This document shows, piece after piece, positions 1-64,000 of a DNA stretch of 64,000 bases. This DNA comes from Natrinema saccharevitans (GTDB lineage: Archaea; Halobacteriota; Halobacteria; Halobacteriales; Natrialbaceae), in contig NZ_LWLN01000001.1 in the NCBI RefSeq assembly GCF_001953745.1, positions 3,100,001-3,164,000 on the forward strand, in the 5' to 3' direction. The notes beneath the pieces were generated by a model. It saw nothing but the letters and a program-made list of their open reading frames with translations. It had not been told where the DNA came from and made no database searches. Within the stretch, counting starts at the first letter, position 1. Every line of letters begins with the position of its first letter. A program made the position numbers and the translations under genes.

Positions 1-828
1 GTCGCGGCCGACGACTACGTGCTGGCGGTGCCGGTCGAAGTCGCCCCCGAGTTCGTCACGCCCCGGCTGCGCCGGGCCGCGCCGGAACTGGGCCGGATCG
101 AGCGCCTCGAGACGGCCTGGATGAACGGGATCCAGTTCTACCTCACCGAGGACGTCGAACTGACGCGTGGCCACCAGGTCTACGCGGACGCCCCGTGGGC
201 GCTGACCTCGATCTCCCAGCGGCAGTTCTGGACCGACGACGCCCTCGCGGGGCGCGGCCCCGACGGGGTCGAGGGCGTCCTCTCGGTGATCGCCTCCGAC
301 TGGGACACGCCGGGAATCGTCCACGAGAAGCCCGCGAGGGAGTGTACCCGCGAGGAGATCGCCGCGGAGGTCTGGGCGCAGCTGAAAGCGCACCTGAACG
401 GCCCCGACGAGCGGCTGCGGGACGACCACCTCGTCGACTGGTTCCTCGATCCCTCGATCGTCGAAACGGAAGAGGGGGTGGAGAACCGGTCGCCGCTCCT
501 TATCAACACCGTCGGCTCGCTCCGGAACCGGCCGCCGGCCGACGTCGGCGTCCGAAACCTCGCGCTGGCCAGCGACTACGTGCGGACGAACTCGGATCTG
601 GCCTCGATGGAGTCGGCCAACGAGGCCGGCCGACGGGCGGCAAACGCCGTCCTCGACCGACGCGGTGCCCGCTGCTCGCGGGCGCAGGTCTGGGACCTCG
701 AGGAGCCGGGCGTGTTCGAACCGTTCAAGCGACAGGACCGGGTCCGGTACCGGCTCGGGCTCCCCCACCCGGCCGCGGTGACCCAGTCGCTACGGGGTGT
801 GACCAGGCGGCTCGGCGAGCGAATCTGA
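1..828 (+). CDS. FAD-dependent amine oxidase/hydroxysqualene dehydroxylase-like protein (3' part)
   Basis: The reading frame is open from the first base and ends at the TGA at 826-828, so only the C-terminal ~275 residues are present and the start lies upstream of the window. Aromatic and acidic segments such as NGIQFYLTED, YADAPWALTSISQRQFW and a late ASDYVRT segment look like the C-terminal substrate and FAD-binding part of the flavin amine-oxidase/phytoene desaturase superfamily (HpnE-like proteins of haloarchaea). That family oxidises isoprenoid or hydroxysqualene-type substrates. The N-terminal dinucleotide-binding motif is off-window, so the exact substrate cannot be named. The internal GTG at 19 is not taken as the start because the upstream codons are in frame. 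Confidence 0.7.
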   Translation, partial: VAADDYVLAVPVEVAPEFVTPRLRRAAPELGRIERLETAWMNGIQFYLTEDVELTRGHQVYADAPWALTSISQRQFWTDDALAGRGPDGVEGVLSVIASDWDTPGIVHEKPARECTREEIAAEVWAQLKAHLNGPDERLRDDHLVDWFLDPSIVETEEGVENRSPLLINTVGSLRNRPPADVGVRNLALASDYVRTNSDLASMESANEAGRRAANAVLDRRGARCSRAQVWDLEEPGVFEPFKRQDRVRYRLGLPHPAAVTQSLRGVTRRLGERI

Positions 829-892
829 CGTCTCGAGCCCCGTCGCTATCCGGGTCGCAGCCCTTAACAGTCGCCGTCGCCAATTCCTGACA

Positions 893-1822
893 ATGACTGA
901 CCGAGACGACGATCGCGACCATCAGTTCTCCGAGGGCGAGGGCTTCGGCGATCCCTACGAGGAGTTCGATCTGGATCCGCCGGAACTCGGCGTCGATCCC
1001 TCGAAGGTCGACCCCGTCGACTCCCGCGTCGTCACCGATACGCTGGACGAACACAACATCGATTCGGACGACGTCGACGCCACCGAACTGCTCGACGTCG
1101 GACTGAACTACATGCAGATCAACCGCTACGAGCAGGCCACCGAGGCCTTCGAGCGGACCGCTCGCTACGCCGAGGACGACCGTCTCGAGCAGGAGGCCTG
1201 GGTCAACAAGGGCGTCGCCCACGCCGAACTCGAGGAGTACGACGAGGCGATCGGGGCCCACCGCGAGGCGCTGCGGATCGACGACGAGAGCGAACACGCC
1301 GCCACCGCGGAGACGAACCTCGCCTACGCGCTCTGGGAGTTCGGCGAGACCACCGAGGCGCTCGAACACGCCGAACGCGCCATCGAGATCGACGAACGCT
1401 TCGCCGCCGGCTGGTTCAACCGCGCGTTCTTCCTCTCGGAGCGCGGCCTCTCCGAGGAGGCGCTGCACTGCATCGACAACGCGATCCGGCTGGGCCTGCG
1501 CAACGCGAAGGTCTTAGAGGAGAAAGCGGAGATTCTCGAGGAACTCGGCGAGTTCGATCAGGCCGAGGAGATCGCCGAGGAGGCGAACGAGATGCGCGAG
1601 CGGGCCGAACAGGAGATGATGGACGACCGCAAGGAAACCCTCGGCGGGGGCCAGGGCGGCCCCGGCGGCATGGGTGCCGGACCGGGAGCCGGCGGCCAGC
1701 CCGGACTCGGAACCGGCCGGCAGTCGCGACCCCAGCAGGGCGACTTCGGCCTCGAGGGCCTGGGACTCGGTGACCTCGGCACCGACGACGAGGACGAGGA
1801 CCGCGAGTGGGAACTCGAGTGA
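893..1822 (+). CDS. Tetratricopeptide-repeat protein
   Basis: 309 aa. An acidic N-terminal ~65 residues precede several TPR units (about residues 65-235) with the usual small/aromatic spacing, for example in the segments ALWEFGETTEALEHAERAI and AAGWFNRAFFLSERGLSEEA. The tail (about 245-290) is Gly/Pro/Gln-rich low complexity and ends in an acidic stretch. TPRs are protein-protein scaffolds, and the partner is unknown. The stop codon is followed 4 nt later by the DUF424 gene, so the two are probably co-transcribed. A CCCTTAAC element about 30 bp before the ATG is a plausible TATA region. The family is widespread in haloarchaea. Confidence 0.88.
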   Translation: MTDRDDDRDHQFSEGEGFGDPYEEFDLDPPELGVDPSKVDPVDSRVVTDTLDEHNIDSDDVDATELLDVGLNYMQINRYEQATEAFERTARYAEDDRLEQEAWVNKGVAHAELEEYDEAIGAHREALRIDDESEHAATAETNLAYALWEFGETTEALEHAERAIEIDERFAAGWFNRAFFLSERGLSEEALHCIDNAIRLGLRNAKVLEEKAEILEELGEFDQAEEIAEEANEMRERAEQEMMDDRKETLGGGQGGPGGMGAGPGAGGQPGLGTGRQSRPQQGDFGLEGLGLGDLGTDDEDEDREWELE

Positions 1823-1826
1823 TCGG

Positions 1827-2120
1827 ATGATCGTCAACGAACGACAGACCCAGGAGGGGCTGCTGGTGGCCGTCTGTGACGAGGACGTTCTGGGCGAGAC
1901 CTTCGAGGAGGGCGATCTCTCGCTGACCGTCACCGAGGAGTTCTACGGCGGCGACGTAGTCGAGGAGCGCGCGGTCGTCGAGAGCCTCGCGCAGGCCGAC
2001 GTGGCAAACATCGTCGGCACCCGCGCCGTCGAACTCGCCGTCGAGGAGGGCTTCATCGACGAGGCGAACGTCCTCGAGGTCGGGGCGACGCTGCACGCGC
2101 AGTTGCTGCGGATGCAGTAG
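1827..2120 (+). CDS. DUF424 family protein
   Basis: 97 aa. The ATG lies 4 nt after the TPR gene stop. The sequence MIVNERQTQEGLLVAVCD, a central VVEERAVVESLAQADVANIV segment and a C-terminal LEVGATLHAQLLRMQ match the archaeal DUF424 family, a small conserved archaeal protein of unsettled function. Length is typical. It is probably translated from the same transcript as the TPR gene. The next gene downstream is convergent. Confidence 0.85.
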   Translation: MIVNERQTQEGLLVAVCDEDVLGETFEEGDLSLTVTEEFYGGDVVEERAVVESLAQADVANIVGTRAVELAVEEGFIDEANVLEVGATLHAQLLRMQ

Positions 2121-2121
2121 G

Positions 2122-2206
2122 GCGCTCGAGCGGACGTCGGCAGGGATCGAGCGTCAGCGGGGAATTTCTGACGGCACGTCGTCGGTAGAGTCGTCGGCTC
2201 GAGCGC
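2122..2206. terminator. Inverted repeat in convergent intergenic gap
   Basis: The arms GCGCTCGAGC (2122-2131) and GCTCGAGCGC (2197-2206) are perfect reverse complements. They occupy nearly the whole gap between the convergent DUF424 and ABC permease genes and touch both 3' ends. The core CTCGAG is common in this genome, so chance is possible. A shared 3'-end structure is an inference. Confidence 0.35.
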
Positions 2207-3082
2207 TCAGAGATCGGCGCGGCCGAACCGGTAGTAGCCGATCGCGACGGGCACGGCCAGCCAGGCGAGCATGACGACGACGCCGAACCAGTCCTGCAGA
2301 TAGAACGGTGCGTCGCCCGGAAACCGCTCGGCGGGGGTCAGCTGATAGGCCTCCGGCGACTGCAGACCGTACTGGAACTGGAAGGGGTAGATCGTCCCCT
2401 CGACGACGCTGCTGGCCAGATTGGTGTACGCGAAGATGGGGTTGAACTGCTCGAGCAGGAGGTACCACGTCTCGGCCTCGATCGGCGGCCCCTCGTCGTA
2501 GAGCAGGTAGTAGGGGCCGGCGGTGAGCAGTTCCCAGAGCGCGACGAACACCATGTAGAGTCCGACGACGACGGCCATGGACTTGCCCCGCGAGGAGACG
2601 GCCGCGGAGACGCCGACCGCGAGTCCGACGAACGTCGTCCCGAACAGCAGGGAGACGGCGGCAAAGCCCAGCCAGTCGGCGAACGGTACCGAGCCGAAGA
2701 GGACGGCCCCGAGGACGAGCGAGGCGAGGAAGGCGAGGCCGACCGCCACCCCGACGACCGCCGTGCGACCCAGCAGTTTGCCGAACACGACGTCGGTCCG
2801 GTTCGGCGGCAGGCCGAGCAGAAGCTTGATGCTGCCGGATCGACGCTCGCCGACGACGGCCATGTAGCCGGCGATCAGCGCGGCGACCGGAATGATCACC
2901 TGCAGCGGGAGCCCGAGGAAGTTCAGCACCTCGGCCGCGGTCACGTCGTCGGTCGTGTACCAGATCGCGGTGTAGCCGATCACGACCAGCCCGACGAGCA
3001 GCCCGATCAGCGACCAGAGGAGCTTCGATCGACCGGCGTCGTCGAACTCCTTGCGGGCGACGCTCGGAATGTGTGTGGTCAT
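2207..3082 (-). CDS. ABC-2 type transporter permease
   Basis: 291 aa. The start MTTHIPSVARKEFDDAGRSK (ATG complement at 3080-3082) overlaps the ATPase stop by 4 nt (ATGA), which indicates translational coupling. About six hydrophobic segments are visible, for example near residues 20-40, 60-85, 105-130, 140-165, 170-190 and at the C-terminus (VVMLAWLAVPVAIGYYRFG). The N-terminal ARKEF motif and the extracytoplasmic region before the last segment fit ABC-2 permeases of the NosY/GldF kind. It pairs with the upstream ATPase to form an exporter with unknown substrate. Longer in-frame extension upstream is rejected because it runs into the ATPase gene. Confidence 0.87.
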   Translation of the reverse strand: MTTHIPSVARKEFDDAGRSKLLWSLIGLLVGLVVIGYTAIWYTTDDVTAAEVLNFLGLPLQVIIPVAALIAGYMAVVGERRSGSIKLLLGLPPNRTDVVFGKLLGRTAVVGVAVGLAFLASLVLGAVLFGSVPFADWLGFAAVSLLFGTTFVGLAVGVSAAVSSRGKSMAVVVGLYMVFVALWELLTAGPYYLLYDEGPPIEAETWYLLLEQFNPIFAYTNLASSVVEGTIYPFQFQYGLQSPEAYQLTPAERFPGDAPFYLQDWFGVVVMLAWLAVPVAIGYYRFGRADL

Positions 3083-4065
3083 CGGGTCACCCCCGATTCG
3101 GCTGCGGTCGCGTTCGTCTCGGCCGTCACCGTTATCTCCTCGTTCTCGGCCGCGTCGCCGTTCGTCAAGGCGGTGAACAGCGACTCGAGGGAGACCTCCT
3201 CGATCCGCACGTCCGCGATCGTCGCGCCCGCGCCGGCGACGGCGGTCACGACATCGGCCTTCGCGGCCGGATCGGTGACCGTACACTCGAGGGTCCGCCC
3301 GGACGCGGTCACGTCGTCGATCCCGGACAGGTCGCGGAGGAGGTCGCAGGCGTCGGCCGCGCTCCGATCGGCCAAGGTCAGCGTCATCGTCGCACCGCCG
3401 CCGAGTTCCTCGCGCAGCCCTGCGATCGTGTCGACGGCGACGAGTTCGCCCTCGTTCAACACGCCGACCCGATCACAAACCGCCTCGACGTGTTCGAGGA
3501 TGTGACTCGAGAAGAAGACGGTCGTCCCGCGCTCGGCCTCGCGACGGACGAGGTCCTGCATCTCGCGGATGCCGTGAGGGTCGAGCCCGGTGGAGGGCTC
3601 GTCCATGATCAGCAGGTCGGGGTCGCCGACCAGCGCCATGCCGGTCGCGAGCCGCTGGCGCATCCCCTTCGAGTAGTCGCCGGCCGGCCGCTCGACGTCC
3701 GCGGCGTCGAGCCCGACCCGCTCGAGGAGTTCGTCGGGATCGTCGTCGGCTCCTTTCGTCTTCGCGGCGAACTCGATGTGGCGGCGGCCGGACAGCCGGG
3801 GGTAGACGTCGAATCCCTCGGGGAGGACGCCGACGCGGGGGCTGATCGCGTCGGCCTCGGCCTGCGCGTCGTAGCCGAGTACGGTCGCCGACCCCGCGGT
3901 CGGCCGCGCGAAGTCGAGCAACATGTTGATCGTCGTCGACTTCCCCGCCCCGTTGGGGCCGAGGAAGCCGAACACCTCGCCGTCGTCGACGGTCAGGCTC
4001 AGGTCGTCGACGGCGGTGAGATCGCCGTACTCCTTGGTCAGACCGGTCGTTTCGATGGCAACCAT
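3079..4065 (-). CDS. ABC transporter ATP-binding protein
   Basis: 328 aa. Contains Walker A GPNGAGKST, ABC signature YSKGMRQRL, Walker B LLIMDEPSTGLDPHG and the H-loop SSHILEH, followed by the ~100-residue C-terminal domain common in drug and nitrous-oxide-type exporters. The ATG at 4065 (MVAIETTGLTKEYGD) is preferred over the GTG at 4089 because a TATA-like CCTATACA on this strand lies about 28 bp upstream of it, typical of leaderless starts. It forms an operon with the permease. The divergent HTH gene may regulate it, which is inferred from position only. Confidence 0.9.
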   Translation of the reverse strand: MVAIETTGLTKEYGDLTAVDDLSLTVDDGEVFGFLGPNGAGKSTTINMLLDFARPTAGSATVLGYDAQAEADAISPRVGVLPEGFDVYPRLSGRRHIEFAAKTKGADDDPDELLERVGLDAADVERPAGDYSKGMRQRLATGMALVGDPDLLIMDEPSTGLDPHGIREMQDLVRREAERGTTVFFSSHILEHVEAVCDRVGVLNEGELVAVDTIAGLREELGGGATMTLTLADRSAADACDLLRDLSGIDDVTASGRTLECTVTDPAAKADVVTAVAGAGATIADVRIEEVSLESLFTALTNGDAAENEEITVTAETNATAAESGVTR

Positions 4066-4090
4066 CTCGAGCAAGGCTACGGCGGACACG

Positions 4091-4145
4091 TGTATAGGGC
4101 TGGAACCACGGTTTCACGGTCGGAAACTGTGGGGTCTTTTATATC
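4091..4145. promoter_or_regulatory. Divergent promoter region between ABC exporter and HTH gene
   Basis: On the minus strand CCTATACA (4091-4098) is ~28 bp before the ATPase ATG at 4065. On the plus strand TTTTATAT (4137-4144) is ~28 bp before the HTH ATG at 4168. Both spacings fit leaderless haloarchaeal promoters, so the two operons share a ~100-bp control region in which one regulator could act on both. Confidence 0.6.
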
Positions 4146-4167
4146 GTCCTGTCATACGAACGATCGA

Positions 4168-4509
4168 ATGACCGACGATGAGGACGAGGAAGTACTCGCC
4201 TTACTCGACGACGAGTACGCGCGTCGGATCCTCATCGCGGCCAGCGAGGAACCGATGTCCGTCGACCGCCTCACCGACCGCTGTGACGCCTCGCCGCCGA
4301 CGATCTACCGGCGGATCGAGCGGCTCGCGGACCAGGGGTTCCTCGACGAGTATCAGGAACTCGATCCCGATGGACACCACTACAAGACCTACAGCACGCG
4401 ACTCGAGCGCGTGGCGATCGAGATCGCCGAGGGCTCGATGGAGATGGACGTGTATCGCCGCGACGAGGACCCCGCCGACCGGTTCACCCGGCTGTTCGAG
4501 GATCTGTGA
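4168..4509 (+). CDS. ArsR-like winged-helix transcriptional regulator
   Basis: 113 aa. Residues ~8-85 form a winged helix: LLDDEYARRILIAASEEPMS, then DRCDASPPTIYRRIERL as helix-turn-helix, then a wing ending near HHYKTYSTRLERV. This is the common haloarchaeal ArsR/HTH-20 type. The acidic C-terminus resembles a short dimerisation tail. It is divergent from the ABC exporter and its stop overlaps the next gene, so it is the first gene of a four-gene operon of membrane proteins. It is probably an autoregulator or local regulator; the ligand is unknown. Confidence 0.85.
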   Translation: MTDDEDEEVLALLDDEYARRILIAASEEPMSVDRLTDRCDASPPTIYRRIERLADQGFLDEYQELDPDGHHYKTYSTRLERVAIEIAEGSMEMDVYRRDEDPADRFTRLFEDL

Positions 4510-4514
4510 TCGCA

Positions 4515-4838
4515 ATGTTCGGACCACTGTTGCAAACGGTCGAAAGCGAGGGCGGGACGACGGCGATCGCCGTCGCCGTCTTCCTCGGGCAGGCGACCGC
4601 GTTCGTGATCGCGTGTTGGATCGCAAAGCGATCCTACGACGGCTACCGGGACGTCCGCCGGAAGCCCCTGCTGTGGCTCGCGCTCGGGATCACGCTGCTG
4701 GCCGCGGTGCCGACGGTCCTTCGGTTCCTGTTACCGACGCTGCTCGGTGCCTCGGCGGTGACGACGTCCATCCTCGCGACGAGCAGCGAGATATCGGGAC
4801 TGGTCGCGATCCTCTATACCGTCTACGGGCGGCCGTGA
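4515..4838 (+). CDS. DUF7521-like small membrane protein (first copy)
   Basis: 107 aa from the ATG at 4515. A GTG at 4506 that overlaps the HTH stop would add three residues and is an alternative. Three hydrophobic segments are visible (about residues 17-37, 49-70, 83-104), with a YDGYRDVRRKPLLWLALG loop between the first two. This topology and the Y-x-x-Y-R loop match the haloarchaeal DUF7521 family that typically follows winged-helix genes. The function is unknown. The paralogue 44 nt downstream shares the same layout. Confidence 0.72.
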   Translation: MFGPLLQTVESEGGTTAIAVAVFLGQATAFVIACWIAKRSYDGYRDVRRKPLLWLALGITLLAAVPTVLRFLLPTLLGASAVTTSILATSSEISGLVAILYTVYGRP

Positions 4839-4881
4839 CCGGCATCGTCCGGACCGCTCGAGCGATCGGGAGGTGGGACCG

Positions 4882-5217
4882 ATGACCGGAACCGGACTGG
4901 CGACGGTCGCGCTCGAGACGACCGTCTTCGGACTCGACGAGGCGACGACGATCTTCCTGACGGGGCTGACAAGCGCCGCGCTCGGAACGGTCGTGGCGTG
5001 GACGGCCTATCGGGGGTACGCGCGAAACGACAGCCGGCCGATGCTGTTTCTGGCCGTCGGCATCGCCTTCCTGACGGTCGTGCCGTTCGTCTCGTCGTAC
5101 GCGGTCGACTGGGGGACCGACGCGACCGACGCGACGGTGTTGCTCGTCGTCACCGTCTCGCACCTGTTCGGCCTGCTCGCGATCGTTCGCTCGTTCAGGA
5201 GACCCGATTCGACATGA
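4882..5217 (+). CDS. DUF7521-like small membrane protein (second copy)
   Basis: 111 aa. ATG at 4882 is chosen; a GTG at 4873 is also in frame. There are three hydrophobic segments with the loop YRGYARNDSRPMLFLAVGIA, paralogous in layout to the preceding gene (YDGYRDVRRKPLLWLALGIT). The stop overlaps the next ATG (ATGA), so translation is coupled. The paired arrangement suggests the two proteins form a heteromeric membrane unit, possibly sensing a signal for the operon's winged-helix protein. That is inference only. Confidence 0.72.
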   Translation: MTGTGLATVALETTVFGLDEATTIFLTGLTSAALGTVVAWTAYRGYARNDSRPMLFLAVGIAFLTVVPFVSSYAVDWGTDATDATVLLVVTVSHLFGLLAIVRSFRRPDST

Positions 5218-6080
5218 CACGGACATTCATGAGTTCGACACGCACGACAGTCGGAACCGTACTCGACCGCGTCCGCGCCTGGAGCCGCCGGTTCGTCGGC
5301 GTCGTCGCCCGCAAGCGGACCTACGCCAACATCGCGTACCTGCTGCTGTCGTTCCCGCTCGGGATCGGCTACTTCACCGTCCTCGTGACCGGCGCGGCGA
5401 TCCCGATCGGGCTCGGGTTCGCGCTCGCCGATATGGCCACGACGGAGCCGATCGCGCTCCTTATCGCCGGGATTCCGCTGCTGCTGGTCCTGGTGTGTAT
5501 CGGCGGGCCGCTCGTGGCCGTCGTCCTGTTCGCGTCGATCGAACTGACCGCCCTCGAGCGGCTGCTGGCGACGCGGTTGCTCGGCGCGGACGTCCGAACC
5601 GGCGAGCCGGCCGGCAGCGTCCGCGAGCGGGCCCGCCGGCTCGTCTTCGATCGGGGGACGTGGAAGGGGATCGGCTACCTGTTCAGCAAGTTCGTACTCG
5701 GACTCCTCTCGTTTATCGCGGTGATCACGGGGTTTGCGTTTACCTACGCCCTCGTCGCCGCGCCGCTTCACTACCGAAATCAGCTGGTCGGCATCCACAT
5801 CGCCGACCCGATCGAGGTCGTCCCCGAACTCACCTACCAGCACGAGGACTGGACCGTCGACTTGACCTCCCCGATTCCGCTGTCGATTACCGACGGCGAA
5901 CTGGTGTCGGTGTACGTCGACTCGCTGCCGTCGGCGCTCGTCGTCTCGGCGGTCGGAATCCTCGTCGGACTGGTCGTCCTCCACCTGTTCAACGCCGTCG
6001 CGTGGCTGTTCGCTCGGTACACGGAACTGCTGTTGGACGGCACGCAGCCGTCGATCTTCAGCGAGCCGCCGACGGAGTGA
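5214..6080 (+). CDS. Putative sensor-domain membrane protein
   Basis: 288 aa. Starts at the ATG overlapping the previous stop (ATGA). Two hydrophobic blocks follow a YxNIAYLLLSFPLGIGYFTV segment, and a second repeat-like half starts at TWKGIGYLFSKFVLGLLSF. The repeated 'YLL/F-S-F/KF-LG' pattern is typical of the putative sensor domain (Pfam 'Sensor', PF13796) that fronts bacterial histidine kinases. No kinase domain is attached here. It is the last gene of the HTH operon, so a signal-transducing membrane role is plausible but unproven. Confidence 0.7.
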   Translation: MTRTFMSSTRTTVGTVLDRVRAWSRRFVGVVARKRTYANIAYLLLSFPLGIGYFTVLVTGAAIPIGLGFALADMATTEPIALLIAGIPLLLVLVCIGGPLVAVVLFASIELTALERLLATRLLGADVRTGEPAGSVRERARRLVFDRGTWKGIGYLFSKFVLGLLSFIAVITGFAFTYALVAAPLHYRNQLVGIHIADPIEVVPELTYQHEDWTVDLTSPIPLSITDGELVSVYVDSLPSALVVSAVGILVGLVVLHLFNAVAWLFARYTELLLDGTQPSIFSEPPTE

Positions 6081-6453
6081 GCCACGCGGCCGCCGTCCGC
6101 TCGCCGTCCCCGCCTCCACGCACGTGGACCCGCGGCCGGGAGCGACACCCGACCCGTCGGCGTCGCAAAATCGTTTGGATGTAGCGGTATCCCCGAGACG
6201 CACCAACTACCCGTTGCGGCAGGGCACCCACCAGATCCGACCCCACCTCCCCCCTGCCGTCACCCCCCGAACCACGCCTCACCCCACCCCCTTCCTCCCC
6301 ACCCACCTCCCGTTTTCGCCGATCGTCCGGAGCCGACCCGGTCGGTGATCGCGGCTCCGTACCGGCAAGCGCGGCCGACTCGACGGGATTCCGGAGATGT
6401 CGGCCACCACCGGACCGAAGGAGTGTTTTGTGTGCGGTCCTTGCTAGTCGCCA
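6081..6453. other. Intergenic region upstream of sufS with C-rich tract
   Basis: 373 bp without a credible gene. Short ORFs here are proline-rich artefacts of the C-rich tract. The 6241-6312 stretch is almost pure pyrimidine with many C runs (see separate entry). No clear TATA element was found immediately before the sufS ATG, so its transcript may have a leader. Confidence 0.6.
6241..6312 (-). other. G-quadruplex/i-motif-prone tract
   Basis: 72 bp that is mostly C on the plus strand. The minus strand therefore carries at least eight runs of three or more G, including GGGGG and two GGGGGG runs, with short spacers. This composition differs sharply from the surrounding DNA and is well above the usual threshold for intramolecular G-quadruplex formation. 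It lies 140-210 bp before sufS and after the sensor-gene stop. A regulatory role is inference. Confidence 0.65.
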
Positions 6454-7743
6454 ATGAGTCAACAGAACCTCGAGGCGCTCGACGTCGGGGCGATCCGGGA
6501 GGAGTATCCCATCCTTCAGCGGGAGTTCAACGTTGCGTCGGAGACGCAACGAGCAGACGGCGAAGCCGTCGACAACGGCGAGCAACTCGTCTATCTCGAC
6601 AACGCGGCGACGACCCAGACGCCGGACCCGGTCGTCGACGCGATGAGCGACTACTACCGGGAGTACAACGCCAACGTCCACCGCGGCATCCACCACCTCA
6701 GTCAGGAGGCATCGATCGCCTACGAGGAGGCCCACGACCGCGTCGCCGACTTCATCGGTGCCGACGGCCGCGAGGAGATCGTCTTCACGAAGAACACGAC
6801 CGAGGCCGAGAACCTCGTCGCCTACTCGTGGGGACTGAACGAACTCGGCGCCGGCGACGAGATCGTCCTCACCGAGATGGAACACCACGCCTCGCTGGTC
6901 ACGTGGCAACAGATCGGCAAGCGCACCGGGGCCGACGTCAAGTACGTTCGGGTCACGGACGAGGGCCGCCTCGACATGGATCACGCGAGCGAGATCATCA
7001 CCGACGACACCGCGATGGTCTCGGCGGTCCACGTCTCGAACACGCTAGGTACGGTCAACCCCGTCACCGACCTGGTCGACATCGCCCACGACCACGACGC
7101 GCTGGCTTTCATCGACGGCGCGCAGGCCGTCCCCAACCGCCCCGTCGACGTCGCGGCCATCGACGCCGACTTCTACGCCTTTTCGGGTCACAAAATGGCC
7201 GGCCCCACCGGGATCGGCGCCCTCTACGGCAAGCGGGAGATCCTCGAGGAGATGCAGCCGTACCTCTACGGCGGCGACATGATCACGAAGGTCACCTTCG
7301 AGGACTCGACCTGGAACGAACTCCCCTGGAAGTTCGAGGCCGGCACGCCACAGATCGCCGAGGCCGTCGGCCTCGTGGCCGCCATCGACTACCTCGAGGA
7401 CATCGGCATGGAGCGCATCGAGGCCCACGAGGAGGAACTGGCCCGCTACGCCTACGAACAGCTCGACGCCGAGCCCGGCATCGAGATCTACGGCCCCGAA
7501 CCCGGCCCCGAACGCGGCGGCCTCGTCGGGTTCAACCTCGAGAGCGTCCACGCTCACGACCTGGCCTCGATCATGAACGATCACGCGGTCGCGATCCGCG
7601 CCGGCGACCACTGTACCCAGCCGCTGCACGACAAGCTGGGGGTGGCCGCGTCGGCTCGAGCCTCGTTCTACATCTACAACACGAAAGAAGAGGTCGACAA
7701 GCTGGTCGCGGCGATCGACGACGCTCGAGAGTTGTTCGCGTAA
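6454..7743 (+). CDS. sufS: Cysteine desulfurase SufS
   Basis: 429 aa. A PLP-dependent fold-type I enzyme that mobilises sulfur from cysteine for Fe-S cluster assembly. Seen: YLDNAATTQTP, DGAQAVPN, the PLP lysine in FSGHKMAGPTG (K247) and the active-site cysteine in IRAGDHCTQPLH (C387), which places it in group II (SufS/CsdA). Its usual partner SufU is encoded 2 kb downstream. The N-terminus has an in-frame 13-codon insertion (6532-6570) made of two short perfect palindromes, just before the conserved VYLDNAATT block. Otherwise the length is normal. Confidence 0.95.
   Translation: MSQQNLEALDVGAIREEYPILQREFNVASETQRADGEAVDNGEQLVYLDNAATTQTPDPVVDAMSDYYREYNANVHRGIHHLSQEASIAYEEAHDRVADFIGADGREEIVFTKNTTEAENLVAYSWGLNELGAGDEIVLTEMEHHASLVTWQQIGKRTGADVKYVRVTDEGRLDMDHASEIITDDTAMVSAVHVSNTLGTVNPVTDLVDIAHDHDALAFIDGAQAVPNRPVDVAAIDADFYAFSGHKMAGPTGIGALYGKREILEEMQPYLYGGDMITKVTFEDSTWNELPWKFEAGTPQIAEAVGLVAAIDYLEDIGMERIEAHEEELARYAYEQLDAEPGIEIYGPEPGPERGGLVGFNLESVHAHDLASIMNDHAVAIRAGDHCTQPLHDKLGVAASARASFYIYNTKEEVDKLVAAIDDARELFA
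6532..6570 (+). repeat. Palindromic in-frame insertion inside sufS
   Basis: Two adjacent perfect hairpins, GTTGCGTC-GGA-GACGCAAC (6532-6550) and GACGGC-GAA-GCCGTC (6556-6570). Together they make exactly 39 nt and 13 whole codons (VASETQRADGEAV). They sit between the N-terminal helix and the conserved YLDNAATTQ motif, where length variation is tolerated. This looks like a small palindromic element inserted in frame. Confidence 0.6.
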
Positions 7744-7817
7744 GCGATCGCGCCCGCGGATCGCCCCGTTACCGGTATCGTCGAGCGGGCGAGCGAGCTA
7801 TTCTGGGCGGCGCGTGC

Positions 7818-7852
7818 CGTCCCGTGATAACCGTCGAGTGAATCACGGGACG
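7818..7852. terminator. Hairpin in convergent gap after sufS
   Basis: CGTCCCGTGAT (7818-7828) and ATCACGGGACG (7842-7852) are a perfect 11-bp inverted repeat with a 13-nt loop. They lie between convergent sufS and the zinc-ribbon gene. Probably a shared 3'-end structure. Confidence 0.5.
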
Positions 7853-7870
7853 ACCGCTCGAGCGGCCGCC

Positions 7871-8074
7871 CTACTCCCGCTCGAGGCTGCCCGGCACGAC
7901 GGGACAGCCACAGGGGGCGGCGGTGCCGACGCCGGGCCCGGAGACGGTCACGATCCAGACGGGGCGACCACAGCGGGGGCAGTCGGGCAGGCCTCGTGCG
8001 GCCGCGGCGGCCCGCTCGTCGACCGGGGTCGTCGTCACGTCGGTCGGCTCGAGCGACGGGTCGTCGTCGGTCAT
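7871..8074 (-). CDS. Small zinc-ribbon-like protein
   Basis: 67 aa from the ATG MTDDDPSLEP (complement 8072-8074). An upstream in-frame start at 8146 would give 91 aa but adds an atypical N-terminus. An acidic N-terminal half precedes CPRCGRPVWIV and a second APCGC segment, which could form one zinc site (CxxC...CxC). I do not recognise a named family. Such CPxCG-type micro-proteins are common in haloarchaea. It is convergent with sufS. Confidence 0.6.
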   Translation of the reverse strand: MTDDDPSLEPTDVTTTPVDERAAAAARGLPDCPRCGRPVWIVTVSGPGVGTAAPCGCPVVPGSLERE

Positions 8075-8206
8075 CGCGACCACCCGAACCGAGTCAGCCG
8101 GGTCCGAGGAACGGCTACCGTTGCTGATCGTCGGCGTTGATTCCACTGCCGTGCGGGACGTTTATATCCCGGTAGAATGTACCCAATCATGGCTTGCAAA
8201 TCCCGG

Positions 8207-8308
8207 CTAGGGGATTGGAAGCCAGTCTCGGGTGTTGCCGCACCCGGGGCATTTCGTACCCCCTCCGCTCGCGCGGTTGGAGATGGCTTCCATGCTGATT
8301 GTCGCCAT
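8207..8308 (-). CDS. 33-aa CPxCG micro-protein
   Basis: Reads MATISMEAISNRASGGGT, then KCPGCGNTRDWLPIP and a stop. There is one CPGCG half-knuckle near the C-terminus. A TATTTATT element on this strand at ~8340-8347 lies ~33 bp upstream of the ATG, and a TTATAA is closer. One CxxC pair could bind zinc only as a dimer or with other residues. It is divergent from the receiver-like gene at 8446. The coding call rests on promoter position and the CPGCG motif, so it is tentative. Confidence 0.45.
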   Translation of the reverse strand: MATISMEAISNRASGGGTKCPGCGNTRDWLPIP

Positions 8309-8445
8309 AGAGTGACTTATAACTACTGTTGGAAGCGGGAATAAATACGACGTGGCTCGAGTCGGATTTCGACGACGGCGACAGCGGAGACTGTTCAACC
8401 GGAGTGACACGGACGTTTTACCCGTTCGTTCGATACGTAGTGCAG

Positions 8446-8913
8446 ATGGCCACGGACGACGAGGGAGCGAACGAGCAGATAGACATCCTGCTGGTCGAGC
8501 CCAACCCCGGCGACAGCCGCCTCTTCGAGGAACAGTGCAAGGACGCGAAGTTGCTCAACACCATCCACACCGTGACCGACGGCGAGGCGGCGCTCGAATT
8601 CCTCCACCAGCGCGGCGAGTACGCGGACGGGTCTCAGCCCGATATCGTCCTGCTCGAGCCACAACTGCCCGGCAAGAGCGGGATCGAGATCCTCTCGGAA
8701 CTGAAAGACGATCCGGCCCTGAACGAGATCCCGGTCATCGTCCTCACGAGTTCCGACGCGGGGGAGAAGGTCGTCCAGTCCCACGGCCTCGAGGCCGACA
8801 CCTACCTGCAAAAGCCCGTCGAGCCCGAGGATTTCGTCGAGTTCGCCCAGTCGATCGAGGAGTTCTGGTTCGCGATCGTCCAGAAGCCCTCGCAGTCGGC
8901 GACCCGCGACTGA
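8446..8913 (+). CDS. Stand-alone receiver-like protein lacking the phosphoacceptor Asp
   Basis: 155 aa. Folds as a CheY/Rcp1-type receiver: DILLVEPNPGDSRL (beta1), PDIVLLEPQLPGKSG (beta3), PVIVLTSSD (beta4, T101) and YLQKPVEPEDF (beta5, K123). The phosphoacceptor position, normally LLDLxLP, is Glu71, and the acidic pair position is E18-P19 instead of two acids. Glu often mimics constitutive phosphorylation, so this may be a phosphorylation-independent pseudo-receiver. No output domain is present. A GTTTTACC element ~28 bp upstream fits a leaderless start. The TGA stop overlaps the first base of the 81-nt repeat. Confidence 0.85.
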   Translation: MATDDEGANEQIDILLVEPNPGDSRLFEEQCKDAKLLNTIHTVTDGEAALEFLHQRGEYADGSQPDIVLLEPQLPGKSGIEILSELKDDPALNEIPVIVLTSSDAGEKVVQSHGLEADTYLQKPVEPEDFVEFAQSIEEFWFAIVQKPSQSATRD

Positions 8914-8993
8914 GACGGTCTGCTGTACCGATTTACCGGTACGACCGCAGGACGGTCGCGGTTGCACCGGAAACGACTTACAACAGTCCGTAT
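8913..8993. repeat. 81-nt nested-palindrome element, family A copy 1
   Basis: Begins on the last base of the receiver gene's TGA. Outer arms AGACGGTCTGCTGTA (start) and TTACAACAGTCCGTAT (end) pair, and the inner arms CCGGTACGACCGC and GCGGTTGCACCGG also pair. Same length and layout as the copies at 10226, 32355 and 34011. Confidence 0.75.
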
Positions 8994-9046
8994 GACGACG
9001 ACCGCAGCCGGCGCGTTTATTTCGTCGCCGGCGGAACTCGAGGGCG

Positions 9047-9679
9047 ATGCTCGAGGCAGTTCGCGACCGCGCACGCCCGTATTTCGACGACGCGTCACCG
9101 GCCCACGACTGGCACCACGTCCAGCGGGTCGACCGACTGGCCGAAACGTTGTGCGAGCGCCACCCCGAGCTCGCCGACGAGCGGGTGGTCCGCCTCGCCG
9201 TCTACTGTCACGACGTCGGCCGAACGAAGGAAGATCGCGGCGAGATCGACGACCACGCGACGTGGGGTGCGCGGGAGGCCGAACGAATCCTGGGCGACTG
9301 CGGGGCCGACGCGGCGACGATCGAGCGCGTCCAGCACTGCATCCGGGCCCACCGCTACTCGAACGACGTCGAGCCCGCGACGCTCGAGGCGAAACTCGTC
9401 TCGGACGCGGACAACCTCGACGCGCTCGGCGCGGTCGGCATCGCCCGCGTGTTCGCCTACGGCGGCGAGATCGGCGACCCGATCCACGACCCCGCCCAGT
9501 CGGTCGAGGAGGACGACACCGACGCCGGCGCGACCCAGTACAACCACGTCCACAAGAAGATCCTCGACCTGCCGGCGCGGATGTACACCGACGTCGGTCG
9601 GGACCTCGCCGCCGACCGGGCGGCGTTCGTCCGCGAGTACGTCGCGCGGTTCGACGACGAGGTGGCGGGCGAGCGGTAG
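9047..9679 (+). CDS. HD-domain phosphohydrolase
   Basis: 210 aa. The HD signature is visible as HDWHHVQRVDRLA (His near residue 23), AVYCHDVGRTK (HD at 55-56) and a later LVSDADNLDALGAVGIARVF segment with the distal Asp. This matches the YedJ/YpgQ-like HD family of metal-dependent phosphohydrolases, probably acting on nucleotides. The substrate is unknown. A TTTATTTC-like AT-rich element lies ~30 bp before the ATG. It sits alone between the family A repeat and sufU. Confidence 0.88.
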   Translation: MLEAVRDRARPYFDDASPAHDWHHVQRVDRLAETLCERHPELADERVVRLAVYCHDVGRTKEDRGEIDDHATWGAREAERILGDCGADAATIERVQHCIRAHRYSNDVEPATLEAKLVSDADNLDALGAVGIARVFAYGGEIGDPIHDPAQSVEEDDTDAGATQYNHVHKKILDLPARMYTDVGRDLAADRAAFVREYVARFDDEVAGER

Positions 9680-9803
9680 CGCGACCGAGTCCCGAAGGTG
9701 GGTGACAGGGGCTGACGGCCTCCGAACCCGTCGGAGACCGACGCGACCGGCCGTTTCGGCCCCGGAACCCTTTTACAACTCACTGGCCTATCCGTATCCA
9801 ACG

Positions 9804-10226
9804 ATGGGACTGGGCTCCGATATGTACCGACAGCAGATCCTCGACCACTACAAGAACCCGCGTAACTACGGGGAACTCGAGGATCCCACGTACACGCACG
9901 TCGGCGAGAACCCGATGTGTGGCGACGAGATCCGCATGGACGTCGACCTCGCCGACGACGGGGAGACGATCGAGCGGGTCGCCTTCCGGGGCGACGGCTG
10001 TGCGATCAGTCAGGCCTCCGCCAGCATGCTCTCCGGGGAACTCGTCGGCAAGACGCTGGCGGAACTCCAGGAGATGGACCGCGACGACGTGATCGACATG
10101 CTCGGGGTCGAGGTTTCGCCGATGCGGGTCAAATGCGCCGTGCTGGCCGAGAAGGTCGCACAGGACGGGGCGGAGATCTACGAGGGCGAACTCGACGTCG
10201 AGAAGACGACGACCGAGGACGACTGA
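9804..10226 (+). CDS. sufU: Fe-S cluster assembly scaffold/sulfur acceptor SufU
   Basis: 140 aa. IscU/SufU family with the three conserved cysteines C39 (NPMCGDE), C66 (DGCAISQAS) and C111 (MRVKCAVL) plus the CGD aspartate. SufU-type proteins accept persulfide from SufS, usually zinc-bound. The 18-residue insertion between the second and third cysteines characteristic of SufU appears present (SGELVGKTLAELQEMDRDD). TTTTACAA ~30 bp before the ATG supports a leaderless start here. sufS is 2 kb upstream on the same strand, but two unrelated genes intervene, so they are not in one tight operon. Confidence 0.93.
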   Translation: MGLGSDMYRQQILDHYKNPRNYGELEDPTYTHVGENPMCGDEIRMDVDLADDGETIERVAFRGDGCAISQASASMLSGELVGKTLAELQEMDRDDVIDMLGVEVSPMRVKCAVLAEKVAQDGAEIYEGELDVEKTTTEDD

Positions 10227-10306
10227 TACGGGCTGTTATAACTGTTTACCGGTGCAACCGCAGGGCGGTCGCGGTTGCGCCGGTGCTGACTTACAGCGGA
10301 CCGTAT
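10226..10306. repeat. 81-nt nested-palindrome element, family A copy 2
   Basis: Starts on the last base of the sufU TGA and is 81 nt long. Outer arms ATACGGGCTGTTATA and TTACAGCGGACCGTAT pair, and inner arms CCGGTGCAACCGC and GCGGTTGCGCCGG pair with one G-T-type change. It lies in the convergent gap between sufU and radA. Confidence 0.78.
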
Positions 10307-10488
10307 GCGGACGACCGCCGGTTACGGTTTCTCCGCTCTGGCACCCGTTTCACAGCTGTGACCGACGGCCGATAGCATCGCGCTCGAGCCGATTCGCTCT
10401 CGAACGGCGCGTGCCGCTTCGATTCGGGTCGAGGGAACGGAGAGAAATCGATTCGTCGGCCGGACCGAGATCTCCGTTATCCCGTCGG

Positions 10489-11520
10489 TTACTCCGGCTT
10501 CAGGCCGCCGTCCTGAACGCGCATGACGGCCTCGCCGTCGGCGAGGTTCGGCGCGTCGACCAGTTTGACGATCCGCTTGTCACCCTTGGACTTGCGCAGG
10601 TAAATCCGGAAGGTAGACTTGTGGCCGAGGATGTTGCCACCGATCGGTTGGGTCGGGTCGCCGAAGAACGAGTCGGGGTTGGAAGCGACCTGATTCGTGA
10701 CGATGACGGCGGCGTTGTAGAGGTTGCCGACCTTGTCGAGGTCGTGGAGGTGCTTGTTGAGTTTCTGCTGTCGGTCGGCGAGTTCGCCACGGCCGACGTA
10801 CTCCGCGCGGAAGTGGGCAGTCAGCGAGTCGACACAGAGCAGGCGAACCGGATACTCCGAATCCTCGTGTTCGCTGGCCAGTTCCTTGGCCTTCTCGGCC
10901 AGCAGCATCTGGTGGTTGGAGTTGAACGCCTTCGCGACGTGGATCTTCTCGAGGACGTCCTCGACGAGCGCATCGACCGCGTCCTCGTCGTCGGCCGAGC
11001 CCTCGATCTCGCGGTCCTCGAGCGCCGCGGTGATCGCCTCGTCGGACAGACCCCGGACCATGTCGTCGATCCGTTCGGGCCGGAAGGTGTCCTCGCTGTC
11101 CACGAAGATGGCGCTGCCGTGGAGGCCGCCGACCTCTTTGGGAAGCTGGACGTTGACGGCCATCTGGTGGGTGACCTGGGACTTGCCGGCCCCGAACTCG
11201 CCGTAGACTTCGGTGATCGACTGGGTCTCGATCCCGCCGCCGAGCAGGTCGTCGACCTCGTCGATGTGCCAGCGCAGCTTGCCGATTTCGTTCCGCCGCT
11301 CCAGTACGGTCGAGCCGGTCTCGAAGCCGCCGACGTCGGCGGCGTCACGGGCGGCGTTGACGATGTCCGCGGCGGTGGACTCGCCGACGTCGGCCGTGTT
11401 CGACAGTTCCGACGGCGAGGCGACGGCCAGACTCTGGAAGGAGTCGAAGCCTGCATCGTGGAGTTTGTCTGCGGTCGCCGGTCCGACGCCGGGGAGTTCC
11501 TCGAGATCTGCTTCGGGCAT
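10489..11520 (-). CDS. radA: DNA repair and recombination protein RadA
   Basis: 343 aa, the usual haloarchaeal length. The archaeal RecA/Rad51 recombinase forms filaments on single-stranded DNA and catalyses strand exchange. Seen: an N-terminal helix-hairpin-helix domain ([17 protein letters not shown]), Walker [10 protein letters not shown] (~107-115), Walker [13 protein letters not shown] and the L2-region [19 protein letters not shown]. The ATG at 11520 ([14 protein letters not shown]) is chosen over an upstream ATG at 11547 because TTTAT at ~11546 is ~26 bp upstream, the leaderless TATA position. Confidence 0.97.
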
Positions 11521-11665
11521 ACCCCTCCGTTGTGCCGGCCCCTTCATAAACCCTCGTTAACAGGAGAGTGAAAGTGAAAGTGGCGGGAGGCGTCGGGGTC
11601 GCTGGGGGACGCGACAATGGGTTTAGAACGGAAGGCGCGTTCGAGGCGGGACCACCAGGCGGCGC

Positions 11666-12868
11666 TCAGCGTCGCGGTCCGTCGCCCCACTCGAGGCAGT
11701 GGAGCCGCTCGTCCTCGCAGCCGACGAACAGTCGGCCGTCACCGATCGCGGGCGTGCCGATCACGCCGTCCTCGAGGGCGACGTGCCACGCGAGGTCGCA
11801 GTCGTCGGCGGCGTCGATCCCGTATATCGAGCCGCTTGCGTCGCCGACGCAGACGACGTCGCCGGCGACGACCGGGCACGACCGGATCGGGCCGTCGAGT
11901 TCGATCCCCTTGCGGGAGAACAGCCAGCCCCGCAGTTTCCGCCGGCCGACGGTCGTGTCGGTGACGTGGCAGTAGCCGTCCGCGGCCCCGACGAAGGTCG
12001 TCTCCGCGGCCGGAAGGACGGTCGCGGACGTGGTGAAGGCGTCGCGGATCTCGTAGGTGAACCACGACTGGCCGGTGCCGGCGTCCATCGCGATCATCGT
12101 CCCCTCGTCGTCGGCGACGTAGACCCGGCCGTCGCCGACGGTCGGGCCCGCCTCGATCGCGCCGTCGACCGGCGCGGTCCAGGCCTCCTCGCCCGTCTCG
12201 GCCTCGAGGGCGACGACGGCCCCGTACTCGGTGCCGGCGAAGATCCGCTCGCCGGTCCACTCCCCGTCGGTAGCGTCGGGTCGGCCCGTCTCGAGCGGGC
12301 GTGGATCGGTCCCGCCGAGGGACTCCGACGACCCGTCCTGCTCGAGGGCCGAGCGACGATGCTGCCCCTCGCGGCCGTCGGCGACCGCCGGCGCGCCGAC
12401 GACGGCCGATTCGGTCTCGTGGGTCCACAGTTCGGTCCCCGTCTCGGGCTCGAGCGCGGTCAGCCCGTCCGCGTGGCCGACGTAGAGCCGGCCGGACGCG
12501 AGCGCGGGGGCGGCCGCGAGGTCGTCCGGGAGGCCGACTTCCCACTGCTGCTCGCCGGTGCCGGGGTCGAGCGCACGAACCGTGCCGTCGGCGGTCCCCA
12601 GAAACAGCCGGTCCCGGGTCACGAGCGGCGCGGCGTCGGTCGCGGCCGTCGTCTCGAAGACCCACCGTCGACGGCCCGTCGCCCGCTCGAGGGCGTAGCA
12701 GTTGCCCCGTTCCGTGCCGACGTAGACGGTATCGCGGTCACAGACCGGCGATCCCGGCGGTCCGACGAGGTTGGCCGTCCAGCCCTCGGTCACGCGGGTG
12801 GGCCCGTCGATCTCTCGCCGACACCCGGAGTTGTGCGGATCGCCCTTGAACTGGTTCCACTCGGTCAC
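11666..12868 (-). CDS. PQQ-type beta-propeller repeat protein
   Basis: 400 aa. Several blades share the pattern 'VYVGTxxGxxxALExxTGxxxW' (for example VYVGTERGNCYALE, LYVGHADGLTALEPETG, VYVADDEGTMIAMDAGTG). This is the PQQ-like/outer-membrane-assembly propeller fold used as a binding scaffold or quinoprotein. No signal peptide is evident, so it may be cytoplasmic. A ~40-residue polar insertion (REGQHRRSALEQDG onward) breaks the spacing between two middle blades, before ERIFAGTEYG. No substrate can be assigned. Confidence 0.82.
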   Translation of the reverse strand: MTEWNQFKGDPHNSGCRREIDGPTRVTEGWTANLVGPPGSPVCDRDTVYVGTERGNCYALERATGRRRWVFETTAATDAAPLVTRDRLFLGTADGTVRALDPGTGEQQWEVGLPDDLAAAPALASGRLYVGHADGLTALEPETGTELWTHETESAVVGAPAVADGREGQHRRSALEQDGSSESLGGTDPRPLETGRPDATDGEWTGERIFAGTEYGAVVALEAETGEEAWTAPVDGAIEAGPTVGDGRVYVADDEGTMIAMDAGTGQSWFTYEIRDAFTTSATVLPAAETTFVGAADGYCHVTDTTVGRRKLRGWLFSRKGIELDGPIRSCPVVAGDVVCVGDASGSIYGIDAADDCDLAWHVALEDGVIGTPAIGDGRLFVGCEDERLHCLEWGDGPRR

Positions 12869-12939
12869 TGTCCCCGGCTACCGAGCGAACCGTCATAACA
12901 GTGGGTGGAGCCGCTGCCGTCGCTCATCGAACGGAGCGA

Positions 12940-13003
12940 GCGGCAGGAAAAGATTGCAACTGGTGTATGGCGCAGTTGTGATGATGATGTGGCTTCCTGC
13001 CGC
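12940..13003. terminator. Nested inverted repeat downstream of pspAB-like gene
   Basis: The outer arms GCGGCAGGAA (12940-12949) and TTCCTGCCGC (12994-13003) are a perfect 10-bp inverted repeat. They enclose a second one, CAACTG...CAGTTG. It sits ~140 nt past the minus-strand gene ending at 13140. It could terminate that transcript or control the propeller gene downstream. Confidence 0.4.
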
Positions 13004-13139
13004 GTACCTCCTCCTAGACGGGGCGCAGGCATACCACTGACTCCTACACGATTTGGAAGTCGGTCGATCCGCGAGGGAAACCCCGACGACGTGATCCCCT
13101 CGTCGGGCAACGGCGGGTTCGACCCGTTCGAAGACGCCG

Positions 13140-13745
13140 CTACTCCCAGGGGTGGGTTCCGCCCTCGCTGGGCCAGAGCGGGTACCAGTACTCTTTCTCG
13201 CGCTCGATCTCGAGTTCGCCGTCCAAGGCCGACTCGAGAGTGAACTCCGCGCTCGAGTCCCGTTCCCGGCCCGACCGGGGCACGAAGGGGTAGAAGCGGC
13301 CCCGGCGGAAGGAGTAGATCCAGTACGCCGGTCCGTCGCGATTCTCGTAGGCGAACACGGCCGCCAGCAGCCGCGAGCCGTAGCCGTGTTCGATGAACGT
13401 GTCCGCCGCGAAGTGCATGCTCGTGATCAGGTCCTCGGGGTCGTCGTCCGCGAGGACGACCCAGTGATAGCCGTGGTCGTCACTGGTGACCGAGAAGGCG
13501 GTGCCGGTCTCCTCGCGGCCGGCCTCGAGGATCGCCTCGACCTCGTCGACGGCGTCGCGGAAAGCCGCCGAGTCGACGCCGGAGAAACAGAGGGCCCCCA
13601 CGTCGAGCGACTCGTAGCCCAGATCGGCCTGCATCGTGAGGTAGGCGGTACTCATCCCGAAGAGGTCGTCGGGGTCGGCGTCGCGGCCGGCGTCGGTCTC
13701 GGCCCGCGACCCGAGGATGGCCCGCAGTCCGTCCAGCAGTCCCAT
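13140..13745 (-). CDS. PspA-associated protein PspAB-like
   Basis: 201 aa. MGLLDGLRAILGSRAETD at the N-terminus, then a globular domain (DLFGMSTAYLTMQADLGYES ... ISMHFAADTFIEHGYGSRLLAA) and a Trp/Tyr-rich C-terminus (YWYPLWPSEGG). This resembles the family annotated PspAB in archaea and actinobacteria, linked by neighbourhood to PspA-type membrane-stress proteins and HtpX. It lies 24 nt downstream of htpX on the same strand, so the two form an operon likely serving membrane protein quality control. Family name is from recall; function is inferred. Confidence 0.75.
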   Translation of the reverse strand: MGLLDGLRAILGSRAETDAGRDADPDDLFGMSTAYLTMQADLGYESLDVGALCFSGVDSAAFRDAVDEVEAILEAGREETGTAFSVTSDDHGYHWVVLADDDPEDLITSMHFAADTFIEHGYGSRLLAAVFAYENRDGPAYWIYSFRRGRFYPFVPRSGRERDSSAEFTLESALDGELEIEREKEYWYPLWPSEGGTHPWE

Positions 13746-13769
13746 ACCTCGAGTGACGGGCGCGGTTCC

Positions 13770-14663
13770 TTAGAACGATTGCATTTCGCGCTCGAGGTCG
13801 CGCAGTTGCTCGACGCGCTTCTCGGTCGGCGGGTGCGTCGAGAACAGCCGGCCGACGACGCCGGACTTGATCGGGATGATGAAGAAGGCGTTCATCTCGG
13901 CCTCCTCGCGCAGGTCGTCTTTCGGGACCTTGTCCATCTCGCCGGAGATCTTCAGCAGCGCGGAGGCGAGCGCCGAGGGGTTGCCGGTGATCGCGGCCGC
14001 GCCGCGGTCGGCGGCGTACTCGCGATAGCGCGAGAGCGCCCGGATGAGCAGGTAGCTGATGATCCAGACGACCAGCGAGACGAGGATGGCGACGACGATG
14101 CCGCCACCACCGCCCTGGCGACCGCCGCCGCGGCTGTGGCCGCCGCCGAAGAAGGCCCCCCAGCGGACCATCATGAACGCGATCGTCGAGAGGAAGGAGG
14201 CGATGGTCATCACCATCATGTCGCGGTTCTTGACGTGAGCGAGTTCGTGGGCCAGCACGCCGTCGAGTTCGTCCTGCTCGAGCGTGTTCATGATTCCCGT
14301 CGTCACGCAGACGGCGGCGTTTTTCTGGTTGCGGCCGGTCGCGAAGGCGTTGGGCGTGTTCGAGTCGACAACCGCCACCTTCGGTTTCGGGAGGTCGGCC
14401 TGCTGGGAGAGCCGTTCGATCGAGGCGTGCAGTTGCGGGTACTCGTCGGCCGACACCGTCTTCGCACCCATGCTCCGCAGGGTCAGCGTGTCGCTGAAGT
14501 AGTACTGAACGAGCGAGAAGCCGCCGAACAACAGCCCGAAAACCAGTAAGCCGCCGCCGACGTAGGTGGTGATCACGGCCGCGAAGACGATATACAGCGC
14601 AAAGAGCAGAAACATCGTCACGAACATCCGGAGTCGCAGCCCCCAGTCCGCCTGCCAGTTCAT
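13770..14663 (-). CDS. htpX: HtpX-type membrane zinc metalloprotease (M48B)
   Basis: 297 aa. Two N-terminal membrane segments (~13-33, 36-56), the zinc motif HELAH at 139-143 (VLAHELAHVKNRD), the conserved NAFATGR loop, two further hydrophobic segments after the active site, and a C-terminal STHPPTEKRVEQL motif typical of HtpX. A Gly/Gln-rich loop (GGGHSRGGGRQGGGGG) lies before the third membrane helix. It degrades misfolded membrane proteins. The ATG at 14663 (MNWQADWGLRLRM) has CTTATTCC ~27 bp upstream. It is followed by the PspAB-like gene. Confidence 0.94.
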   Translation of the reverse strand: MNWQADWGLRLRMFVTMFLLFALYIVFAAVITTYVGGGLLVFGLLFGGFSLVQYYFSDTLTLRSMGAKTVSADEYPQLHASIERLSQQADLPKPKVAVVDSNTPNAFATGRNQKNAAVCVTTGIMNTLEQDELDGVLAHELAHVKNRDMMVMTIASFLSTIAFMMVRWGAFFGGGHSRGGGRQGGGGGIVVAILVSLVVWIISYLLIRALSRYREYAADRGAAAITGNPSALASALLKISGEMDKVPKDDLREEAEMNAFFIIPIKSGVVGRLFSTHPPTEKRVEQLRDLEREMQSF

Positions 14664-14980
14664 AGCCGTCCCTACGGACCGCGACGGAATAAGTGTCGCC
14701 GATTCGACCCACACGAGCTGTGTGTACTCGTACATTTCTCCGTCCGCGAACGAACCCCTTCGTTTCGGATGGAGACCCTGTGACGCAGTCACGTCTGACG
14801 CGATCGTGTCGGCGACAATATAACACGCATCTTATTTTCTGCCGTTTCATGTCGCCGGACTCGAGTGTCACGGGGCGGAACCGGTCGCGGATCCGGCACG
14901 GCAAACGCAGCGGGCGCCCCGTCGTGGCCTCGAGTCGAGAGAACGGGTCGCTTAACTCCGCGAGGTTCCAAACGGGGCCA
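14664..14980. other. Divergent intergenic region between htpX and nmd3
   Basis: 317 bp with no credible gene. The ends carry TATA-like elements for both neighbours: CTTATTCC on the minus strand near 14690 for htpX, and CTTAAC on the plus strand near 14951 for the NMD3 gene. The middle (14810-14840) is AT-richer (ACAATATAACACGCATC), which could be a further promoter. Confidence 0.5.
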
Positions 14981-16126
14981 ATGAGTGAGTCGCGCGCGTT
15001 CTGTCCCCGGTGTGGGGACCCAGTTCCCGAGCGATCGGCGAGCGACGCGGACGGCGGTCCGGAGGGGCAGGCGAACGACCCGCTTCGGCCCGGCGCCGAG
15101 GTCGAACTCTGTGATTCCTGTTACTTCGAGGACTTCGACTTCGTCGACGCGCCGGACCGGATCGACGTCCGCGTCTGTGCCCAGTGTGGCGCGGTCCACC
15201 GGGGGAACCGATGGGTCGACGTCGGCGCACGGGATTACACGGACATCGCCATCGAGGAGGTCAGCGAGGCCCTGGGCGTCCACGTCGACGTCGAGGACGT
15301 CGCCTGGCAGATCGATCCCGAACAGGTCGATCAGAACACGATCCGGATGCACTCGTACTTCACGGGCGTCGTCCGCGAGACGCCGGTCGAGGAGGAGGTG
15401 ACGGTGCCGGTCAAGATCGCCCGCCAGACCTGTACCCGCTGTGGTCGGATCGCCGGCGACTACTACGCCAGCATCGTCCAGATCCGCGCCGAGGACCGGA
15501 CTCCGGCGACCGAGGAAGTCGAGCGGGCAAAGGAGATCGCGAACGAGATCGTCGCCGACATGGAGGCCACGGGCGACCGCAACGCCTTCGTCACCGAGAT
15601 CGGCGAGGTGGACGACGGCCTGAACATCAAGGTCTCGACCAACAAGATCGGGAAGAAGATCTCGAACAAGATGATCGAGGAGTTCGGCGGCACCGTCAAC
15701 GACGCCGAGACCCTGGTCACGGAAGACGAGGACGGCAACGAGGTCTACCGGGTCACCTTCGCCGTCCGCCTGCCGCCCTACACTCCCGGCGACGTGATCG
15801 ACCTCGCCGACGACGACGGCGGCCCCGTCCTGGTCCGCAGCGCCCGCGGCAACCTCAAGGGCGTCCGCGTGACGACCGGCGAGCGCTACGAGGCCGGCTA
15901 CGAGGAGGGCACCTCCCCCGACGCGCGGAAACTGGGCGACCTCGAGGACGCGACCGAAGCGACGGTCGTCACCGTCGAGGACGACAACGCGGTGCAGGTT
16001 CTCGACCCCGAGACGTTTCGAGCCACGACGGTCGCTCGGCCGGACTACTTCGATCCCGACGCCGAGACCGTCCCCGTGTTGAAGAGCCGCGCCGGCCTGC
16101 ACGTCCTGCCCGAAAGCGATGACTGA
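14981..16126 (+). CDS. nmd3: NMD3-family ribosomal large-subunit protein
   Basis: 381 aa. Paired zinc-ribbon cysteines are seen at FCPRCGDP (C8, C11), CDSC, CAQCG and CTRCG, followed by an alpha/beta region with NKIGKKISNKMIEEFGG and the conserved TFAVRLPPY segment. This is the archaeal homologue of eukaryotic 60S export adaptor NMD3. In archaea it probably acts in late large-subunit maturation. The start MSESRAFCPRCG is chosen because it begins just before the first zinc knuckle and has a CTTAAC box ~28 bp upstream. It overlaps the following methyltransferase gene by 8 nt. Confidence 0.92.
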   Translation: MSESRAFCPRCGDPVPERSASDADGGPEGQANDPLRPGAEVELCDSCYFEDFDFVDAPDRIDVRVCAQCGAVHRGNRWVDVGARDYTDIAIEEVSEALGVHVDVEDVAWQIDPEQVDQNTIRMHSYFTGVVRETPVEEEVTVPVKIARQTCTRCGRIAGDYYASIVQIRAEDRTPATEEVERAKEIANEIVADMEATGDRNAFVTEIGEVDDGLNIKVSTNKIGKKISNKMIEEFGGTVNDAETLVTEDEDGNEVYRVTFAVRLPPYTPGDVIDLADDDGGPVLVRSARGNLKGVRVTTGERYEAGYEEGTSPDARKLGDLEDATEATVVTVEDDNAVQVLDPETFRATTVARPDYFDPDAETVPVLKSRAGLHVLPESDD

Positions 16127-17315
16127 CGAGGACGCGGAGACGGACGCGACGGAGGCCGACCCCGAACTCGAGCCGGCGGCCGACGAGGTCCTCGAGCGGG
16201 CGACGGCCGACGGCCCGCTGGCCGCGGTCGTCGAGCCCGCCCGCGCGGAAACGGCGATCGAGTCGCTGCGCGCCGAGGGCGTCTACGACGACTCGCGGCG
16301 CGTGCGCGAGGCGCGCGGGCAACGCGACGGGACCGAAGCCGACGACGGCGGGATTGCGCTGCCGGTCACCGAACCCCCGACCGAGACGCGGGTCCGCGAG
16401 GTCGTCAGGCAACTCGAGCCCGAGCCCCGGAGCCCGGACCTCGAGGACCTGCTGGCAGAACGGGGCTGGAGCGAGAGCGACCGCGAGTCGGTGCCGGGCT
16501 CGTGGGCGGTGATCGGGTCGGTGATCCTCGTGACGGTGCCCGAGAGCTGTCCCGACGAGCGGGCACTCGGCGAGGCGCTGCTCGACCTCCACGGCGAGGC
16601 CGACAGCGTGCTGGCCGACGAGGGGATCGCGAACGACGGCGCGGCCGGCCGGTTCCGCGAGCCCCGGACCCGGCTGCTCGCCGGCGAGCGCGACACGGAG
16701 ACGGTCCACACCGAACACGGCACGCGGTACGGGCTCGACCCCGCGAAGGTGATGTTCTCGCCCGGCAACCAGGCCGAGCGCGCCCGAATGGGCGAACTGG
16801 GGAGCGCCAACGAGCGCGTCTTCGACATGTTCGCCGGCATCGGCTACTTCACCCTCCCCATGGCTCGGGCCGGCGCGCGGGTGACCGCGACCGAGATCAA
16901 CCCGACCGCCTTCCGCTACCTGCTCGAGAACGCCGTCCTCAACGATGTCGGCGACCGGGTCGACGCCTACATGACCGACTGTCGCGACCTCGCGAGCGAG
17001 GTCGAGGCCGACCGGGTCGTCATGGGCTACTACGGAACCGCCGACGGCGACAACGAGGACGCGAGCGCGGACCACGGCACGCGAAGCGACGAGGCCCGCG
17101 ACTTCCTCGGGGACGCCCTCGCGGCACTGGTCCCCGGCGGCGTCGTCCACTACCACGAGGCGACCCCGGAAGCGCTGCTGTGGGACCGACCGCTCGAGCG
17201 GCTCGAAGCGGCGGCCGAGGACGCCGGGCGCGATCTGGAGGTCCTCGAGAAGCGACGGGTCAAGAGCCACAGCGCGGGCGTGGCCCACGTCGTCGTCGAC
17301 GCCCGGTTCGAGTAG
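16119..17315 (+). CDS. Trm5/Taw2-family tRNA methyltransferase-like protein
   Basis: 398 aa. A Rossmann SAM-binding motif DMFAGIGYFTLPMA and the preceding ...KVMFSPGNQAERARMG strand fit the Met-10/Trm5 superfamily that modifies position 37 of tRNA or builds wyosine side chains. After the ADRVVMGYYGTA strand, the catalytic NPP/NLP motif of true Trm5 methyltransferases is not seen. That favours a Taw2-like aminocarboxypropyl transferase, a tentative assignment. The N-terminal ~100 residues are acidic and variable. It overlaps nmd3 by 8 nt, so it is co-translated with a ribosome-biogenesis factor. Confidence 0.8.
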   Translation: MTDEDAETDATEADPELEPAADEVLERATADGPLAAVVEPARAETAIESLRAEGVYDDSRRVREARGQRDGTEADDGGIALPVTEPPTETRVREVVRQLEPEPRSPDLEDLLAERGWSESDRESVPGSWAVIGSVILVTVPESCPDERALGEALLDLHGEADSVLADEGIANDGAAGRFREPRTRLLAGERDTETVHTEHGTRYGLDPAKVMFSPGNQAERARMGELGSANERVFDMFAGIGYFTLPMARAGARVTATEINPTAFRYLLENAVLNDVGDRVDAYMTDCRDLASEVEADRVVMGYYGTADGDNEDASADHGTRSDEARDFLGDALAALVPGGVVHYHEATPEALLWDRPLERLEAAAEDAGRDLEVLEKRRVKSHSAGVAHVVVDARFE

Positions 17316-17380
17316 GGAGCCCGCCGCGACGGTCACCGGGTGTCGTGGCATTGATACTCGAGCGGAGACTGCATCGCTGT

Positions 17381-17467
17381 ATGGACAAGAATCAGATCAT
17401 CGCCGTCGTCTTCGCGCTGCTAATGGTGACCTCGATGGTCGCCTGGGGCGCGACTGCCATCTTCTAA
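17381..17467 (+). CDS. 28-aa single-span membrane peptide
   Basis: MDKNQIIAVVFALLMVTSMV followed by AWGATAIF and a TAA stop. Almost the whole peptide is one hydrophobic helix after a charged MDKNQ start. GATACTCG-type AT content ~28 bp upstream is weak. I believe near-identical peptides occur next to this helicase in other haloarchaea, but that is recall. Its stop is directly followed by the 86-nt hairpin at 17468. Function unknown. Confidence 0.65.
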   Translation: MDKNQIIAVVFALLMVTSMVAWGATAIF

Positions 17468-17553
17468 CGATAGTAGCCGCTGAACGGCATTGCACACCTG
17501 ATCGCGCGACAGCGCTGCGATCAGTGTGTGAATCGTTTCGGCGGCTACGATAG
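17468..17553. repeat. 86-nt long hairpin element, family B
   Basis: Two ~37-nt arms (17468-17505 and 17517-17553) are imperfect reverse complements. The matching ends are GTAGCCGC/GCGGCTAC, and the inner match is CTGATCGC/GCGATCAG. The loop is 11 nt. It starts on the base after the 28-aa gene's TAA and ends 43 nt before the convergent rad3 stop. It does not share sequence with family A but has the same stop-codon placement. Confidence 0.7.
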
Positions 17554-17595
17554 CGATCGTCCGCAGTTGCACCGACGACCGTGACACGGCCCCAC

Positions 17596-19443
17596 TCACC
17601 CGTCGGTGTCCCAGACGTCCGCCAGCGGACTCGAGCGGGTCGACCGTCGCGATCCGCTCGAGCGGGTCGACCGTCCGGACCCGCCGCTCCCGTCGGCGTC
17701 GGACCCGGTCGTCGCCGTGCGCGAGCCGGTTCGGGACCCGCGGCCGGAACGACCGCCCGCGTCCGTTCCTTCGAGCGCGGCCCGGGGCTCGAACGCCGGC
17801 AGTTCCGGCCGTTCCATCCGGTCGACTTGGGCGGCGAACCAGTCGGGCATGTCCGTCCGCGCCCGCTCGAAGCAATCGAGCAGGCTCGAGTCGGCCAGAT
17901 ACGTCGCGCCGTAGTCGTCGGGAGCGCGGACGACCCGGCCGCAGGCCTGGATGACCGTCCGCAGCGTCGTCCGGTAGTACCACGCCCACTGGCCCTCCTC
18001 TAAGCGGTGGGCGACCCTCGAGTCGCCGGTGTTGAGGAAGGGGGCCTTGCAGATGACCTGCCAGCGACAGAGATCGCCCTTGAGATCGAGTGCCTCCTCC
18101 ATCTTCACCGAGAGGAAGACGTCGGGGTCGTCGCCCGCCTTCCAGGCCTCGAGGGCGGCGTCGCGGCCGTCCCGGTCGTGGGTTCGAATCCGGTCGCCGA
18201 CGCCGAAGTCCGAGAGCAGGTCGGCGAGTCGCTCCTGAATGTCGTAGGAGTGGGCGTGGATCAGCCCCTTCTCGCCGGGGTGGCGTTGCATCAACCGGAC
18301 GATCGTCCGGGCGATCTTCGGCGTCGTTTCCGACCGCTCGTCGTAGGTCATCTTCCCCTGTGTCACGTCGTACAGCGGCCGATTTTCCACGGGGAAGGTG
18401 TGCTCGACGTCGACTAGCGCCACCCGATCGGGCTCGAGGCCGACCTGTCGGCAGAACGCGTCCTTGTTCAGAATGGTCGCCGACAGGAGCGCGAACTTGT
18501 TGCCCCGGTCCCAGACGGTGTGTTGCAGGTACTTCTCGGGGTTCATCGGCTTGATCGTCAGGGGACCGCCCTGCGGGTCGTCCCCGTCGCCGTCTCCTCG
18601 GCCGGAGCGCGACTCGGACTGGTCGACCAGCCACGTCGTCGGGCTCTGGGGGTCGCGAAAGTCGGCAACGAACCACTCGAGGTCGCCGATGAGTTCCTGC
18701 AAGCGGTCGCGTTCGCGCACCTCGGCGGGGGACAGCGAGTCCTGTGCGAGCAGGTCGTCTTTGCGGCGCTTGCAGGTCCCGGCGAGGTTCTCGGCGTAGC
18801 GGACGGCGCGCTCGACGGAGTCGACTTCGGGGACCCGCAGGTCGTCCCAGAACGGGACGGTGCGTGGCCCGAGTTGGATCGTCGCGTACATCTCGGCCCA
18901 CTCGGCGAGGCCGTGGGCCTCGTCGACGACCACGACGTCGCGCTTGCGGAAGACCTCGCTGCCGGCGGTCTGCATGAAATAGGCGAGCGTCATCGCCGCA
19001 ACCGCCCGGTTCGAGGCGATCGCGCGGTCGGAGAAGTACGGACACCGGTGTTTGACCGAGCAGTCGTACCCCCGCTCCCGAACGCAGGGGGCCTGATTGA
19101 CCGGCGTGTCCCGTTCCTCGGGCAGGATGCAGGCGTAGTTTGACTTCCCGCGGATGACGTTGAGATCGGCCAGCAGGTCGTCGGCGGCCACGTCGTCGAG
19201 TTGAGAGACCTGCGGAGTCGTGTAGTAGGCCCCGGTGGCGTCGCTGGGCTCGCCCTCGTCCGCGCGGCGCGCACAACCGGCGACGGCGCGGGCCAAGAGG
19301 GACTTACCGCTCCCGGTCGGCGCGCGCACGAGGACGACGTCGTTACCGGCCGCGAAGGCGTCGCGAACGTCGCGGAGGGCCTGTTCCTGCGTCCCGCGGT
19401 AACTCGGCGCGGGGAACTCCTCGAAGATCCGCTCGGGATTCAC
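17596..19443 (-). CDS. XPD/Rad3-family ATP-dependent DNA helicase
   Basis: 615 aa, superfamily 2. Walker A APTGSGKS (41-48), DEAH box VVVDEAHGL (174-177) and motif VI QACGRVVRAPDDYG are visible. Four cysteines at 105, 120, 128 and 134 fit the XPD/FancJ [4Fe-4S] cluster domain. It is a 5'-3' helicase likely used in DNA repair. The C-terminal ~70 residues are a Gly/Ser/Arg/Thr-rich tail with an internal near-repeat (GRSTRSSG, SRRSTRSS), probably disordered. It is convergent with the 28-aa peptide gene. Confidence 0.93.
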   Translation of the reverse strand: MNPERIFEEFPAPSYRGTQEQALRDVRDAFAAGNDVVLVRAPTGSGKSLLARAVAGCARRADEGEPSDATGAYYTTPQVSQLDDVAADDLLADLNVIRGKSNYACILPEERDTPVNQAPCVRERGYDCSVKHRCPYFSDRAIASNRAVAAMTLAYFMQTAGSEVFRKRDVVVVDEAHGLAEWAEMYATIQLGPRTVPFWDDLRVPEVDSVERAVRYAENLAGTCKRRKDDLLAQDSLSPAEVRERDRLQELIGDLEWFVADFRDPQSPTTWLVDQSESRSGRGDGDGDDPQGGPLTIKPMNPEKYLQHTVWDRGNKFALLSATILNKDAFCRQVGLEPDRVALVDVEHTFPVENRPLYDVTQGKMTYDERSETTPKIARTIVRLMQRHPGEKGLIHAHSYDIQERLADLLSDFGVGDRIRTHDRDGRDAALEAWKAGDDPDVFLSVKMEEALDLKGDLCRWQVICKAPFLNTGDSRVAHRLEEGQWAWYYRTTLRTVIQACGRVVRAPDDYGATYLADSSLLDCFERARTDMPDWFAAQVDRMERPELPAFEPRAALEGTDAGGRSGRGSRTGSRTATTGSDADGSGGSGRSTRSSGSRRSTRSSPLADVWDTDG

Positions 19444-19530
19444 CGTTCGATGCAGGGCGCGGCCGCGTCCTAAAGGCTACGGAGCGTCGCGCCCGCCGAC
19501 GAACGGCCGATCGACGATAGCCGTCAGGTC

Positions 19531-19551
19531 GCTCGACGGCGACCGTCGAGC
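19531..19551. repeat. Perfect 9-bp hairpin
   Basis: GCTCGACGG-CGA-CCGTCGAGC in the gap between the rad3 start and the tRNA-like locus. No gene is seen in 19444-19667. Role unknown. Confidence 0.4.
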
Positions 19552-19667
19552 GCGGCAGAAACAGCCGTCTACCGAGCGGTAGCAGCTACCTACCGGCGAC
19601 GGCGGTTCGCGACCGGGCCGGTAACCGACTGATTACAAATACGGAATCCGCCCTTCGGTTCAGGTAC

Positions 19668-19756
19668 GGAAGGGTCGCTCAGCGGTAGAGCACCGCGGTG
19701 CCACCTGGTTCCGCGGCGGCGTCAAGCCTCGTGGCGTTCGAATCCCACCCCTTCCG
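19668..19756 (+). tRNA. Atypical tRNA-like gene, 14-nt anticodon loop
   Basis: 89 nt. A perfect 7-bp acceptor stem (GGAAGGG/CCCTTCC), U8, a 4-bp D stem (GCTC/GAGC) with loop AGCGGTA carrying A14, GG and A21, and T loop TTCGAAT are all visible. The T stem pairs 5 bp only if one C is bulged (GTGG-C-G with CCCAC). The anticodon stem CCGCG/CGCGG closes a 14-nt loop, GTGCCACCTGGTTC, which reads as two 7-nt loops in tandem: T-GCC-A and T-GGT-T. A 14-nt variable region (GGC/GCC stem) follows. TTACAAATAC ~30 bp upstream resembles a box A promoter. It may be a real unusual tRNA, an intron-bearing tRNA, a tRNA-like RNA or a pseudogene; identity is not assigned. Confidence 0.55.
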
Positions 19757-19905
19757 CTTCCGGCCGCGAGGACCGCGGCGGTCCGACCGGCCCGGCCGTA
19801 CTCGCGCTCGAGCGAGGCGGTGGACCACCCCGTTTCTCGGGGCCGCCGACCGTGTATTTTTTGCGCCGGCGAGTCGGGACGAGCAGTGACGACGACGCCG
19901 GCGGC

Positions 19906-20151
19906 CTACCGCGATCCGACCCGCGAGGTCTCTCCGTCGACTTGTTCCAACCGATCGATGTCCTCGTCCGTCGGATAGTCCGGCAACGCCTCGAGACACG
20001 GGTAACACAGCAGGTACGAGCCCCCGTCATCGAGTTCGAGCGTGATCGCGGTCCCGACGGTGCCGGCGTCGGTCCCGAACGACCAGATGTTGGCGATCCC
20101 GCCCGAGACCGTGACGGTGCGGCCACAGCCGTCACAGGAGTCTTTCGACAT
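19906..20151 (-). CDS. Small Cys-rich haloarchaeal protein (DUF7561-like)
   Basis: 81 aa. An N-terminal CDGCG knuckle (residues 6-10) and a distal LCYPCLEALP pair could form one CxxC...CxxC zinc site around the short beta-rich centre (ANIWSFGTDAGTVGTAITLE). The tail is acidic. It resembles a haloarchaeal DUF7561-type family by recall. It lies alone between the tRNA-like locus and a divergent YkgJ-family gene. Function unknown. Confidence 0.65.
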   Translation of the reverse strand: MSKDSCDGCGRTVTVSGGIANIWSFGTDAGTVGTAITLELDDGGSYLLCYPCLEALPDYPTDEDIDRLEQVDGETSRVGSR

Positions 20152-20266
20152 ACGCGGTCATCGGTGCCCGACGGTGAAAGTCGTTCGCCCCCGCGGTCAG
20201 CAGCCGAGCCGGACCCCCGCAACGGCCCGCACAGCGGTTATGGGTGCCGGTGACATACGGCCGCAC

Positions 20267-21259
20267 ATGGAGGTGAACTGCGAGGGCTGTGCCGGCTGTT
20301 GCATGGACTGGCGATCGCTGCTCGAGGGTACGGCGGCCGCAACTCGAGACGACGAGGGCGGCGGCACCGACCGCCGGCACGGACCGACCCACGACCCGTT
20401 CGGCGATGGCGACGGCGAGCGAGCGCCGTCTCGAGACCCCCTCGACGGCGATCCCAATTTCGTGCCGCTGACCCGCGACGAGGTGCGAGGATTCCTCGAG
20501 GCGGGAATGGGCGAGGCCCTGACGCCGCGGTTCTGGGAGGCTCGCGGCGAAGACGACGGCGTCGCCGTGGACGGCCGCTCCCTCGCCGCCGTCGCGGGTC
20601 GGCCGGCCTTCTTCGTCGGCCTCCGGAAGCCGCCGAAGCCGGTCGCTCCCTTCGGGCTCGCGGAGTCGGTCTGGCTCCCGGCCTGCGTCTTCCTCGATCC
20701 GACGACGCTGCAGTGTCGGATCCACGGGAGCGAGCGCTTCCCCGACGAGTGCGGCGCGTACCCCGAACACAACCTCGCGCTCGAGGCGGCGACCGAGTGC
20801 GAGCGCGTCGAGTCGGCGTTCGGGGGCGAGCGGCTGCTCGAGGCCGACCACGACGACTTCGAGGGGCTGCTGCTGGGCTCGCAGGCGATCGGCGCGAAGC
20901 TGTTCTGTCACCCTCGGCCCGCCGATCTCGAGGGAATCGTCGACCGGGCCGCCGCGGGGGCCCTCACTCGGGCGGATCGGGCCGAACTCGTCGCGATCGC
21001 CGCCGCCTCGAGTCCCGGGACGTTGGCGATCTCCGATCACCACTACGAGCGAGCCAGAGAGCGACTGCTCGGTGAGACGGACGGCGATTCGGGTTCCGAA
21101 GGGGACGGCGAGGCTCCCTCGTGGGTCGGACCGGCGATCCGCGACTGGCAGCGTCGCTTTCGGAACGCCGACGGCACGGTGCCATCACCGGCCGTCGCCG
21201 ACGCCGTCGAGACCGATCGAGGCGCGCCCGAGACGCCGGGCTGGGACGGCCTCGAGTGA
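20267..21259 (+). CDS. YkgJ-family cysteine cluster protein
   Basis: 330 aa. The N-terminal CEGCAGCC (C5, C8, C11, C12), with later CVFLDPTTLQCRIHGSERF and DECGAYP, is the conserved cysteine cluster of the YkgJ/UPF0153 family. That family is proposed to bind zinc or iron-sulfur. The C-terminal third is acidic and low complexity. Long polar insertion (~30-65) separates the first cysteine block from FVPLTRDEV. The ATG at 20267 is chosen because it precedes the first knuckle directly; longer in-frame starts run into the divergent neighbour's promoter. Biochemical role unknown. Confidence 0.82.
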   Translation: MEVNCEGCAGCCMDWRSLLEGTAAATRDDEGGGTDRRHGPTHDPFGDGDGERAPSRDPLDGDPNFVPLTRDEVRGFLEAGMGEALTPRFWEARGEDDGVAVDGRSLAAVAGRPAFFVGLRKPPKPVAPFGLAESVWLPACVFLDPTTLQCRIHGSERFPDECGAYPEHNLALEAATECERVESAFGGERLLEADHDDFEGLLLGSQAIGAKLFCHPRPADLEGIVDRAAAGALTRADRAELVAIAAASSPGTLAISDHHYERARERLLGETDGDSGSEGDGEAPSWVGPAIRDWQRRFRNADGTVPSPAVADAVETDRGAPETPGWDGLE

Positions 21260-21335
21260 CGGCCCGTCGCTGCGAGTGGCAACGGGCGTCTCGAGTGGCT
21301 CGAGGGCGGAGAAAGGAGAAACGAACCGATCGTCG

Positions 21336-21509
21336 TTACTCGGATTTGATCTGCTCGAAGGTGTCTAGCAGATCCTCGGCGGAATCGCCGGAATCGTACT
21401 CGACTTCGCCGTGATAGATGGTCCGCTCGTCGTCGAAATCCGTATCCACCTTCGAGGCTTGCTGTTCGCGACGCTCGTGTTCGTCCTCGTCATAGGCACC
21501 CATTGACAT
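21336..21509 (-). CDS. DUF5786-like small acidic protein
   Basis: 57 aa from MSMGAYDEDEHERREQ. An internal ATG six bases later gives 55 aa. The sequence is highly charged with a C-terminal SAEDLLDTFEQIKSE helix, and resembles the haloarchaeal DUF5786 family (recall). No domain of known function. It is divergent from the DUF5784-like gene and shares its ~130-bp upstream region. Confidence 0.7.
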   Translation of the reverse strand: MSMGAYDEDEHERREQQASKVDTDFDDERTIYHGEVEYDSGDSAEDLLDTFEQIKSE

Positions 21510-21612
21510 GGTAGGTACGCACATAGTAGGCGCGTGGCGGGTATGAATGTAACGGTCTATCACACCCAGCGGGCTGGTGAAACGTAGTCGGGCCGGCGAG
21601 ACGCGCAACGAA

Positions 21613-21620
21613 CGATATAT
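21613..21620 (+). promoter_or_regulatory. TATA element deciding the GTG start at 21646
   Basis: CGATATATG lies ~29 bp before the GTG at 21646. An in-frame ATG at 21619 falls inside this element, so it is unlikely to be the translation start of a leaderless mRNA. Confidence 0.55.
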
Positions 21621-21645
21621 GCGGTCCCGCCTCGTAAAAACGACC

Positions 21646-22653
21646 GTGGCACGGCCGCTTCGCTTTCGGTACTCGCCCCAGTCGTGGAGCGACGGGCGAG
21701 TACACAACGACATTCTCCAGCCGCTGCAGTCGAACATCGGCGCACAGTCGGTCTCGCCGTGGTTCAAGATCGGCGGCGACTGGCAAACGCATCGCTTCGA
21801 AATGGCAAACGGCGACGTCGCACTGTTTGCGCGCGCCGACGGAGGCGCCTACTGGATGGGCAACACCGAGACGCCGTCCGCGCTGTGGAAGACCGACAAG
21901 TTCGGCTGGCGCGAGGTCCCCTCCCCCGTCGCGCGGTGGGCCAAGCGGGAGTTGACCGCGACGCTGCACGAGGCCGAGCCCTGGCTCGCCGACTACCCGC
22001 ATCTCTCGTGGTTCTTCCTGCCGGTATTCATGTCCAAGGACGGCCGCGAATCGACCCGCGCGTTCTTCCGCGAGCATTCGGCCGGCTTCCCCGACGCCGG
22101 CCGCCGGGAGACGACCCGTTTCTTCGAGGACTTCCTCTCGACGGGCGTCCTAGACGAGTACCGACACGTCATGTCGGGCAAACTCGGCACCAGCGACCAC
22201 GTCGATCGGGTCCGGATGAGCGCCGCGATGGCCGAGTTCATCGCCGCGAAGATCCTCACCGAGGCCGGCTACGACGTGGTCCCGGAGATCGAGGTCACGA
22301 CCGGCCACTCGCTGGATTTCCGGGCCGAAGGCACCGAGACGAACGCCCTCGTGGAAGTGACCCGACCCCAGCCGCCGGTCAACCGCGCCGCGGCCGGCCC
22401 CGTCGCCGCCGTCCGCGACACCGCCGAGACCAAAACTAGCGGCCAACTGGCCGAACACGGCGGCGGCGCGACCCTTTTCGTCGACTGCTCGAGCTTCCGC
22501 GACGACGCGTGGGCCGCGGTCCGGGGCGAACAACCCGACGTGCGCCACCGGCCCGCGGTCGTCTACCGCACCCGTCCGAACGGCCACGTCGAGGGCTACC
22601 GGAAGGGCGCGGTCCCCCTCGAGTTGGCCGACGCGATCGAGTTTCTGGACTGA
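21646..22653 (+). CDS. DUF5784-like haloarchaeal protein
   Basis: 335 aa from the GTG, reading MARPLRFRYSPQSWSDGRVH, which matches my recall of the DUF5784 family N-terminus. The C-terminal third has a restriction-endonuclease-like look: GYDVVPEIEVTTGHSLDFRA, then EVTRPQPPVNR and LFVDCSSFRDDAW. These give a possible D...ExT arrangement, but an active nuclease is not established. No membrane segments. It lies between two divergent or tandem single genes and is likely its own transcription unit. Confidence 0.72.
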   Translation: MARPLRFRYSPQSWSDGRVHNDILQPLQSNIGAQSVSPWFKIGGDWQTHRFEMANGDVALFARADGGAYWMGNTETPSALWKTDKFGWREVPSPVARWAKRELTATLHEAEPWLADYPHLSWFFLPVFMSKDGRESTRAFFREHSAGFPDAGRRETTRFFEDFLSTGVLDEYRHVMSGKLGTSDHVDRVRMSAAMAEFIAAKILTEAGYDVVPEIEVTTGHSLDFRAEGTETNALVEVTRPQPPVNRAAAGPVAAVRDTAETKTSGQLAEHGGGATLFVDCSSFRDDAWAAVRGEQPDVRHRPAVVYRTRPNGHVEGYRKGAVPLELADAIEFLD

Positions 22654-22753
22654 ACAGGACTCGAGCGGGGTCGCCAACCGTTCGGACGCGTGAATTGTCA
22701 GGTTCTGAGAGAAGGGTAGGTGTATTTGTCCACTGACAACGATAGTCACAGAC

Positions 22754-23815
22754 ATGCGTGCAGCAGTCCTCGAAGAACACGGCGAACCGCTGTCGATCGA
22801 AGACGTCGACGCGCCCGAGCCGGCCCCGGACGGGGCCGTCGTCGAACTCGAAGCGTGCGGCGTCTGCCGGAGCGACTGGCACGGCTGGCAGGGCGATTGG
22901 GGGTGGCTCGGCCTCGAGACCCAGCCCGGCCAGATCCTCGGCCACGAGCCGGCCGGCCACGTCGCCGCCGTCGGTGATGACGTCGAGACCGTCGCGGAGG
23001 GCGACCACGTCGCCGTCCCGTTCAACCTCGGCGATGGGACCTGTCCGCGGTGTCAGCGCGGTCACTCCAATATCTGCGAGAACGTGATGCCGCTCGGGTT
23101 CATCGAGCAAGCGCAGGGCGCGTTCGCCGAACAGGTCCACGTCCCCGTCGCCGACCACAACCTCGTGACGCTCCCCGACGGCGTGTCGTCCGTCGATATG
23201 GCCGGCCTCGGCTGTCGGTTCATGACCTCGTTCCACGCGCTTGCCCACCGCGCGGACGTCGACGCGGGCGACTGGGTCTCGGTCCACGGCTGCGGCGGCG
23301 TCGGCCTCTCGGCGGTCCACATCGCCGACGCGCTGGGCGCGAACGTCGTCGCGGTCGACCTCAAAGACGAGAAACTCGAGAAGGCGAAATCCCTCGGCGC
23401 GGTCGAGACGATCAACGCGGAGGACACCGAGGACGTCCCCGGCGAAGTCCAGTCGATTACGAACGGCGGCGCTCACGTCTCGATGGACGCGCTCGGCATC
23501 GCGACGACCAGCCAGAACTCCGTCTCGAGTCTCGACGCCCGCGGGCAGCACATTCAGGTCGGGCTGACGACCCAGGATGAGCAGGGGATGATCTCACTGC
23601 CGTCCGACGCGATGGTCATGCAAGAGATCGAGTTCATCGGCTCGCTGGGGATGCCACCGACCCGCTACGACGAGATCTTCCGGATGGTCTCGACCGGCAA
23701 GCTCGAGCCCGAGAAAGTCGTCTCCGAGACGATCGGCCTCGAGGACGTCAGCGACAAGCTCGAGTCGATGACGGACTTCGAAACCGTCGGGATTCCAGTG
23801 ATCGACACCTTCTAA
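22754..23815 (+). CDS. Zinc-dependent alcohol dehydrogenase (MDR family)
   Basis: 353 aa. N-terminal GroES-like domain with catalytic zinc ligands in GVCRSDWHGW and GHEPAGHV, structural zinc loop CPRCQRGHSNIC, then a Rossmann fold with GCGGVGLSAVHIA. It oxidises an alcohol or polyol with NAD(P). The exact substrate is not readable. The TAA stop (23813-23815) is inside the left arm of a 51-nt palindrome, so the element and the gene end overlap. The upstream gap contains AT-rich GTGTATTTG but no sharp TATA. Confidence 0.93.
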   Translation: MRAAVLEEHGEPLSIEDVDAPEPAPDGAVVELEACGVCRSDWHGWQGDWGWLGLETQPGQILGHEPAGHVAAVGDDVETVAEGDHVAVPFNLGDGTCPRCQRGHSNICENVMPLGFIEQAQGAFAEQVHVPVADHNLVTLPDGVSSVDMAGLGCRFMTSFHALAHRADVDAGDWVSVHGCGGVGLSAVHIADALGANVVAVDLKDEKLEKAKSLGAVETINAEDTEDVPGEVQSITNGGAHVSMDALGIATTSQNSVSSLDARGQHIQVGLTTQDEQGMISLPSDAMVMQEIEFIGSLGMPPTRYDEIFRMVSTGKLEPEKVVSETIGLEDVSDKLESMTDFETVGIPVIDTF

Positions 23816-23980
23816 ATTTTGCTCTGCGGGCGCGGCGAAGCCGCGCCCTCGGCAAAATTTAGTATAAAAGCGCTCCTCCTTCCGTTCCGCTCACTTGACT
23901 CGCGGCTTACGCCGCTCGTCTATACGCGGCGCTTCGCGCCGCGCTTTCGTTCGCTCCACATCAGTCGTCGGCCCGCTCGC
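23812..23980. repeat. CTAAATTTTGC palindrome element, family C copy 1
   Basis: CTAAATTTTGC (23812-23822) and GCAAAATTTAG (23852-23862) are perfect 11-bp arms around a GC-rich inner hairpin, followed at once by TATAAAA. Homology to the inverted copy at 47937-48050 resumes in CTCCTCCTTCCGTT and ends with a conserved 24-bp block (23957-23980, starting CACATCAGTCGTCGG). This copy carries ~55 extra nt of GC hairpins between the blocks. The left arm contains the alcohol dehydrogenase stop codon. Confidence 0.78.
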
Positions 23981-24087
23981 GCCCTACGGGCGCTCGCGGT
24001 TGCTAACAGTAGCACCTCCGCTATGTCAGGAACAAGCAGTAGTACCGAGCGCTCGCTCCGCTCGCGCTCGGCCTTTTTTCATCGAAG
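23981..24087. other. Gene-free part of convergent gap
   Basis: The rest of the 330-bp gap between the dehydrogenase and the DUF5789-like gene contains GC palindromes (for example GAGCGCTC-type and CGCTCGCTCCGCTCGCG runs) and a T6 run at 24074-24079, but no credible ORF. Confidence 0.5.
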
Positions 24088-24138
24088 TTTTTTGGCGGGG
24101 TTCGAGCGAACAAAGTGAGCGAGGACCCCGCCAAAAAA
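24088..24138. terminator. Long hairpin at convergent gene end
   Basis: TTTTTTGGCGGGG (24088-24100) and CCCCGCCAAAAAA (24126-24138) are perfect 13-bp arms, extendable to ~20 with mismatches. The hairpin gives a U run after the stem in either direction and ends 7 bp before the stop of the minus-strand DUF5789-like gene, so it probably acts as a terminator for it. Confidence 0.6.
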
Positions 24139-24145
24139 GTTCGGT

Positions 24146-24433
24146 TCAGAAGGAAACGGCGTCGGGCGCGTACGGGCTGCCGACCGGCGTCGGATCGCGG
24201 TCGCTGTACCCGACGCGGCCGACGGCCTTGTCGCTGACGGCGGAGTAGACGGCAAAGCGCGCGTCCTCAGAGTTTTCGAAGGTTTCGGACTCGAGGCGGG
24301 CGAGTACATCGCCGACCGTCTCGGTCCCGTTGGGGAGTTCGAGGGTGCGGTCCCCGTACTCCTCGATCAGTTCCTCGGTCGTGGCGGGGTACTCGTGGTC
24401 GTCGATGACGTCGCCGGTGCCATTGCGCAGCAT
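24146..24433 (-). CDS. DUF5789-like haloarchaeal protein
   Basis: 95 aa from the ATG MLRNGTGDVIDDHEYPATTE. An upstream ATG at 24469 is rejected because a TATA element (ATTATAAA) lies ~28 bp before 24433. The region ETVGDVLARLESETF...SAVSDKAVGRVGYSDRDP and the C-terminal PTPVGSPYAPDAVSF fit a short conserved haloarchaeal family (DUF5789 by recall). Function unknown. An ACAATG/CATTGT inverted repeat brackets the TATA box. Confidence 0.72.
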   Translation of the reverse strand: MLRNGTGDVIDDHEYPATTEELIEEYGDRTLELPNGTETVGDVLARLESETFENSEDARFAVYSAVSDKAVGRVGYSDRDPTPVGSPYAPDAVSF

Positions 24434-24452
24434 TACACCCAGTTCTCCGTGA

Positions 24453-24472
24453 ACAATGATTATAAACATTGT
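24453..24472 (-). promoter_or_regulatory. TATA box flanked by ACAATG/CATTGT operator-like repeat
   Basis: Perfect 6-bp arms ACAATG (24453-24458) and CATTGT (24467-24472) enclose the 8-bp AT core ATTATAAA, which is the TATA element of the gene starting at 24433. A dimeric repressor binding here would block TBP. The regulator is unknown. Confidence 0.5.
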
Positions 24473-24592
24473 CCATCTATGTTTTCTAGTCGCACTGTAG
24501 TCCTAGAACACCTAGTAGACCCCTAGAGATTTTCGAAAACCGAACGCGGGCGCGGAGAAACGCCTTTAGGAACGGCCCGGTTCGGATACCGT

Positions 24593-25372
24593 ATGCCCTA
24601 CGCGGACTTACACGTTCACACGACGCGGTCGGACGGGAGCCTCGGCCTCGAGGCGGTGCCCGAGGCCGCGCGCCGCGGCGGCGTCGAGGTGGTCGCGGTG
24701 ACCGACCACGACCGGGTCCAGCCGTTCGACGGCCCGGTCGTCGAACGCGACGGCGTGACGCTCGTTCACGGGATCGAGCTTCGCGTCGAGACCCCGGGCG
24801 GCCAGCGGCTCGACCTGCTGGGGTACGGCCTCGAGCCGAGCGGCGACCTCGAGGCCATTCTCGAGACGATTCAGGAGAACCGCATCGAGCGCGGCCGGGC
24901 GATCGTCGACTGCGTGGAGTCCCGGCTGGGGCTCGAGCTGGACGTGACGGTCGACGGCGGGTTCGGGCGGCCCCACATCGCGCGGGCGATCGAGGCCCAT
25001 CCCGAGGCCGCGTACGACTATCAGGACGCGTTCGATCACCTCATCGGCTCGGATTGTCCGTGTTACGTGCCCCGAGACGTGCCCTCGTTCGAGCGCGGGC
25101 GGGCGGCGCTGGCCGAGTCGTGTCGTCTCGTCTCGCTCGCCCATCCGTTGCGGTATCGCGACCCCGAAAGCGCGCTCGCGCTGGCGGCCGATCTCGACGC
25201 CGTCGAGTTGCGGTATCCGTACGGCCGCGACGTCGATCGCGACCCCGTCGAACGGGCGATCGACCGCCACGACCTGTTGGCCACCGGCGGCAGCGACGCC
25301 CACGACGGGCGACTCGGCGTCGCGGGCCTCTCGCGACGGGCGTTCGAGCGACTCGAGCTACCAGCCGACTGA
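24593..25372 (+). CDS. PHP-domain metal-dependent phosphoesterase
   Basis: 259 aa. The PHP signature is clear: ADLHVHTTRSDGSL at the N-terminus, VTDHDRVQPFDG, HGIELRVETPGG and a C-terminal TGGSDAHDGRLG. These histidines and aspartates build a trinuclear metal site. The family hydrolyses phosphoesters (DNA-polymerase-associated or 3'-5' nucleotide and histidinol-phosphate-like substrates), and the substrate here is unknown. Another PHP protein is encoded at 40098. The upstream ~120 bp is AT-rich with CTAG-containing repeats (CTAGAACACCTAGTAG). Confidence 0.88.
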   Translation: MPYADLHVHTTRSDGSLGLEAVPEAARRGGVEVVAVTDHDRVQPFDGPVVERDGVTLVHGIELRVETPGGQRLDLLGYGLEPSGDLEAILETIQENRIERGRAIVDCVESRLGLELDVTVDGGFGRPHIARAIEAHPEAAYDYQDAFDHLIGSDCPCYVPRDVPSFERGRAALAESCRLVSLAHPLRYRDPESALALAADLDAVELRYPYGRDVDRDPVERAIDRHDLLATGGSDAHDGRLGVAGLSRRAFERLELPAD

Positions 25373-25428
25373 CCCAAATGCTGGCCGCTAGCGGAGGGTT
25401 CAATGCGTCGTGGTCCCAACGGACTGGT

Positions 25429-25593
25429 ATGAACTGCCACTACTGCGACCGGGAGGCCGCCTTCGCAGCCGAGTCCGACGGACTCAAAGTCGGCCTCTGC
25501 GAGGAGCACTTCCGCGAGCGCCTCCAGGAACTCGCCGAAGCCGACGGGCTCGAGAGCCTCAAGGAGAAGGTCGACGTCGATCGCGCCGAGTAA
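25429..25593 (+). CDS. DUF6757-like small zinc-knuckle protein
   Basis: 54 aa. Begins MNCHYCDREAAFA with C3 and C6, then LCEEHFRERLQELAEADGLE with a further Cys and His (C-x2-H). This gives a CxxC...CxxH zinc site. It resembles the haloarchaeal DUF6757 family. It is convergent with the ferredoxin gene, and the two stops are adjacent with no spacer. Confidence 0.78.
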   Translation: MNCHYCDREAAFAAESDGLKVGLCEEHFRERLQELAEADGLESLKEKVDVDRAE

Positions 25594-26004
<411 letters not shown>

Positions 26005-26683
26005 TCAGCCGTCCGTCGACCGGTCCCCGTCGCGCTCCGCGAGCCGGTCGTCGAGCAGTTCGCGGATCCAGACGGCGAACCCGTGATCGCGGCCGCAGGT
26101 CCAGACGGCCATCTCGTTGACGACGGCGGGGCGGTCGCTCTCCTTGGTACCGGCGGCGACGATCGCCTCCTGATCGACCAACAGCAGCTGTGCCGGCCAC
26201 CCCCGATGACCGTTGGTGATCGTTCGGAGGTCCCTTGGCGACGACGATTTCCGCGTCGGGTGCCGCCTCCACGAACCGCTCCCGCTCGACCGCGGCCGGG
26301 ACCTCGACGGCGACCCTGACGCCGCTGTCGGCCACCGACTGGAGTACGTCGAAGACCCCCCATTCGAGGACCTCGGGGGCCGGGATGAGATAGTGAACGG
26401 TGTCCTCAGCTTCCTCGAGCTGGCCGAGCGCGTTCTCGGCGGCATTGATCCGCGGGTCGAAGTCCTCGGGGAGCCGCCGACAGGCCGGGGCTCGGTCTGC
26501 TGGACGCTGACCAGTCCCTTGCGCTCGAGTCGCTCGATCGTGTCGTACACCCGCGACTGGGGAACGTCCGCCACACGACTGACTACCTTGGCGACCCCCT
26601 TCGAGACGCGGACGAGCGCGACGAAACACCGGGCCCGTCCCCGCGGGGACAGCCGGCCGCACTGCCACGATAGAACGGGACAC
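26005..26683 (-). pseudogene. TrmB-family regulator, broken by compensating frameshifts
   Basis: The helix-turn-helix (FVALVRVSKG ... VADVPQSRVYDTIERLERKG) is in one frame. The middle (CRRLPEDFDPRINAAENALG through PDAEIVVAKG) is in another, and the end (DLRTITNGHRGWPAQLLLVD to the stop at 26005) returns to the first. One base is missing near 26484 (TEPR / RLPEDF) and one extra G sits near 26233 (VAKG / DLRT). The expected TrmB N-terminus before FVAL is also unreadable. The gene is divergent from the aldehyde dehydrogenase. Sequencing error in G/C runs is an alternative explanation. Confidence 0.6.
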
Positions 26684-26770
26684 GGGTACCGCTTCGACGC
26701 CCGAGAGGATCGGGAGTCCCCGCCGTGAGGCAAAGGCGTATGACTACGGGTATAGACGGTACGAGTATTC

Positions 26771-28390
26771 ATGGCACTCGAGACCAAATCCCACGAGAAC
26801 ATCCTCGCGGCGACGAGCGTCTCCGCGAGCCGACTCGCGGCGCTGGCCGATCGGGTCGACGCCGACGGCAGCGAGACGATCGCGGTGCGAGCGCCGGCGA
26901 CGGACACCGCGATCGGTGAGGTTCCGGACTGTGCCGACGCCGACGTCGAGCGGGCCGTCGAGCGGGCGCGCTCGGCCCAGTCGTCGTGGGCCGAGACGTC
27001 GATCGACGAGCGCCGCGAGATCATCGAGCGGTTCGGCGACCTCGTGCGGACCCACCGGGCGGAACTGCTCGATATCCTGCAACTCGAGACCGGCAAATCC
27101 CGCCGCCACGCCGTCGAGGAAGTCGTCGACGTGGCGCTGACGTGTTCGTACTACGCCGACCGCGGGGACGCGGCGGTCCGCGAAGAGCGGCGACGCGGTG
27201 CGATCCCGCCGGCGACGACCGCCCGGGTGACCTACGAGCCCGTCGGCGTCGTCGGCGCGATCTCGCCGTGGAACTACCCGCTTACCCTCTCGCTGACCGA
27301 CGTCATCCCCGCGTTCATCGCGGGCAATAGCGTCGTCCTCAAACCCGACGAGAAGACGCCCTACACCGCATTGGCGCTGGCGGACCTGCTCGAGCGAGCC
27401 GGGCTTCCGGCGGGCTGTTTCGAGATCGTCACCGGCCGCGGCGCGACCGTCGGCCCGGCGCTGATCGACCGCGTCGACTACGTCTCCTTCACCGGCAGCA
27501 CCGAAACGGGCCGGCTCGTCGCCGAACGGGCGGGCCGCAATCTGATCGGCTGCTCGCTCGAACTCGGCGGGAAGAATCCCCTGATAGTCCTCGACGACGC
27601 CGATATCGAGACGGCCGCCCGCGGCGCGGTCCAGGCCTGTTTCACGAACGCCGGCCAGCTGTGTCTCGCCGCCGAGCGCATCTACGTCGCCGACTCGGTC
27701 TACGACGAGTTCGTCGAGGCCTTCGTCGCGGCGACGCGGGAACTGACCCTCGGAACCGGGTTCGACTTCGCGGACGACGTGGGCTCGCTGATCGACGGCG
27801 ACCAGTTAGCGCGCGTCGAACGTCACGTCGAGGACGCACGCAAGCGAGGGGCGACGGTACGTACCGGCGGCGAGCGCCGGCCCGACGCGGGGCCGTTCTG
27901 CTACGAGCCGACGATCCTGACCGACCTCGAGCCCGAGGCGACGGCCGCCTGCGAGGAGACGTTCGGCCCGGTCGTGTCGGTCGAATCGGTCCCGGACGTC
28001 GCGACCGCCATTCGGCGGGCCAACGACTCCGAGTACGGCCTGAACGCGAGCGTCTGGACCGGCGACCGCGAGCGCGGCGTCGCCGTCGCCCGCGAGATCG
28101 ACTGTGGCACCGTCTGCGTCAACGACGCTTACGTCTCCGGCTGGGCGGCCGTCGACGCGCCGATGGGCGGCTTCGGCGACTCCGGACTCGGCCGTCGCCA
28201 CGGCCCCGAGGGGATCGAGCGCTACCTCGAGTCCCGGACGATCGCCACCTCCCGAGCCGGGCCGCTCGACGTCCCGCCGGGGGTGCCGACCGCGTGGTAC
28301 GCTCGCGGGATGTTCGCGCTGGCGCGCCTGCAACGGCGGCTCCCGACGGTCGCGGGCATCAAGCGACGACTCCGGGACGCGGGCTTCTGA
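26771..28390 (+). CDS. Aldehyde dehydrogenase (succinic semialdehyde dehydrogenase-like)
   Basis: 539 aa, ~60 longer than the usual family length because of extra residues at the N-terminus (~35) and a basic C-terminal tail. Seen: SPWNYPL, FTGSTETGRLV, LELGGKNPLIVLDDAD with the general-base Glu, and the catalytic cysteine in NAGQLCLAAERIYV (C298). The family oxidises aldehydes with NAD(P), and succinic semialdehyde is the usual annotation. A GGTATAGACGG element lies ~20-28 bp before the ATG. The divergent TrmB-type regulator is broken, so local control may be lost. Confidence 0.88.
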   Translation: MALETKSHENILAATSVSASRLAALADRVDADGSETIAVRAPATDTAIGEVPDCADADVERAVERARSAQSSWAETSIDERREIIERFGDLVRTHRAELLDILQLETGKSRRHAVEEVVDVALTCSYYADRGDAAVREERRRGAIPPATTARVTYEPVGVVGAISPWNYPLTLSLTDVIPAFIAGNSVVLKPDEKTPYTALALADLLERAGLPAGCFEIVTGRGATVGPALIDRVDYVSFTGSTETGRLVAERAGRNLIGCSLELGGKNPLIVLDDADIETAARGAVQACFTNAGQLCLAAERIYVADSVYDEFVEAFVAATRELTLGTGFDFADDVGSLIDGDQLARVERHVEDARKRGATVRTGGERRPDAGPFCYEPTILTDLEPEATAACEETFGPVVSVESVPDVATAIRRANDSEYGLNASVWTGDRERGVAVAREIDCGTVCVNDAYVSGWAAVDAPMGGFGDSGLGRRHGPEGIERYLESRTIATSRAGPLDVPPGVPTAWYARGMFALARLQRRLPTVAGIKRRLRDAGF

Positions 28391-28442
28391 CGACCGAGTC
28401 CGGGAACGAGTCGCTTTTGCGGCTTCCCTCGAATACTCGGGT

Positions 28443-29453
28443 ATGGACCTCACCCATCGCCCCCGGCGACTCCGACAGGACCGGGTTCGCGGGCTCGTCA
28501 GCGAGACGAGCCTCGAGCCCTCGGACCTGATCGCCCCGGTGTTCGTCGACGCGACGACCGACGAGCGCCGGCCGATCGAGTCGATGCCCGGCCACGAGCG
28601 GGTCCCGATCGCGGAGTCGGTCGCCCGCGTCGAGGAAGTCCTCGAGACGGGCGTCGAGGCCGTCATGCTGTTCGGGATCCCGGAATCGAAAGACCCCGAG
28701 GGGACCCGCGCCTGGGCCGAGGACGGCGTCGTCCAGGAGGCATTGGGCCGGATCACGAGCGAGACCGACGCCTACGTCATCACGGACGCCTGTCTCTGCG
28801 AGTACACCGACCACGGCCACTGCGGGCCGCTCGAGGAAGAATTGCGCAGCGAGGACGCCGTCGAGGCGGGGCCGGCCTGCGAGCCGACGATGACCGTCGA
28901 CAACGACGCGACGCTCGCAGCCCTGGAGAAGATCGCCGTCTCTCACGCCCGTGCGGGCGCGGACATGGTCGCCCCCAGCGGAATGATGGACGGGATGGTC
29001 GGGGCAATCCGGTCGGCGCTCGACCGCGAGGGGTTCGCAAACGTCCCGATCATGAGCTACGCGGCCAAGTACGAGAGCGCCTTCTACGGGCCGTTCCGGG
29101 ACGCCGCCGACGGCGCGCCCGCCTTCGGGAACCGCCGGCACTACCAGATGGATCCGGCCAACGCCCGCGAAGCGATGCGGGAGGTCCGACTGGACGCCGA
29201 GCAGGGCGCGGACGTGATGATGGTCAAACCCGCGCTGCCCTACCTCGATATCGTCAGTGCCGTCCGCCGGGAGTTCGACCACCCCGTCGCCGCCTACAAC
29301 GTCTCCGGCGAGTACGCCATGCTGCACGCCGCCGCCGAGAAGGGCTGGCTCGACCTCGAGGCGGTCGCGACGGAGTCGCTGCTGTCGATCAAGCGGGCCG
29401 GCGCGGACCTGATTCTGACCTACTTCGCCGAGGACGTCGCGAAGCGGCTGTAG
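28443..29453 (+). CDS. hemB: Delta-aminolevulinic acid dehydratase (porphobilinogen synthase)
   Basis: 336 aa. Condenses two 5-aminolevulinate molecules into porphobilinogen. Seen: the zinc-type cysteines C117, C119 and C127 (DACLCEYTDHGHCG), the active-site lysines in SYAAKYESAFYGPFRD and MMVKPALPYLD, and the N-terminal RPRRLRQ arm. It is 52 nt downstream of the aldehyde dehydrogenase. The partner genes hemL and hemC are 3-6 kb further on, interrupted by the amt locus. Confidence 0.96.
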   Translation: MDLTHRPRRLRQDRVRGLVSETSLEPSDLIAPVFVDATTDERRPIESMPGHERVPIAESVARVEEVLETGVEAVMLFGIPESKDPEGTRAWAEDGVVQEALGRITSETDAYVITDACLCEYTDHGHCGPLEEELRSEDAVEAGPACEPTMTVDNDATLAALEKIAVSHARAGADMVAPSGMMDGMVGAIRSALDREGFANVPIMSYAAKYESAFYGPFRDAADGAPAFGNRRHYQMDPANAREAMREVRLDAEQGADVMMVKPALPYLDIVSAVRREFDHPVAAYNVSGEYAMLHAAAEKGWLDLEAVATESLLSIKRAGADLILTYFAEDVAKRL

Positions 29454-29865
29454 CTCAGCCGCGCCGCTGGGCACGTGTTCAGTACGGTGTCGGGCGAACG
29501 AATCGACCACGTTCTCTCCTGCAGGACGCTCGATTAGACGAACGTCAATATCGAATCCGATCCGCGGGCCGGGGTGGCAATATCTGCCGCGCGCGAGCGT
29601 AGTCGCACTGATACGCCCCGTTCGGTCGTCGATAACCGGTAATTCTCGCGATGTCGAGCGGATTTACCGTGTGTCCGAGGTTTACAAACGAACAAAATAT
29701 AACCGTCAGTCGAAAAGGACGTGATTTCTGACGCCCTTATACACATTAAATCTGCTTTAGCTTTGAGCGGATGGGCCTATTACACCCACAATTTTAGCTA
29801 TTTGTCAACGCTAACCCTTAAATAATGTAGGAGCAACGAATTCAAACGTGATTAAGAGGTCAAAC
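29454..29865. other. AT-rich regulatory region upstream of amt leader ORF
   Basis: 412 bp between hemB and the 26-codon leader ORF. Its 3' half is much more AT-rich than the genome. Two promoter-like AT blocks are seen, AAAATATAACC (~29694) and CCTTAAATAATG (29816-29827). TGGG...CCCA half-sites flank CCTATTACA near 29770. No credible gene is present in the region. A nitrogen-responsive promoter is inferred from the downstream gene. Confidence 0.5.
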
Positions 29866-29946
29866 ATGGACGTGATTGCATTGGAAGCAGACGATCGTTT
29901 GGTCGACGAACGCAACGATACGTGGAAAACGGAGGTGGGCGTCTGA
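29866..29946 (+). CDS. 26-aa leader peptide coupled to amt
   Basis: [20 protein letters not shown] then KTEVGV and TGA. Its stop overlaps the transporter's start codon (TGATG), and a GGAGGTG Shine-Dalgarno (29931-29937) lies inside the leader ORF, 8 nt before the amt ATG. A TATA element at 29817-29825 is ~45 nt upstream. The overlap implies translational coupling; a regulatory leader is possible. Confidence 0.5.
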
Positions 29947-31643
29947 TGGAACCGACGCTCCTGCAGAGCGAGACCGAGATCGAGATGTTGATCGACTCGA
30001 TCAACTACGTGTGGATCCTGGTCGCCACGTTCCTGATCTTCTTCATGCACGCCGGTTTCGCCATGCTCGAGGCGGGGCAGGTGCGCTCGAAGAACGTCGC
30101 GAACCAGCTGACGAAGAACCTGCTGACCTGGTCGGTCGGCGTGACGGTGTTTTTCCTCATCGGCGTGGGCGTCGAGGGCGTCGTCGCCGGTGACGGCTTC
30201 GCGCCCGCCTTCCAAGGCGATGCTGCGGGCTGGCTCGACTGGCTGTACGGTGCGGTCTTCGCGATGACCGCGGCGACGATCGTTTCGGGAGCCGTCGCCG
30301 GTCGTGCGAAACTCCGCGCGTACGTCAGCTACACGTTCCTACTGGCGGCGGTCATCTACCCGGTCGTCACCGGTCTCACGTGGGCCGGCGAACACCTCGC
30401 GTACAGCGGCGTCCTGTTCCACGACTTCGCGGGCGGGACGATCGTCCACGGGATGGGCGGTGTCGCTGGCCTCACCGCTGCGTGGGTGCTGGGGCCGCGC
30501 ATGGATCGATACAACAGCGACGGGAGCGCAAACGTCATTCCCGGGCACTCGCTGACCTTCGCCGTACTCGGGACGCTGGTCCTCGCCTTCGGCTGGTACG
30601 GATTCAACGTCGGTACGTCGGCGATCATCGGCGAGGGCGCGTTCCTCGGTGATCAACTCGGTCGCGTCGCGCTGACGACGACGATCGCGATGGCCTGCGG
30701 TGCGATGGGGGCCGGCCTCGTCGCGTGGCTCAAGACCGGCAAAGTCGACACGCTGTACGTCGCCAACGGTCTCCTGGCCGGCCTGGCCGCGATCACCGCG
30801 ATTCCCGACACCACCGCGTGGTGGGGCGCGTTCGTCGTCGGCGGCCTCGCCGGCGCACAGCTCCCGGTCGTCTTCGAGTTCGTCGAGCAGTACCTGAAGA
30901 TCGACGACGTCTGTGCGGTGTTCCCCGTCCACGGCTCCGCCGGGATCCTCGGGACGGTGCTGTTCCCCTTCGTCGCCGCCCCGGGCGTCGTCGATAGCAT
31001 CGCGAACGCCTTCGTCGCACAGGTCCTCGGGGTCGCCGTCATCAGCGCCTGGACGGTCGCCGCGACCGCAGTCATCTGGTACGCGTTCAAGGCCGCCGGT
31101 CAGGCTCGCGTCTCGCCGGAACACGAACGCGACGGGCTCGACGTCTCCGAACACGGCGTCGACACCTACCCCGAATTCGGCCAGCCCGACGTCGCCACCG
31201 ACGGCGGTGAGCCGAGCGGAGCGGGGCGATCCTCGTCGGAACTCCGTACCGACGGCGGCGACGAGATCATCCGCGCCGACGGGGGCGAACCCAACGACGG
31301 CGAGATCAAGATGGTCACCGCGATCGTCCGTCCCGACCGTCTCGGAGCGATCAAGCAGTCGCTGGCCGAAGCCGGCGCACCGTCGCTGACGGTCACCAAC
31401 GTCTCCGGACGGGGCTCCCAGCCCGCCAAGAAAGGGCAGTGGCGCGGCGAGGAGTACACGGTCGACCTCCACCAGAAGGTCAAGATCGAGTGCGTCGTCG
31501 CCGACATCCCCGCCGGGGAGGTCGTCGACGCCATCCGCGAGGGCGCGGAAACCGGCGAACCCGGCGACGGCAAGATCTTCGTCATGCCCGTCGAGGGCGC
31601 GACCCAGATCCGGACCGGTAAGACCGGGCGAGACGCCGTCTGA
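29946..31643 (+). CDS. amt: Ammonium transporter fused to a PII regulator domain
   Basis: 565 aa. Residues 1-390 are an Amt channel with ~11 helices. Asp160 (FHDFAGG), the pore histidines His168 (TIVHGMGG) and His329 (FPVHGSAG), and [12 protein letters not shown] are in place. An acidic linker (~390-453) joins a complete PII domain (453-565) starting [20 protein letters not shown], with T-loop [12 protein letters not shown] holding Tyr504 and a C-terminal [17 protein letters not shown]. Normally Amt and GlnK are separate genes. Here the channel carries its own gate, so ADP/ATP/2-oxoglutarate would act in cis. The start is set by SD and the TGATG overlap. Confidence 0.94.
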
Positions 31644-31767
31644 TCGCGGTCACACCTCCCTTTTACTGACTCTGCGTTTTCTCCTCGCGTGTCACTCGAA
31701 CGCTCGCGTGACGCCTCGAGCGAACCGACCAGTACACTCATTTAGCTGCCGACGAGACGCATCGTGA

Positions 31768-32355
31768 ATGAGTCAGCAACGCGACGGGTCGGACGTAGCG
31801 TACGACGAAACCGAAGCGGTCGGTCGCGATCCGGACCGCTCGGATCGGGTCGAATCGACCAGCGCGCTCTCGCCCCTCGAGGGCGAGGAGGTCCTCGTCG
31901 ACGCGCAGCCGACGTGGTGGAACTGGATCGCCCACGCCGTCGTCGGCGGACTGGCCGGCCTGGTCGGGGTAGTCGGCCTCGCAGTTGGGAGTACGGCAGC
32001 GGCGTTGCTCGGGGTCGTCACGGCGCTCGTGATCGGGGGCTACATCTGGTACCGACGGAATCGAGTCCGCTATCTCGTCACTGATCGTCGGATCGTCGTA
32101 ATCGCGGGCTTTACCGCCAGGAAAATCACCGAGACGTGGATGGAAGACATCCGCGGGCTACAGACGAGTGCGACCGCCTTCAGTCGCGACCGGGGATTCG
32201 GCACGATCGCCGTCTCGCACGCGGTGATCCCGCAGGGGTTCACGCAGGGATTCAGCCGAACGACCGCGCTGACGCTCTCGGGCGTGCCGAACTACGACGA
32301 CGTGGCGAACACGATCCGACAGCGCCAGTCCGAGCGGAAGGCCGGCGACTACTGA
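31768..32355 (+). CDS. Bacterial-type PH domain membrane protein
   Basis: 195 aa. After an acidic N-terminus and EEVLVDAQPTWWNWI there are two adjacent membrane segments (~60-105). Then RVRYLVTDRRIVVIAGFTARKITETWMEDI and GFGTIAVSHAVIP, the hallmark of the bPH2/YdbT-like domain, follow. The partner is unknown. The stop TGA supplies the first base of the family A repeat copy at 32355. The gene stands between amt and hemL on the same strand. Confidence 0.82.
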   Translation: MSQQRDGSDVAYDETEAVGRDPDRSDRVESTSALSPLEGEEVLVDAQPTWWNWIAHAVVGGLAGLVGVVGLAVGSTAAALLGVVTALVIGGYIWYRRNRVRYLVTDRRIVVIAGFTARKITETWMEDIRGLQTSATAFSRDRGFGTIAVSHAVIPQGFTQGFSRTTALTLSGVPNYDDVANTIRQRQSERKAGDY

Positions 32356-32435
32356 GACGGGGTGCTGTCCCGATACACTGGTGGAACCGCGACCGTCCGG
32401 CGGCCCCACCGGTACTGACTGCCAGGAGACCGTCC
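32355..32435. repeat. 81-nt nested-palindrome element, family A copy 3
   Basis: Starts on the last base of the PH-domain gene's TGA. Outer arms AGACGGGGTGCTGTCC and GCCAGGAGACCGTC pair; inner arms ACTGGTGGAACCGC and GCGGCCCCACCGGT pair with the middle bases changed together relative to copies 1-2. The 32436-32578 remainder of the gap has a further ACGG/CCGT palindrome at ~32490 and no gene. Confidence 0.72.
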
Positions 32436-32578
32436 GAGGCGGGCCGTCGTCCCGGCGGCGGACGACGGGTCGCGATCGCACCGAAATCGACGGACAGTAG
32501 CCGTCCGAATCGGGGGTTCGGGACCGCCCTCGAGGCAACCTCGGTACTACTTTCCCGTCGGGTTGCCAAGGCAGGAAT

Positions 32579-33925
32579 ATGAGCGACGACAACTCGCGTG
32601 ACCTGTACGACCGGGCGCTGTCGGTGCTGCCCGGCGGCGTCAACTCCGCAGTTCGCGCGGCGATCGAACCGTACCCGTTTTTCGTCCGGAAAGGCGAGGG
32701 CGGCCACGTCATCGACGCCGACGGCAACCGCTACATCGACTGGGTGATGGGACTGGGCCCGCTGCTTTTGGGCCACGACCTTCCCGACCCCGTCCAGGCG
32801 AGCGTCCAGCAGAAGGCCAGCGAGGGGCCGATGTACGGCACCCCGACCGAGATCGAGGTCGACCTCGCGGAGTTCGTCGTCCGCCACGTGCCAAGCGTCG
32901 AGAAGATCCGGTTCGTCAATTCGGGAACCGAGGCGACTACGTCCGCGGTGCGGCTCGCGCGGGGCTACACCGGCCGGAACAAGATCGTCGTCATGCAGGG
33001 CGGCTACCACGGCGCACAGGAGTCGACGCTGGTCGAGGGCGACGCCGAGAACCCCCGGCCCTCCTCGGCCGGGATCCCGCAGTCCTTTGCCGAACACACC
33101 CTCCCGGTGCCGTTCAACGACGAGGACGCGGTGCGAGAAGTCTTCGAGGAACACGGTGACGACATCGCGGCGGTCCTCACCGAACCCATCCTCGGAAACT
33201 ACGGCATCGTCTACCCCGAAGACGGGTACCACGAGTTCCTCCGAGAGATCACCGACGACCACGGCTCCTTGCTGATCTTCGACGAAGTGATCACCGGCTT
33301 CCGCGTCGGCGGTCTGGGCTGTGCCCAAAGCGAGTTCGGCGTCACGCCCGACCTGACCACGTTCGGCAAGATCATCGGCGGCGGCTTCCCCGTCGGTGCC
33401 ATCGGCGGCCGCGCCGAAATCGTCGAGAACTTCACGCCCTCCGGCGACGTCTTCCAGGCCGGGACCTTCTCGGGCCACCCCGTCACGATGGCCGCCGGCC
33501 TCGAGACCCTGCAATTTGCCGCGGCAAACGACGTCTACGACCACGTCAACGGCCTCGGCGACGAACTTCGCAGCGGCCTGACGGACATCCTCGCCGACCA
33601 GGCACCGAGCTACACCGTCACCGGCACCGACAGCATGTTCAAGGTGATATTCACCCGCGAAGGACCCGGTCCGAACTCGCTCGAGGAGCAGTGTTCGGCC
33701 GGCTGCCGACAGGATCCGACCTGTCCGCGCTACGACTACTGTCCGAAACACGCCGCCGACGTCAAAAACGCCGAGACCGAGCGCTGGCGGCGCGTCTTCT
33801 GGGGCCAAATGAAAGACGAGGGCGTGTTCCTCTCGCAGAACCAGTTCGAGTGTCAGTTCGTCAGCTACGGCCACACCGAAGACGACGTCGAGCGGACCCT
33901 CGAGGCGTACAAGGAAGCGCTGTAG
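32579..33925 (+). CDS. hemL: Glutamate-1-semialdehyde 2,1-aminomutase
   Basis: 448 aa. PLP enzyme that converts glutamate-1-semialdehyde to 5-aminolevulinate, the entry to tetrapyrroles in archaea. Seen: [39 protein letters not shown] and the PLP lysine in [16 protein letters not shown] Cys-rich insertion at ~371-387 ([17 protein letters not shown]) near the C-terminus is unusual for the bacterial family but I believe common in haloarchaea; it could bind a metal. hemB, hemC, SUMT and hemD lie nearby. Confidence 0.95.
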
Positions 33926-33951
33926 ACAGCCCGTCGCGGACTCGATCGCTG

Positions 33952-34009
33952 AGACGGTCTCCTATCAGTCAGTATCAGTGTGCCGAAAAACGGTGACAAG
34001 AATCCGTAT
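33952..34009. repeat. Shortened family A element
   Basis: AGACGGTCTCCTATCAGTC at the start and AATCCGTAT at the end are family A outer arms, but the inner hairpin is reduced to GCCGAAAAACGG. It begins 27 nt after hemL and is immediately followed by a full copy. Confidence 0.6.
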
Positions 34010-34010
34010 T

Positions 34011-34091
34011 ATACGGTCTGCTGGCACTCAGTACCGGTGTCCCCGCGACCGTCCTGCGGGGACACCGGTAAACAGCGACAATAATCCGTCT
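34011..34091. repeat. 81-nt nested-palindrome element, family A copy 4
   Basis: Tandem to the shortened copy, 81 nt. Inner arms CCGGTGTCCCCGC and GCGGGGACACCGG are perfectly complementary, even though their central bases differ from copies 1, 2 and 5. Outer arms ATACGGTCTGCTGG and AATAATCCGTCT pair partly. It lies in the convergent gap between hemL and the globin gene; no ORF occurs in 34092-34212. Confidence 0.75.
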
Positions 34092-34212
34092 CAGTCGTCG
34101 TCGCTGATCGGGTCGACGAGATCGCTATCGGCAAAGATCCGATCGGCGATGACGTGACTGCTCGACTCGTCGGCTGTCGCTGTCCCATCACACGGTGGGT
34201 CCGAGCGGCGGT

Positions 34213-34578
34213 TCAGTCAGCGGCCGTGACGATCGCGTCCCGATAGTTCGCGATCTCGTCGAGGACGGCCTCGCGATCGTCCTCGTCGACGTCGAACTCG
34301 GCGAGCGCGTCGTCTAAGTGGGTCGCGATCGCCCCGAAGTCCGACGGCGTGATGTCCATGTCCGCGTGAGCGGCCGCCATCTCCTCGCCGGTGTACTCGA
34401 CGGGGCCGCCGGTGACCGAACTGATGAACTGGGCCTGATGGGCGCGCTGTTTCTGCATGTCGACGTCGTCGAAGTACTCCGCGACCTGTTTGTCCGCCAT
34501 GACGCGGTCGTAGAATTCGTCGACGACGGCCGTGATCGCGTCGTCACCACCGAGTCGCTCGTAGAGCGAGTCTGTCAT
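34213..34578 (-). CDS. Group I truncated haemoglobin
   Basis: 121 aa. Starts MTDSLYERLGGDDAITAVVD with the group I N-terminus; Tyr23 (EFYDRV) is the B10 position, QAQF is in the E helix, and His71 (MAAAHADMD) is the proximal haem ligand. Length is right for a 2-on-2 globin. It may bind O2 or detoxify NO. It is divergent from hemC and convergent with hemL, so its cofactor pathway genes surround it. The ATG at 34578 is preferred to the one at 34596. Confidence 0.92.
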   Translation of the reverse strand: MTDSLYERLGGDDAITAVVDEFYDRVMADKQVAEYFDDVDMQKQRAHQAQFISSVTGGPVEYTGEEMAAAHADMDITPSDFGAIATHLDDALAEFDVDEDDREAVLDEIANYRDAIVTAAD

Positions 34579-34762
34579 TGGGTCATATGTACCCACTTGA
34601 AATGGATAAGCTCCGGTCCGAACACGTTGTAGGAAAAATATTGCGTGTGGTTGTCAAACACATAAAGGGAGCAGATCGGTTCTCGATCGACCGGTCCGAG
34701 GCCGATCCGCCGCGCGTCGGACAAGCGTGCGCTTTTCATACTCGAGGCTCGGACTGACGCCT

Positions 34763-35893
34763 ATGAGAACACGCGGGACGTTGCGACTGGCGACGAGGGG
34801 ATCCGCTCTCGCCCGGCGACAGGCCTCGCTCGTCACGGAGGCCCTGGAAGACCGCCGGTACGAGGTGGAACTCGTCACGGTCGAAACGACGGGGGACCAG
34901 ATCAGAGACGAACTGATTCACCGGCTCGGCAAGACGGGTGCGTTCGTCCGCGAACTCGACGAACGGGTCCTCGAGGGCGATCTCGACGGGGCGATCCACT
35001 CGATGAAGGACATGCCCACCGAACAGCCCGCGGAACTGGTGACCGCCGGGATTCCAGAGCGCGGACGACCGGGCGACGTCCTCGTCACGCCCGACGGCTC
35101 GACTCTCGAGGAGTTGCCGGCGGGCGCGACCGTCGGCACCTCGAGTCTCCGCCGGCGCGCGCAACTGCTCTCGGAGCGGGACGATCTCACGGTCGAGCCG
35201 CTGCGGGGCAACGTCGACACGCGCCTCGAGAAGCTGTTGGCCCCGTCGCTGCAGGCGGAACATCAGGAGCGGTCCGAGGCCGACAAAGAGCGGAAGGGGA
35301 ATACCGGCGACGACGATTTCGAGGCCGAGTACGACCGCACCACCGACGAGTGGTTCGACGACCTCTCGGAACTCGAGCGTCAGGCGCTGGGTCGGGAGGT
35401 CGAGACGGAGTACGACGCCATCGTGCTGGCGCAGGCGGGCCTCGAGCGCAGCGGGCTCGCCCACTACGTGGACTATCAGGAGCTGGCGACCGACACGTTC
35501 GTCCCCGCACCGGGACAGGGGGCGCTGGCGGTGACCGCTCCGGACGGCGAGACCGCACGCGATATCAAGAGTGCGATCGATCACCCGCGGAGCCGCGTCG
35601 AGACGACCGTCGAGCGGACGATCCTGGCGGAGTTGGGCGGCGGCTGTATCGCGCCGATTGGCATCTACGCGGTCCTTCAGGGGGAACACATCCACGCGAC
35701 CGTCACCGTCTTCGACCGGGACGGCGACGAGTCGGTGACCGGGAGCCGCGACCTGCCCGTCGACAGCCACGCCGAGGCCGCCCGGGAGTTCGCCCGGGAC
35801 CTCGCCGACCGCGGGGCCGCAGAACTGATCGAAGGGGCCCGGGAGGACGCCGACGAAGGCGTCTCCGAGGGAGATAAGCCCGAGGGGAAATAG
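34763..35893 (+). CDS. hemC: Porphobilinogen deaminase (hydroxymethylbilane synthase)
   Basis: 376 aa. Polymerises four porphobilinogens. Seen: LRLATRGSALARRQ, TGAFVRELDERVLEGDLD, AIHSMKDMPTE, PLRGNVDTRLEKL and the dipyrromethane-carrying cysteine in ELGGGCIAPIGIY (C295). An acidic ~55-residue insertion (LQAEHQERSEADKERKGNTG onward) lengthens the region after RGNVDTRL, compared with bacterial enzymes. First gene of a hemC-SUMT-hemD-capA run with tight spacing. ATG at 34763 is chosen since MRTRGTLRLATRGS has the family N-terminus. Confidence 0.95.
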   Translation: MRTRGTLRLATRGSALARRQASLVTEALEDRRYEVELVTVETTGDQIRDELIHRLGKTGAFVRELDERVLEGDLDGAIHSMKDMPTEQPAELVTAGIPERGRPGDVLVTPDGSTLEELPAGATVGTSSLRRRAQLLSERDDLTVEPLRGNVDTRLEKLLAPSLQAEHQERSEADKERKGNTGDDDFEAEYDRTTDEWFDDLSELERQALGREVETEYDAIVLAQAGLERSGLAHYVDYQELATDTFVPAPGQGALAVTAPDGETARDIKSAIDHPRSRVETTVERTILAELGGGCIAPIGIYAVLQGEHIHATVTVFDRDGDESVTGSRDLPVDSHAEAAREFARDLADRGAAELIEGAREDADEGVSEGDKPEGK

Positions 35894-35907
35894 CGAGGGA
35901 ATACCGA

Positions 35908-36717
35908 ATGTCCGACACCCGAACCGACGCCGAGCCCGGCACCGTCTACCTCGTCGGCAGCGGCCCCGGCGATCCCGACCTGTTGACCGTGAAAGCGAAG
36001 CGGCTACTCGAGGAGTGCGATGTCGTCCTCCACGACAAGCTACCCGGCCCCGAGATCATCGATCGGCTCCCCGAGGACCGCCGCGAGGACGTGGGGAAAC
36101 GCGCCGGCGGCGAACGCACGCCCCAGTCCGAGATCAACGAGCGGCTGGTCGAACTCGCCCGCGAGGGCAAAAGCGTCGTCCGACTGAAAGGCGGCGACTC
36201 GTTCGTCTTCGGCCGCGGCGGCGAGGAAGCCGCGTATCTCGCGGCCCACGGGATCCCCTTCGAGGTCGTCCCCGCGGTCACCTCGGCCATCGCCGCGCCC
36301 GCCGTCGCGGGGATTCCGGTCACCCACCGCGATCACGCCTCCTCAGTCTCGTTCGTCACGGGCCACGAGGACCCTACGAAGGAGGAGTCGGCCGTCGACT
36401 GGGAGGCACTCGCCGCCACCGGCGGCACCATCGTCGTCCTGATGGGCGTCGGCCGCCTGCCGGACTACACGACGGCGCTGCTCGAGGCCGGAATGGCCCC
36501 CGAGACGCCGGTCGCGCTCGTCGAACGGGGTACCTGGCCCGGCCAGCAGGTCGCGACGGGCACCCTCGAGACGATCGTCGACGCCCGCGACGAGGCGGGG
36601 ATCGAGCCGCCGGCCGTGACGGTGATCGGCGACGTGGCGGGGACGCGGGAATCGGTCGTCGAGTTCCTGCAGCACGACTACGGCGCGACCGACGACGGCG
36701 CCGACGGAGGGGCGTAA
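35908..36717 (+). CDS. cobA: Uroporphyrinogen-III C-methyltransferase (SUMT)
   Basis: 269 aa. Adds methyls at C2 and C7 of uroporphyrinogen III to give precorrin-2 for siroheme, cobalamin and, in archaea, the siroheme-dependent haem route. Seen: VGSGPGDPDLLTVKAKRLL, VRLKGGDSFVFGRGGEEA, VPAVTSAIAAPAVAGIPVTHR and VVLMGVGRLPD. No CysG-type dehydrogenase domain is attached. It lies between hemC (14 nt) and hemD (2 nt), so an operon is clear. Placement supports the alternative haem pathway, an inference. Confidence 0.95.
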   Translation: MSDTRTDAEPGTVYLVGSGPGDPDLLTVKAKRLLEECDVVLHDKLPGPEIIDRLPEDRREDVGKRAGGERTPQSEINERLVELAREGKSVVRLKGGDSFVFGRGGEEAAYLAAHGIPFEVVPAVTSAIAAPAVAGIPVTHRDHASSVSFVTGHEDPTKEESAVDWEALAATGGTIVVLMGVGRLPDYTTALLEAGMAPETPVALVERGTWPGQQVATGTLETIVDARDEAGIEPPAVTVIGDVAGTRESVVEFLQHDYGATDDGADGGA

Positions 36718-36719
36718 CG

Positions 36720-37460
36720 ATGAGCGAGACGCCCACCGTCGCCGTCTTTCGGCCCGACGACGACCGCCTCGAGCGGGCCGCCGAACTGCTCGCGGACCTC
36801 GGCGCGGAGCCGGTTCCGGACCCGATGCTCGCGGTCGAGGCGACCGACGCCGTCCCGCGGACCGATTCGGACTACGTCGTCTTCACGAGCAAGACCGGCG
36901 CGGAACTGGTCTCCGAAGCGGGCTGGGTACCCGGCGACGAGACCGTCTGTGCCATCGGCCCGGCGACGGCCGACGCGCTCCGCGCGGAGGGGTACGCGGT
37001 CGATCTCGTCCCCGAGGAGTTCACCTCGAGCGGGCTGGTCGCAGCGCTTTCGGACGCCGTCGACGGCGCGCGCGTCGAGGTCGCCCGCAGCGACCACGGC
37101 AGCCCGGTGTTGCTCGACGGGCTCGCGGACGCGGGCGCGTACGTCCACGAGACGATCCTCTACCGGCTCGTCCGGCCCGAGGGAAGCGGCGAGTCGGCCG
37201 CGATGGCCGCGGCGGGCGAGCTCGACGCCGCCTGTTTCACCTCGTCGCTGACCGTCGACCACTTCCTCGAGGCCGCGGCCCAGCGGAGCGTCCGCGAGGC
37301 GGCGCTCGAGGGGCTCACGGACGCCGTCGTCGGCGTCATCGGCGAGCCGACGGCCGAGACGGCCGCCGAGCGGGGCATCGACGTCGATCTGGTCGCGAGC
37401 GAAGCGACCTTCGATCGACTGGCCGCGGAGACCGTCGACGCGGCGACCGACGGCGAATGA
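36720..37460 (+). CDS. hemD: Uroporphyrinogen-III synthase
   Basis: 246 aa. Cyclises hydroxymethylbilane with inversion of ring D. The two-lobed HemD pattern is visible: VAVFRPDDDRLERAAELLAD, DYVVFTSKTGAELV, AIGPATADALRAEGYAVD, SSGLVAALSDAV and the second-lobe FTSSLTVDHFLEAA. Low sequence conservation is normal for this family, so context counts: it starts 2 nt after SUMT and overlaps capA by 4 nt (ATGA). Confidence 0.9.
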   Translation: MSETPTVAVFRPDDDRLERAAELLADLGAEPVPDPMLAVEATDAVPRTDSDYVVFTSKTGAELVSEAGWVPGDETVCAIGPATADALRAEGYAVDLVPEEFTSSGLVAALSDAVDGARVEVARSDHGSPVLLDGLADAGAYVHETILYRLVRPEGSGESAAMAAAGELDAACFTSSLTVDHFLEAAAQRSVREAALEGLTDAVVGVIGEPTAETAAERGIDVDLVASEATFDRLAAETVDAATDGE

Positions 37461-38545
37461 CCGGCCGGCGGGCGTTTCTCGCGACCGCAGGTGCCGCGGC
37501 GCTTGGCGGCTGTGCCGCGCCCGCGGTCGAGCCGACCGCCGTCGCGGACCACGAGCGCCACGAGACGACGATCGGGTTCGTCGGCGACGCGATGCTCGGC
37601 CGCAACGTCGACGACCGCTACGGGCGGGCCGGCGTCGACCCTGCCGCCGTCTGGGGCGACCTCCGGCCCCGACTGCAGTCGCTGGACGGCGTCTGCTGTA
37701 ACCTCGAGTGTTGCCTGTCGACGCGGGGCCGGCGGTTCCCCGACCGGACCTACTACTTTCGGGCCGATCCCGCGTGGGCCGTTCCCGCGCTCGAGGCCGG
37801 CAACGTCCGGTTCGCGTCGCTGGCGAACAACCACGCCCTCGATTTCGGGCCGACCGCGCTTCTGGACACCGTCGACGCCCTCGAGGACGCGGGGATGGGA
37901 TTCGCGGGGGCCGGCGAGACGCCGACGGCGGCCCGCGCGCCCGCGACGGTTTCGATCGGTGACGTCGACGTCGCGGTCGTCTCCGTCGCCGACCACTACG
38001 CCGAGTACGGCGCGACCGCGGACCGCCCCGGAACGGCCTACGTCGAGTTCGACCCCGAGTCGGCCGAGAGCCGACGACTCGTCGGCGAGTCCCTCGAGCG
38101 CGCGAAAGCGACCGAGCCGGACCTGCTGGTCGCGTCGGTCCACTGGGGCCCGAACTGGGTCGAGTACCCCGACGACGACCTGCGGGCGTTCGGCCACTGG
38201 CTGATCGATCGGGGGGTCGACCTCGTCCACGGCCACAGCGCCCACGTCGTCCAGGGGGTCGAACGCTACGGCGACGGCCTCGTCCTCCACGATACCGGCG
38301 ACATCGTCGACGACTACGTGATCAAGGAGGACCTGCGAAACGACCGCACCGTCCTCTTCGAACTCGGCCTCGAGGGCGAGAGTCCGGCGGAACTGCGCCT
38401 CGTCCCCGCCGTCATCGACGACGAGACGGTCACGCCGGCCGACGAAGACGAGGCGGCGTGGCTCCGGGAGACGATGCGCGACCGCTCCGCGCCGTTCGGA
38501 ACCGAGTACGACCGCGACGGCAGGGATCTCGTTCTCTCGCTGTAG
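37457..38545 (+). CDS. CapA/PgsA-type metallophosphatase-fold lipoprotein
   Basis: 362 aa. MTGRRAFLATAGAAALGGCA combines a twin-Arg start and a lipobox with Cys19, so it is probably exported and lipid-anchored. The fold is clear from GFVGDAMLGRNVD, NLECCLSTRG, LANNHALDFGP, SVHWGPNW and HGHSAHVVQG (metal ligands). CapA proteins are implicated in poly-gamma-glutamate formation, although the biochemical role of stand-alone members is unclear. It overlaps hemD by 4 nt, an unexpected partner for haem synthesis. Confidence 0.85.
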   Translation: MTGRRAFLATAGAAALGGCAAPAVEPTAVADHERHETTIGFVGDAMLGRNVDDRYGRAGVDPAAVWGDLRPRLQSLDGVCCNLECCLSTRGRRFPDRTYYFRADPAWAVPALEAGNVRFASLANNHALDFGPTALLDTVDALEDAGMGFAGAGETPTAARAPATVSIGDVDVAVVSVADHYAEYGATADRPGTAYVEFDPESAESRRLVGESLERAKATEPDLLVASVHWGPNWVEYPDDDLRAFGHWLIDRGVDLVHGHSAHVVQGVERYGDGLVLHDTGDIVDDYVIKEDLRNDRTVLFELGLEGESPAELRLVPAVIDDETVTPADEDEAAWLRETMRDRSAPFGTEYDRDGRDLVLSL

Positions 38546-38613
38546 GTGCGTCGGCAACCGTTCGCTTCCGGCGATCCGCGGGTTTATGAGCGAAGCCGAC
38601 CCACAGTGTGTCG

Positions 38614-40095
38614 ATGGCAGGGCCGGTTCCCGACCTCGAGGATCGTGCGGTCGCGTGTGCCGAGCGGCTGTGTGCGGCCGACAGCGTGTTGCTCGCCTCA
38701 CATATCGACGCCGACGGACTAACCAGTGCCGCGATCGCCGCACAGGCCCTCGAACGGGCGGGGATCCCCTTCGAGGCGGTCTTCGAGAAACAGCTCGACG
38801 ACGAGGCGATCGCCGCGATCGCGGCGACCGAGTACGACACCGTCCTCTTTACCGACTTCGGGAGCGGCCAACTCGACAGCATCGGCGACCACGAGGACGC
38901 CGGCGAGTTCACGCCCGTGATCGCCGATCACCACCAGCCCGCCGATCGGAACACCGAGTACCACCTCAACCCGCTCCTGTTCGGGATCGACGGCGCGTCG
39001 GAGCTGTCGGGGGCCGGCGCGAGCTACGTCCTCGCGCGGGCGCTCGCGGACGTAGCGGACGACGGGTCCGATTCGGCGGTCGCGGCGGATGGAGGGACCG
39101 TCACCACCTCCGGAGCCAACGCCCGCGCGGACAACCGCGATCTCGCCGCCCTCGCCGTCGTCGGTGCGGTCGGCGACATGCAGGCCACCAGCGGCCAGCT
39201 CCACGGCGCGAACGCGGCCATCGTCGAGGAGGGCGTCGACGCCGGCGTCCTCGAGACGGGCAAGGACCTCGCGCTCTACGGCAAACAGACTCGGCCGCTC
39301 CCGAAGCTGCTCGAGTACGCCACGGACGTTCACATCCCCGGGATCTCGAACGACGAGAACGGGGCGCTGCGCTTTCTCGACGGGCTGGACCTCGAACTGA
39401 AACGCGACGGCGAGTGGCGCACGTGGGCCGATCTCTCGAACGACGAGAAACGGACCGTCGCCAGCGCGCTCGTCCGGCGGGCCGTCTCGAGCGGCGTCCC
39501 GGCGAACAAGATCGACGAACTCGTCAGTACGGCCTACGTCCTGTGCGAGGAGCCGGTCGGCACCGAACTCCGGGACGCCAGCGAGTTCTCGACGCTCCTC
39601 AATGCGACCGCCCGCTACGAGCGGGCCGACGTCGGCCTCGGGGTCTGTCTGGGCGACCGGGACGGCGCGCTCGAGCGGGCGCGACAGCTCCTGCGCGAAC
39701 ACCGGCGGAACCTCTCGAACGGGATCGATCTGGTCACCCGCGAGGGGGCGACCCAGGAAGAGTACGTCCAGTGGTTCCACGCGGACGACGAGATCCGCGA
39801 GACCATCGTCGGCATCGTCGCCGGGATGGCGATGGGCAACGAGGGGATCAGCCGCTCGAAGCCGATCATCGCCTTCGCGGACAAGAACGACGAGGAAGTC
39901 AAGGTCTCGTCCAGAGGGACCCACTCGCTGGTCCGACAAGGACTCGACCTCTCGGTCGTGATGGGCGAGGCCTCCCGCGCCGTGGGCGGCGACGGCGGCG
40001 GCCACGACGTGGCGGCCGGTGCGACGGTTCCGAAAGGCGAGGAAGGGGCGTTCGTCGAACGCGCCGACGAGATCGTCGGCGAGCAACTGTCCTAG
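38614..40095 (+). CDS. DHH-family RecJ-like phosphoesterase/exonuclease
   Basis: 493 aa. DHH domain motifs: SHIDADGLTSAA (H30, D32, D34), FTDFGSGQ, and DHHQP; C-terminal DHHA1 motif GGDGGGHDVAAGATVP. Similar archaeal proteins are RecJ/GAN-like nucleases, some associated with GINS and the replisome. Substrate not established. A GTTTATGAG element ~28 bp upstream supports the ATG at 38614; a GTG at 38608 is also in frame. It is convergent with a PHP gene, with only 2 bp between stops. Confidence 0.9.
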   Translation: MAGPVPDLEDRAVACAERLCAADSVLLASHIDADGLTSAAIAAQALERAGIPFEAVFEKQLDDEAIAAIAATEYDTVLFTDFGSGQLDSIGDHEDAGEFTPVIADHHQPADRNTEYHLNPLLFGIDGASELSGAGASYVLARALADVADDGSDSAVAADGGTVTTSGANARADNRDLAALAVVGAVGDMQATSGQLHGANAAIVEEGVDAGVLETGKDLALYGKQTRPLPKLLEYATDVHIPGISNDENGALRFLDGLDLELKRDGEWRTWADLSNDEKRTVASALVRRAVSSGVPANKIDELVSTAYVLCEEPVGTELRDASEFSTLLNATARYERADVGLGVCLGDRDGALERARQLLREHRRNLSNGIDLVTREGATQEEYVQWFHADDEIRETIVGIVAGMAMGNEGISRSKPIIAFADKNDEEVKVSSRGTHSLVRQGLDLSVVMGEASRAVGGDGGGHDVAAGATVPKGEEGAFVERADEIVGEQLS

Positions 40096-40097
40096 AT

Positions 40098-40853
40098 TCA
40101 GGTCGATCGATCCATCGAGGCCGGCACCGTCGGGAGCAGCGGCGCGCGCGAGGTGAACATGTAGGTCGCCTTCCGAACGGCCCCCTTGCCGTACTGGACG
40201 GCGCTTTTCCGGATCGGCGTGCGCTTGCCGCGGATCTGGGTCCGGCCCTCGAGGATCGCCTCGACGAGGTCGTCGCCGTCGATGTCGGCTTTGGTCGGAG
40301 TCACGACCTCGGGCGTGACGAGTACTTCGGTGTAGGCCTTGCCGACGTTGGGCAGGTAGTGGGCGTCGCTGGCACCGATCTGGGGGTAGTCACGCCGGCT
40401 GGCGAAAGTGCGGGCCCGACGGTTGCGATACCCGGTAAAGACCATCGAGTTGTAGGTCTCGATCGCGTCGGCGTCCTCGATGTAGCGCTTGCGGACGCCG
40501 TGGCGACTGCGCTGGAAGGGATGGGGAACGATCGCGACCCCGCCCAGCTCGCGGACGGTCTCGACGGTCCCCATGAACGGCTGGCCGGGATCGGGCCGTT
40601 CCTCGACGCCGATCGCCAGCAGATGCCCGTGTCGCGTCGATACTTCGACGCCGGGGATGCCGATCAACCCGTAGTCGGGCGCGAGGTCGGCCGCCCGCCG
40701 CGACTCGGAGATTTCGTCGTGATCGGTGATTACCACCCCGTCGAGCCCGATATCAGCGGCCTGCTCGAGGATAAGTTCGATCGGTTCGTGGCCGTCGTAG
40801 GAGTCGTCCGAATGCACGTGAAAGTCGATCGCGAACGGAATCTGAGAGGACAT
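40098..40853 (-). CDS. PHP-domain metal-dependent hydrolase
   Basis: 251 aa. IDFHVHSDDSYDGHEPIELI and VITDHDE at the N-terminus, IPGVEVSTRHGHLLAIG, PHPFQRSRHGV and the C-terminal GASDAHYLPNVG give the PHP metal set. The last ~50 residues are basic (RGKRTPIRKSAVQYGKGAVRK), which is unusual in this acidic proteome and could contact nucleic acid or membrane. The ATG at 40853 (MSSQIPFAIDFHVH) is chosen because it begins at the domain. Confidence 0.88.
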   Translation of the reverse strand: MSSQIPFAIDFHVHSDDSYDGHEPIELILEQAADIGLDGVVITDHDEISESRRAADLAPDYGLIGIPGVEVSTRHGHLLAIGVEERPDPGQPFMGTVETVRELGGVAIVPHPFQRSRHGVRKRYIEDADAIETYNSMVFTGYRNRRARTFASRRDYPQIGASDAHYLPNVGKAYTEVLVTPEVVTPTKADIDGDDLVEAILEGRTQIRGKRTPIRKSAVQYGKGAVRKATYMFTSRAPLLPTVPASMDRST

Positions 40854-41808
40854 AGGATGATGACTGGCCTGCGCGTTGCGACTACCAATAGCCTGTTGCC
40901 GAGCATAAACACTGTGTGTCGCGACGCTCGAGGCGTCGATCGAGCCGCCGCCCAATTCAATATATCGTTATTTGGTTTAATAGCGTGTGGACGGGACGTC
41001 TCGGGGTGCTGATCGCGGACGGCGACGCGGCAGCGAACCCGTGAAAACGCGGTACCAGCGGACTGTACCGCCGAAAGCCCACCTCGATCTTCGGCGATCG
41101 GCCGGCGGCGATCAGCCGTGGGAAACGTAGTGGTCGATACCGAGTCGCGAGTGAACGACCGCGCCGCGTCCGCGTTCGTCGACAGTGGTTCGGTACCCAC
41201 CGTGTGCACGACGGGATCGGCCGTCGGCGTATCAGGCGACGATCGCTCGAGGTGTGAGCTTCGCTCGAGGGCCGACGTGAACCCGCGTGCGACCGGGAGC
41301 CGGGCCAGTTGCTCGTCAGTTTCGTGCGGTCGTTGCCGACACGGGGCAGTCGGTGGGTTGCGTGAAGCCAGCGCCCCCGCCGTTCTCACCCGGGACCCGA
41401 ACCGGTGCGACGGCAGCGCGGTCACCGCGCGACCGCACCGAGCGATCGCGTCGTGGACGACCGGCTCGAACGTCGGCCGGTCAGTACCGGCGCTTTCGTC
41501 GCTTCGCGAACTGCGTGACGGATGCCCGCGCTCGAGGACCGCCCGTTGTCGGCCAAATCGGGGCCTCGTACTCACGTCGGGCCGTTCCTCACGGTCCGTC
41601 GGTCCGTGGGCCTATCCTCGCGAACGGTCGCGTGCCCCGGCGAGACGCCGTCTCGTCCGGCGGAGTTACACCCGAACGGACCGGAAAGCGATCCAAACAC
41701 CCACTAATAAACTATATTCAGATATACGAAATCGAGGGGCGACGGCTGGAAACCACCTGTTACCGGCGCTCGGGTCGGTGCCCCCGAACCCTCGACTCGA
41801 CCCGTGGA
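40854..41808. other. Long gene-free stretch
   Basis: About 950 bp without a credible gene. Open frames exist on both strands but encode Arg/Ser-rich, basic products unlike this organism's acidic proteome and lack recognisable motifs. AT-rich patches occur at 40957-40982 (TATATCGTTATTTGG) and 41704-41730 (AATAAACTATATTCAGATAT). A GCGGTAC/GTACCGC inverted repeat is at ~41051. It may be decayed coding DNA or hold a non-coding RNA. Confidence 0.5.
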
Positions 41809-41822
41809 TTAGGCCGGCCTAA
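41809..41822. promoter_or_regulatory. DtxR/IdeR-like iron box 1
   Basis: TTAGGCCGGCCTAA, a perfect palindrome with the TTAGG-N4-CCTAA form. TTAGG/CCTAA halves are the hallmark of iron-dependent DtxR/IdeR family operators. Its centre is 36 bp from box 2, and it lies just upstream of a CTTATCA TATA-like element (~41833). Confidence 0.6.
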
Positions 41823-41843
41823 ATTTCGATGGACTTATCATTG

Positions 41844-41859
41844 TTTAGGTTAGCCTAAA
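41844..41859. promoter_or_regulatory. DtxR/IdeR-like iron box 2
   Basis: TTTAGGTTAGCCTAAA. Its core TTAGGTTAGCCTAA equals the first 14 positions of the classical DtxR consensus (TTAGGTTAGSCTAACCTAA). It lies over the expected transcription start, ~10-25 bp past the TATA-like element, a position that would repress. The ATG at 41947 is 88 bp further, with GGAGG 5 nt before it. Confidence 0.62.
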
Positions 41860-41946
41860 TAACAACGACACCGTCGCCGATGGGCGTCCGAGCCGCCGTC
41901 GCACGGCCCGGAGTTCGGCTCCTCGGGGACGAGACTGGAGGAAACC

Positions 41947-42870
41947 ATGGTCGGAACCACGCTCCGAGAGATTCGCCATCACATCGAACGGCTGGCCAGC
42001 GACGACGGCGAGTACTACGTCGTCTGTGCCCGCTCCGGGGAACGACCCGTCCCAGTTGCCGGGCAGCGGTTCCCGACGCGGACCGCCGCGGCCGACGCCG
42101 TCCGGGCGACCGAACAGTACCGCGCCGCGCTCAGACGTTACGACCCACAGCTCCCGTTTTACGACCCGGTCGTCTGCCAGGAACGGGTCGGCGAGGACTC
42201 GACGACGACCGCGAGCAGGCCAGCCCCCGAGACAGCGGAGCCACGGGGAGACGAGTCGGCATCGACGTCGGCGACCGAGGCCGCGCCCGCGGACGACGAT
42301 CCCCTGATCAGCTTCTGTCACGACGTCTCCGGCTCCGTCTTCGAAGCGCTGTCGGCCCGGGATCACGACGCCGCCGAGCGGGCGATCATGGAGACGTACC
42401 TGGCCGCGGCCGAGGCGACGACCGACCCGAACACGCTCTGTCTGGTGTTGCTCGAGACGATGGCCGCGGAGCTAGAGACCCACCTCGAGGCGGTCGAGCG
42501 GACCCGCGTGCTGGAGGCGGCGGCAGCGAACCTCCCGCCGGTCGAGTCGGCCTCGGATCCGGTCGCGGCGAGTCTGGAGTTTCTGGACTCGCTATCGCTG
42601 CTCCGGGAGTACGGGCTCGATCGCGAGTCGGCCGCGGCCGGGGATCGGGACGTCTGGACCGTCTCGCTGCGCGGCTACGCCATCGAGTGTGGCGACCGGC
42701 GGTTCCCGACGCTGCCGATCGGGATCGACGTGCTACGGCGGTCGAGGACGACCGACGCGCCGGCCGTCACCGACGTGCGGGCGCTGGGCGACGGCGACTG
42801 GGAGTTTGTCCTCACGAGCGACGCGGGGACGGCGGGGGGGCTCGTCTGTACCCGGGGGGAGCGGCCGTGA
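41947..42870 (+). CDS. DUF7551-like protein behind iron boxes
   Basis: 307 aa. N-terminal domain (1-70) of the form LREIRHHIERLASDDGEYYVV...GERPVPVAGQRFP, an acidic low-complexity spacer (~78-115), an alpha-helical middle (HDVSGSVFEALSARDHDAAE ... ETHLEAVERTRVLEAAA) and a beta-rich end. No catalytic motif is recognised. The N-terminus resembles haloarchaeal DUF7551 (recall). It has a ~90-nt leader with GGAGG, and its GTGA stop overlaps the next gene. Iron control is inferred from the upstream boxes. Confidence 0.7.
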   Translation: MVGTTLREIRHHIERLASDDGEYYVVCARSGERPVPVAGQRFPTRTAAADAVRATEQYRAALRRYDPQLPFYDPVVCQERVGEDSTTTASRPAPETAEPRGDESASTSATEAAPADDDPLISFCHDVSGSVFEALSARDHDAAERAIMETYLAAAEATTDPNTLCLVLLETMAAELETHLEAVERTRVLEAAAANLPPVESASDPVAASLEFLDSLSLLREYGLDRESAAAGDRDVWTVSLRGYAIECGDRRFPTLPIGIDVLRRSRTTDAPAVTDVRALGDGDWEFVLTSDAGTAGGLVCTRGERP

Positions 42871-43673
42871 CCGGATCGACCGCGCTCCACGGGGCCCCCG
42901 ACTGCGTGGACCGGGAGCTGGCGGCGGTGGCCGCTCGAGACGAGGCCTTCGAGACGTTCGCCCGGCGCGTCCGTGCCCTCTCCGCGTCGACCTCGGCGAC
43001 GGGCGGCGGACGGGCGACCGCGGCGACGCCGATGGCGATGACGACGGCGGGCGAAGCGGGCGGTGCGAGCGCGACGACGGACGGAACGGGGTGTGTCGCC
43101 GTTCGCGAGGCCTTCGCCGAGACGGTCGCGCCCCACAGCACCGCCGACCTCGCGGACGACGAACCGCTCGTCGAGACGATCGCCGCCGAACTGAACGAGG
43201 ACGTCGCCGTCGCGCTCGCCGCCGAAACGGGCTGGACGCCGACGCTCAAACGCGCCGTCCTCGAGGAGGTCGATACCAGACGCCGCGAGGTCGAGGTCGT
43301 TCGCGAGACCCTCGAGACCGAACGGGAGACCGTCGCCGCGGCGATCGACGAGGTCGACGAGATCCTGGCGTGGCTGCAGTCGACGGCCGAAGAGTCGCTA
43401 CTACAGTGTGATTTCGAGACCCTGCGGGCGAAACACGACCGGCTCGAGGGCTATCGGGAGCGACTCGAGGAACTGACCGTCCGGCGGCAGTCGCAGTTCA
43501 CCGAATCGACGAACCGGTACGGTCCGGGTGGGACCCGGTATCGGACGGTGGTCGCGTCGGTGTATTCCGCTCGGCCGGCCCGGCATCCGCTCCTCTCGAC
43601 GGCGACACGGCTCTACGGGATCTGTGGCGACTGTCAGCGGACGGTCCGGGCACACCTGACCCGACGCGTCTAG
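42867..43673 (+). CDS. DUF7260-like coiled-coil protein
   Basis: 268 aa. Starts in the 4-nt overlap with the previous stop. After a variable Ala/Thr/Gly-rich region (~45-75) comes a helical stretch including EVDTRRREVEVVRETLETER and a QSTAEESLLQCDFETLRAKH segment, probably a coiled coil. It then ends with LLSTATRLYGICGDCQRTVR holding a CxxC pair. Resembles haloarchaeal DUF7260 by recall. No enzyme motif is evident. It likely works with the preceding protein. Confidence 0.68.
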   Translation: MTGSTALHGAPDCVDRELAAVAARDEAFETFARRVRALSASTSATGGGRATAATPMAMTTAGEAGGASATTDGTGCVAVREAFAETVAPHSTADLADDEPLVETIAAELNEDVAVALAAETGWTPTLKRAVLEEVDTRRREVEVVRETLETERETVAAAIDEVDEILAWLQSTAEESLLQCDFETLRAKHDRLEGYRERLEELTVRRQSQFTESTNRYGPGGTRYRTVVASVYSARPARHPLLSTATRLYGICGDCQRTVRAHLTRRV

Positions 43674-43703
43674 TCCGTCGCGTCTCGGTCGGGCGGGACC
43701 GTG

Positions 43704-44093
43704 CTACGGCGGCGACTCGGAGAATCGATCCGGAACGAGGTCGGCCAGCGAGACGTCCTCGAGAACGGTTCCGACCGCGAGCGGGTCGTCTGCGGTCGAG
43801 ACCCGCTCGTGAACCCGGCACATGCACTCGAGCAAGCCGTCGACGGCCGCCCGTCGGGTCGAGACGCGCCCGATCGACCGGGAGATGGACCGATCGGTGA
43901 GGAAGTAACGGTACTGAAGTTCCCAGTGCCGACAGAGGCCGAGGGTCGGATGGGACCGCGCGGGGACACAGTCCGCGATCAGGTCGATCCGCGGGCGAGC
44001 GTGTCGGTAGACGAACCGCCCCTCACAGCGTTCCGCGAGGCCCCAGCGGGGCGGCAGGGCCTCCTGGGGAATGGGATCCTGGTCGACGGTCAT
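43704..44093 (-). CDS. DUF7552-like small protein
   Basis: 129 aa. Convergent with the DUF7260-like gene (30 bp between stops). Basic and His/Cys-containing: RWGLAERCEGRFVYRHARPR, LGLCRHWELQYRYFLTD, then LLECMCRVHERVSTADDPLA. Resembles haloarchaeal DUF7552 by recall. No function can be assigned. Conservation of the three-gene neighbourhood would be the best test of a shared role. Confidence 0.62.
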   Translation of the reverse strand: MTVDQDPIPQEALPPRWGLAERCEGRFVYRHARPRIDLIADCVPARSHPTLGLCRHWELQYRYFLTDRSISRSIGRVSTRRAAVDGLLECMCRVHERVSTADDPLAVGTVLEDVSLADLVPDRFSESPP

Positions 44094-44278
44094 GTGCGCT
44101 GATATCGCCGAGTGCGGTGGTGTTCGTTCCGCCTGCGAGTGCGGGGACCTCTGTAGGCATCCCCTACCGCAGGTCAGCGGTCGGTCGCGAGTCCTCGCCG
44201 GCCGGCGGCCACGCGACGAACGCCGCAGCGAACGGGTCGATCGTCCGACTTTTGTCTCCGCTCGTCTTCGAGTCGAGT

Positions 44279-44596
44279 ATGGCCGAGTTCGATCCCGAGC
44301 AGTTCGAGGACAAGTACGCCAACTACTTCCCCGAACTCCAGCAGGCGTACAAGAACGCGTTCAACCGGATGAACGACAGCTACGACTCCGAACTGGTCCA
44401 CGCGATCGACCAGCAGGTCTTAAACGAGAGCGAACCCTTCTACGAGGGCGACGGCGAGTTCCGGGTCGAACTCCCGGACGACCCCTACGGCCGACTCGAC
44501 GGCGTCCTCGTCGAGCAAGAGCGGTTCGAACAGCTCCTCGAGAAACACGTCGCGGAGATCGAAACGGAACTCCGACGCGTCTTCGAGTTCGAGTAA
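44279..44596 (+). CDS. DUF5783-like haloarchaeal protein
   Basis: 105 aa. MAEFDPEQFEDKYANYFPEL and QQAYKNAFNRMNDSYDSELV, then a C-terminal EQERFEQLLEKHVAEIETEL helix. Acidic and alpha-helical, matching the haloarchaeal DUF5783 family by recall. An upstream in-frame start at 44117 is rejected because it is not conserved-looking and is Ser/Arg-rich. Next gene downstream is a NifU-type protein, 71 nt away on the same strand. Confidence 0.75.
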   Translation: MAEFDPEQFEDKYANYFPELQQAYKNAFNRMNDSYDSELVHAIDQQVLNESEPFYEGDGEFRVELPDDPYGRLDGVLVEQERFEQLLEKHVAEIETELRRVFEFE

Positions 44597-44667
44597 GCCG
44601 TCGGCGACGGTGGCAGCCGAACATGGCGGACGGAAGGTTTAGGGGGGCCGACACCCAAGAGCATTCC

Positions 44668-45030
44668 ATGAGCACCGAGACCCAGAACGACGGGGACGAC
44701 CTCGAGGACCGCGTGACGAACTTCCTGCGCCGGAACTTCCCGCAGATCCAGATGCACGGCGGCAGCGCGGCGATTCAGGATATCGATCGCGAGAGCGGCG
44801 AAGTCAGCATCGCCCTCGGTGGCGCCTGCAGCGGCTGTGGTATCTCGCCGATGACGATCCAGGCGATCAAGAGCCGGATGGTCAAGGAGATTCCCGAAAT
44901 CGAGAAAGTCAACGCCTCCACCGGCATGGACGGCGGCGAAGCGGAGATGGGCGGCATGAGCCCCTCCTTCCCCGGCGAAACCGTCGACGACGACGGAGAG
45001 GCCGACGAAGGCCCGGAAGCACCGTTCTAA
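44668..45030 (+). CDS. NifU C-terminal-domain protein (Fe-S carrier type)
   Basis: 120 aa. The NifU domain LEDRVTNFLRRNFPQIQMHG, the SIALGGACSGCGISPMTIQ core with the CxxC pair, and IEKVNASTG are evident. This domain transfers Fe-S clusters and complements the SufS/SufU set at 6.4-10.2 kb. The C-terminal tail is acidic with Gly/Met repeats. AGGTTTAGG ~30 bp upstream is a possible promoter element. Confidence 0.88.
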   Translation: MSTETQNDGDDLEDRVTNFLRRNFPQIQMHGGSAAIQDIDRESGEVSIALGGACSGCGISPMTIQAIKSRMVKEIPEIEKVNASTGMDGGEAEMGGMSPSFPGETVDDDGEADEGPEAPF

Positions 45031-45035
45031 CTCCC

Positions 45036-45107
45036 CGTCCCGCGTAATCTCGAACCGAGTTTTTCGCTATTTCCACCTCGAGAGTTGCCGGTGCGGATCG
45101 CGGGACG
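45036..45107. terminator. Inverted repeat in convergent gap
   Basis: CGTCCCGCG (45036-45044) and CGCGGGACG (45099-45107) are perfect reverse complements spanning the gap between the NifU-type gene and the ketopantoate reductase gene, with a T5 run between. Possible shared transcript end. Confidence 0.35.
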
Positions 45108-45129
45108 TGAGGAAGCCGAGCGACCGGCG

Positions 45130-46035
45130 CTATCGCAACCCGCGACCGCGTTCCCACGTCCGTACCAGCGCCGCCAACGTCCGGTTCGTCGGAACCGAGA
45201 GACCGTGATCGACCGCCCGGTCGACCACGTAGCCGTTGATCGCGTCGATCTCGGTGCGCCGACCGGCGCGGACGTCTTGGGCCATCGAGGACGTGTTCGC
45301 GGCCGTCGCCTCGGCGACGGCTTCCATGGCAGCCACCGCCTCGTCGCTCGAGAGCGCCACGTCGCAGGCGCGGGCGACGCGGGCCGTCTCGCGGCTCGCC
45401 GCGCGCGCGAGATCGGCCGCAGGGGCGTCGAGGACGGCCCCGTTTTCCGTCTCGGTCAGGGCAGTAATGGCGTTGATCCCCGCGTTGACCGCGAGTTTCT
45501 CCCACAGGCGGCGGGGCATGTCCGCGGCGACGAGCGTCTCGATGCCCGCAGAGCGGAATCCATCGCCGACCGCGTCGGCGAGCGACGAGGGACCGCCCTC
45601 GCGAGCGCCCAGTACCACCTCGCCGACGCCGGTACACGCGACGACGCCCGGTTCCCGCAGCACGGCCCCGTAGGTCGCCGTCCCCGCCAGCACCGGGGCC
45701 TCGAGCCGGTCGGCGAGGATCGACTCGTTTCCCATGCCGTTCTGTAGCGACAGGACCGCGTCGATGGCTCCGGTCGCGAGCCGGTCAGCTGCCGTCTCCG
45801 TGTCGAAGGCCTTGACCGTCACCACGGCGAGGTCCGCCTCGAGCCCGGTGCCGTCGGTCGTCGCCGCCGGGAAGACGCGGGCGGGCCCGTCGACCGCTCC
45901 CTCGAGGGACAGTCCCGACTCGCGAACGGCACGGGCGTGATCCTCGCGGGCGACCAGCGTCACGTCGTGGTCGCCTGCGAGGAGGCCGCCGACGAGACTG
46001 CCGAGGCTGCCGGCTCCGAACACGACGATATCCAT
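45130..46035 (-). CDS. panE: 2-dehydropantoate 2-reductase (ketopantoate reductase)
   Basis: 301 aa. N-terminal Rossmann motif VVFGAGSLGSLVGGLLAG, TVKAFDTETAA, LSLQNGMGNE and the catalytic-domain lysine in RLWEKLAVNAGINAITAL are typical of ApbA/PanE. It reduces ketopantoate to pantoate with NADPH for coenzyme A synthesis. GTTTATAT ~25 bp before the ATG gives a leaderless start. In archaea CoA synthesis often uses this enzyme with a GHMP kinase, not seen here. Confidence 0.92.
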   Translation of the reverse strand: MDIVVFGAGSLGSLVGGLLAGDHDVTLVAREDHARAVRESGLSLEGAVDGPARVFPAATTDGTGLEADLAVVTVKAFDTETAADRLATGAIDAVLSLQNGMGNESILADRLEAPVLAGTATYGAVLREPGVVACTGVGEVVLGAREGGPSSLADAVGDGFRSAGIETLVAADMPRRLWEKLAVNAGINAITALTETENGAVLDAPAADLARAASRETARVARACDVALSSDEAVAAMEAVAEATAANTSSMAQDVRAGRRTEIDAINGYVVDRAVDHGLSVPTNRTLAALVRTWERGRGLR

Positions 46036-46139
46036 GCCTCGAGGTGACGCGGTGGGATATAAACGGGTTTCGTCCCACGGGCGCCTCGAGTGCGCTCGGC
46101 GACAGTGGACGAGTTTGCCGCCGGCGCCGAAGACGGAGA

Positions 46140-46185
46140 CAACACCTCTAGTAAATTCTATAGTGCTATACTAAATCTGGATGGT
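46140..46185. other. AT-rich imperfect palindrome
   Basis: TAAATTCTATAG and CTATACTAAAT flank TG in the gap between panE and the rubredoxin-like gene (same strand). It is AT-rich in a GC-rich context, and could be the 3' end of the upstream gene or a second promoter for panE. No gene is present in 46036-46217. Confidence 0.35.
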
Positions 46186-46217
46186 CCCGGGGAAGCGACC
46201 GATCGACGCGACTCGAG

Positions 46218-46556
46218 TCAGTCCTCGGTCCAGTACATCAGGTCCTCCCGCTCGGTGTTGCAGTTCGGGCACTGCTCGGGGAGTCCGTCGTCGATCTCGC
46301 CCATTTCCCCACACTCCATGCAGCGCCACATCAGTTCGGCCTCGCCGAACTCGTGGCCCGAGCGGGCGTGTTCGACGCTCATCGCCTCCGCGCCCTCGCG
46401 GGTCGTAACGAAAAAGCCGCTCTGTTCGAACCCCCGAATCGTCCCGATTTCGTTCCCGTCATCGTCGTAGACCCGCTGTCCGAAGTTGAGTTTCTCGACC
46501 GCCTCGATCGCCTCTCGCTCGCCTTCCGCCGCGGGCTTCTCACCGGTTTCGACCAT
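46218..46556 (-). CDS. DUF7130-like rubredoxin-type protein
   Basis: 112 aa. The N-terminal half (LNFGQRVYDDDGNEIGTIRG) resembles a PRC-type barrel strand set. The C-terminal half has CMECGEMGEIDDGLPEQCPN then C, that is CxxC and CPxC knuckles with rubredoxin/rubrerythrin-like spacing for a metal site. It matches the haloarchaeal DUF7130 family. MVETGEKPAAEGER at 46556 is the chosen start; an ATG four codons upstream is possible. Confidence 0.78.
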   Translation of the reverse strand: MVETGEKPAAEGEREAIEAVEKLNFGQRVYDDDGNEIGTIRGFEQSGFFVTTREGAEAMSVEHARSGHEFGEAELMWRCMECGEMGEIDDGLPEQCPNCNTEREDLMYWTED

Positions 46557-46757
46557 GCCCGGAGCCACACCGCCGACCGGAATAAAGACGGGGCGTGCAT
46601 TGTGCGAGCGGCCGTTCGTGGTCTCGAGACGCCGTGAATCGGCCTCGGTCGGAACGACGGTCGCGACCGACGCGTCGCGTATCGCGACGAGACACGAATG
46701 TTAAGTTATACCGTGATAATAGAAAACAATATACATCCCCGGTGCCGAACACGTGGC

Positions 46758-46913
46758 ATGACAGTTCATCTCACTCGAAGATTACTCGCCGCTCTCTCCC
46801 CGGGAACGGCCGCTGACAGCGCCTGTGGTCAGTGGCCGACCACGGCCGGCACGGGCAACCGGGTCGCTGAGATGATCACGGCCCCTCACGACGGACACGT
46901 GACTCGATCATGA
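46758..46913 (+). CDS. 51-aa ORF coupled to alpha/beta hydrolase
   Basis: MTVHLTRRLLAALSPGTAAD at the start and APHDGHVTRS at the end. The stop overlaps the next ATG (ATGA), and ACAATATACATCC lies ~27 bp before the ATG, the place for a leaderless promoter. It is not acidic and no family is recognised, so it may be only a spurious leader. The rest of 46557-46757 shows no gene. Confidence 0.4.
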   Translation: MTVHLTRRLLAALSPGTAADSACGQWPTTAGTGNRVAEMITAPHDGHVTRS

Positions 46914-47821
46914 GCGGGACCGGCGTCGCCACGATCGACAGCTGTCGGATCGCCTACCGGCGCGCGGGAACGGACGGCCCGCCGGTCGTTCTCTGTCACG
47001 GCGCGGGGATCGACGACGCGACCGTCTCCTGGCGACACGCGATCGACGCGCTGGCCGACGAGTACCGCGTCTACGCGATCGACTGGCCGGAGTACGGGAA
47101 CAGTTCCGGGGACGTCACCCACACCGTCGACGGCTACATCGGCGTCCTCGAGGGCTTTCTCGAGACGCTGCCGTTCGATCGAGTGACGCTTGCTGGCATC
47201 TCGATGGGCGGCGGCGTTGCTCTCGGCTACACGCTCGCGAACCCCGACCGCGTCGAGGGACTGGCGCTGATCGACAGCTACGGCCTCGGCGACCGACTGC
47301 CCAGCGCCCTCCAGTGGAAGGTCCTCTCTCGGTTCCCCGGGGCGACCGAGTTCGGGAAGATCGCGGCCAGCGCGTCCCCGCGAAGCGTCCGGCTGGTGCT
47401 GAACAGCCTCGTCGCGGACGCCGACGCCCTCCCCGAACCCTTCGTCGCGGACGTCAGACGGAAGTTACAGGAACCGGGCTCGATACAGGCGTTCAAACAG
47501 TTCCAGGACAACGAACTCTCGTTCAACGGCCGGGTCGCGACGAACTACGTCGACGACCTCCCCGACCTCTCCGTGCCGACGCTGCTCGTCCACGGCCGAC
47601 AGGACCCGCTGGTCCCCCTCGAGTGGTCCCAGCGGGCCGCCAAGCGAATCCCCGAGGCCGAACTCGAGGTCATCGAGGACTGCGGCCACTGGGCGCCGCG
47701 AGAGCGACCCGACAGGTTCAACGAGATTCTCGAAGACTGGCTGCCGGACCCGCGCCACGCGCCGGAACCGCAGTACACCAAGGAAGGAATGCCCGGCGTG
47801 ACGCGCGCCAGCGGCGATTGA
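46910..47821 (+). CDS. Alpha/beta-fold hydrolase
   Basis: 303 aa. HGAGIDDATVSW oxyanion region, nucleophile elbow GISMGGG with Ser98, LLVHGRQDPLVPLEW carrying the Asp and EDCGHWAPRERPD carrying the catalytic His. This is an epoxide hydrolase/esterase-type enzyme; the substrate is unknown. It starts in a 4-nt overlap with a short ORF. Downstream is the convergent gap with the family C element. Confidence 0.9.
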   Translation: MSGTGVATIDSCRIAYRRAGTDGPPVVLCHGAGIDDATVSWRHAIDALADEYRVYAIDWPEYGNSSGDVTHTVDGYIGVLEGFLETLPFDRVTLAGISMGGGVALGYTLANPDRVEGLALIDSYGLGDRLPSALQWKVLSRFPGATEFGKIAASASPRSVRLVLNSLVADADALPEPFVADVRRKLQEPGSIQAFKQFQDNELSFNGRVATNYVDDLPDLSVPTLLVHGRQDPLVPLEWSQRAAKRIPEAELEVIEDCGHWAPRERPDRFNEILEDWLPDPRHAPEPQYTKEGMPGVTRASGD

Positions 47822-47936
47822 TCCTACGACCAGTTTGCGTCCGGCCGAGAGAGCGGTTCGCCGCACCCGCGGCGAACCGTTCGATCCGGGGGAGGGCAGG
47901 CTGTTACCCGTTTTCGACCGCGAGCGAACGGAGTGA

Positions 47937-48050
47937 GCGAGCGGGCCGACGACTGATGTGAGCGACCGACGGGAGCGAACGGAAGGAGGAGTGATTTTAT
48001 ACTAAATTTTGCCGAGGGCCGCCGAAGGCGGCCCGCAGAGCAAAATTTAG
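47937..48050. repeat. CTAAATTTTGC palindrome element, family C copy 2
   Basis: Inverted relative to copy 1. CTAAATTTTGC (48002-48012) and GCAAAATTTAG (48040-48050) are perfect arms around a CCGCC-GAA-GGCGG inner hairpin. TTTTATA (47995-48001) adjoins, and the conserved 24-bp block is at 47937-47960 (ending ACGACTGATGTG). Read on the minus strand it begins 4 nt after the PolD stop, the same polarity as copy 1 relative to its gene. Confidence 0.78.
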
Positions 48051-48054
48051 GTTT

Positions 48055-51000
48055 TCACATGAAGTCCTCGATCCCGCTTTGCTTGTTCTTGTCGTTTTCG
48101 AAGATGCTCTCGAGCGACCGTTCCAGCACCTCCAGCCGCTGTTTCGTGTAGGGCCGGCAGTCGTACTCGTCGGCGACCTGAATGGCCGTCTGCATGTACT
48201 TGTTGACCGAGCCCTTGTGGACGGTGAGGTTGACCCGGCCGCCGCACTCGCGACAGTCGCCGGTCAGGGGCATCCGCCGGAACTTCTCGCCGCAGTCGAG
48301 ACACCGCGTTTCCTGCCTGGAGAACGCCCGCAGGTTCCCGATCAGGTCCGGCAGGAAGTGGTACTCGATGACCCGCTCGGCCACGTCGGTCTCGTCGACG
48401 GCCGCGAGCTTGCGCGACAGCTCGAGCTGGGCGTCCATCTTGTCCATCATCGAGCCCAGCGTCTTGTACGCCGAGAGGTCGGGACCCATCGCGATGTCGG
48501 TGGTGTCGTGGGTGTGCTCGAAGCCGGTGTACTCGAGGTCGGTGCCGAGGTTCGCCTCGGCGATCTCGACGTCGACGTCCTCGGGGTCGGCCTGCTCGCG
48601 GGTCGCGAGGTAGAACTCGCGGGGATACTGCGAGACGACGTCCATGTTGTGGGCCTCGTCGTCGATCTCGGAGGGATCGATCCGGGAGGACATGACCAGC
48701 GGGGCGTCCATCTTCCCGCCGCGCTGGTCGGGCAGGAAGGTCTTGCTAAAGTTAAGTAAACCGTCAAGTAGCAGCATCACGCAGTCTTCGTCACCGTCGC
48801 AATTCCTCCGCTTGGCGGCGTGAAAGTACGGATGAGCGTACCCGACGGCTGCGCTCGTGAAGCCGATCACTCTCCCGACAGTTGCCGCCGAGGTGTGCGG
48901 TGCCATCCCGAAGACGAGTTCGCCGACCAGGTCCTGCCGGTCCTCGAACTCGTAGAAGGACTCGAGCCCATAATACTGCTCCAAGAGGTCGTCGATGAAG
49001 TCGGCGGTCTGGAGCATGTGCTCGGCCGCGCCGTCGGAGAGGACGATGTCCTGAACCTTGAGTTCGACCAGCTGGTCCTCGTGGGTCAAGGGTTCACCGT
49101 GGATGTCCTCCTCGTACCCCAGCGCCTGGAGCTGGCCGACGTCGACGTCGAGTTCGCTGGCCCGGACCGAGGTCACGGGGAGGTCGGTCATGTCGTAGCG
49201 GACGGTGCCGTCCTTGAACGCGGAGACGTCGTGTTTGGCCCGCAGGATTCCCTTCTCGATGGGTTCGGGGACCTTGTTCTGCGAGGACAGCCCTTTGACG
49301 CCTTTGAGGATCTCGAAGGCGTTCTCGCGTTCGCCGACCGACTCGAGGGCGCCCCGGAACTCGTCGTTGACGTCGATCTCGCGGGTCTCGACGCAGGTGC
49401 CCTCGCGCTCGCAGTGGTCGCACTCGACGCGACCGGCCTCGTCGGGCTCGAGCCGTTGGTCGCAGTCGGGACAGCGATAGTCCGGCGTCGTGCGGTCGTC
49501 GCAATCCGGACAGCGATTCTTGAACGTTTCGGTACCACAGGACTCACAGCGCTGGCGGCCGACCTCGAGTTCGACGATGCCGGGAGTATCCGACATCGTC
49601 TCGGCGTGTTTGGCGGCGTCGGCGACGTTTCGCTGCGTGCCGCCGGCCTCGCCGATCGGGAACAGCGTGTGAACCGCCGGGCTCAGATCGCGGCTCTCGG
49701 ACTTCTCCGGCCGGCCCATCCGGTTGCCGATCCGCGTGGGGGCCCGTTCCCGGACCCGGAAGGGGGCGACCTCGTTGACCGCCTCGATCGCGTTGTCGCC
49801 CTCGGCTTCGTGACCCCACGTCCGGGCGCGCTCGGAAAGGTCGCCGTCGGTCCAGGTGCGCTCGAGTTCGATCTCGGGCCGCTGGTCGGGCTCGAGCGCC
49901 GCACCGTCGGCGACGGCCTGCCGGGGCTCACAGCCGACCGAGCGGACGAACGGCCGCCAGTCGTCGATCTCGATGCGGTCGTCGTCGTGGCGCTGGCGGT
50001 GTTCGATGACGATCGTCTCGAGGGCGTCGGCGACGCCGTCGTCGGACGCGAGGACGAGGACGCTGTCGTCCCCGTTCCCGTCGACGCTACCGTCGCCGTC
50101 GCGTTCGATCCGGCCCTCGGCGACCGCCGCTGTGAGGTCGCGAAAGGCGTCGACGGAGAGGTCGTGCCAGAGGTAGGTGTACTCGGGGTGGAGGGGCGCG
50201 TCGTACTCGGTGGCCCACTCGAGGGCCTCCTCGGGAGCGGGGAACTCGAGGTCGATGCGGGGATCGTCCTCGAGGGCCTGAACGTCCGCGCCGGCGGCCT
50301 CGAGGTCCTGGACCCACCACTCGTAAGTGTAGGATGCGGGGGCCAGCGGATGGTTGTTCTCGACGAATTCGCCGTAGTTGACGAGGTACTCGCCCAGGTC
50401 GAGGATCTTCTCGACGCCGTTTCTGATCTCGAGGGCGTCCTCGGGGTCGTCGATCCGGCGGACGTCGCCGTTTGCCAGTTTGACCGTCGGCCCCTCGATG
50501 GAGTCGACGGGGACGACGCCGGCGGCCTTGCCGGGTCGTTCGGTCTTGATCTGGGTGCCGGTCGCGAGGAAGTCGTCGACCAGATGCATCGCGGCGGGGT
50601 GGACGCCGGCGGTCGCGAAGCCGTGATTGCGTGCGCGACCGTAGCGCAGCCGGAACCCGCCCTCGGCGCAGGGATGGGAGAAGACCGGGCGGCCGGCGAT
50701 CAGGTCCCGGAGGAACTTCTCGGAGGTGTCGACGCGGGGCGGTCCCTCGGGCACGTCGGCGGCGTCGCCGTCCTCGCTCGCGTCGGTGTCTCCGTCGTTC
50801 TCGGCCGTCGCTTCGCCGTCGCCCTCGTCGGCGTCGGCGCCGTCGTCCGCCGTCTCCCCTTCGTCGTCGTAGTAGTTGCCGTCGATGAGGTCCTGCAGCC
50901 ACGGCCAGTCGATCTCGTCCAGGTTCCGGGTGTAGCGCTGGATCTTCGGGGCCTTCAGCGCGATCCCCTCGGCGAGGACGAGACACATCCCGCCGCGGGC

Positions 51001-51708
51001 GCTGTTGGTGTCGACCCGCTCGAGATCCCGAAATCCGGAGACCTCCTCGTCACCGGTGGCTTCCCCGTCCAGCATGATCGGGATGTGTTTCGCGATGAAC
51101 TTCGTCTCCTTGTCCTTGGGCGTGTACTGGAGCCCGGTCTCCTTGTCGTAGAGGGCGACCTCCTCGGCGTAGCGTTCGACCTCCTCCTCGCGGGCGTCGT
51201 ACTGTTCCATGCCGACGAGCGCGCGGGTGTAGTCGGCGACGAGGACCGACAGCGCCTGTGCGGTCCCGCCCGCCGACCGGATGGGGCCGGCGTAGTAGAC
51301 GTTGACGAACTCCGTCCCGTCGTCGTTCTCTAAGATCTCGACCCTGTCGATCCCCTCGATGGGGGCGGCGACGACCCCCTCGGTCAGCAGGGCGACCGCG
51401 GTCCGAACCGCGCCCTCGACCTTCCCCGCTTTCGTCTCGTAGTCGCCGACCCGTCCCGCGGCGAAGTCCTCGGCGAGTTCGAGCGCGGCCTCCTCGCGGC
51501 TCATCTCCCCTTCGAGTTCGCGGACGCGTTCGGCGACGCCGTCGATCCCGAGGATGTTCTCGACCCGGTCGGCCATGTCCCGCGCGGTCGGAATCTCGAC
51601 TTCGGGTTTCGGATCGCCGCCCCGTTCCTTGGCGCGTTCGGCCACGTCGAAGGCCGACTCGAGTTGGTCCTCGAGCCGCTCGAAGTACCGTTCGTCTTCG
51701 GCGCGCAT
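48055..51708 (-). CDS. polC: DNA polymerase D large (catalytic) subunit DP2
   Basis: 1217 aa. The archaeal replicative polymerase PolD catalytic subunit. Seen: multiple CxxC zinc knuckles (QRCESCGTETFKNRCPDCDD, YRCPDCDQRLEPDE, CDHCEREGTCV, TRCLDCGEKFRRMP), the carboxylate segment DGDEDCVMLLLDGLLNFSKT, and a C-terminal PCNA-binding box KQSGIEDFM. A Gly/Asp/Glu-rich low-complexity loop (~280-320) is a haloarchaeal trait. No intein is evident. It starts 1 nt after the PPC-domain gene stop. Its stop abuts the family C element. Confidence 0.95.
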   Translation of the reverse strand: MRAEDERYFERLEDQLESAFDVAERAKERGGDPKPEVEIPTARDMADRVENILGIDGVAERVRELEGEMSREEAALELAEDFAAGRVGDYETKAGKVEGAVRTAVALLTEGVVAAPIEGIDRVEILENDDGTEFVNVYYAGPIRSAGGTAQALSVLVADYTRALVGMEQYDAREEEVERYAEEVALYDKETGLQYTPKDKETKFIAKHIPIMLDGEATGDEEVSGFRDLERVDTNSARGGMCLVLAEGIALKAPKIQRYTRNLDEIDWPWLQDLIDGNYYDDEGETADDGADADEGDGEATAENDGDTDASEDGDAADVPEGPPRVDTSEKFLRDLIAGRPVFSHPCAEGGFRLRYGRARNHGFATAGVHPAAMHLVDDFLATGTQIKTERPGKAAGVVPVDSIEGPTVKLANGDVRRIDDPEDALEIRNGVEKILDLGEYLVNYGEFVENNHPLAPASYTYEWWVQDLEAAGADVQALEDDPRIDLEFPAPEEALEWATEYDAPLHPEYTYLWHDLSVDAFRDLTAAVAEGRIERDGDGSVDGNGDDSVLVLASDDGVADALETIVIEHRQRHDDDRIEIDDWRPFVRSVGCEPRQAVADGAALEPDQRPEIELERTWTDGDLSERARTWGHEAEGDNAIEAVNEVAPFRVRERAPTRIGNRMGRPEKSESRDLSPAVHTLFPIGEAGGTQRNVADAAKHAETMSDTPGIVELEVGRQRCESCGTETFKNRCPDCDDRTTPDYRCPDCDQRLEPDEAGRVECDHCEREGTCVETREIDVNDEFRGALESVGERENAFEILKGVKGLSSQNKVPEPIEKGILRAKHDVSAFKDGTVRYDMTDLPVTSVRASELDVDVGQLQALGYEEDIHGEPLTHEDQLVELKVQDIVLSDGAAEHMLQTADFIDDLLEQYYGLESFYEFEDRQDLVGELVFGMAPHTSAATVGRVIGFTSAAVGYAHPYFHAAKRRNCDGDEDCVMLLLDGLLNFSKTFLPDQRGGKMDAPLVMSSRIDPSEIDDEAHNMDVVSQYPREFYLATREQADPEDVDVEIAEANLGTDLEYTGFEHTHDTTDIAMGPDLSAYKTLGSMMDKMDAQLELSRKLAAVDETDVAERVIEYHFLPDLIGNLRAFSRQETRCLDCGEKFRRMPLTGDCRECGGRVNLTVHKGSVNKYMQTAIQVADEYDCRPYTKQRLEVLERSLESIFENDKNKQSGIEDFM

Positions 51709-51709
51709 G

Positions 51710-52129
51710 TCAGAGCCAGAGGTCCAGTTCGGTGGTCTCGTCGTACTCGCGCTCGAGGGGCTCCTCGAAGACGCGAAGGTGGACCTCGCCGGCCCAGACG
51801 GTCGCCTCGTTCAGGTGGCCGGCGTACGTGGTGCCCTCGTCGTCCGAGAGGACGGCGTGGGTGTGGGCGAACCGCTCGCCCTCGAGTCGAGAGACGTTCC
51901 CGATACAGGCGGCGACCTCGAGCGGTTCGTCGAACGCGATCGGGGAGTACTCGCAGGCGTCCTGATCGTAGAACCACAGTTCGGCGTCCTGGACCGCGCC
52001 GAGCGCGGTGAACCAGCCGGCCTCGGCCGCGACCGCGTCCGCCAGCGACTCGATCTCGGCCCGCCAGTCGGCACCCGTCTCGAGGCGGGCGACGTACTCG
52101 TCGGTGGTCTCGACGGCGCGATAGTTCAT
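51710..52129 (-). CDS. PPC/DUF296-domain DNA-binding protein
   Basis: 139 aa. MNYRAVETTDEYVARLETGA, then GWFTALGAVQDAELWFYDQD, GNVSRLEGERFAHTHAVLSD, GHLNEATVWAGEVHL and RVFEEPLEREYDETTELDLW. This is the whole PCC/PPC fold (DUF296) with its conserved histidines, found with AT-hooks in plants and alone in archaea. Its ligand is unknown. It precedes polD large subunit by 1 nt, so they are co-transcribed. Confidence 0.88.
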   Translation of the reverse strand: MNYRAVETTDEYVARLETGADWRAEIESLADAVAAEAGWFTALGAVQDAELWFYDQDACEYSPIAFDEPLEVAACIGNVSRLEGERFAHTHAVLSDDEGTTYAGHLNEATVWAGEVHLRVFEEPLEREYDETTELDLWL

Positions 52130-52458
52130 ACCCGTCTACTGTGACGGCCGGGAGAAAAAGCCCACCGGTCGCCGTCTGCCCGACGACGGGAGCCATCACA
52201 GCCCACGATCGGCCGCGGGAGACGGCGGCTGCCGGTCGGTTGGCATTGTAGTAAATCCGCTAACTATTTCGAGGAGTTATAATATATCTATTATTTATGC
52301 GGTGCGAAGAAATGTCCATCTCTGCCCAGCGAATCGCAATGCTGTGCAGAGATGAGAGTTATTTAATCGAGTATCAGACCATTATGTTTCAGTAACAACC
52401 GGTTTGCGTCTATTACACGGCTGATACCAAAATAGAGTGGTAGCTATCGTCTATCAAG
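52130..52458. promoter_or_regulatory. Divergent AT-rich control region before the peptide importer
   Basis: 329 bp, much more AT-rich than neighbours, with GAGTTATAATATATC near 52275 and CCAAAATAG ~28 bp before the binding-protein ATG. A perfect 9-bp inverted repeat CATCTCTGC (52317-52325) / GCAGAGATG (52346-52354) lies between them. This may be an operator or short attenuating hairpin. No gene is seen. Confidence 0.5.
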
Positions 52459-54042
52459 ATGGTGCCGAATCAACCGACGACGACGCGGCGGCGACTCCTC
52501 GGTTCCGGGGCCGCCGTCGCTGCGTCAGTGATCGCAGGGTGTATCGGTGGGGGCGGCTCCGGAGACGGCGATCGGTTCCACTTCACGCAGGAACAATCGC
52601 GCGAGGAGCAGTTCGATCCGGTCGTCTCGAACGACGCGTACAGCTTTCAGGTCATTCAGCACGTCTTCGACGGGCTCTACGAGTACGACGAGGGCCTCGA
52701 GTTACAGCCGAAACTCGCGGTCGGCGAGCCGACGGTCGAGCGCGACGGCACGCGCTACATCTTCGAACTGGTAGAGGGAGCGACGTTCCACAACGGCGAC
52801 GAGGTGACCGCCGGAGACGTCGCTCACTCCTTTACCGCGCCCGTCGAGGAGGAGACGGAGAACGCCTCCGAGTACGACATGATCGAGAGTACGGAGGTCA
52901 TCGACGACTACCAGCTGCAGGTCGACCTCGGCGAGGATCCCTACGGCCCGTTCGAACTCGCGACCATGGGCGTGACGGTCGTCCCCGAGAGCGTCCGGAC
53001 CGAGGACCGCGAGGCGTTCAACACGGACCCGGTCGGCTCCGGCCCGTTCGAGTTCGTCGACCTGCAGGAAAACGAGTACGTCGACCTAGAGCGCAACGAC
53101 GACTACTGGGGCGACCTCGAGCCGAATCTCGAACAGATACGGTTCGTCGCCCACGAGGACCCCGCGGGTCGCGTCTCCGACATCCGAGCAGGCGACACCG
53201 ACGTCATCGCGGGGATTCCGAACGACGACTGGGACGTCCTCGAGAACGAGGACGGCGTGACCCTCCACTCGGCCGAGAGTCCGACGTTCATGTACATGGG
53301 CTTCAACTGCAACGAGGGCCCGACGACGACTCCCGAGGTGCGGCGGGGCATCGTCCACTCGTTCTCGATGCAGGACTTCATCGACTCGAACGCGGGCAAC
53401 GTGAGTTCGGCGATGTACAGCCCGATCCCGCCGGTCGTCAACGGGATCTGGGAATTCCCCGAATCGGAGTATCAGGAGCTGCTGCCGGAGTACGATCCGG
53501 AACAGGCCCAGTCGTTGCTCGACGAACACGCGCCCGACGACTTCACCCCGACGATCATCACGCCGGAGGGGATCCGCGCCCAGTTGGCCGAGCGGATCGC
53601 GACCCGACTGGACGAGATCGGATACGGCGCGGACGTACAGGTCCTGGACTTCGCGACGCTGGTCGACACCTACACCAGCGGGAGCGCCGACGACTACCAG
53701 ATGTACCTGCTCGGCTGGACCGGCGGTCCCGACCCCGATTACTACCTCTACCCGCTGCTCCACGAGAGCCAGGCGGGGACCAACCAGGGCCACTACTACG
53801 AGGGCAGCGACGGCTTCCACGAGGCGATCGTCGAGGGACGCAACTCGGCGGGCCAGGAGGAGCGCTACGACATCTACGAGCCCGTCGTCCGAGAGGTCGT
53901 CGAGCAACTGCCCGTCTTACCGGCGTTTACGCAGGACAACACGATGGCCTCCCGAAACTACGTCCAGGACCTCCAGGCGCATCCGGAGGTGACGAGGAAT
54001 CCGACCCTCGTCGCGGAGTACACGAACGTCTCGATGGAGTGA
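52459..54042 (+). CDS. Peptide ABC transporter substrate-binding lipoprotein (SBP family 5)
   Basis: 527 aa. Twin-Arg signal TTTRRRLLGSG and lipobox with Cys28 (VIAGC), then a Gly-rich linker. The SBP_bac_5 fold is shown by EQFDPVVSNDAYSFQVIQHV, LAVGEPTVERDGTRYIFEL, NGDEVTAGDVAHS and NTDPVGSGPFEF. It captures peptides or oligosaccharide-like solutes outside the cell. First gene of a five-gene dpp-type operon, with two permeases and two ATPases following. Confidence 0.94.
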   Translation: MVPNQPTTTRRRLLGSGAAVAASVIAGCIGGGGSGDGDRFHFTQEQSREEQFDPVVSNDAYSFQVIQHVFDGLYEYDEGLELQPKLAVGEPTVERDGTRYIFELVEGATFHNGDEVTAGDVAHSFTAPVEEETENASEYDMIESTEVIDDYQLQVDLGEDPYGPFELATMGVTVVPESVRTEDREAFNTDPVGSGPFEFVDLQENEYVDLERNDDYWGDLEPNLEQIRFVAHEDPAGRVSDIRAGDTDVIAGIPNDDWDVLENEDGVTLHSAESPTFMYMGFNCNEGPTTTPEVRRGIVHSFSMQDFIDSNAGNVSSAMYSPIPPVVNGIWEFPESEYQELLPEYDPEQAQSLLDEHAPDDFTPTIITPEGIRAQLAERIATRLDEIGYGADVQVLDFATLVDTYTSGSADDYQMYLLGWTGGPDPDYYLYPLLHESQAGTNQGHYYEGSDGFHEAIVEGRNSAGQEERYDIYEPVVREVVEQLPVLPAFTQDNTMASRNYVQDLQAHPEVTRNPTLVAEYTNVSME

Positions 54043-54138
54043 ACCGACGGACGACGATTCCGTCGCGGTCGGCGGGCCGTCGGTGCCCCCCGATCGCGTC
54101 GCACCGTCCGACGACCAACGCGACCGATTCGCGGAGCA

Positions 54139-55140
54139 ATGAAGCTACTCAAGTACACGATATACAGGCTGATGCAGGCGGTCCCGGTCCTGATCGGAAT
54201 CTCGATCATCACGTTCCTGCTGGCGAATCTTGGACCGGGCGATCCGGTCAGCCTCATGCTACAGGGCCAGGAACACAGCGAGGAACTGGTCAGGGCGATC
54301 GAACGACGCTACGGGCTCGACAGGCCGTTACACGAACGCTACGTGACGTACATGGTCGGTCTGTTGCAGGGCGATCTCGGACAGAGCATCTACTACGAGC
54401 GGCCGGTCGCCGGCCTGATACTGGATCGGGTCGGTCCGACGCTGTTGCTGGTCGTTTCGGCGTACGCGTTCGCGCTGGCGACCGCGATCCCGCTCGGCGT
54501 CGTGGCCGCGGACCGACGGAACGAACCGACCGACCACGTCTCCCGCATCGCCGCGCTCGTCGGCGTCAGCACCCCCTCGTTCTGGATCGGGATCGTCCTG
54601 ATCCTCGTCTTCGCCGTGAAGCTCGGCTGGCTCCCCTCGAGCGGGCTCTACTACCCGTGGCGACCGCCGAGCGCCTATCGGGGGATCGACGGCCACCTCG
54701 AGCTGTACTACCAGTCGGCCAGACACCTGCTGTTGCCGATGATCGCGCTGGGGACCTTGCAGATGGCGACGATCATGCGCGTCGAGCGGACCCAGATGAT
54801 CGAGTCGCTGCAGGGCGAGTACGTCAAGCTGGCACGTGCCTACGGCGTTCCCGAGCGGACGGTCCTTCGAAAACACGCGTTTCAGGTGGCCCAGTTGCCG
54901 ATCATCACGATCGTCGGACTCAACCTGTCGACGGCGATCGGCGGGGCGGTGTTGGTCGAGACGGTGTTCAACATCAACGGGATGGGACAGCTGTTCGTCG
55001 GTGCGATCCAGCGCAACGACTACCAGCTCGTGATGGGCGTGACGATGATGCTCGGCGTCCTGTTCGTCGTCGGCGTCATCATCACCGACATCTCGTACGC
55101 GTACGTCGACCCGCGAGTCACCTACGGTGAGCGAGAGTAA
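54139..55140 (+). CDS. ABC transporter permease DppB-type
   Basis: 333 aa. Six membrane segments with the DppB N-terminal pattern MKLLKYTIYRLMQAVPVLIG, a large periplasmic loop, GDLGQSIYYERPV, and the EAA-type motif around EYVKLARAYGVPERTVLRKH. Inner-membrane half of the peptide pore, pairing with the following DppC-type gene (2 nt away). Confidence 0.93.
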   Translation: MKLLKYTIYRLMQAVPVLIGISIITFLLANLGPGDPVSLMLQGQEHSEELVRAIERRYGLDRPLHERYVTYMVGLLQGDLGQSIYYERPVAGLILDRVGPTLLLVVSAYAFALATAIPLGVVAADRRNEPTDHVSRIAALVGVSTPSFWIGIVLILVFAVKLGWLPSSGLYYPWRPPSAYRGIDGHLELYYQSARHLLLPMIALGTLQMATIMRVERTQMIESLQGEYVKLARAYGVPERTVLRKHAFQVAQLPIITIVGLNLSTAIGGAVLVETVFNINGMGQLFVGAIQRNDYQLVMGVTMMLGVLFVVGVIITDISYAYVDPRVTYGERE

Positions 55141-55142
55141 CC

Positions 55143-56171
55143 ATGGCAGTCAGTGAATCACAGTTCGAGAGCAGTCGAGACCAGGCGGACGAGGACGGCG
55201 TCGAGGCCCGCGTCGGCTGGCGCTACACCGTCGCGCGGATCAAAGCGGACACGACGGCCCGCTGGGGGCTGTACGTCGTCACGGTCGTCCTGTTCGTCGC
55301 GATCTACGCCGCGATCGACAGCAACCTCTCCCTGCTCACGTTCGGGGTCCTGTCGGACTACACGTTCGCGCGGCTGATACCGATCTTCGATCACCCGACC
55401 CACATCCCGCCGCCGGGAGAGGGGACCCAGCACATGCCGCCGTACTTCCCGCTGGCCGAACAGCCGTGGAACCCGCTTCCAGCCGGCGGCACGCTCGAGC
55501 ACCCGCTGGGGACCGACCACACCGGCCGGGACTACTTCACGCGGATCGTCTACGGGACGCAGGTGTCGGTGTTCGTCGGGATCGTCTCGACGTTCATCGG
55601 GCTCACCGGCGGGACGGTCGTCGGTGCCGTCGCCGGCTACTACGGCGGCCGGGTCGACGACGTTCTCATGCGGGTCGTCGAGACGGTGTACGCGATCCCG
55701 CCGCTGATACTCATCATCGTCTTCACCGTCTTCGTCGGCGGCGCGAACATCTGGTACGCGGTGCTGGGCGTCGGGATCGCGTTCGTCCCCGTCTTCGCCC
55801 GCATCATCCGGAGCCGCGTGCTGAGCGTCCGCGAGATGGACTACATCGAAGCGGCGCGGGCGGCCGGCGTCAAGGACCGCAACATCATCCGTCGCCACGT
55901 CGTCCCCAACAGCTTCGCGCCGGTTCTGGTGTACGCGACGCTCCAGATCGGCGTGACGATCCTCATCGTCGCCGGGCTCTCCTTCCTCGGCTACGGCGCA
56001 CAGCCGCCGACCCCCGACTGGGGACAGATGCTCAACATCGCCCACGGCTACATGCACTCGAACGTCTGGCTCTCGATCTGGCCGGGTATCGCGATCATGA
56101 TCACGATTATGGGCTTTAACCTGTTCGGCGATGGCCTGCAGGACGCCCTCGACCCCCGAATCGACGACTGA
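55143..56171 (+). CDS. ABC transporter permease DppC-type
   Basis: 342 aa. A longer cytoplasmic N-terminus than usual (~45 residues), then six membrane segments with HPLGTDHTGRDYFTRIVYGT and EAA-loop REMDYIEAARAAGVKDRNII, IRRHVVPNSFAPVLVYATLQ. A ~60-residue extracytoplasmic insert (IFDHPTHIPPPGEGTQHM) follows the first helix. Confidence 0.93.
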   Translation: MAVSESQFESSRDQADEDGVEARVGWRYTVARIKADTTARWGLYVVTVVLFVAIYAAIDSNLSLLTFGVLSDYTFARLIPIFDHPTHIPPPGEGTQHMPPYFPLAEQPWNPLPAGGTLEHPLGTDHTGRDYFTRIVYGTQVSVFVGIVSTFIGLTGGTVVGAVAGYYGGRVDDVLMRVVETVYAIPPLILIIVFTVFVGGANIWYAVLGVGIAFVPVFARIIRSRVLSVREMDYIEAARAAGVKDRNIIRRHVVPNSFAPVLVYATLQIGVTILIVAGLSFLGYGAQPPTPDWGQMLNIAHGYMHSNVWLSIWPGIAIMITIMGFNLFGDGLQDALDPRIDD

Positions 56172-56173
56172 CA

Positions 56174-57337
56174 ATGAGTTCCGAACCACTACTCCGCGTC
56201 GAGAACCTGAAGACCCAGTTCTTCACCGAAGCAGGCACAGTACGCGCCGTCGACGGCATCTCCTTCGAGGTCCGCGAGGGCGAAATCGTCGGCCTCGTCG
56301 GCGAGAGCGGGGCCGGGAAGTCGGTCGCCTCGATGAGCATCATGGGGCTCGTCGAGGCCCCCGGCGAGATCGTCGCCGGCGAGATCACCTACAAAGGCGA
56401 GACGATCTTCGGCCTCGAGGAGGGTCCCGACGGCGAGTTGCGAAAGCGAGACGACGCCCTCTCCGACGAGGAGATCCGGACCCGCATCCGGGGCAACGAG
56501 ATCGCGGTGATCTTCCAGGACCCGATGGAGTCGCTCAACCCCGTCTTCACCGTCGGCGGCCAGCTGCGGGAGTTCATCGAACTCAACCGCGGCCTCGAGG
56601 GCGAGGAGGCGCGGGCGGAAGCGATCGACATGCTCCGCGAGGTCGGCATCCCCGACCCCGAGGAGCGCTACGAGGAGTACCCCCACCAGTTCTCCGGCGG
56701 GATGCGCCAGCGCGTGCTGATCGCGATGGCGCTGGCCTGCGAGCCAAGCCTGATCATCGCCGACGAGCCGACGACGGCGCTGGACGTGACCGTCGAGGGA
56801 CAGATCCTCGAGTTGGTCGACGAGCTACAGTCGAAATACGGGACCAGCTTCGTCTGGGTCACCCACGACCTGGGGGTCGTCGCCGAGATCTGCGACCGGG
56901 TCAACGTGATGTACCTCGGCGAGATCGTCGAGCAAGCGCCGGTCGACGAGCTGTTCTACGAGACGAACCACCCCTACACCGACGCCCTGCTGGACTCGAT
57001 CCCCCGGCCCGACCGCACCGTCGCCGAACTCGAGGCGATCGATGGGGTGATGCCCGAGGCGATCGAGCCGCCCTCGGGCTGTCGGTTCCACCCGCGCTGT
57101 CCCGACGCGCGCGAGGTGTGCAAGCGCGTCCACCCCGAGCCGACGGTGATTGCGGACGCCGACGGCGAACCCCACCGGGCGGCCTGCGTGAAACACGACG
57201 CCTTCGACGTCGACTACGAGGGGAGCCCGCCGCTCGAGGGTACGACGGGGACGACCGGAGACGGGGCGGTCGAGGACATCGGGTCGGAACTCGCGCCAAA
57301 TCCGGTCGGCGACGACGGGGGTGAGGATGGTGAGTAG
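56174..57337 (+). CDS. ABC transporter ATP-binding protein DppD-type
   Basis: 387 aa. Walker [13 protein letters not shown], signature [17 protein letters not shown], Walker [18 protein letters not shown]-loop [10 protein letters not shown]-terminal oligopeptide domain with [20 protein letters not shown] and RAACVKH, cysteines that hold a [4Fe-4S] cluster in characterised relatives. Starts 2 nt after the DppC-type stop; the 3' end overlaps the next ATPase gene. Confidence 0.94.
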
Positions 57338-58649
57338 CGGGCTCCGACTGGACGAGGAGCGCGAGTACGACAGCGAGGGGCCGCTGCTCGAGTTGGACTG
57401 CGTCTCGAAACACTTCGGGCAGGAGTCGGGGCTGCTCGCGGGCCTGCAGTTCGACGCGAGCGAGTTCCCGCCGTTCAGCGTCGAGCGAGAGCGGGTGCGA
57501 GCGGTCGACGGCGTCTCGATCGAGGTTCAACCCGGCGAGACGCTGGGTCTCGTCGGCGAGTCGGGCTGTGGTAAGAGTACGCTCGGTCGGACGGTCCTTC
57601 GCCTGCTCGAGCCGACCGAGGGGGACATCTACTTCAAAGGGGAGAACCTGGCCGACCTCGACGGCGAGGCGCTCCGGCAGACGCGCTCGGACATGCAGAT
57701 GATCTTCCAAGATCCCCAGTCCTCGCTCGATCCGCGGATGAAGGTCGGGCAGATCATCGAGGAGCCGATGCGGGCCCACGACATGTTAGACGACGAAGGA
57801 CGCGAGGCCCGCGCGAAGGAACTGCTCGCGAAGGTGGGGCTCGACCCGCGTCACTACAACCGCCATCCCCACGCCTTCTCTGGAGGACAGCGCCAGCGGA
57901 TCAACCTCGCGCGGGCGCTGTCGGTCGATCCCGACTTCGTGGTCTGTGACGAGCCCGTCTCCGCGCTGGACGTCTCGATCCAGGCGCAGGTGCTGAACAC
58001 GATGGAGCGACTGCAGCGGGAGTTCGGCCTCACGTACCTCTTTATCGCCCACGACCTCTCGGTCATCCGCCACATCTCCGACCGCGTGGCGGTGATGTAT
58101 CTGGGCCACATCGTCGAGTTGGCGGGGAAAGAGGAACTGTTCGAGAACCCACAGCACCCCTACACCCGCGCCCTGCTCGAGTCGATTCCCGTCCCGGATC
58201 CCCGCGAGAACGGCTCCCGGGGCGTCCTCGAGGGCGAGGTCCCGAGCCCGGTCGATCCGCCCTCTGGGTGTCGGTTCCGGACGCGGTGTCCGCGCCTGAT
58301 CGCCCCCGACGCGTACGACTGGGCCGGCGAGGAGTGGCCGCGGACGCGGGCGTTCATGCGAGCGGTCAAACGACGGACGTTCGAACCGATGCCGGCGGCG
58401 CGGATCGAAGCCGAGTTCTTCGACGGAACGCTGCCCCGTGGCGAGGCCGGATCGATCGTCGCGGAGGCGATCGATCTGGTCGCCACCGACGGCGAGGCGG
58501 ACGGCGACGACGCCGACCGCTGGGAAGCCGCGACCGACCTGTTGCTCGAGTCCTTCGCCGAAGCGAGCGTCTGTGCCCGCGAGCGGCCGGCCTACGACCT
58601 CGAGTCCGGCGACGGGGAGCGGTTCGCCGCCTGTCACCTGCACCGGTAG
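57327..58649 (+). CDS. ABC transporter ATP-binding protein DppF-type, extended
   Basis: 440 aa. Walker [12 protein letters not shown], signature [17 protein letters not shown], Walker [14 protein letters not shown]. Two expansions: after the first strand ([19 protein letters not shown]) and ~75 residues between the first Cys pair of the oligopeptide domain ([19 protein letters not shown]) and the last ([16 protein letters not shown] then CH). So the normally compact Cys cluster is split. ATG at 57327 is chosen; GTGs at 57321 and 57330 are possible. Overlaps DppD by 11 nt. Confidence 0.9.
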
Positions 58650-58806
58650 GGACGCGAGGTCTCGAGACGAGCCCGGTCGCGACCACCGGAGCGCCGACAG
58701 CAACGGGCAAGTAAGACTCGTTCACGAATGTCTTTGACAGCGATCATCCAACACGGTCGATCATCGCAATAATGCTTATGAGTGAGGTGCTACTATTTAC
58801 TCGTGT

Positions 58807-58962
58807 ATGAGTAAGATGATCGCCATCCTGGCAACGCACACGAAAACCGGCGCGAAGGTACAGCGAACGATCGATCACTCGCCCTCGTTCACGGGCGTGC
58901 AGACGAGCGACGACGGCCGGCCGGCGACGCAGGTCTCTCCCGGCGGGTTCCTGACCGGCTAA
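58807..58962 (+). CDS. 51-aa small ORF, unknown function
   Basis: MSKMIAILATHTKTGAKVQR, a central HSPSFTGVQTSDDGRPATQ and C-terminal VSPGGFLTG, then TAA. GCTTATGAG (~58775) is about 28 bp before the ATG, and codon third positions are GC-biased as in coding DNA. The family A repeat begins 18 nt after the stop, as it does after real genes. No known motif. It stands alone after the peptide importer. Confidence 0.5.
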   Translation: MSKMIAILATHTKTGAKVQRTIDHSPSFTGVQTSDDGRPATQVSPGGFLTG

Positions 58963-58979
58963 GCCGGGGGAGCCGACCG

Positions 58980-59058
58980 AGACGGTCTACTGTAAGTCAT
59001 TGCCGGTGCAACCGCGCGCTCTGCAGTTGCACCGGGAAATCGTTACGGCAAACCGTCT
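58980..59058. repeat. 79-nt nested-palindrome element, family A copy 5
   Basis: Outer arms AGACGGTCTACTGTAA and TTACGGCAAACCGTCT pair; inner arms GCCGGTGCAACCGC and GCAGTTGCACCGG pair. It lies 18 nt after the 51-aa ORF. No gene in 59059-59201. Confidence 0.75.
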
Positions 59059-59201
59059 GAGCACGTCCCGCTCGAGTCGCCCTCCGCGACGGGGGGTCGA
59101 ACCGATACCGGCGAGTCACGGACGACACGCGGTTTTTCCGATCGGGAGCGACGCGCCGTCGTTCCCGGCCGATACTCTCTTCGTAGCCGCGCCGCGGCCA
59201 G

Positions 59202-59723
59202 TCAGTTGATCGTAATCGTCGTCGCGTCGGCCGGCCGAGTCGTCCCCGCAGCGGTCGCGACGAACGCCCGGATCTCGTACTCGCCGGACTCGGGGACGAC
59301 CGACTCGCGTCGGTCGCCGCCGGTCCGCTCGAGGCGGCCGTTCCAGGTCACCGCGGCGCGCTTTCGCTCGCCGCCGCGGAAGTCGAACGTGGCGGGTCGA
59401 TCCGGCGTGTAGCGGCGTTCGTCGGTGGCCTCGAGGTGGCCGTCGATCGTCCACCCCCAGCGGCGCTGGCGGGGCGTCCGGAGTTCGACGGGGACCGGGA
59501 GCCGGTTCTCGAAGTCGACGGTGATCTCGACCGGGTCGTCGCGCTCGTAGACCTCGCGGTCGGTCGCGACGGAGACGGCGATCGCGCGGCGGGCGAGCGC
59601 CGCCGGAACGAACCGCGAGAGGAGGGTGACGACGGAGGGCCGGGCGTCCGCACGCTCGAGGCCGAACTCGTCGCCGTCGCTCGGGTCGGGTTCCGCACCG
59701 CGTCGCGGCCGAGGGCGTTCCAT
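59202..59723 (-). CDS. Ig-like/BsuPI-type fold haloarchaeal protein
   Basis: 173 aa from MERPRPRRGAEPDPSDGDEF. After an acidic linker and RFVPAALARRAIAVSVATDR, a beta-sandwich-looking domain follows: REVYERDDPVEITVDFENRL, RRWGWTIDGHLEATDERRY, GERKRAAVTWNGRLERTGG and SGEYEIRAFVATAAG. This pattern (DDPVEITVDFENRLPVPVEL) resembles intracellular proteinase inhibitor BsuPI and related Ig-like domains. No signal peptide. Function unknown. Confidence 0.65.
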   Translation of the reverse strand: MERPRPRRGAEPDPSDGDEFGLERADARPSVVTLLSRFVPAALARRAIAVSVATDREVYERDDPVEITVDFENRLPVPVELRTPRQRRWGWTIDGHLEATDERRYTPDRPATFDFRGGERKRAAVTWNGRLERTGGDRRESVVPESGEYEIRAFVATAAGTTRPADATTITIN

Positions 59724-59909
59724 GGCCGTAGCGACCACCCGAGTCCACTAAACGGTACGGCCGCTCGAGACACGTTGAAAGAGATCGAAAACGTCGCCAT
59801 CGCGACGACCGCCCGGTCAGGGTCGTCCCGCGTCGGAACGCGGACGAACGGTGAGCAGCGCAGCCGCCGGTCGCGACCGGACTCGGAACGCGATCCCTCC
59901 CACCCCCAG

Positions 59910-60071
59910 TTATCGCCAGGCCGGAAGCGCGAGCGCGTCATCGGCCCGCATGGACAGCCAGGCCCCGTCGGCGGAGATGTCCGCGATGACGTACTCGTCG
60001 CTCGCGGCCGTCGAATCGATCGAACCGACGATCGTGTCGTCGGACGCCATGGCGTGGGGGTTCGTCGCCAT
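59910..60071 (-). CDS. 53-aa DUF7556-like protein
   Basis: MATNPHAMASDDTIVGSIDS, then a conserved-looking SDEYVIADISADGAWLSMRA and ADDALALPAWR end. The C-terminal 'YVIADIS.DGAWLSM...ALALPAWR' segment fits a haloarchaeal DUF7556 family (recall). ATG at 60071 has TATAAA ~27 bp upstream with a perfect inverted repeat between, so it is leaderless and likely repressed. An ORF on the opposite strand here is rejected. Confidence 0.7.
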   Translation of the reverse strand: MATNPHAMASDDTIVGSIDSTAASDEYVIADISADGAWLSMRADDALALPAWR

Positions 60072-60101
60072 GTGAGTGAGTGACAACCACTCACATATAA
60101 A
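60071..60101 (-). promoter_or_regulatory. Leaderless promoter with TGTGAGTG/CACTCACA operator
   Basis: Perfect 8-bp arms TGTGAGTG (60071-60078) and CACTCACA (60088-60095) fill the interval between the TATA element (ATATAAA, 60095-60101) and the start codon. A dimer bound here would cover the transcription start. Confidence 0.6.
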
Positions 60102-60200
60102 CGCATCGAATCGGACTGTCCGCTCGAGCGACCGGTCGGCGGCCGAACGGCGGTCCGTGAAACACTGGGTTTATACTCATTTTCGCCGTACCGAGGGGAT

Positions 60201-61052
60201 ATGAACGTAGCCGACGCGATGACGCCTCGTGAAGACGTGGTCACCGCCGACCTGCCCGGGACCCGCTCGGACGTCCTCGAGTACCTGCAAGAGCAATCGT
60301 TCTCGTCGGTCCCGGTCGTCAAACCGACCGACGACGGGCCGGAGTACCGCGGTCTGCTCTCTCGAGAGCGACTCATCGAGGAGCCAGACGAGGACCAGCT
60401 CGTCATGCTGATGGAGGAGGTCCCGACGACGACCGCCGAGACCGGGCTCGCCGACGTCGCGCGGACGATGGTCGAGGAGGGCGCGCGCCGCGTGCCGGTC
60501 GTCGACGGCGAGTTCGAGGGGATCGTCACCGTGACCGACGTGATCCACGCGATCGCGACCGGCGATCAGGCGACCGACGGCACCGTCGATGCCTACGCCA
60601 GCGAGGACGTGAACACGACCTACGAGGGGACGCCCCTGCCCGTCGCCGAGCGGGAACTCTCCTACGCGAACGTCCCCTACACCGTCGCGCTGGACGACGA
60701 CGGACGAATGAGCGGCGTGCTGACCGAAGTCGACGTCCTCGAGGTCGCCAGAATCGTCGAGGGCGAGGAGGAGACGGGCGACAACTTCGGCGACCAGGAC
60801 GACGACTGGTCCTGGGAGGGGATCAAGGCCGTCGGGAGCCGCTATCTCCCGACGCGGGACATCGAGATCCCCGCGGGCTCGATCCGGGAGTTCATGAGCG
60901 ACGACGTGGTGACGGTCGCGGCGGACACGTCGGTCCAGGAGGCGGCACAGCGGATGATCAGCAACGACATCGAACAGATCCCGATGGTCACGGGCGAGGA
61001 CCTCGTCGGTATCGCCCGCGACGTCGATCTGTTGGAGGCACTCTATGAGTGA
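60201..61052 (+). CDS. CBS-domain protein
   Basis: 283 aa. Four CBS repeats are readable: VADAMTPREDVVTADLPGTR, EEVPTTTAETGLADVARTMV, a third around SYANVPYTVALDDDGRMSGV and the fourth IREFMSDDVVTVAADTSVQE. They end GEDLVGIARDVDLLEALYE. CBS pairs bind adenosyl nucleotides. A GGTTTATACTC element ~27 bp before the ATG gives a leaderless start. It overlaps glyS by 8 nt, a coupling that may link nucleotide state and glycyl-tRNA synthesis (inference). Confidence 0.9.
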   Translation: MNVADAMTPREDVVTADLPGTRSDVLEYLQEQSFSSVPVVKPTDDGPEYRGLLSRERLIEEPDEDQLVMLMEEVPTTTAETGLADVARTMVEEGARRVPVVDGEFEGIVTVTDVIHAIATGDQATDGTVDAYASEDVNTTYEGTPLPVAERELSYANVPYTVALDDDGRMSGVLTEVDVLEVARIVEGEEETGDNFGDQDDDWSWEGIKAVGSRYLPTRDIEIPAGSIREFMSDDVVTVAADTSVQEAAQRMISNDIEQIPMVTGEDLVGIARDVDLLEALYE

Positions 61053-62814
61053 CGACGACACTGCGGAGACGGCGGTAACGAGCGAGAAACTGGTCGAACT
61101 CGCCAAGCGGCGGGGCTATTTCTTCCAGTCGTCGGGAGCCTACGGCGGCGTCGGCGGCTTCTACACGTTCGGCCCGCAGGGCGCGGCGCTGAAAGGCAAC
61201 GTCGAGGACGCCTGGCGCGACCGCTTCGCCGTGGCTGAGGGCAACATGGAGATCGACGCGCCGACGATCATGCCCGAACCCGTCTTCGAGGCCTCGGGCC
61301 ATCTGGACGGTTTCGACGACATGCTCGTCGAGTGTCCGGAGTGTGGCGAGAGCCACCGCGCGGACCACATCGTCGAGGACAACACGGAGTACGAGGACGC
61401 CGAGAGCCTCCCCATTCCGGAGGTCGAGGAAGTCATCGCCGAGTACGAACTCGTCTGTCCCGCCTGCGGGGCGGGACTCGCCGGCCAGGCCGTCGAGACC
61501 TTCAACCTCATGTTCGCGACCAATATCGGCCCCGGCGACTCCGATCCCGGCTACCTCCGCCCCGAGACCGCACAGGGCATCTTCGTCGAGTTCCCGCGGC
61601 TCAAGGAGTACGCGCGCAACCAACTGCCGTTCGGCGTCACCCAGATCGGCCGCGCCTACCGCAACGAGATCAGCCCCCGGCGCTCGATCATCCGGACCCG
61701 GGAGTTCACGCAGGCCGAACTCGAGTACTTCGTCGACCCCGAGACCGACGAGCCGGCCCTCGAGAGCGTCGCGGACGTCGAGGTCACGCTGTACCCTGCG
61801 AGCGAGCAGAACGAAGAGGACGGCGAGGAGATCCAGACGACGATCGGCGAGGCCGTCGATGAGGGCATCGTCTCGAGCCCGTGGGTCGCGTACTTCCTCG
61901 GCGTCGCCAAGCCGTGGTACGACGCGGTCGGCGTCGACATGGACCGGTTCCGGTTCCGCCAGCACCTCTCGGGCGAGCGAGCCCACTACGCCAGCGACTG
62001 CTGGGACGCCGAGAGCGAGGTCGACGGCAACTGGATCGAGATGGCCGGCTTCGCCTACCGCGGCGACTACGACCTCTCGAAACACGACGCGCACTCGGAC
62101 GACCGCTTCACGATCTTCAAGCAGTACGACGAACCCAAAACGGTCGAGCGCGCCACCGTCGACCCCGATATGAGCTACCTCGGACCCGAGTTCGGCGGCG
62201 CGGCTGGCGACGTGGTCGACGAACTCGAGGACCTCGCGGCCCGCGACCGCGAGGCCTTTGCTGGCGACAGCGTCGAGATCGGCCTCGAGGGCGAGACCCA
62301 CGAGATCCCCGTCGAAAAGACCGGCTTCGCGGTCGAGGAACAGACCGAGGCCGGCGAACACATCACGCCCCACGTCGTCGAACCCTCCTTCGGGGTGGAC
62401 CGGCTGGTCTACACCGTTCTCCACCACGCCTACCGCGAGGACGAGATCGACGGCGAGGAGCGCACGTATCTCGAACTCGAGCCCGAGGTCGCGCCCACCT
62501 TCGTCGGCGTCTTCCCGCTGCAAAGCGACGACGCGCTCGAGGCGCGAGCGAACGAGATCGTCGACGATCTGCGCGCGGCCGGCCTCTCGGTCACGTACGA
62601 CGACTCGGGGAACATCGGTCGGCGCTACCGGCGACAGGACGAGGTCGGCACGCCGTTCTGCGTGACCGTCGACTTCGAGACGATCGAGAACGAAGCGACG
62701 ACTGTCACCGTCCGCGAACGCGACACGACCGAACAGAAACGGCTGCCGGTCGCGGACCTCGCGGAGACGCTGGCGGCGATTCGCGAAGGCGAACTCGCGT
62801 TCGACGAATTGTAA
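61045..62814 (+). CDS. glyS: Glycyl-tRNA synthetase (class II, alpha2)
   Basis: 589 aa. Motif-1 region KLVELAKRRGYFFQSSGAYG, the MEIDAPTIMP strand, CPECGESHRADH and CPACGAGL zinc knuckle, motif 2 YRNEISPRRSIIRTREFTQA, and motif 3 FGVDRLVYTVLHHAYR, then the anticodon-binding domain (PEVAPTFVGVFPLQSDDALE). It charges glycine to tRNA. Insert GEEIQTTIGEAVDEGIVSS is within the usual archaeal range. Confidence 0.97.
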   Translation: MSDDDTAETAVTSEKLVELAKRRGYFFQSSGAYGGVGGFYTFGPQGAALKGNVEDAWRDRFAVAEGNMEIDAPTIMPEPVFEASGHLDGFDDMLVECPECGESHRADHIVEDNTEYEDAESLPIPEVEEVIAEYELVCPACGAGLAGQAVETFNLMFATNIGPGDSDPGYLRPETAQGIFVEFPRLKEYARNQLPFGVTQIGRAYRNEISPRRSIIRTREFTQAELEYFVDPETDEPALESVADVEVTLYPASEQNEEDGEEIQTTIGEAVDEGIVSSPWVAYFLGVAKPWYDAVGVDMDRFRFRQHLSGERAHYASDCWDAESEVDGNWIEMAGFAYRGDYDLSKHDAHSDDRFTIFKQYDEPKTVERATVDPDMSYLGPEFGGAAGDVVDELEDLAARDREAFAGDSVEIGLEGETHEIPVEKTGFAVEEQTEAGEHITPHVVEPSFGVDRLVYTVLHHAYREDEIDGEERTYLELEPEVAPTFVGVFPLQSDDALEARANEIVDDLRAAGLSVTYDDSGNIGRRYRRQDEVGTPFCVTVDFETIENEATTVTVRERDTTEQKRLPVADLAETLAAIREGELAFDEL

Positions 62815-62981
62815 GCGACCGTTCCAGTCGGGACCGACGCGGCCGCCAATGGAGAACGCGACCGCGGACGACGGCTCTCCCGCGAGCCGGCGGCCGACGC
62901 CGCTGTGCGCGGGCGAGCGCCCGCCCGTATCCCGGCCCCGCTACCACAAATTTTATTTTTTACACATTACGTGATTGGTGT

Positions 62982-63611
62982 GTGTCCTTACAAGAGACGA
63001 ATGCGGCGTCACAGTCGTCTAGCCAGCCAATAAAGGAGGGTATCCGTCCGATTGGAGGACTAATTTATGGTGTCCTATCATTTATTTTGGTATTCATAAT
63101 TACGACTGGCTATTTCATCTACCGGCTCTACGACGCGGCCGAAACGGAGCTCGACCTCGAGGAGGTGTTCCCGGTTCCGGAGTTCATGGGGTACCCGTTC
63201 TACAACTCACATCGGGTGAACACGCCGATCGAATTCACCGGGTCCGGCGGCTTCGGCTCGCAGACGGTCGCCGACGGCTACTTCGACCTGTTCAACCAGC
63301 TCACCGCCGTCGGTGCGCCCGAGTTCAATCCGCTGGTATTCAACGCGATCCCGGCCGCGGTCCTGTTTCTCGCGGGATACGTGATCGCTGGACGGGCGGG
63401 ATCCTCGCTGTCGGCCGAAAGCAGTGCCGCCGCCGGGGCGAGCGTCGCCGTCGGCTATCTCCCCCTGTTCGTTCTCGGTACGTTCGTGTTCTCCGTCGAT
63501 GATCCCGAGTTCGTCGCGGGGCCGGAACTCGGGCTCGGACTCCTGTTTTTCGGCACGTTGTTCACCGTCGGCTTCGGCGGGCTCGGCGGCTACGTCCGCG
63601 CGAACCGCTAA
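62982..63611 (+). CDS. Haloarchaeal membrane protein, four predicted segments
   Basis: 209 aa from the GTG (MSLQETNAASQSSSQPIKEG). TTTTATTTTT (62951-62960) is ~28 bp upstream, supporting this leaderless start. Hydrophobic segments occur near residues 22-45, 125-145, 155-175 and 185-205, separated by a ~75-residue extracytoplasmic loop after TTGYFIYRLYDAAETELDLE. The first ~40 codons are AT-richer than neighbours. No recognised family. Confidence 0.7.
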   Translation: MSLQETNAASQSSSQPIKEGIRPIGGLIYGVLSFILVFIITTGYFIYRLYDAAETELDLEEVFPVPEFMGYPFYNSHRVNTPIEFTGSGGFGSQTVADGYFDLFNQLTAVGAPEFNPLVFNAIPAAVLFLAGYVIAGRAGSSLSAESSAAAGASVAVGYLPLFVLGTFVFSVDDPEFVAGPELGLGLLFFGTLFTVGFGGLGGYVRANR

Positions 63612-63662
63612 CGGCGATTGACGGACGCCGCTGGGTCATCGTCGCGGCCCCGGCTGTCGATT

Positions 63663-63680
63663 CGGGACGAACCCGTCCCG
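63663..63680. terminator. Short GC hairpin after membrane protein gene
   Basis: CGGGACG-AACC-CGTCCCG, a 7-bp stem with 4-nt loop, 51 nt past the stop at 63611 and just before the AT-rich promoter at 63686-63701. Confidence 0.45.
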
Positions 63681-63685
63681 CGGGA

Positions 63686-63701
63686 CTTTATATAATATAT
63701 A
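63686..63701 (+). promoter_or_regulatory. TATA region of the dolichol kinase-like gene
   Basis: CTTTATATAATATATA, 57-72 bp before the ATG at 63758. This predicts a leader of ~40 nt, unlike most genes in the window. Confidence 0.5.
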
Positions 63702-63757
63702 GGTATCCGGAGAACTAACCGACGGACTGAAGGTCACCTCTCCCGAGGCTCGACGTG

Positions 63758-64000
63758 ATGGCCGACGAACTGAAGCGCCGCCTGGTTCACGCCAGCGGTT
63801 CGGGACTGGTCGCCCTCTGGCTGCTGGCCGACGCCCTCGAGGTCGGGCTGACCTGGACCGGCTTTCGGATCCTCATGGTCGTGCTGGCGACCGGCGCGCT
63901 CCTCCTCGAGTTCCTGCGGCTCCGAGTGGGGCTGGACTGGCGGCTCTACGACGTCCTCACCCGCGAGTACGAACAGGACAACCCCGCCGCCTACGCCCTC
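63758..64000 (+). CDS. Dolichol/polyprenol kinase-like protein (5' part)
   Basis: At least 81 codons, cut by the window end. MADELKRRLVHASGSGLVAL and WLLADALEVGLTW, TGFRILMVVLATGALLLEFL and DVLTREYEQDNPAAYAL. The 'RRLVHASG...' opening plus repeated short membrane helices and REYE fit the diacylglycerol/dolichol kinase (SEC59-like) family of CTP-dependent kinases used in archaeal glycolipid or protein glycosylation lipid recycling. Confidence 0.75.
   Translation, partial: MADELKRRLVHASGSGLVALWLLADALEVGLTWTGFRILMVVLATGALLLEFLRLRVGLDWRLYDVLTREYEQDNPAAYAL

Follow-up and report, generated by a model that had tools for sequence, protein, structure and literature searches.

A conserved halobacterial RNA gene family with a tRNA-like body and no anticodon loop

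The element at positions 19668-19756 (forward strand) of the window, i.e. the whole 64,000-nt stretch of Natrinema saccharevitans DNA that was analysed, belongs to an RNA gene family that is conserved in Halobacteria. It is probably an independently transcribed small RNA gene, whose product would be a non-decoding tRNA mimic that binds a tRNA-handling protein outside translation. The RNA measures 89 nt and CCA is not encoded; its parts are listed in Table 1.

Table 1. Features of the locus and its surroundings, in window coordinates
Feature	Position	Strand	Evidence or remark
TATA-like box ATTACAAATA	19632..19641	+	27-36 nt upstream of the RNA; kept as ATTACAAA among Natrinema loci
Entire non-decoding tRNA-like RNA	19668..19756	+	RF00005 34.3 bits; family model R1 94.3 bits; conserved in relatives
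Acceptor 5' strand GGAAGGG	19668..19674	+	Same in 30/30 sequences of alignment A1
U8 and D arm GCTC-AGCGGTA-GAGC, class I type, with A14/G15/G18/G19	19675..19691	+	100% paired; A1 columns invariant
Position 26 and extended hairpin replacing the anticodon arm	19692..19716	+	Fold; hypervariable in relatives; covarying stem
Variable region, GGC-GTCAA-GCC hairpin, then U47, C48	19717..19730	+	G-C to A-U covariation in relatives; tRNA-Ser-like
T arm GTGG[C]G-TTCGAAT-CCCAC, one additional 5'-strand base	19731..19748	+	Extra base in 30/30; 50-64 covaries
Acceptor 3' strand CCCTTCC and discriminator G73	19749..19756	+	Acceptor invariant in A1; purine 73 in 148/149
Rad3-like helicase gene, divergent neighbour (context only)	17596..19443	-	Pfam Helicase_C_2/DEAD_2; synteny group A

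End-to-end alignment of the locus to Rfam RF00005 scored 34.3 bits against a gathering score of 29, and recovered the cloverleaf with its acceptor, D and T arms and tertiary determinants (invariant columns in relatives); a 5-bp anticodon stem with a 7-nt loop and an uninterrupted 5-bp T stem were not found. The whole-window Rfam run did not pick up the locus, which was apparently lost to speed filters, and ARAGORN, proposed as a check in the initial annotation, called no tRNA or tmRNA at this place in the window, while the copies in relatives were called Leu, Gly, Arg or "???". Annotation tools miss such genes or assign them a random tRNA identity.

The initial annotation had described a tRNA-like locus that is not random sequence. 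Its coordinates proved exact, and the acceptor (7 of 7 bp paired), U8, the D arm and the T loop are as it described; the bulged C in the T stem is real (GTGG[C]G/CCCAC), and so is the combination of a class I D arm with a 14-nt variable region, which folds as a small GGC...GCC hairpin. The 14-nt anticodon loop, read at the time as two successive 7-nt loops, fared less well: a 5-bp stem can close 14 nt, but the two loops are a reading artefact, as a 6+3 bp fold is better. In this minimum-energy fold the central arm is CCGCGG-U-GCC-ACCU-GGU-U-CCGCGG, i.e. 6 bp, a U.U and 3 bp, closed by an ACCU tetraloop (z = -3.3).

At the DNA level, a search across 61 genomes detected the RNA in each of the 28 same-genus relatives, as well as in several other genera. 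With an exact pattern (acceptor, D arm and T arm fixed, the middle free), matches were obtained in 111 of 391 Halobacteria genomes, spread over 34 of 86 genera, against 0 matches for a reversed-pattern control. This is an undercount, as the pattern insisted on G73 and allowed only a short middle. A covariance model listed 150 matches scoring 68.4 bits or more, in 142 genomes, and a sample of second-tier matches that was inspected consisted entirely of the same RNA. A model score of about 65 bits or more was required for membership of the family; matches in Halobacteria below about 58 bits are ordinary tRNA-Ser, as are matches with E~1e-7 in genus g13 and others. Presence outside Halobacteria was rejected, since the phylum-wide matches fetched from outside the class (up to 64 bits) were ordinary tRNA-Ser too. 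Among the named hosts are Natrinema, Natrialba, Natronorubrum, Natronococcus, Halorussus, Haladaptatus, Halobellus, Halogranum and Haloferax species, whereas in many genera the family is absent or was not detected (e.g. genus g13, family f12), so that some lineages can do without its function. The usual copy number is one. Some genomes carry two divergent copies: L084/L085 (genus g6), L088 and L102 (family f7) and L074/L103 (genus g63). Within the window, a weak sub-threshold match to the family model at 3574-3671 (+; 16.8 bits) is probably due to chance.

Altogether, 149 distinct family sequences were collected. The pattern used for this collection itself demanded the extra T-stem base and C48, and the constancy of these two was judged on an alignment of 30 diverse sequences (A1) and on independent covariance-model matches. 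In A1 the acceptor GGAAGGG/CCCUUCC is unchanged throughout, and U8, A14, G15, G18, G19, C48, most T-loop bases and the final acceptor positions are constant. In every case the 5' strand of the T stem is six bases long (GUGG[C]G, GCG[U]GG or GUG[U]GG) and faces CCCAC or CCCGC, so that all 30 sequences contain the extra base, and the T-stem pair 50-64 is divided 15:15 between U-A and C-G. Covariation is seen in the central, variable and T stems. Position 73 is G in 116, A in 32 and C in 1 of the 149 sequences. A bulge-less and anticodon-less relative (L293:1548-1632, reverse strand), with a GAAAGGG acceptor and a CCACCG-UCG-CGGUGG arm, is followed within a few bases by a tRNA-Gly(TCC) and may be an intermediate or a second subfamily; it shows that near relatives do not all have the additional T-stem base.

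Where the acceptor and elbow are frozen, the region from the D stem to C48 is free: it spans 27-72 nt in the 149 sequences, and its sequence varies freely. It nearly always opens with a stable hairpin (mean z for the whole region -3.2 against mononucleotide shuffles), the apical loops of which are mostly 3-5 nt, as in CCACC-GCU-GGUGG or CCACCGG-UUUU-CCGGUGG, and the stem, which reaches about 17 bp in L212, shows two-sided changes where it can be aligned. At least four of the five canonical anticodon-stem pairs are kept in only 8 of the 149 sequences, from which no common anticodon could be recovered. Because the 7-nt loop is missing, codon reading is impossible, and the anticodon, previously held to be undecidable between GCC and GGU, is absent rather than undecided. 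In family f4 and similar (L119, L195, L211, L213, L092, L103) a GCCAGA-type motif is kept at the hairpin tip, which may be a lineage-specific binding site.

Upstream of the RNA, the A+T fraction at -35 to -26 rises to 0.62-0.76 over the 149 loci, versus a background of about 0.36. Judged by its placement, this peak is where an archaeal TATA box would lie if transcription began at or close to G1, to within a few bases, which argues for an independent gene. The ordinary tRNA genes of the genome have a similar, more diffuse upstream signal, and most of the 149 loci show no T-tract terminator in the first 120 bases after the RNA. Two settings predominate. In the own family the RNA is divergent from a rad3-like helicase gene (the neighbour in 7 of 21 wide loci), with TYW2- and NMD3-family genes nearby, while in other lineages it lies downstream of sdhCDBA, in several of them 74-339 nt after sdhA; the gene that follows it in the window is convergent. 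Neither a conserved operon nor a partner protein was found; the two syntenies are unrelated, and no functional link was drawn from them. Since the site and the neighbours change while the body of the RNA does not, the RNA constitutes a free-standing unit.

Of the three options that had been offered for the locus, only that of a tRNA-derived RNA with another job has held. That the RNA is a functional tRNA interrupted by a short, non-canonical intron is highly improbable: archaeal tRNAs have introns at many positions, and the anticodon stem in the window could enclose one in its 14 nt, but the shortest family members (78-80 nt overall) have central regions of 27-30 nt, which are too small, with about 5 nt or less to spare, and exclude an intron of ordinary size. 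Moreover, the arm varies in both sequence and length, no anticodon is shared, and the genome has 47 other tRNA genes, among which ordinary ones supply Gly-GCC and Thr-GGT. That the locus could be a decaying tRNA gene, or the scar of a mobile element, is hardly credible either. The 3' ends of tRNAs are favoured integration sites, and partial T-arm copies do occur downstream in two other families, where two or three repeats of the T-arm/acceptor 3' end (L034:2303-2548; L038, about 1400-1690 on the reverse strand), spaced by about 103-120 nt and partly inverted, look like scars left by repeated integration at the gene; in the own genome, on the other hand, no att duplicate of the 3' end of the RNA is found, and two scans of viral contigs gave no family match. 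Mean identity within Natrinema is 93.7% for the RNA, versus 68.9% for the 60 bases upstream and 40.7% for the 80 bases downstream. A lack of conserved stems in relatives, along with a lack of expression, had been named as the mark of a pseudogene; the stems are in fact kept, with compensatory changes, and together with the flank comparison this rules out decay.

Two further explanations grant the RNA a function. In one of them, the RNA would accept serine and pass it on to an enzyme outside the ribosome. SerRS ignores the anticodon and recognises its substrates via G73 and the long variable arm, and in the own family both G73 and the variable arm (GGC...GCC-TC) match tRNA-Ser. The variable arm and T arm are indeed nearest to Ser-TGA/GCT (the D arm being of class I type), and when the family model was run on the ordinary tRNAs of the own genome, the four Ser isoacceptors ranked above the others tested, the best reaching 48.6 bits versus 94.3 for the locus. 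From these similarities we infer that the RNA descended from, or was assembled out of, tRNA genes, with tRNA-Ser as the likely donor of its 3' half. As a present function, seryl acceptance is conceivable in the own family but nevertheless unlikely, because 32 of the 149 members have A73, members of the Haloferax and Haloarcula types have either lost the variable arm or show it in altered shape, and no serine-transfer enzyme is linked to the RNA in its genome neighbourhoods. The other explanation is a t-element, at which cutting by RNase P and tRNase Z would free an adjoining RNA. Such elements are established in Haloferax (PMC4326828), and the position of the RNA close behind sdhA in several lineages, at the distances given above, would suit a role of this kind. 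It is still quite improbable here, considering that the RNA has its own TATA-like box and points away from rad3 and towards the following gene, so that no mRNA is joined to it, that the downstream sequence is not conserved (41% identity) and contains no conserved RNA, and that the 5S region of the own genome gives no match to the family model, by which homology to the 5S t-element was rejected.

For the non-decoding mimic, which is the preferred explanation, the following course of events can be proposed. Transcription would proceed from the RNA's own TATA box, starting at G1 or a few bases before it, and the transcript would adopt the L-shape of a tRNA, with acceptor, D/T elbow and a small variable arm, in which a lineage-specific structural hairpin without anticodon loop takes the place of the anticodon arm. 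Maturation would presumably be as for tRNAs, by RNase P and tRNase Z. The invariant acceptor and elbow could then engage a tRNA-handling protein, for which the RNA may serve as decoy, regulator or scaffold; the combination of a frozen acceptor and elbow with a free anticodon arm suggests that the partner is a single conserved protein. The T stem is the site where EF-Tu/EF1A grips a tRNA, and the extra base at this grip would probably prevent entry into elongation. As the RNA cannot read codons and has this additional base, work outside translation is most likely.

On balance, it seems that the haloarchaea possess a dedicated tRNA mimic that does not decode and belongs to a class of free-standing regulatory or carrier RNAs not so far known in Archaea. 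This mimic would control or feed a tRNA-handling enzyme outside translation. We know of no conserved archaeal gene family of non-decoding tRNA mimics, and stand-alone mimics without decoding are, to our knowledge, rare. The literature searched contained no description of a non-decoding archaeal tRNA-like RNA family; Hölzle 2012, on tRNA-like elements of Haloferax, lies outside that scope, and given that work novelty in Haloferax cannot be fully claimed. The presence of the family in Haloferax species makes it open to genetics.

With regard to known systems, the t-element of Haloferax volcanii is a tRNA-like processing signal upstream of the 5S rRNA (Hölzle 2008, 2012; used in PMC4326828). Both it and the RNA described here are tRNA-like and haloarchaeal, and from their structure both would be expected to be cut by RNase P and tRNase Z, but the t-element is joined to the 5S rRNA whereas the gene of the present RNA stands alone and has a promoter signal of its own. 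Canonical haloarchaeal tRNAs, and above all the class II tRNA-Ser, share with it the cloverleaf, the L-fold positions, the G73 and variable-arm sequence (in the own family) and the organisation as a TATA-driven small gene; unlike tRNA-Ser, it has no anticodon loop, an extra T-stem base, a class I D arm and an invariant acceptor. Its unusual acceptor-T domain, class II variable arm and possible role as a SerRS substrate recall tRNA-Sec, from which it differs by a 7-bp acceptor and by having neither a UCA anticodon nor a 9/4 or 8/5 arrangement. The tRNA-like module of bacterial Y RNA (YrlA) is also a tRNA mimic with a non-decoding arm, although the Y-RNA stem is missing here. A Y RNA/Ro60 type of partner was rejected, since the TROVE domain (PF05731) occurs in 0 of the 15 own-family genomes searched (the window's own and 14 others). 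Across 59 halobacterial genomes, TROVE-domain (Ro60-like) proteins (L283, L284, L285) are present in 7, none of them of the own family. Finally, while it is archaeal, far shorter (89 nt), and without a tag reading frame or G3-U70 (A3-U70 being invariant), the RNA resembles the tRNA-like domain of tmRNA in that the acceptor and T arm are likewise kept and a helix stands in place of the anticodon arm.
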